From contig JAFNVE010000008.1 in NCBI GenBank assembly GCA_017379955.1, forward strand, positions 1 through 10,962: a stretch of DNA of 10,962 bases, in the 5' to 3' direction. This stretch comes from Tidjanibacter sp. (lineage in GTDB: Bacteria; Bacteroidota; Bacteroidia; Bacteroidales; Rikenellaceae). This document shows, in pieces, positions 1 to 10,962 of the stretch (positions are counted from its first letter, which is position 1; every line of letters begins with the position of its first letter). The position numbers and the translations under genes are program-made. The notes under the pieces were generated by a model. It was not told where the DNA came from, ran no database searches, and saw only the letters and a program-made list of their open reading frames with translations.

Positions 1-22
1 ATTCAAAATTCAAAATTCAAAA
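1..22. repeat. ATTCAAA direct-repeat tract
   Basis: The window opens with three tandem copies of an ATTCAAAATT-like unit. The same unit occurs, reverse-complemented, in the AT-rich part of the two 159-nt repeats (2130-2159 and 9169-9198), and once near 8880 after the SLOG gene. In each case it lies between a gene end and an intrinsic terminator. It may therefore be the end of a further, oppositely oriented repeat copy that starts left of the window, but that is inference. Confidence 0.6.
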
Positions 23-26
23 TGAT

Positions 27-70
27 ACAACCGAGAGATATTCGATATATCTCTCGGTTGTTTGTTTTTG
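27..70 (+). terminator. Intrinsic terminator of a plus-strand gene left of the window
   Basis: A 15-bp perfect stem (27-41 with 47-61) with a 5-nt TCGAT loop is followed by a T-rich tail (61-69). It would end transcription of a plus-strand gene whose coding part lies outside the window. The upper stem and loop (ATAT-TCGAT-ATAT) are the same as in the terminator at 8895-8931, although the lower stems differ. Confidence 0.85.
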
Positions 71-115
71 TGAATTATGTGAATTATGGGAGTAATGAGA
101 ATTATGGGAGAACTA
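71..115. repeat. Short degenerate 9-nt tandem repeat
   Basis: Five consecutive 9-nt units read TGAATTATG, TGAATTATG, GGAGTAATG, AGAATTATG and GGAGAACTA. They match the consensus of the longer array at 8942-9085 (GGA followed by AT-rich bases). Both arrays follow a terminator with the same loop. No coding function is apparent. Confidence 0.7.
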
Positions 116-128
116 ACTATTTATACTC

Positions 129-301
129 TTTGAGTAATAATTGGGTTATTCGGGTTTAGGGGATACCCTCGTAGAGGGTACGATGGAAAATAGATATAGG
201 GAAGCCAAGTTTACTTGAACTTCCCTATATCTATTTTTTATCGTAATAGCCACTGAGGCTATCTCTAAACCCGCAAACTAAATAGTACAAAAGTTTTTTG
301 G
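129..301 (+). repeat. Structured repeat, copy 1: four-way-junction fold (candidate ncRNA or folded mobile element)
   Basis: The core at 151-273 folds into four stems. P1 is 9 bp (151-159 with 265-273). P2 is 7 bp with a 3-nt loop (164-170 with 174-180). P3 is 24 bp with two G-U pairs (181-204 with 220-243) and is capped by a 5-bp CAAGT/ACTTG mini-stem (206-217). P4 is 6 bp (246-251 with 257-262). Copy 2 at 6861-7031 has the same stem order, lengths and linkers. Its P3 and P4 sequences differ but still pair. The flanks 144-150 and 273-301 are nearly identical between copies. It is not a tRNA: P3 is far too long and there is no T-loop. Presence of the repeat is certain; its identity as RNA is inferred. 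Confidence 0.75.
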
Positions 302-315
302 TGCCGCTTTTTTAC

Positions 316-339
316 AAAAAAGGGGCGAAACCGCTTTTT
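316..339 (-). terminator. Probable intrinsic terminator of the HerA-like gene
   Basis: Read on the minus strand, AAAAAGCGG (339-331) and CCCCTTTTTT (325-316) form a stem with one C-C mismatch and a TTTCG loop, running directly into six T residues. It lies about 30 nt after the stop of the minus-strand ATPase gene. The CCGCTTTTT motif occurs twice here (304-313 and 331-339) and again at 7033-7041. Confidence 0.6.
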
Positions 340-370
340 ACAAAAAAGGCTCGAAAATCTTGCTGATAAA

Positions 371-1981
371 CTATTTCAGCAGGTTTTTCATTGTTTTGTT
401 CACTATTTGGCGGGTGGCGGTTGTGGTGGCTGTTTGTGCTGCTTTGGCGAGCATTGATTTGCCTGTTCCTTTCTTCGTGCCTCCCTTCTTTGCGCCGCCG
501 CTTGTTATGGACTTGGCCACCGATGTTCCGAGGCTGCGCACGAAGCTTGTTGCTGCTGCGCCTATCAGTGTGCCGAGCAGTCCGCGCCCTATGCCACCAC
601 TCTTCTGACACTTCGCTGCTTCGCGCTCCTCTTGTGCTATGCGCTCTGCCTCCTCCTCGGCTGCTGCGGCCTCTGCTGCCTCACGCTCCGCCTCTGCGCT
701 CTGCTCTGTGAGCACCTCGTAGGCACTCACTCGGTCCACCGCCTTGTCGTATGCGCGTATCGCGGCGGGTGCTGCGGCCATCAGCGCACGACGCTCCTCG
801 TCACTTATCGCACCTATCTGACTCAGAGGGAAGAGTATCTTGGCACGCTCCACCATGGCGGGTGCACCCTTCTCGTCGAGGAATGATACGAGTGCCTCAC
901 CTGTGCCGAGCTCCATTATTGCCTCCTCGGTGGAGAAGGCGGGGTTGGCACGGAAGGTCTGCGCCGCTGAGCGCACCGCCTTTTGGTCCTTGGGCGTGAA
1001 GGCGCGCAGGGCGTGCTGTATGCGATTGCCGAGCTGACCGAGGATATCCTCGGGGATGTCTGTCGGCGACTGGGTGATGAAGTAGACACCAACACCCTTG
1101 GAGCGTATCAGTCGCACCACCTGCTCAATCTTATCTATCAGGGCTTTGGATGTGCCGTCGAAGAGCATGTGTGCCTCGTCGAAGAAGAATACCAACTTGG
1201 GCAACTCGGCATCACCCACCTCGGGAAGATTCTCGTATAACTCGGAGAGCAACCAGAGCAGAAATGTGGAGTAGAGCTTGGGGTTGAGCATCAGCTTGTC
1301 GGCTGCCAGAACGTTCATCACGCCACGACCACCCTCAGTCGCTATGAGGTCGAGGATGTTAAAGGCGGGCTCACCAAAGAATTTGTCGCCACCCTCACTC
1401 TCGATAGCCATTAACGCACGCTGGATGGCACCTACCGAGGCGGCAGATATATTGCCATACTCGGTGGTGTATTGCTTGGCATTTTTAGCCACATAGTCGA
1501 GCATCAGACGCAGGTCTTTGAGGTCGATGAGGAGCAACGAGTTGTCGTCGGCAATGCGGAACACGATATTGAGTATTCCACTCTGAGTCTCATTGAGTTG
1601 CATTAGACGCGAGAGGAGTTGTGGACCCATCTCACTCACGGTGGTGCGCATCGCATGACCACGCTCGCCGTAAACATCGAAGACCCTCACGGGTGAGCCG
1701 GCAAACTCGGGGTCGGTGATGCCGAACTCAGCACAACGCTTCTCGATAAAACCACTCATCTTGCCACTCTGACTGATGCCCGAGAGGTCGCCCTTCATGT
1801 CGGCCATAAAACAGGGCACGCCCGCCTGCGAGAAGGTCTCGGCAAGCACTTGGAGAGTAACGGTCTTACCGGTACCGGTCGCACCAGCAATCAGTCCGTG
1901 ACGGTTAGCCATCGACCCCTCAATCGATATGGGGCCTTGTGGCCCATGAGCCACATATAATCTCTTGTCTGCTGTATACAT
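371..1981 (-). CDS. HerA-like ATPase, DUF853 / YjgR family
   Basis: The 536-residue protein belongs to the DUF853 branch of HerA/FtsK-type P-loop ATPases (E. coli YjgR is the known relative). The Walker A motif GATGTGKT is at residues 33-40, followed by the family-typical TLQVLAETFSQAGVPCFMAD. Walker B, LVFFFDEAH, is at 263-271, and an FITQSP sensor-like motif at 301-306. Residues 427-456 are a Glu/Ala-rich coiled coil, and the tail from 461 is Gly/Ala/Lys-rich, as in relatives. No signal peptide is seen, so it should be cytoplasmic. Its cellular role is not established; DNA translocation is inferred from family only. The ATG at 1981 fits the family N-terminus and lies about 28 nt after a predicted start site. 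It ends with TAG. It appears monocistronic, with its own promoter at 2016-2023. Confidence 0.93.
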   Translation of the reverse strand: MYTADKRLYVAHGPQGPISIEGSMANRHGLIAGATGTGKTVTLQVLAETFSQAGVPCFMADMKGDLSGISQSGKMSGFIEKRCAEFGITDPEFAGSPVRVFDVYGERGHAMRTTVSEMGPQLLSRLMQLNETQSGILNIVFRIADDNSLLLIDLKDLRLMLDYVAKNAKQYTTEYGNISAASVGAIQRALMAIESEGGDKFFGEPAFNILDLIATEGGRGVMNVLAADKLMLNPKLYSTFLLWLLSELYENLPEVGDAELPKLVFFFDEAHMLFDGTSKALIDKIEQVVRLIRSKGVGVYFITQSPTDIPEDILGQLGNRIQHALRAFTPKDQKAVRSAAQTFRANPAFSTEEAIMELGTGEALVSFLDEKGAPAMVERAKILFPLSQIGAISDEERRALMAAAPAAIRAYDKAVDRVSAYEVLTEQSAEAEREAAEAAAAEEEAERIAQEEREAAKCQKSGGIGRGLLGTLIGAAATSFVRSLGTSVAKSITSGGAKKGGTKKGTGKSMLAKAAQTATTTATRQIVNKTMKNLLK

Positions 1982-2015
1982 TTTTATACTGTTTTTAGTC
2001 GTTGCTTATTTTTAG

Positions 2016-2023
2016 CAAATATA
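2016..2023 (-). promoter_or_regulatory. -7 promoter element of the HerA-like gene
   Basis: Read on the minus strand the bases are TATATTTG, an exact match to the Bacteroidota -7 consensus TAnnTTTG. The -33 TTTG is only weakly represented (T-rich bases about 19-22 nt upstream). Transcription would begin near 2009, giving a leader of roughly 28 nt. Confidence 0.65.
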
Positions 2024-2049
2024 ACGAAAGTTTGGGAATAAATAAATAG

Positions 2050-2086
2050 TTATTAGGTAGATTTGGGAGCCAAATCTACCTAATAA
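2050..2086. terminator. Strong 17-bp perfect hairpin between herA and lpxA
   Basis: Bases 2050-2066 and 2070-2086 are perfectly complementary around a GAG loop. It abuts the terminator hairpin at 2086-2124. On the minus strand it is followed by an AT-rich but not T-only stretch. It may be a second, back-up terminator for lpxC-lpxA transcripts, just upstream of the herA promoter. A protein-binding site is an alternative. Confidence 0.5.
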
Positions 2087-2124
2087 AAAGACTGAGAGTG
2101 GTATCGAACCACTCTCAGTCTTTT
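2086..2124 (-). terminator. Intrinsic terminator of the lpxC-lpxA unit
   Basis: A 17-bp perfect stem (2086-2102 with 2108-2124) has a 5-nt loop. Its outer bases are A/T runs, so it can work in both directions. On the minus strand the stem ends in TCTTTTTATTA, a good terminator tail for transcripts coming from lpxA. Four T residues on the plus strand also give weaker activity that way. Confidence 0.8.
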
Positions 2125-2129
2125 ATCTA

Positions 2130-2288
2130 TTTTGAATTTTGAATCTTGAATTTTGAATTCACGAAGTCATATGGCTTAGGAAATTTTGGGCTTCGCGATG
2201 GGAGGCAAAGCGGAGTTTACTTAAAGTAAATGAGCATTTGACTCACAAGAGAAGTGCAAAATTTACAAGCCAGATGGCTTCGTGAGCA
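2130..2288. repeat. 159-nt repeat with 26-bp imperfect stem, copy 1 (3' of lpxA)
   Basis: This stretch matches 9169-9327 over its full 159 nt with no length change. It has three parts. The first is a 30-nt tract of GAATTTTGAAT-type repeats (2130-2159). The second is a hairpin element (2160-2284) whose arms, CACGAAG at the start and CTTCGTG at the end, pair over about 26 positions (2160-2188 with 2257-2284) around a 68-nt interior. The third is the shared AGCA. The 5' arms of the two copies are identical. The stop codon of lpxA is 36 nt away, so the repeat lies in the 3' untranslated part of the lpxA transcript, before the terminator. No open frame is present. Confidence 0.85.
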
Positions 2289-2323
2289 CCCCCAACGCCA
2301 AATTCACCAATTATACGGCTTTT

Positions 2324-3121
2324 TTACTCGTCGTTCGAAGCGTTCGGATTAAAAGGCTTAATAATTCCGCGCTTGGAGGAACGGATAAACTCAACCACCA
2401 AGTCGCGCTCACGGCTCTGGGGGAACTGCTCCATCACCAGGTCGCAAGCCTTACCATAGAGGCGGCCCTCCTGGAAGATGATACGGAACATATCCTGCAC
2501 CGCGCCAATCTGCTCGGGGGTGAAGCCACGGCGACGCAGGCCGAGGAAGTTAGCACCCACAAAGGTTGCGGGATAGCGTGCCACCTTAACATAGGGAGGC
2601 ACATCCTTGGTCAGCAGAGTACCACCACCAATCATTGCGTGCTCACCGATGCGCACAAACTGGTGAACCGCTGCGTGGCCACCGATAATGGCCCAATCGC
2701 CAACCTCTACCTCGCCAGCCAGCGAAACGTTATTCACAATCACACAGTTGCTACCCACCTCGCAGTCGTGAGCAACGTGCGCATAAGCCATAATGAGGTT
2801 GTTGTTACCAACCACGGTCTTGCCCTTTGCGGCAGTACCACGGTTGATAGTTGCACTCTCGCGTACTGTATTGTAGTCGCCCATCTCGACGGTGGTGTAC
2901 TCGCCCTTGAACTTCAAGTCCTGAGGAACACCAGCGATTACGGCAGAGGTGTGAATCTTACAACCTTTGCCCATACGAGCACCATCCAACACCACTGCAC
3001 CCGGGCCAATCCAACAATCATCACCGATAATCACATCGCCCGCAATGTATGCAAAAGGCTCTACGGTTACATTCTCACCCAACTTTGCATCGGGGTGCAC
3101 ATAAGCCAGATTACTAATCAT
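2324..3121 (-). CDS. lpxA: UDP-N-acetylglucosamine acyltransferase LpxA
   Basis: LpxA transfers a 3-hydroxyacyl chain from acyl carrier protein to the 3-OH of UDP-GlcNAc, the first step of lipid A synthesis in the cytoplasm. The 265 residues match the usual family length (about 255-265). Residues 1 to about 190 show hexapeptide repeats of the left-handed beta helix. The catalytic histidine is H118 in AHVAHDC, equivalent to E. coli H125. GGHAAVHQF (147-155) and DVPPYV (173-178) are family signatures. The C-terminal helical domain begins near LRRRGFTPEQI (195-205). The ATG at 3121 gives the expected N-terminus. The gene follows lpxC with a 92-nt gap in which I see no clear promoter, so the two are probably cotranscribed. 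Confidence 0.97.
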   Translation of the reverse strand: MISNLAYVHPDAKLGENVTVEPFAYIAGDVIIGDDCWIGPGAVVLDGARMGKGCKIHTSAVIAGVPQDLKFKGEYTTVEMGDYNTVRESATINRGTAAKGKTVVGNNNLIMAYAHVAHDCEVGSNCVIVNNVSLAGEVEVGDWAIIGGHAAVHQFVRIGEHAMIGGGTLLTKDVPPYVKVARYPATFVGANFLGLRRRGFTPEQIGAVQDMFRIIFQEGRLYGKACDLVMEQFPQSRERDLVVEFIRSSKRGIIKPFNPNASNDE

Positions 3122-3213
3122 CTTATTTCTCTTTTATCAAGTGTTTTCTTATTCTATAACGTTCTCCACTCGCTCTTTATTGCACTGATAACCAACAAAA
3201 AGAGTGCTATATA

Positions 3214-4113
3214 TTAAGCAAGTATCTTCTTTACGAGTTCGGTATTTGCATAGTGTCCGGGGCGGGTTGCCACTACCTTGCCTCGGATGCGACGACCCAG
3301 CAGTGCGAGGTCGCCCAGGATATCGAGAAGTTTGTGGCGGGCAATCTCGTTCTCAAAACGGAGTTTGAGGTTATTGAGGTAGCCACCGCTCACCTTGATA
3401 TCGCTCTTGTTGAAGAGTGCCGACAGACGAGCAATCTCCTCATCACTCACGGGGTGCTCCACAACAACAATCGCGTTGTCAACATCGCCACCCTTAATCA
3501 GGTTAGCGTTGAAGAGGAACATAATCTCGTGGAGGAAGACAAACGTACGGCAGGGAGCAATCTCTGCGCGGTAGTTGTCGCTCTCGGCAAAGTGTGCCTG
3601 CTGCGCTCCAAGCACCTTGGAGTTGTAGTCTACGGCCACATCGACATCGTACTCATCAGCGGGCAGAAGTCGCACCTCAACGCCCTTCTCAGGAATCGAG
3701 AACGACACCTCCTCGGTGACGGTATAGTACTCTCTCTCTGCCTCCTGCTCCTCAACACCCACACGCTCAATCTCTGCCGCGTACTCCTTTGCCGAGCCAT
3801 CCATGATAGGGGTCTCGGGGGCATTGATATCAATCTCTGCGTTGTCTACACCCAGAGTCCAGAGAGCCGACATGATGTGCTCAATGGTGCTAACCTTAGC
3901 CGCACCACACTCAATGGTAGTGCCACGCGAGGTGTCGGTAACGTATGTGCCAAGTGCAGGAACTGAGGGAGTACCCTCCAAGTCTACTCGACGGAAGGTT
4001 ATGCCGTGGTTTGCAGGGGCGGGCTTAACACGCATTGTAACCTGCAATCCTGTATGAAGTCCTTTTCCAGAAAAAATTATTTCTTCTCTTATTGTTTGCT
4101 GTTTCAAGCCCAT
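3214..4113 (-). CDS. lpxC: UDP-3-O-acyl-N-acetylglucosamine deacetylase LpxC, not fused to FabZ
   Basis: LpxC is the zinc hydrolase that removes the acetyl group from UDP-3-O-acyl-GlcNAc, the committed step of lipid A synthesis. All active-site residues are visible: E78 and H79 in STIEH, H260 and D264 in HKLLDILGD (zinc ligands with H79), and catalytic H287 in RPGH. The start FSGKGLHTG (14-22) is typical. At 299 residues it has the length of single-domain LpxC (about 305 in E. coli). In many Bacteroidota the protein continues into a FabZ dehydratase domain (about 460 residues in total). Here a TAA follows 12 residues after RPGH, and the 92 nt to lpxA cannot encode FabZ. Expression is from the -7 element at 4142-4149. 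Confidence 0.97.
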   Translation of the reverse strand: MGLKQQTIREEIIFSGKGLHTGLQVTMRVKPAPANHGITFRRVDLEGTPSVPALGTYVTDTSRGTTIECGAAKVSTIEHIMSALWTLGVDNAEIDINAPETPIMDGSAKEYAAEIERVGVEEQEAEREYYTVTEEVSFSIPEKGVEVRLLPADEYDVDVAVDYNSKVLGAQQAHFAESDNYRAEIAPCRTFVFLHEIMFLFNANLIKGGDVDNAIVVVEHPVSDEEIARLSALFNKSDIKVSGGYLNNLKLRFENEIARHKLLDILGDLALLGRRIRGKVVATRPGHYANTELVKKILA

Positions 4114-4141
4114 AGGGGTAATGGTTTGCTAATTACGGCTG

Positions 4142-4149
4142 CAAAGGTA
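4142..4149 (-). promoter_or_regulatory. -7 promoter element of lpxC
   Basis: The minus strand reads TACCTTTG, an exact TAnnTTTG match. A weak -33-like TTTC lies about 20 nt further upstream. The predicted leader is about 20 nt. The element is back to back with the plus-strand promoter at 4182-4189, only 32 nt away, so the two -33 regions overlap. Confidence 0.75.
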
Positions 4150-4181
4150 TTAATTTTTTACAAAGAATAGGAAATTATTCC

Positions 4182-4189
4182 TATTTTTG
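4182..4189 (+). promoter_or_regulatory. -7 promoter element of the TonB-like/antiporter unit
   Basis: TATTTTTG matches TAnnTTTG exactly. Its -33 position would lie near 4155-4162, within the lpxC promoter. Transcription should start around 4195-4196, leaving a leader of only about 13 nt before the ATG at 4209, with no Shine-Dalgarno sequence. Confidence 0.65.
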
Positions 4190-4208
4190 TAGAATAATTT
4201 TGAACTTT

Positions 4209-5033
4209 ATGAACGAAAGCAACAATAAGCCTGTGCAGCGCAAAGAGCGTGAGCGTCTGAACCTCCCGTTTCGACAGAGGAAATTCGACCTCGGCAGATG
4301 GGTATATGCCCATCGCAAGGCGTTGTTGGCAACGGTTATTCTCTATCTTGTTCTTGCAATTTCGTTTGTAACGGTGCGTATCGTACTCGAGAAACAACAA
4401 CACGACTCGGAGATATATTACTTTGACCCTGAGGAGTTTGAGCGTCTGCAAGAGGAGCTTGAAAGAGCACAGGAACTCAACCGAATGCTCAACGAGATGC
4501 AAGAGCCGCAAGGTCCCGTACAGAATAGGGTCTCGAACGAAAACGCTGCCGATACGGGCGAGGAGTTCCGCAACGATAAGGGACTTGATGCACGCGAGAT
4601 TTTCGACCGCGCAGAGGCAGCACAGCAGGCCATGCGCGACAATCGCTCACGCCAGCAACGAGGAGAGCAGGAGATTCAGGATATGATTGACAACCACAAC
4701 CGCGGTGGCTCTGAGGATGACGGCAAAGAGCCATCTTCGTCGCGCGTGGAGGGCAACGTGATGGTGTCCTATTCGCTGAGTGCGCCCGTGCGCAATGCCG
4801 TATATCTCTATAAGCCGGCCTATAAGTGCCAGGGCGGCGGTACGGTCGTTGTCGAGATTACCGTAAATCGCAATGGCGACGTTACGGCAGCCACCGTCAA
4901 GAGCACAACTCGCGACGACTACTGTATGACAACTACGGCCGTTGATGCAGCACTCCAATCACGCTTTAACATCGACTCGTCAGCCCCCGAGAAACAGATT
5001 GGTACTATCACATATCAGTTTGTGGCTCAATAG
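4209..5033 (+). CDS. TonB-like one-pass inner-membrane protein
   Basis: The protein has 274 residues from this ATG. It starts with a basic cytoplasmic N-terminus of about 38 residues. One membrane helix follows (about 38-60, LLATVILYLVLAISFVTV). Next comes a long charged, Glu/Gln/Arg-rich and probably coiled-coil spacer (about 72-185). The last 70 residues, with VVVEITVNRNGDVTAATV and TITYQFVAQ, resemble the alpha/beta fold of TonB C-terminal domains. The layout suggests a periplasm-spanning energy transducer, but the Pro-rich spacer of classic TonB is absent, so partner and function are uncertain. Two cysteines in the C-terminal domain might form a disulfide. A TTG at 4200 could add three residues; I prefer the ATG. 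The gene ends in TAG, 21 nt before the antiporter, with which it is probably cotranscribed. Confidence 0.8.
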   Translation: MNESNNKPVQRKERERLNLPFRQRKFDLGRWVYAHRKALLATVILYLVLAISFVTVRIVLEKQQHDSEIYYFDPEEFERLQEELERAQELNRMLNEMQEPQGPVQNRVSNENAADTGEEFRNDKGLDAREIFDRAEAAQQAMRDNRSRQQRGEQEIQDMIDNHNRGGSEDDGKEPSSSRVEGNVMVSYSLSAPVRNAVYLYKPAYKCQGGGTVVVEITVNRNGDVTAATVKSTTRDDYCMTTTAVDAALQSRFNIDSSAPEKQIGTITYQFVAQ

Positions 5034-5054
5034 TTTAAGTAACAACAAATAAAA

Positions 5055-6557
5055 ATGATACTAACAACAGAAAATATACTCCTCATTGGAGCACTATTGC
5101 TCTTTGTCGGCATCCTTGCCAGCAAGATTAGCAACCGCTTCGGAACTCCTATGCTGTTGCTCTTCCTTGCTGTGGGTATGCTCTTCGGAACGGATGGCCT
5201 CGGCATTGAGTTTAACTCACCTCGTGCAGCGCAGTTTATCGGTACTATTTCGCTCTGTATCATCCTCTTCTCGGGTGGTATGGATACCAAATTCACCGAA
5301 ATCAGACCTGTGCTTGGCAAGGGTATCACCCTCGCCACATTGGGCGTTGTGCTTACCACACTGCTGACAGGAACATTTATCTATTTTGTAGCGTCGCTTT
5401 TCCGCATCGAACTAACCTTTATGGAGGCTCTGTTGCCCGCCGCCATTGTATCGTCAACCGACTCTGCATCTGTCTTTTCCATATTGCGTGCAATGCGTCA
5501 GGGACTGATGTAGAACCTGCGACCGCTGCTGGAGTTGGAGTGTGGTTGTAACGACCCTATGGCGTATGTTCTGACCACCTTCCTGATTGCCATGCTCAGT
5601 GGCGATGGTATGGGCGTTGGCGAGTCAATCGGCTGGTTTGTTGCGCAGATGGGTATTGGCGCGCTGGCGGGCTACCTGCTCGGTATTGGCACCGTGTGGT
5701 GTATGGAGCATATCAACCTGAATAATAAATCGTTATACTCGGTATTACTCCTCTCGTTCAGCTTCTTCATCTTCTCATTTACCGACCTGCTTGGGGGTAA
5801 CGGTTATTTGGCGGTATATATTGGCGGTCTGGTTGTCGGCAACAAACGTATACCACACAAACGCCACCTGATGACCTTCTTCGACGGTGTGGCGTGGTTG
5901 ATGCAGATTGTGATGTTTATTGTGCTCGGCCTGCTGGTCAACCCACACGAGTTGTGGAGCGTGGCACTCTTTGGTGTTGCAATGTCACTCTTCATCACTA
6001 TCGTCGGTCGCCCTGTCTCGGTATGGCTTAGCTTACTGCCTTTTAAGGGGTTGAGTAGCAAGGCAAGAACATATATCAGTTGGGTAGGACTGCGCGGCGC
6101 GGTGCCTATCATCTTCGCCACATACCCGATGGTGGCAGGCTTGGAACACGCCGATATGATTTTCAACTCTATCTTCTGCGTGGTGATTATCTCGCTTATC
6201 GTGCAGGGCTCGACAGTGACCAAGATGGCCGAACTGCTCCACCTATCTGAAGAGGAGGAGGTACGCGGCTTCGACTTCGACCTGCCCGACGATGTAAAGG
6301 CGGCACTCGTGGAGCGAAAACTGACAGCCGAAAACCTTACCAACGGCAATACACTCAAAGATTTGCATCTGCCCTCCGACACTCTGGTTATGATGATAAG
6401 ACGTGGCGAGGAGTATATCGTGCCTAAGGGCAACACCGAACTTCGACCGGAGGATATCCTGCTCTTCATCACCCCCGAGAAACAGGCAGAGACCAAGTAC
6501 GACCGCCGCACCCTGCTCCGCCGCCTGCGTAAAATGAAAAGAGCTAAAAGAAAATAG
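5055..6557 (+). pseudogene. NhaP2/CvrA-type K+(Na+)/H+ antiporter with one in-frame TAG
   Basis: The reading frame spans 500 codons, the full length of cation/proton antiporters of the CPA1 NhaP2 type, and is interrupted only by TAG at 5511-5513 (codon 153). Before it are several membrane helices and SSTDSASVFSILRAMRQG. After it, in the same frame, come NLRPLLELECGCNDPMAY (the NDP ion-binding motif), further membrane helices, and a TrkA-C/RCK-C regulatory domain (about residues 405-480, DTLVMMIRRGEEYIVPKG). The family usually has ESGSNDP; here both serines are cysteines. The 347 codons after the stop are undamaged, so the lesion is recent, a sequencing error, or tolerated. If read as two parts, the second could start at TTG 5535 or ATG 5559, but neither half would carry the full transport core. 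Confidence 0.8.
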
Positions 6558-6558
6558 A

Positions 6559-6599
6559 AAAAAACCTGAGAGGCACTCGATGTTCCTCTTAGGTTTTTT
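6559..6599 (+). terminator. Intrinsic terminator of the TonB-like/antiporter unit
   Basis: A 15-bp stem (6559-6573 with 6585-6599) has one G-U pair and an 11-nt loop. It begins with six A residues and ends with six T residues, and starts directly after the antiporter stop codon. The A/T ends would let it work in both directions. Confidence 0.9.
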
Positions 6600-6660
6600 C
6601 TTGTCCAAGGCCCTTCGTAAGGTAGATAACCTAATAACTTTACTCAGCCTCGCGACACCT

Positions 6661-6742
6661 GCCTGCTTCGCAGGCAATTCCAAGCCTGACCCACCCCCAA
6701 GCCCCCGCCTCGGCGGGGGATGTGTCCTCGGCAGAGCCGAGG
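6661..6742. repeat. Cluster of three short GC-rich hairpins
   Basis: Three perfect inverted repeats lie in a row. GCCTGC pairs with GCAGGC around TTC (6661-6675). CCCCCGCC pairs with GGCGGGGG around TC (6702-6719). CCTCGGC pairs with GCCGAGG around AGA (6726-6742). The stretch is clearly more GC-rich than the surrounding intergenic DNA and has no credible gene. It is probably a non-coding repeat or remnant. Confidence 0.65.
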
Positions 6743-6748
6743 CAAATA

Positions 6749-6798
6749 TAGCGGGCACGACCGTTTGTAGGTTTCGGAAGTAGCGGGCACGACCGTTT
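6749..6798. repeat. Two 18-nt direct repeats, 32 nt apart
   Basis: TAGCGGGCACGACCGTTT occurs at 6749-6766 and again, unchanged, at 6781-6798. The 14 nt between them are unrelated. They follow immediately after the hairpin cluster. They could be operator-like sites or the scar of a small duplication; the sequence does not decide. Confidence 0.8.
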
Positions 6799-6860
6799 TC
6801 TTTAGATTGGGAAAGAGCAAAAGAGAAAGGAGGAAATTTAGGGAAAACCGATTAGACTTT

Positions 6861-7031
6861 TTTGTAATAGTTAGGTTATTCGGGGTTAGGGGATACCCTC
6901 GTAGAGGGTACAAATGAAATATAGGTAGGATTAGTCAAGCTTGCTTGAACTAAATCTTACCTATATTTTGTTTGTAATAACTGCAAAGTTATCGCTAAAT
7001 CCGCAAACTAAATAGTCCAAAAGTTTTTGGT
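6861..7031 (+). repeat. Structured repeat, copy 2: four-way-junction fold (candidate ncRNA or folded mobile element)
   Basis: The core (6881-7003) is 123 nt, exactly as long as copy 1. P1 pairs 6881-6889 with 6995-7003 (one G-U, one mismatch). P2 (6894-6900 with 6904-6910) is identical to copy 1. P3 pairs 6911-6934 with 6950-6974 over 24 bp, with three G-U pairs and one bulged A, and is capped by CAAGC/GCTTG (6936-6947). P4 pairs ATAACT with AGTTAT (6977-6982 with 6987-6992) around a GCAA tetraloop. Linkers GGGA, zero, TA and 2 nt are as in copy 1. The flanks GGTTATT and GCAAACTAAATAGT are conserved. Confidence 0.75.
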
Positions 7032-7032
7032 T

Positions 7033-7052
7033 CCGCTTTTTACAAAAAGCGG
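7033..7052. terminator. CCGCTTTTT/AAAAAGCGG hairpin 3' of the channel gene
   Basis: A 9-bp perfect stem with a 2-nt AC centre lies 34 nt after the stop codon of the minus-strand channel gene. It corresponds to the CCGCTTTTT motifs at 304-349 next to copy 1 of the structured repeat. No T run follows it on either strand, so it is only a weak terminator candidate. It could instead be part of the repeat module. Confidence 0.4.
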
Positions 7053-7086
7053 AGAAAAAAAGGACAAAAACATTTTCACAAAAAAT

Positions 7087-8283
7087 TCAGCCTTCGCCTT
7101 CGGCGCCTTCGATGCTCAGTTGGAATATTTTGAGTCCGAAGCGGGGGATGATTGCCACTATATGGTCTATTATGTCTGCTTGTGCGAGTTCGAAGGCTCG
7201 CCACTCTGTTTGTGCGAGGAAGAGGTATATCTGCAAGGGCAGGCCATACTGTGTTGGTGCGAGTTCTCGTACCATTGAGAGCATCCCTTTGTGTCGTAGT
7301 GGCATTTTTTCTATGTAGTCGCTCAGGTATGCGCGGAAGAGGGTGAGGTTTGTCACCTCGCTGTGGTCTGCGGTGAGCGATGTTATATGTTGTGCCACGG
7401 CGGGTATGTCGGATAGTGAGGCGAGCTCCTCGGGTGTGCAGAAACGGATGCTACGCACGTCGAGCAGCAGCGAGCGCATCACCCTGCGACCTCCACTCTC
7501 CTTCATCGCCTGCTGGTTTATCAGATGGTTGTCGGTGAGAACATAGGGTGGCACGGTGCTTAGTGAGTTGTCGAAGTTACGGATTTTCACGGTGTTTAGC
7601 GTCACCTCTTCCACTACGCCCTCTATACCGTGCGAGGGCACCTCCACCCAGTCGCCAACCTTTATCATATGCTCCTGCGAGAGCATCACGCCCGACACAA
7701 GGCCGAGTATCGAGTTCTTGAATATGAGGCTGACTACGGCTGCCGAGGCTCCAAGACCTGTGAGTAGCTTGGTGGGCGAGCGGTTGAAGAAGATGGCGAT
7801 AATGAGGATTATCCCTACTACGAAGATTATTATCTGCAACACCTGCATCATCCCTTTGAGAGGCTTGTTGCGATAGTCGCGCCGACGGTAGAAGATTTCG
7901 AAGAGCACCTTCACGGCATTGTTCGCCAGCCCCACCATCAGGAGCACAAAGCTGACGTTGAGCAACTTGACAAATGCCTTTGCCAAACTGCCCTCCTCTA
8001 CGAATAGCAGTGGCAATGCGGCATAGAGTATCATCAGCGCAACGATTGCCGCCACCTTCGACACATTACCCTCGCTGAGCAGGATTGCCGCCTCTGCCGA
8101 GTGGAAACGCCCCCGCAGATGGCGCGCTATCATACGGAGCAGCCAACGGAGGAGCAACCATAGCCCTGCCACCACCAGGAGCACAACAGCCACCCCTGCC
8201 ACCTCACGCCACACCCCTTGCAGGTGTTCCAGACCGAGCCACCGAAAGAGGGTGTCTAAAAGATGTGTTATATAGTCGTTCAT
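7087..8283 (-). CDS. MscS-family mechanosensitive channel, YbdG type
   Basis: The 398-residue inner-membrane protein probably forms an osmotic release channel. Hydrophobic segments lie at about 29-50, 76-95, 104-128 and 147-166. The conserved pore helix at about 172-200 (LLTGLGASAAVVSLIFKNSI) is the MscS hallmark. The cytoplasmic beta domain follows, with KVGDWVEVPSHGIEGVVEEV (208-227) and VPPYVLTDN (244-252). The KPLKGMMQVLQ segment before the last helix and the total length resemble E. coli YbdG (about 415 residues). The C-terminus ends in a short acidic Glu/Gly tail. The ATG at 8283 is divergent from the SLOG gene with 73 nt between starts. I see no exact TAnnTTTG for this gene; the closest is CTATTTG at 8311-8317 on the minus strand. 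The stop is TGA. Confidence 0.95.
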   Translation of the reverse strand: MNDYITHLLDTLFRWLGLEHLQGVWREVAGVAVVLLVVAGLWLLLRWLLRMIARHLRGRFHSAEAAILLSEGNVSKVAAIVALMILYAALPLLFVEEGSLAKAFVKLLNVSFVLLMVGLANNAVKVLFEIFYRRRDYRNKPLKGMMQVLQIIIFVVGIILIIAIFFNRSPTKLLTGLGASAAVVSLIFKNSILGLVSGVMLSQEHMIKVGDWVEVPSHGIEGVVEEVTLNTVKIRNFDNSLSTVPPYVLTDNHLINQQAMKESGGRRVMRSLLLDVRSIRFCTPEELASLSDIPAVAQHITSLTADHSEVTNLTLFRAYLSDYIEKMPLRHKGMLSMVRELAPTQYGLPLQIYLFLAQTEWRAFELAQADIIDHIVAIIPRFGLKIFQLSIEGAEGEG

Positions 8284-8328
8284 AGTGCATTGTTTTGTGA
8301 TAGACGTTGCAAATAGAGTGCAATTTCC

Positions 8329-8336
8329 TATCTTTG
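8329..8336 (+). promoter_or_regulatory. -7 promoter element of the SLOG-family gene
   Basis: TATCTTTG matches TAnnTTTG exactly, and a TTG at 8307-8309 sits 19 nt upstream, the usual -33 spacing. Transcription would start near 8342, about 15 nt before the ATG at 8357. This placement rules out the upstream in-frame ATG at 8285 as the start. Confidence 0.75.
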
Positions 8337-8356
8337 CGACTATAAAAACTGCAACT

Positions 8357-8863
8357 ATGAAGGAGATTACTTTGTCGTTTACCGGCCACCGCCCCGAGAA
8401 GATAGAGGGGTATAATGCTAATCCGCAAGAGGTGGAGGCGCGTGTGCGTCAGGCACTTGCCGAGGCGACGAAGATGTTCTACCGCCACGGCTACCGCAGG
8501 TTTATGACGGGTATGGCTGACGGCGTAGACCTGTGGGCGGCAGATGAGATACTGCGCGCCGTGGAGCGTGGCGAGATGGCCGAGGCCGAGATTGTGGCTG
8601 TCGTGCCATTTAAGGGCCACTACCGCACTACACATAACCCCGAACTATATGAGAGAGTGCTGAGCGAGGCCTCGGAAGTGGTCTATGTCTGCGAGAGCTA
8701 CCACCACAACTGCTACACCCTCAGGAACGACTTCCTGGTGGATAACGCCTCGGCATTGATAGCCTATTGCGAAGGCGTGCAGGGCGGCACGAGATATACG
8801 ATGGCTCGTGCAAAACGACAAGGAGTAACGGTGTTTGATATCGTTAATCCTTATATGTTTTGA
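8357..8863 (+). CDS. SLOG-family (DUF1273/YpsA-like) protein
   Basis: The 168-residue protein starts with ITLSFTGHRPEKI, the N-terminal signature of the DUF1273/YpsA-like branch of the SLOG superfamily, a Rossmann-like fold thought to bind nucleotides or related ligands. Further signatures are MTGMADGVDLWAAD (50-63), VVPFKGHYR (82-90) and GGTRYTMARAKRQG (143-156). No signal peptide or membrane helix is seen, so it should be cytoplasmic. Its ligand and role are unknown. SLOG proteins are often stress-related or found near defence genes; nothing in the neighbourhood supports a defence role here. I chose the ATG at 8357 because the longer frame from 8285 would precede the promoter. It is divergent from the channel gene and ends at the terminator at 8895. 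Confidence 0.88.
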   Translation: MKEITLSFTGHRPEKIEGYNANPQEVEARVRQALAEATKMFYRHGYRRFMTGMADGVDLWAADEILRAVERGEMAEAEIVAVVPFKGHYRTTHNPELYERVLSEASEVVYVCESYHHNCYTLRNDFLVDNASALIAYCEGVQGGTRYTMARAKRQGVTVFDIVNPYMF

Positions 8864-8894
8864 AATGCAAAATGTATGATTCAAAATTAATTAT

Positions 8895-8935
8895 AACCGC
8901 CGAGGGATATTCGATATATTCCTCGGCGGTTGTTT
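8895..8935 (+). terminator. Intrinsic terminator of the SLOG gene
   Basis: An 11-bp GC-rich stem (8895-8905 with 8921-8931) continues through GATAT/ATATT (one G-U) to a TCGAT loop, followed by a short T-rich tail. The apical part equals that of the terminator at 27-61, while the lower stem has different but still complementary bases. Confidence 0.8.
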
Positions 8936-8941
8936 ATCAAG

Positions 8942-9121
8942 GGAGGTTAGGGAGATTAGGGAATTATGGGAATTATAGGAATTATAGGAGTAATAGGAGC
9001 AATAGGAGCAATAGGAGCAATAGGAGCAATAGGAAATGAGTGAAATTAAGGAGTGTAGGGAATTTAGGGATAGTAGGGACAATCCTTAAACTCCTTAAAC
9101 TCCTTAAACTCCTTAAACTCC
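8942..9121. repeat. Array of twenty 9-nt units, the last four inverted
   Basis: From 8942 to 9085 the sequence runs in 16 consecutive 9-nt units in unbroken phase. Most begin with GGA and end with TAG or ATA; GGAGCAATA occurs four times in a row (8996-9031). From 9086 to 9121 come four perfect TTAAACTCC units. Their reverse complement, GGAGTTTAA, fits the same consensus, so the array ends in inverted orientation. It is non-coding and lies between two facing terminators in a convergent gap. Such arrays can vary in length by slippage. Confidence 0.85.
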
Positions 9122-9127
9122 CAACAA

Positions 9128-9162
9128 AAACCCGAGCGCAATATCAAATTGCGCTCGGGTTT
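9128..9162 (-). terminator. Intrinsic terminator of dnaK
   Basis: A 15-bp perfect stem (9128-9142 with 9148-9162) has a 5-nt loop. On the minus strand the stem runs into GGGTTTTTGTT. It lies about 170 nt after the dnaK stop codon, with a 159-nt repeat in between. The A/T ends also allow weak action on the plus strand. Confidence 0.85.
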
Positions 9163-9168
9163 ATCCAA

Positions 9169-9327
9169 TTTTGAATTTTGAATCTTGAATTTTGAATTCA
9201 CGAAGTCATATGGCTTAGGAAATTTTGGGCTTCGTGATGAAAGGCGAGCCGAAGTTTACTTGGCGTAAATGAGGCGAAGCCTTTCGAAGGAAGTGCAAAA
9301 TTTACAAGCTAGATGATTTCGTGAGCA
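9169..9327. repeat. 159-nt repeat with 26-bp imperfect stem, copy 2 (3' of dnaK)
   Basis: This copy matches 2130-2288. The AT-rich tract (9169-9198) and the 5' arm (9199-9227) are identical to copy 1. The 3' arm (9296-9323) differs at three positions, and all three keep pairing on the plus strand through G-U or U-A pairs. The 68-nt interior is more diverged but has the same length. Here it can form an extra stem from CTTCG/CGAAG plus AAAGGC/GCCTTT around TTTAC/GTAAA. The repeat ends 8 nt before the dnaK stop codon. Confidence 0.85.
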
Positions 9328-9335
9328 TAGTAATA

Positions 9336-10962
<1,627 letters not shown>

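Follow-up and report, generated by a model that had tools for sequence, protein, structure and literature searches.

A 123-nt intergenic element that folds into a four-way junction occurs twice in a stretch of Tidjanibacter DNA, and this raises the question of what is conserved at these sites: an RNA, a device in the mRNA of a neighboring gene, or the folded DNA itself. The stretch, referred to here as the window, spans 10,962 nt and corresponds to contig C95; the draft genome to which it belongs totals 1.49 Mb (202 contigs, 77% complete).

Two copies of a four-way junction and their flanks

The initial annotation described copy 1 as four arms, with a long P3 closed by a cap, and proposed a second copy of equal length (123 nt) and arm order. 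Both were recovered in this study (Table 1). On the plus strand copy 1 folds as RNA at -69.2 kcal/mol (z -11.74; none of 200 shuffles was equally good) with the proposed arms of 9, 7, 24 plus cap, and 6 bp, and copy 2 at 6881-7003 folds at -51.9 kcal/mol (z -8.06). With DNA folding parameters the z-scores were -11.3 and -7.3, and the minus strand folds too (z -11.2 and -8.3). The paired changes in the cap and in P4 that had been reported between the two copies are present in the sequence. The statement that P3 is fully paired in both copies is a slight overstatement, as P3 of copy 2 contains bulges; in the same copy, P1 includes a single mismatch and a single wobble pair.

Table 1. Features of the two copies and their flanks (positions in the window)
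Feature	Position	Strand	Size or detail	Basis
Copy 1, four-way junction	151..273	+		fold z -11.74; covariation across 104 rows
Copy 1, P1	151-159/265-273	+	9 bp	
Copy 1, P2	164-170/174-180	+	7 bp, GTA loop	
Copy 1, P3	181-204/220-243	+	24 bp	
Copy 1, P3 cap	206-210/213-217	+		
Copy 1, P4	246-251/257-262	+	6 bp	
Copy 2	6881..7003	+	layout of copy 1 shifted by 6730	fold z -8.06; alignment to copy 1
Copy 1, left flank	111..150	+	ACTCTTTGAGT hairpin, partial outer pairing with right flank	kept in own-genus copies
Copy 2, left flank	6841..6880	+	conserved	alignment of copies
Repeats of 9 nt (GGGAATTAT type) to the left of copy 1	69..110	+		repeat search; consensus of 76 own-genus left flanks
Copy 1, right tail	274..352	+	CAAACTAAATAGTACAAAAGTTTTTTGG followed by A/T hairpins with GC clamps (about 301-326 and 331-352)	tails common to other copies
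Copy 2, right tail	7004..7054	+	hairpin CCGCTTTTT..AAAAAGCGG at 7033-7052	
Gene right of copy 1	371..1981	-	536 aa; stop codon faces copy 1	ORF list, context
Gene right of copy 2	7087..8283	-	398 aa; stop codon faces copy 2	ORF list, context

By sight, we take the product of the gene right of copy 1 to be a P-loop ATPase of the HerA/DUF853-like kind, and that of the gene right of copy 2 to be an MscS-like channel. Among the matches listed for the gene right of copy 1, the nearest came from MAGs of Rikenellaceae and Alistipes recovered from herbivore guts.

The window also holds a second dispersed structured repeat (2155-2290 and 9194-9330; z -8.4 and -9.9), which is a long hairpin (TCACGAAG..CTTCGTGA) whose middle part varies. 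It has 43 matches in the same genome, some of them partial, and in both window copies no more than about 40 nt separate the end of the repeat from the stop codon of a gene on the minus strand. Nine-nucleotide repeats of the GGGAATTAT or GGGAATTTA kind, found at 69-110 and 8940-9115, are usual left of the element in its own genus and also occur without it, and an inverted CCTTAAACT array lies at 9083-9116. A repeated unit at 1-70 and 8881-8935, made of ATTCAAAAT runs and the terminator-like hairpin CCGAGAGATATTCGATATATCTCTCGG, is also seen left of some other copies. Separately, the plus-strand transporter gene at 5055-6557 is split by an in-frame TAG into two open frames, 5055-5513 and 5535-6557, that share one reading frame; this could mean a broken gene, a sequence error or read-through.

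A multicopy family with a clade-like distribution

The initial view of two paralogous elements gave way to that of a repeat family with many copies, associated with the 3' ends of genes. A BLAST search of the genome's own draft with copy 1 returned 37 matches, some partial and two on the opposite strand, and 25 full copies from this genome were aligned. The same search gave at least 48 places in genome G011 (40 of 91 candidates scored) and at least 41 in G006 (40 of 45 scored). The lists for these three genomes take in partial matches as well as opposite-strand matches to one place, the latter arising because the element is nearly palindromic; in the copy lists, opposite-strand matches at one place were removed by hand. 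As had been suggested in the initial annotation, a covariance model was used to search for relatives; built from the 25 own-genome copies and run on genomes of the family, it found many further copies. With at most 11 candidates scored per genome, it was positive in 34 of 268 family genomes and in 3 of 22 genera; 14 of the 34 genomes had nine matches or more. Some species carry dozens of copies per genome: five genomes of a second genus, g22, each had 31-57 model matches, some of them on the opposite strand.

Within its own genus the element was found in only 3 of 23 genomes (again with at most 11 candidates scored per genome). The RNase Z sequences of these carriers group together, at 88-100% identity to the query versus 62-70% in the 18 other genomes with a good match, and the spread is therefore clade-like. 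Outside the family there was no convincing match among the sampled genomes of the order. A lone long hairpin with the same cap (TTCAAGCTCGCTTGAAA) lies behind a tRNA in a genome of another family (G474, L411 1540-1640), and it is either a remote relative or a chance resemblance. A phage or plasmid origin was considered and rejected, as blastn of copy 1 found no match among 50,697 phage and 72,556 plasmid records. In viral contigs, the g1 pattern had no matches and a g22 15-mer occurred in 55, none with a model match, which is about the number expected by chance on a rough estimate.

Conservation of the fold

Pairing was assessed in an alignment covering two genera (A4; 104 rows, of which 102 are distinct and 3 are opposite-strand matches, built from 100 of the loci). 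Standard pairs made up 95.1% of its 5033 pair cells, compared with 78.9% after shuffling and at most 43.0% when slid. Two-sided changes were seen at 44 of 51 pairs, and the covariation score was 0.431 versus 0.151 shuffled and at most 0.063 slid; none of 500 shuffles came as high. Because A4 was fitted to the structure, all of these pairing and covariation figures lean towards that structure. Additionally, P3 at orthologous sites changes largely by replacement of the whole block. Its paired changes therefore say less about selection than they seem to, and the base-by-base covariation is carried by P1, P2, P4 and the cap. The proposal that the element is conserved for its folding, as RNA or as single-stranded DNA, is supported by these data.

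The loops are conserved as well. P2 closes with C-GNA-G in 24 of 25 own-genome copies, 52 of 56 copies in G006 and G011, and 96 of 117 g22 copies; in the remainder the loop differs or an exact 5-bp stem is lacking. The P4 loop is most often GCAA, and the P3 cap reads CAAG-YTYR-CTTG with an A after it; across stretches totaling 716 kb this cap motif occurred 40 times inside elements and once outside, in a copy cut by the contig end. Copies in g22 have an extra hairpin behind P1, with a triloop stem in 85 of 117 and C-GNA-G in at least 65 of 117, compared with 2% of random windows. A counterpart of this GNA hairpin was seen in 0 of 25 and 1 of 56 copies of the element's own genus.

Complementary arms might also be a mutational by-product, with one arm of a quasi-palindrome copied from the other and no selection on the fold. 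The near-perfect, rapidly replaced arms of P3 would suit such a process. However, it leaves four arms in conserved order, the GNA loop, the cap, the bulge and the strand asymmetry described below unexplained, and as an account of the whole element it is barely credible. For P1, P2 and P4 it is disfavored, and as the origin of new P3 types it is possible.

The initial annotation held that further copies whose stems lost their pairing would speak against a conserved fold. One partial copy in the same genome, L028, is of this kind: the 5' arm of its P3 is of one type and the 3' arm of another, so pairing is not kept in every copy, against the 95.1% of A4 overall. The mixed arms appear as if an exchange had stopped in the cap, and a chimera of the draft assembly is possible. 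L028 (about 1305-1480, contig C66) also carries an insert in P1 that ends in GCAGCTGAGGTGGATTTGTTTGC and GCAAATAAATCCAACTCAGTTGC with TAA on both sides, and this insert looks like another small transposable element.

Replacement of P3 as a block

Orthologous copies were compared in 60 pairs (right flank at least 80% identical; identical pairs removed). Median identity was 80.5% in P1/P2, 77.5% in P4 plus tail, and 62.5% in the P3 arms. P3 was kept at 85% or more in 10 of the 60, and in 10 of the 60 it fell below 60% with P1/P2 above 80%. The clearest swaps are L254:1402 of G167 compared with L244:1356 of G168, and L018 of G000 compared with L050 of G011; in both, the sequence change begins and stops near the base of P3. 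P3 thus often acts as a block that is swapped for the type of another copy while P1, P2 and P4 stay.

The degree to which P3 is independent of its surroundings differs between genomes. Once identical copies were removed, identity outside P3 in G000 was 87/81% for pairs with the same P3 and 86/80% for pairs with different P3, and in G224 pairs with the same P3 behave nearly as in G000. Copies with the same P3 are more alike elsewhere in G011 and most g22 genomes (for example 86/88% versus 67/79% in G275), and P3 is therefore partly linked to its surroundings there. G000 is the only genome with clear decoupling, and G224 comes close to it. The simple P3-cap rule used for the ortholog and P3-type comparisons, and for the P3 counts given below, is shifted in a few copies.

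Which strand folds, and as what

On the strand of the copies that is plus in the window, G-T outnumbers A-C in P1 (22:2), P2 (38:3, with one weak outer pair giving 16 of the 38 G-T cells), P4 (24:6) and P3 (118:44), although these counts come from a covariance-model alignment that may favor G-U. A symmetric alignment of the P3 arms that treats G-T and A-C alike, and in which the cap rule failed for 11 copies, gave 96:10 in the own genus and only 58:41 in g22. A double-stranded cruciform would give no G-T bias. The excess of G-T over A-C and the C-GNA-G loops on the plus strand therefore suggest that this strand, complementary to the coding strand of the right gene, is probably the folded one.

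Promoters of the Bacteroidetes type have the consensus TAnnTTTG. This motif is scarce in the left flanks, where just 3 of 76 copies in the own genus and 13 of 113 in the second set carry it, and a promoter there is unsupported. GNA and GNNA loops are described in passages of PMC4686876 as extraordinarily stable DNA mini-hairpins, and Weinberg and colleagues, in the part of PMC2864571 that deals with STAXI, used loop type to choose between RNA and single-stranded DNA. Taken together, the strand bias, the GNA loop type and the rarity of the promoter motif lean towards single-stranded DNA. We infer that the selected unit is the plus strand folded as a single strand, with single-stranded DNA likelier than RNA, though the GNRA-like P4 loops and the GT pairs suit RNA equally.

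A multicopy structured RNA would be an alternative. It could be a protein-binding RNA or a small RNA of the plus strand that is antisense to the right gene at its 3' end, with the P3 types serving as separate copy identities. It would account for the four-way junction, the GNRA-like P4 loops, the bulged A beside the conserved cap, the tolerance of G-U on the plus strand and the 95.1% of cells that are paired. It fits less well with the rarity of the promoter motif in the left flank, and terminator-like hairpins noted by eye left of several copies could stop plus-strand read-through. The C-GNA-G triloop is a stable loop of the DNA type, and dozens of copies with a replaceable P3 would be odd for one RNA. 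We therefore regard a structured RNA as unlikely, while giving it a real chance.

Position relative to genes

Gene context was scored for 198 copies, with the right flank too short to classify in 2 and the left flank in 40; the weaker, more diverged loci (L118-L129 and L350-L354, 12 weaker loci) were excluded from the context and pair counts. The right gene is convergent, with its stop codon facing the element, in 167 of 196 copies (20/24, 46/55 and 101/117, at median distances to the stop codon of 66, 51 and 72 nt). On the left, the 3' end of the gene points towards the element in 111 and the 5' end in 47 of 158 classified copies; the flanking genes in both counts are the longest open frames, some of which may be wrong. 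The left-side ratio of 3' to 5' ends is 32:25 in the own genus and 79:22 in g22, so the left-right contrast is clear in the former and smaller in the latter. The orientation is non-random, because if insertions between convergent genes were simply tolerated, the two sides should look the same. Back-to-back pairs of copies, one per gene end, occur at L115, L344, L345 and L346.

Within its own genus the element stays with its right gene. A counterpart beside a copy in G006 was found for 11 of 24 right genes of G000 and for 3 of 17 left genes, and in G011 for 7 of 24 and 1 of 17. Retention of right over left genes is weaker in g22, with 9/19 right and 4/19 left genes of G168, and 13/14 right and 8/13 left genes of G167, retained beside an element in G275. 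Some copies in G006, G011, G167, G168 and G209 were counted twice in these comparisons, and in the one between genera that follows, due to overlap of small loci with 20-kb stretches; the quoted G000-side figures are unaffected. Conservation of host genes between the genera was considered and rejected: 6 of 109 right genes were common to both, which is not beyond the left control (9 of 81).

The recurring right genes are, by sight, presumably those for an ABC transporter, a RecN-like protein, RNase Z, butyrate kinase, TsaD, a LacZ-like protein and QueA. A common function was sought and none was seen in the recurring clusters inspected, which hold ordinary, mixed housekeeping genes. L244 and L254 have, at about 1350-3050, a queA-like gene flanked by two elements, each with its right end turned towards the gene, and the tpiA-like side of this locus is common to six g22 species.

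These positions raise the possibility that the element is a 3'-UTR device of the right gene, acting in the minus-strand mRNA as a terminator or as a barrier to 3'-5' exonucleases. The distance of 50-70 nt to the stop codon, the own-genus retention with the right gene, the back-to-back pairs with one copy per gene end and the folding of the minus strand are all consistent with such a role. However, the GT/AC asymmetry and the loop types indicate the opposite strand, and the right genes, judged by sight, are mixed housekeeping genes that between genera are not common beyond the left-gene control. We consider a 3'-UTR role rather improbable.

Mobility and associated enzymes

At one syntenic site the element is present in G168 and absent from G167. 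A MITE would have terminal inverted repeats and a target-site duplication. P1 is an inverted repeat, but at this sole empty site the whole intergenic stretch differs, with neither a clean insertion nor a visible target-site duplication. Y1_Tnp (PF01797) was found in none of 14 element-bearing genomes, which are incomplete drafts, and in 5 of 14 control genomes. No integron integrase exceeded the TIGR02249 cut-off in the 14 carriers or in the 14 controls, so that this search had no positive control, and all 14 carriers have weaker tyrosine-recombinase matches below the cut-off.

When stretches L235-L254 of G167 and G168 were compared, 6 of 14 edges of synteny blocks had an element no more than 700 nt away, where 8.5% would be expected (p 6e-4). 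The 14 edges are not independent, since one element is flanked by two of them and the scan took in both genomes, and the stretches had been selected because they contain elements. The edges come from draft stretches and assembly error is therefore possible; they may reflect such error or plain homologous recombination.

The edges bear on the question of whether the element is a recombination site like the attC sites of integrons. An attC site lies behind a gene, and its R boxes have the consensus RYYYAAC/GTTRRRY. At the stem foot of the element no R' or R'' boxes conserved across genera were seen by eye, with no AAC/GTT in the expected orientation, and most copies read TTCGG..CCGCA there. The bottom strand of attC folds and its structure is conserved more than its sequence (passages of PMC2727003); the strand of the element that probably folds is likewise the one complementary to the gene in front, its structure is conserved more than its sequence, and it sits just behind the stop codon. 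The 6 of 14 edges near elements, and the right gene and element staying together in the own genus while left neighbors change, would also agree with a site of this type. Against it are the missing R boxes, the dispersed rather than arrayed copies, the integrase search and the alternative origins of the edges, and a true attC-like site seems very improbable.

Discussion

The explanation that we prefer, and to which we give about an even chance, is that the element represents a new clade-specific family of small interspersed repeats that is selected as a folded single strand and evolves by hairpin exchange. Copies would once have spread through a putative enzyme acting on the fold, insertions behind genes would have been tolerated, and copies would now be mostly inherited vertically. 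The long P3 hairpin may be a hot spot of breakage or recombination. Repair from another dispersed copy that shares P1, P2 and P4 would then replace P3 as one unit, and such repair could keep the few P3 types of a genome alike. However, a cis function would explain the retention at orthologous genes and the strict spacing just as well as parasitism.

A more speculative version, to which we give only a small chance, is that selection at these chromosomal sites favors folding of single-stranded DNA, on whichever strand is complementary to the neighboring gene, and that a P3 hairpin cassette is exchanged among dozens of loci. Such sites would be single-strand recombination sites, attC-like yet unrelated to integrons, and would mark the 3' ends of genes and help to reshuffle gene order.

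As a family of interspersed repeats, the element combines a fold that is inherited more than its sequence with a strand signal, an address at gene 3' ends and a swappable inner hairpin. It offers a test case for the spread of small interspersed repeats that have no RAYT, and for possible selection on folded chromosomal single-stranded DNA outside integrons, IS200/IS605 and REPs.

Comparison with known families

The initial annotation did not recognize a known family, and none emerged here. The covariance models of Rfam 15, including Bacteroidales-1 and Bacteroides-1, gave no match in the window at the gathering score; matches on 100-420 were sub-threshold only, and 18 related loci gave only neighboring tRNA and sub-threshold miRNA models. 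The element resembles Bacteroidales-1 and other Rfam RNAs in being a structured intergenic element of the Bacteroidales, although it matches them only below threshold. Bacteroides-2 has no Rfam number in the table of PMC2864571. Our literature search found no description of the element, and overlap is possible with the 3161 candidate structured RNAs from human microbiomes covered in passages of PMC8040213. The family is apparently undescribed.

ERIC sequences are of about the same length, are dispersed between genes as imperfect palindromes, and have no known mobilizer. The element is set apart from them by description, in that it belongs to another clade, forms a four-way junction and has a fixed orientation to gene 3' ends. 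Passages of PMC3733652 describe REP, BIME and REPIN elements as short palindromic repeats with many intergenic copies, mostly downstream of coding regions, with GT pairs in REP stems and REPs often close together in opposite orientation. The element shares with them the many palindromic intergenic copies behind genes, the GT pairs and the close inverted pairs, but it differs from REP/RAYT systems in its length of about 123 nt, its four arms, the replacement of whole P3 hairpins and the absence of a Y1 transposase in the 14 genomes. Judged by eye in alignment A2 and by loop counts, the REP tag GTAG/CGTC unpaired at the hairpin foot is absent; GTAG spans the P2 loop, with GAAG, GGAG or GCAG in other copies.

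The BOX, RUP and SPRITE elements of pneumococcus are, in passages of PMC3049150, small dispersed structured repeats over-represented between convergent genes, and the inner module of BOX is variable. The element is alike in being small, dispersed and structured with a variable inner part, but BOX varies the number of tandem boxB units whereas the element swaps one hairpin for another, with new arms and the same cap. With attC it shares the probable folded strand and structure above sequence (attC passages of PMC2727003), as well as the site behind a gene, and it differs in having no R boxes, no IntI over the cut-off and dispersed copies without a cassette array. In habit the element is most like REP, ERIC and BOX; it departs from REP in tag and transposase, and it is distinguished from all three by its junction, its strand signal, its address at gene 3' ends and the replacement of P3.
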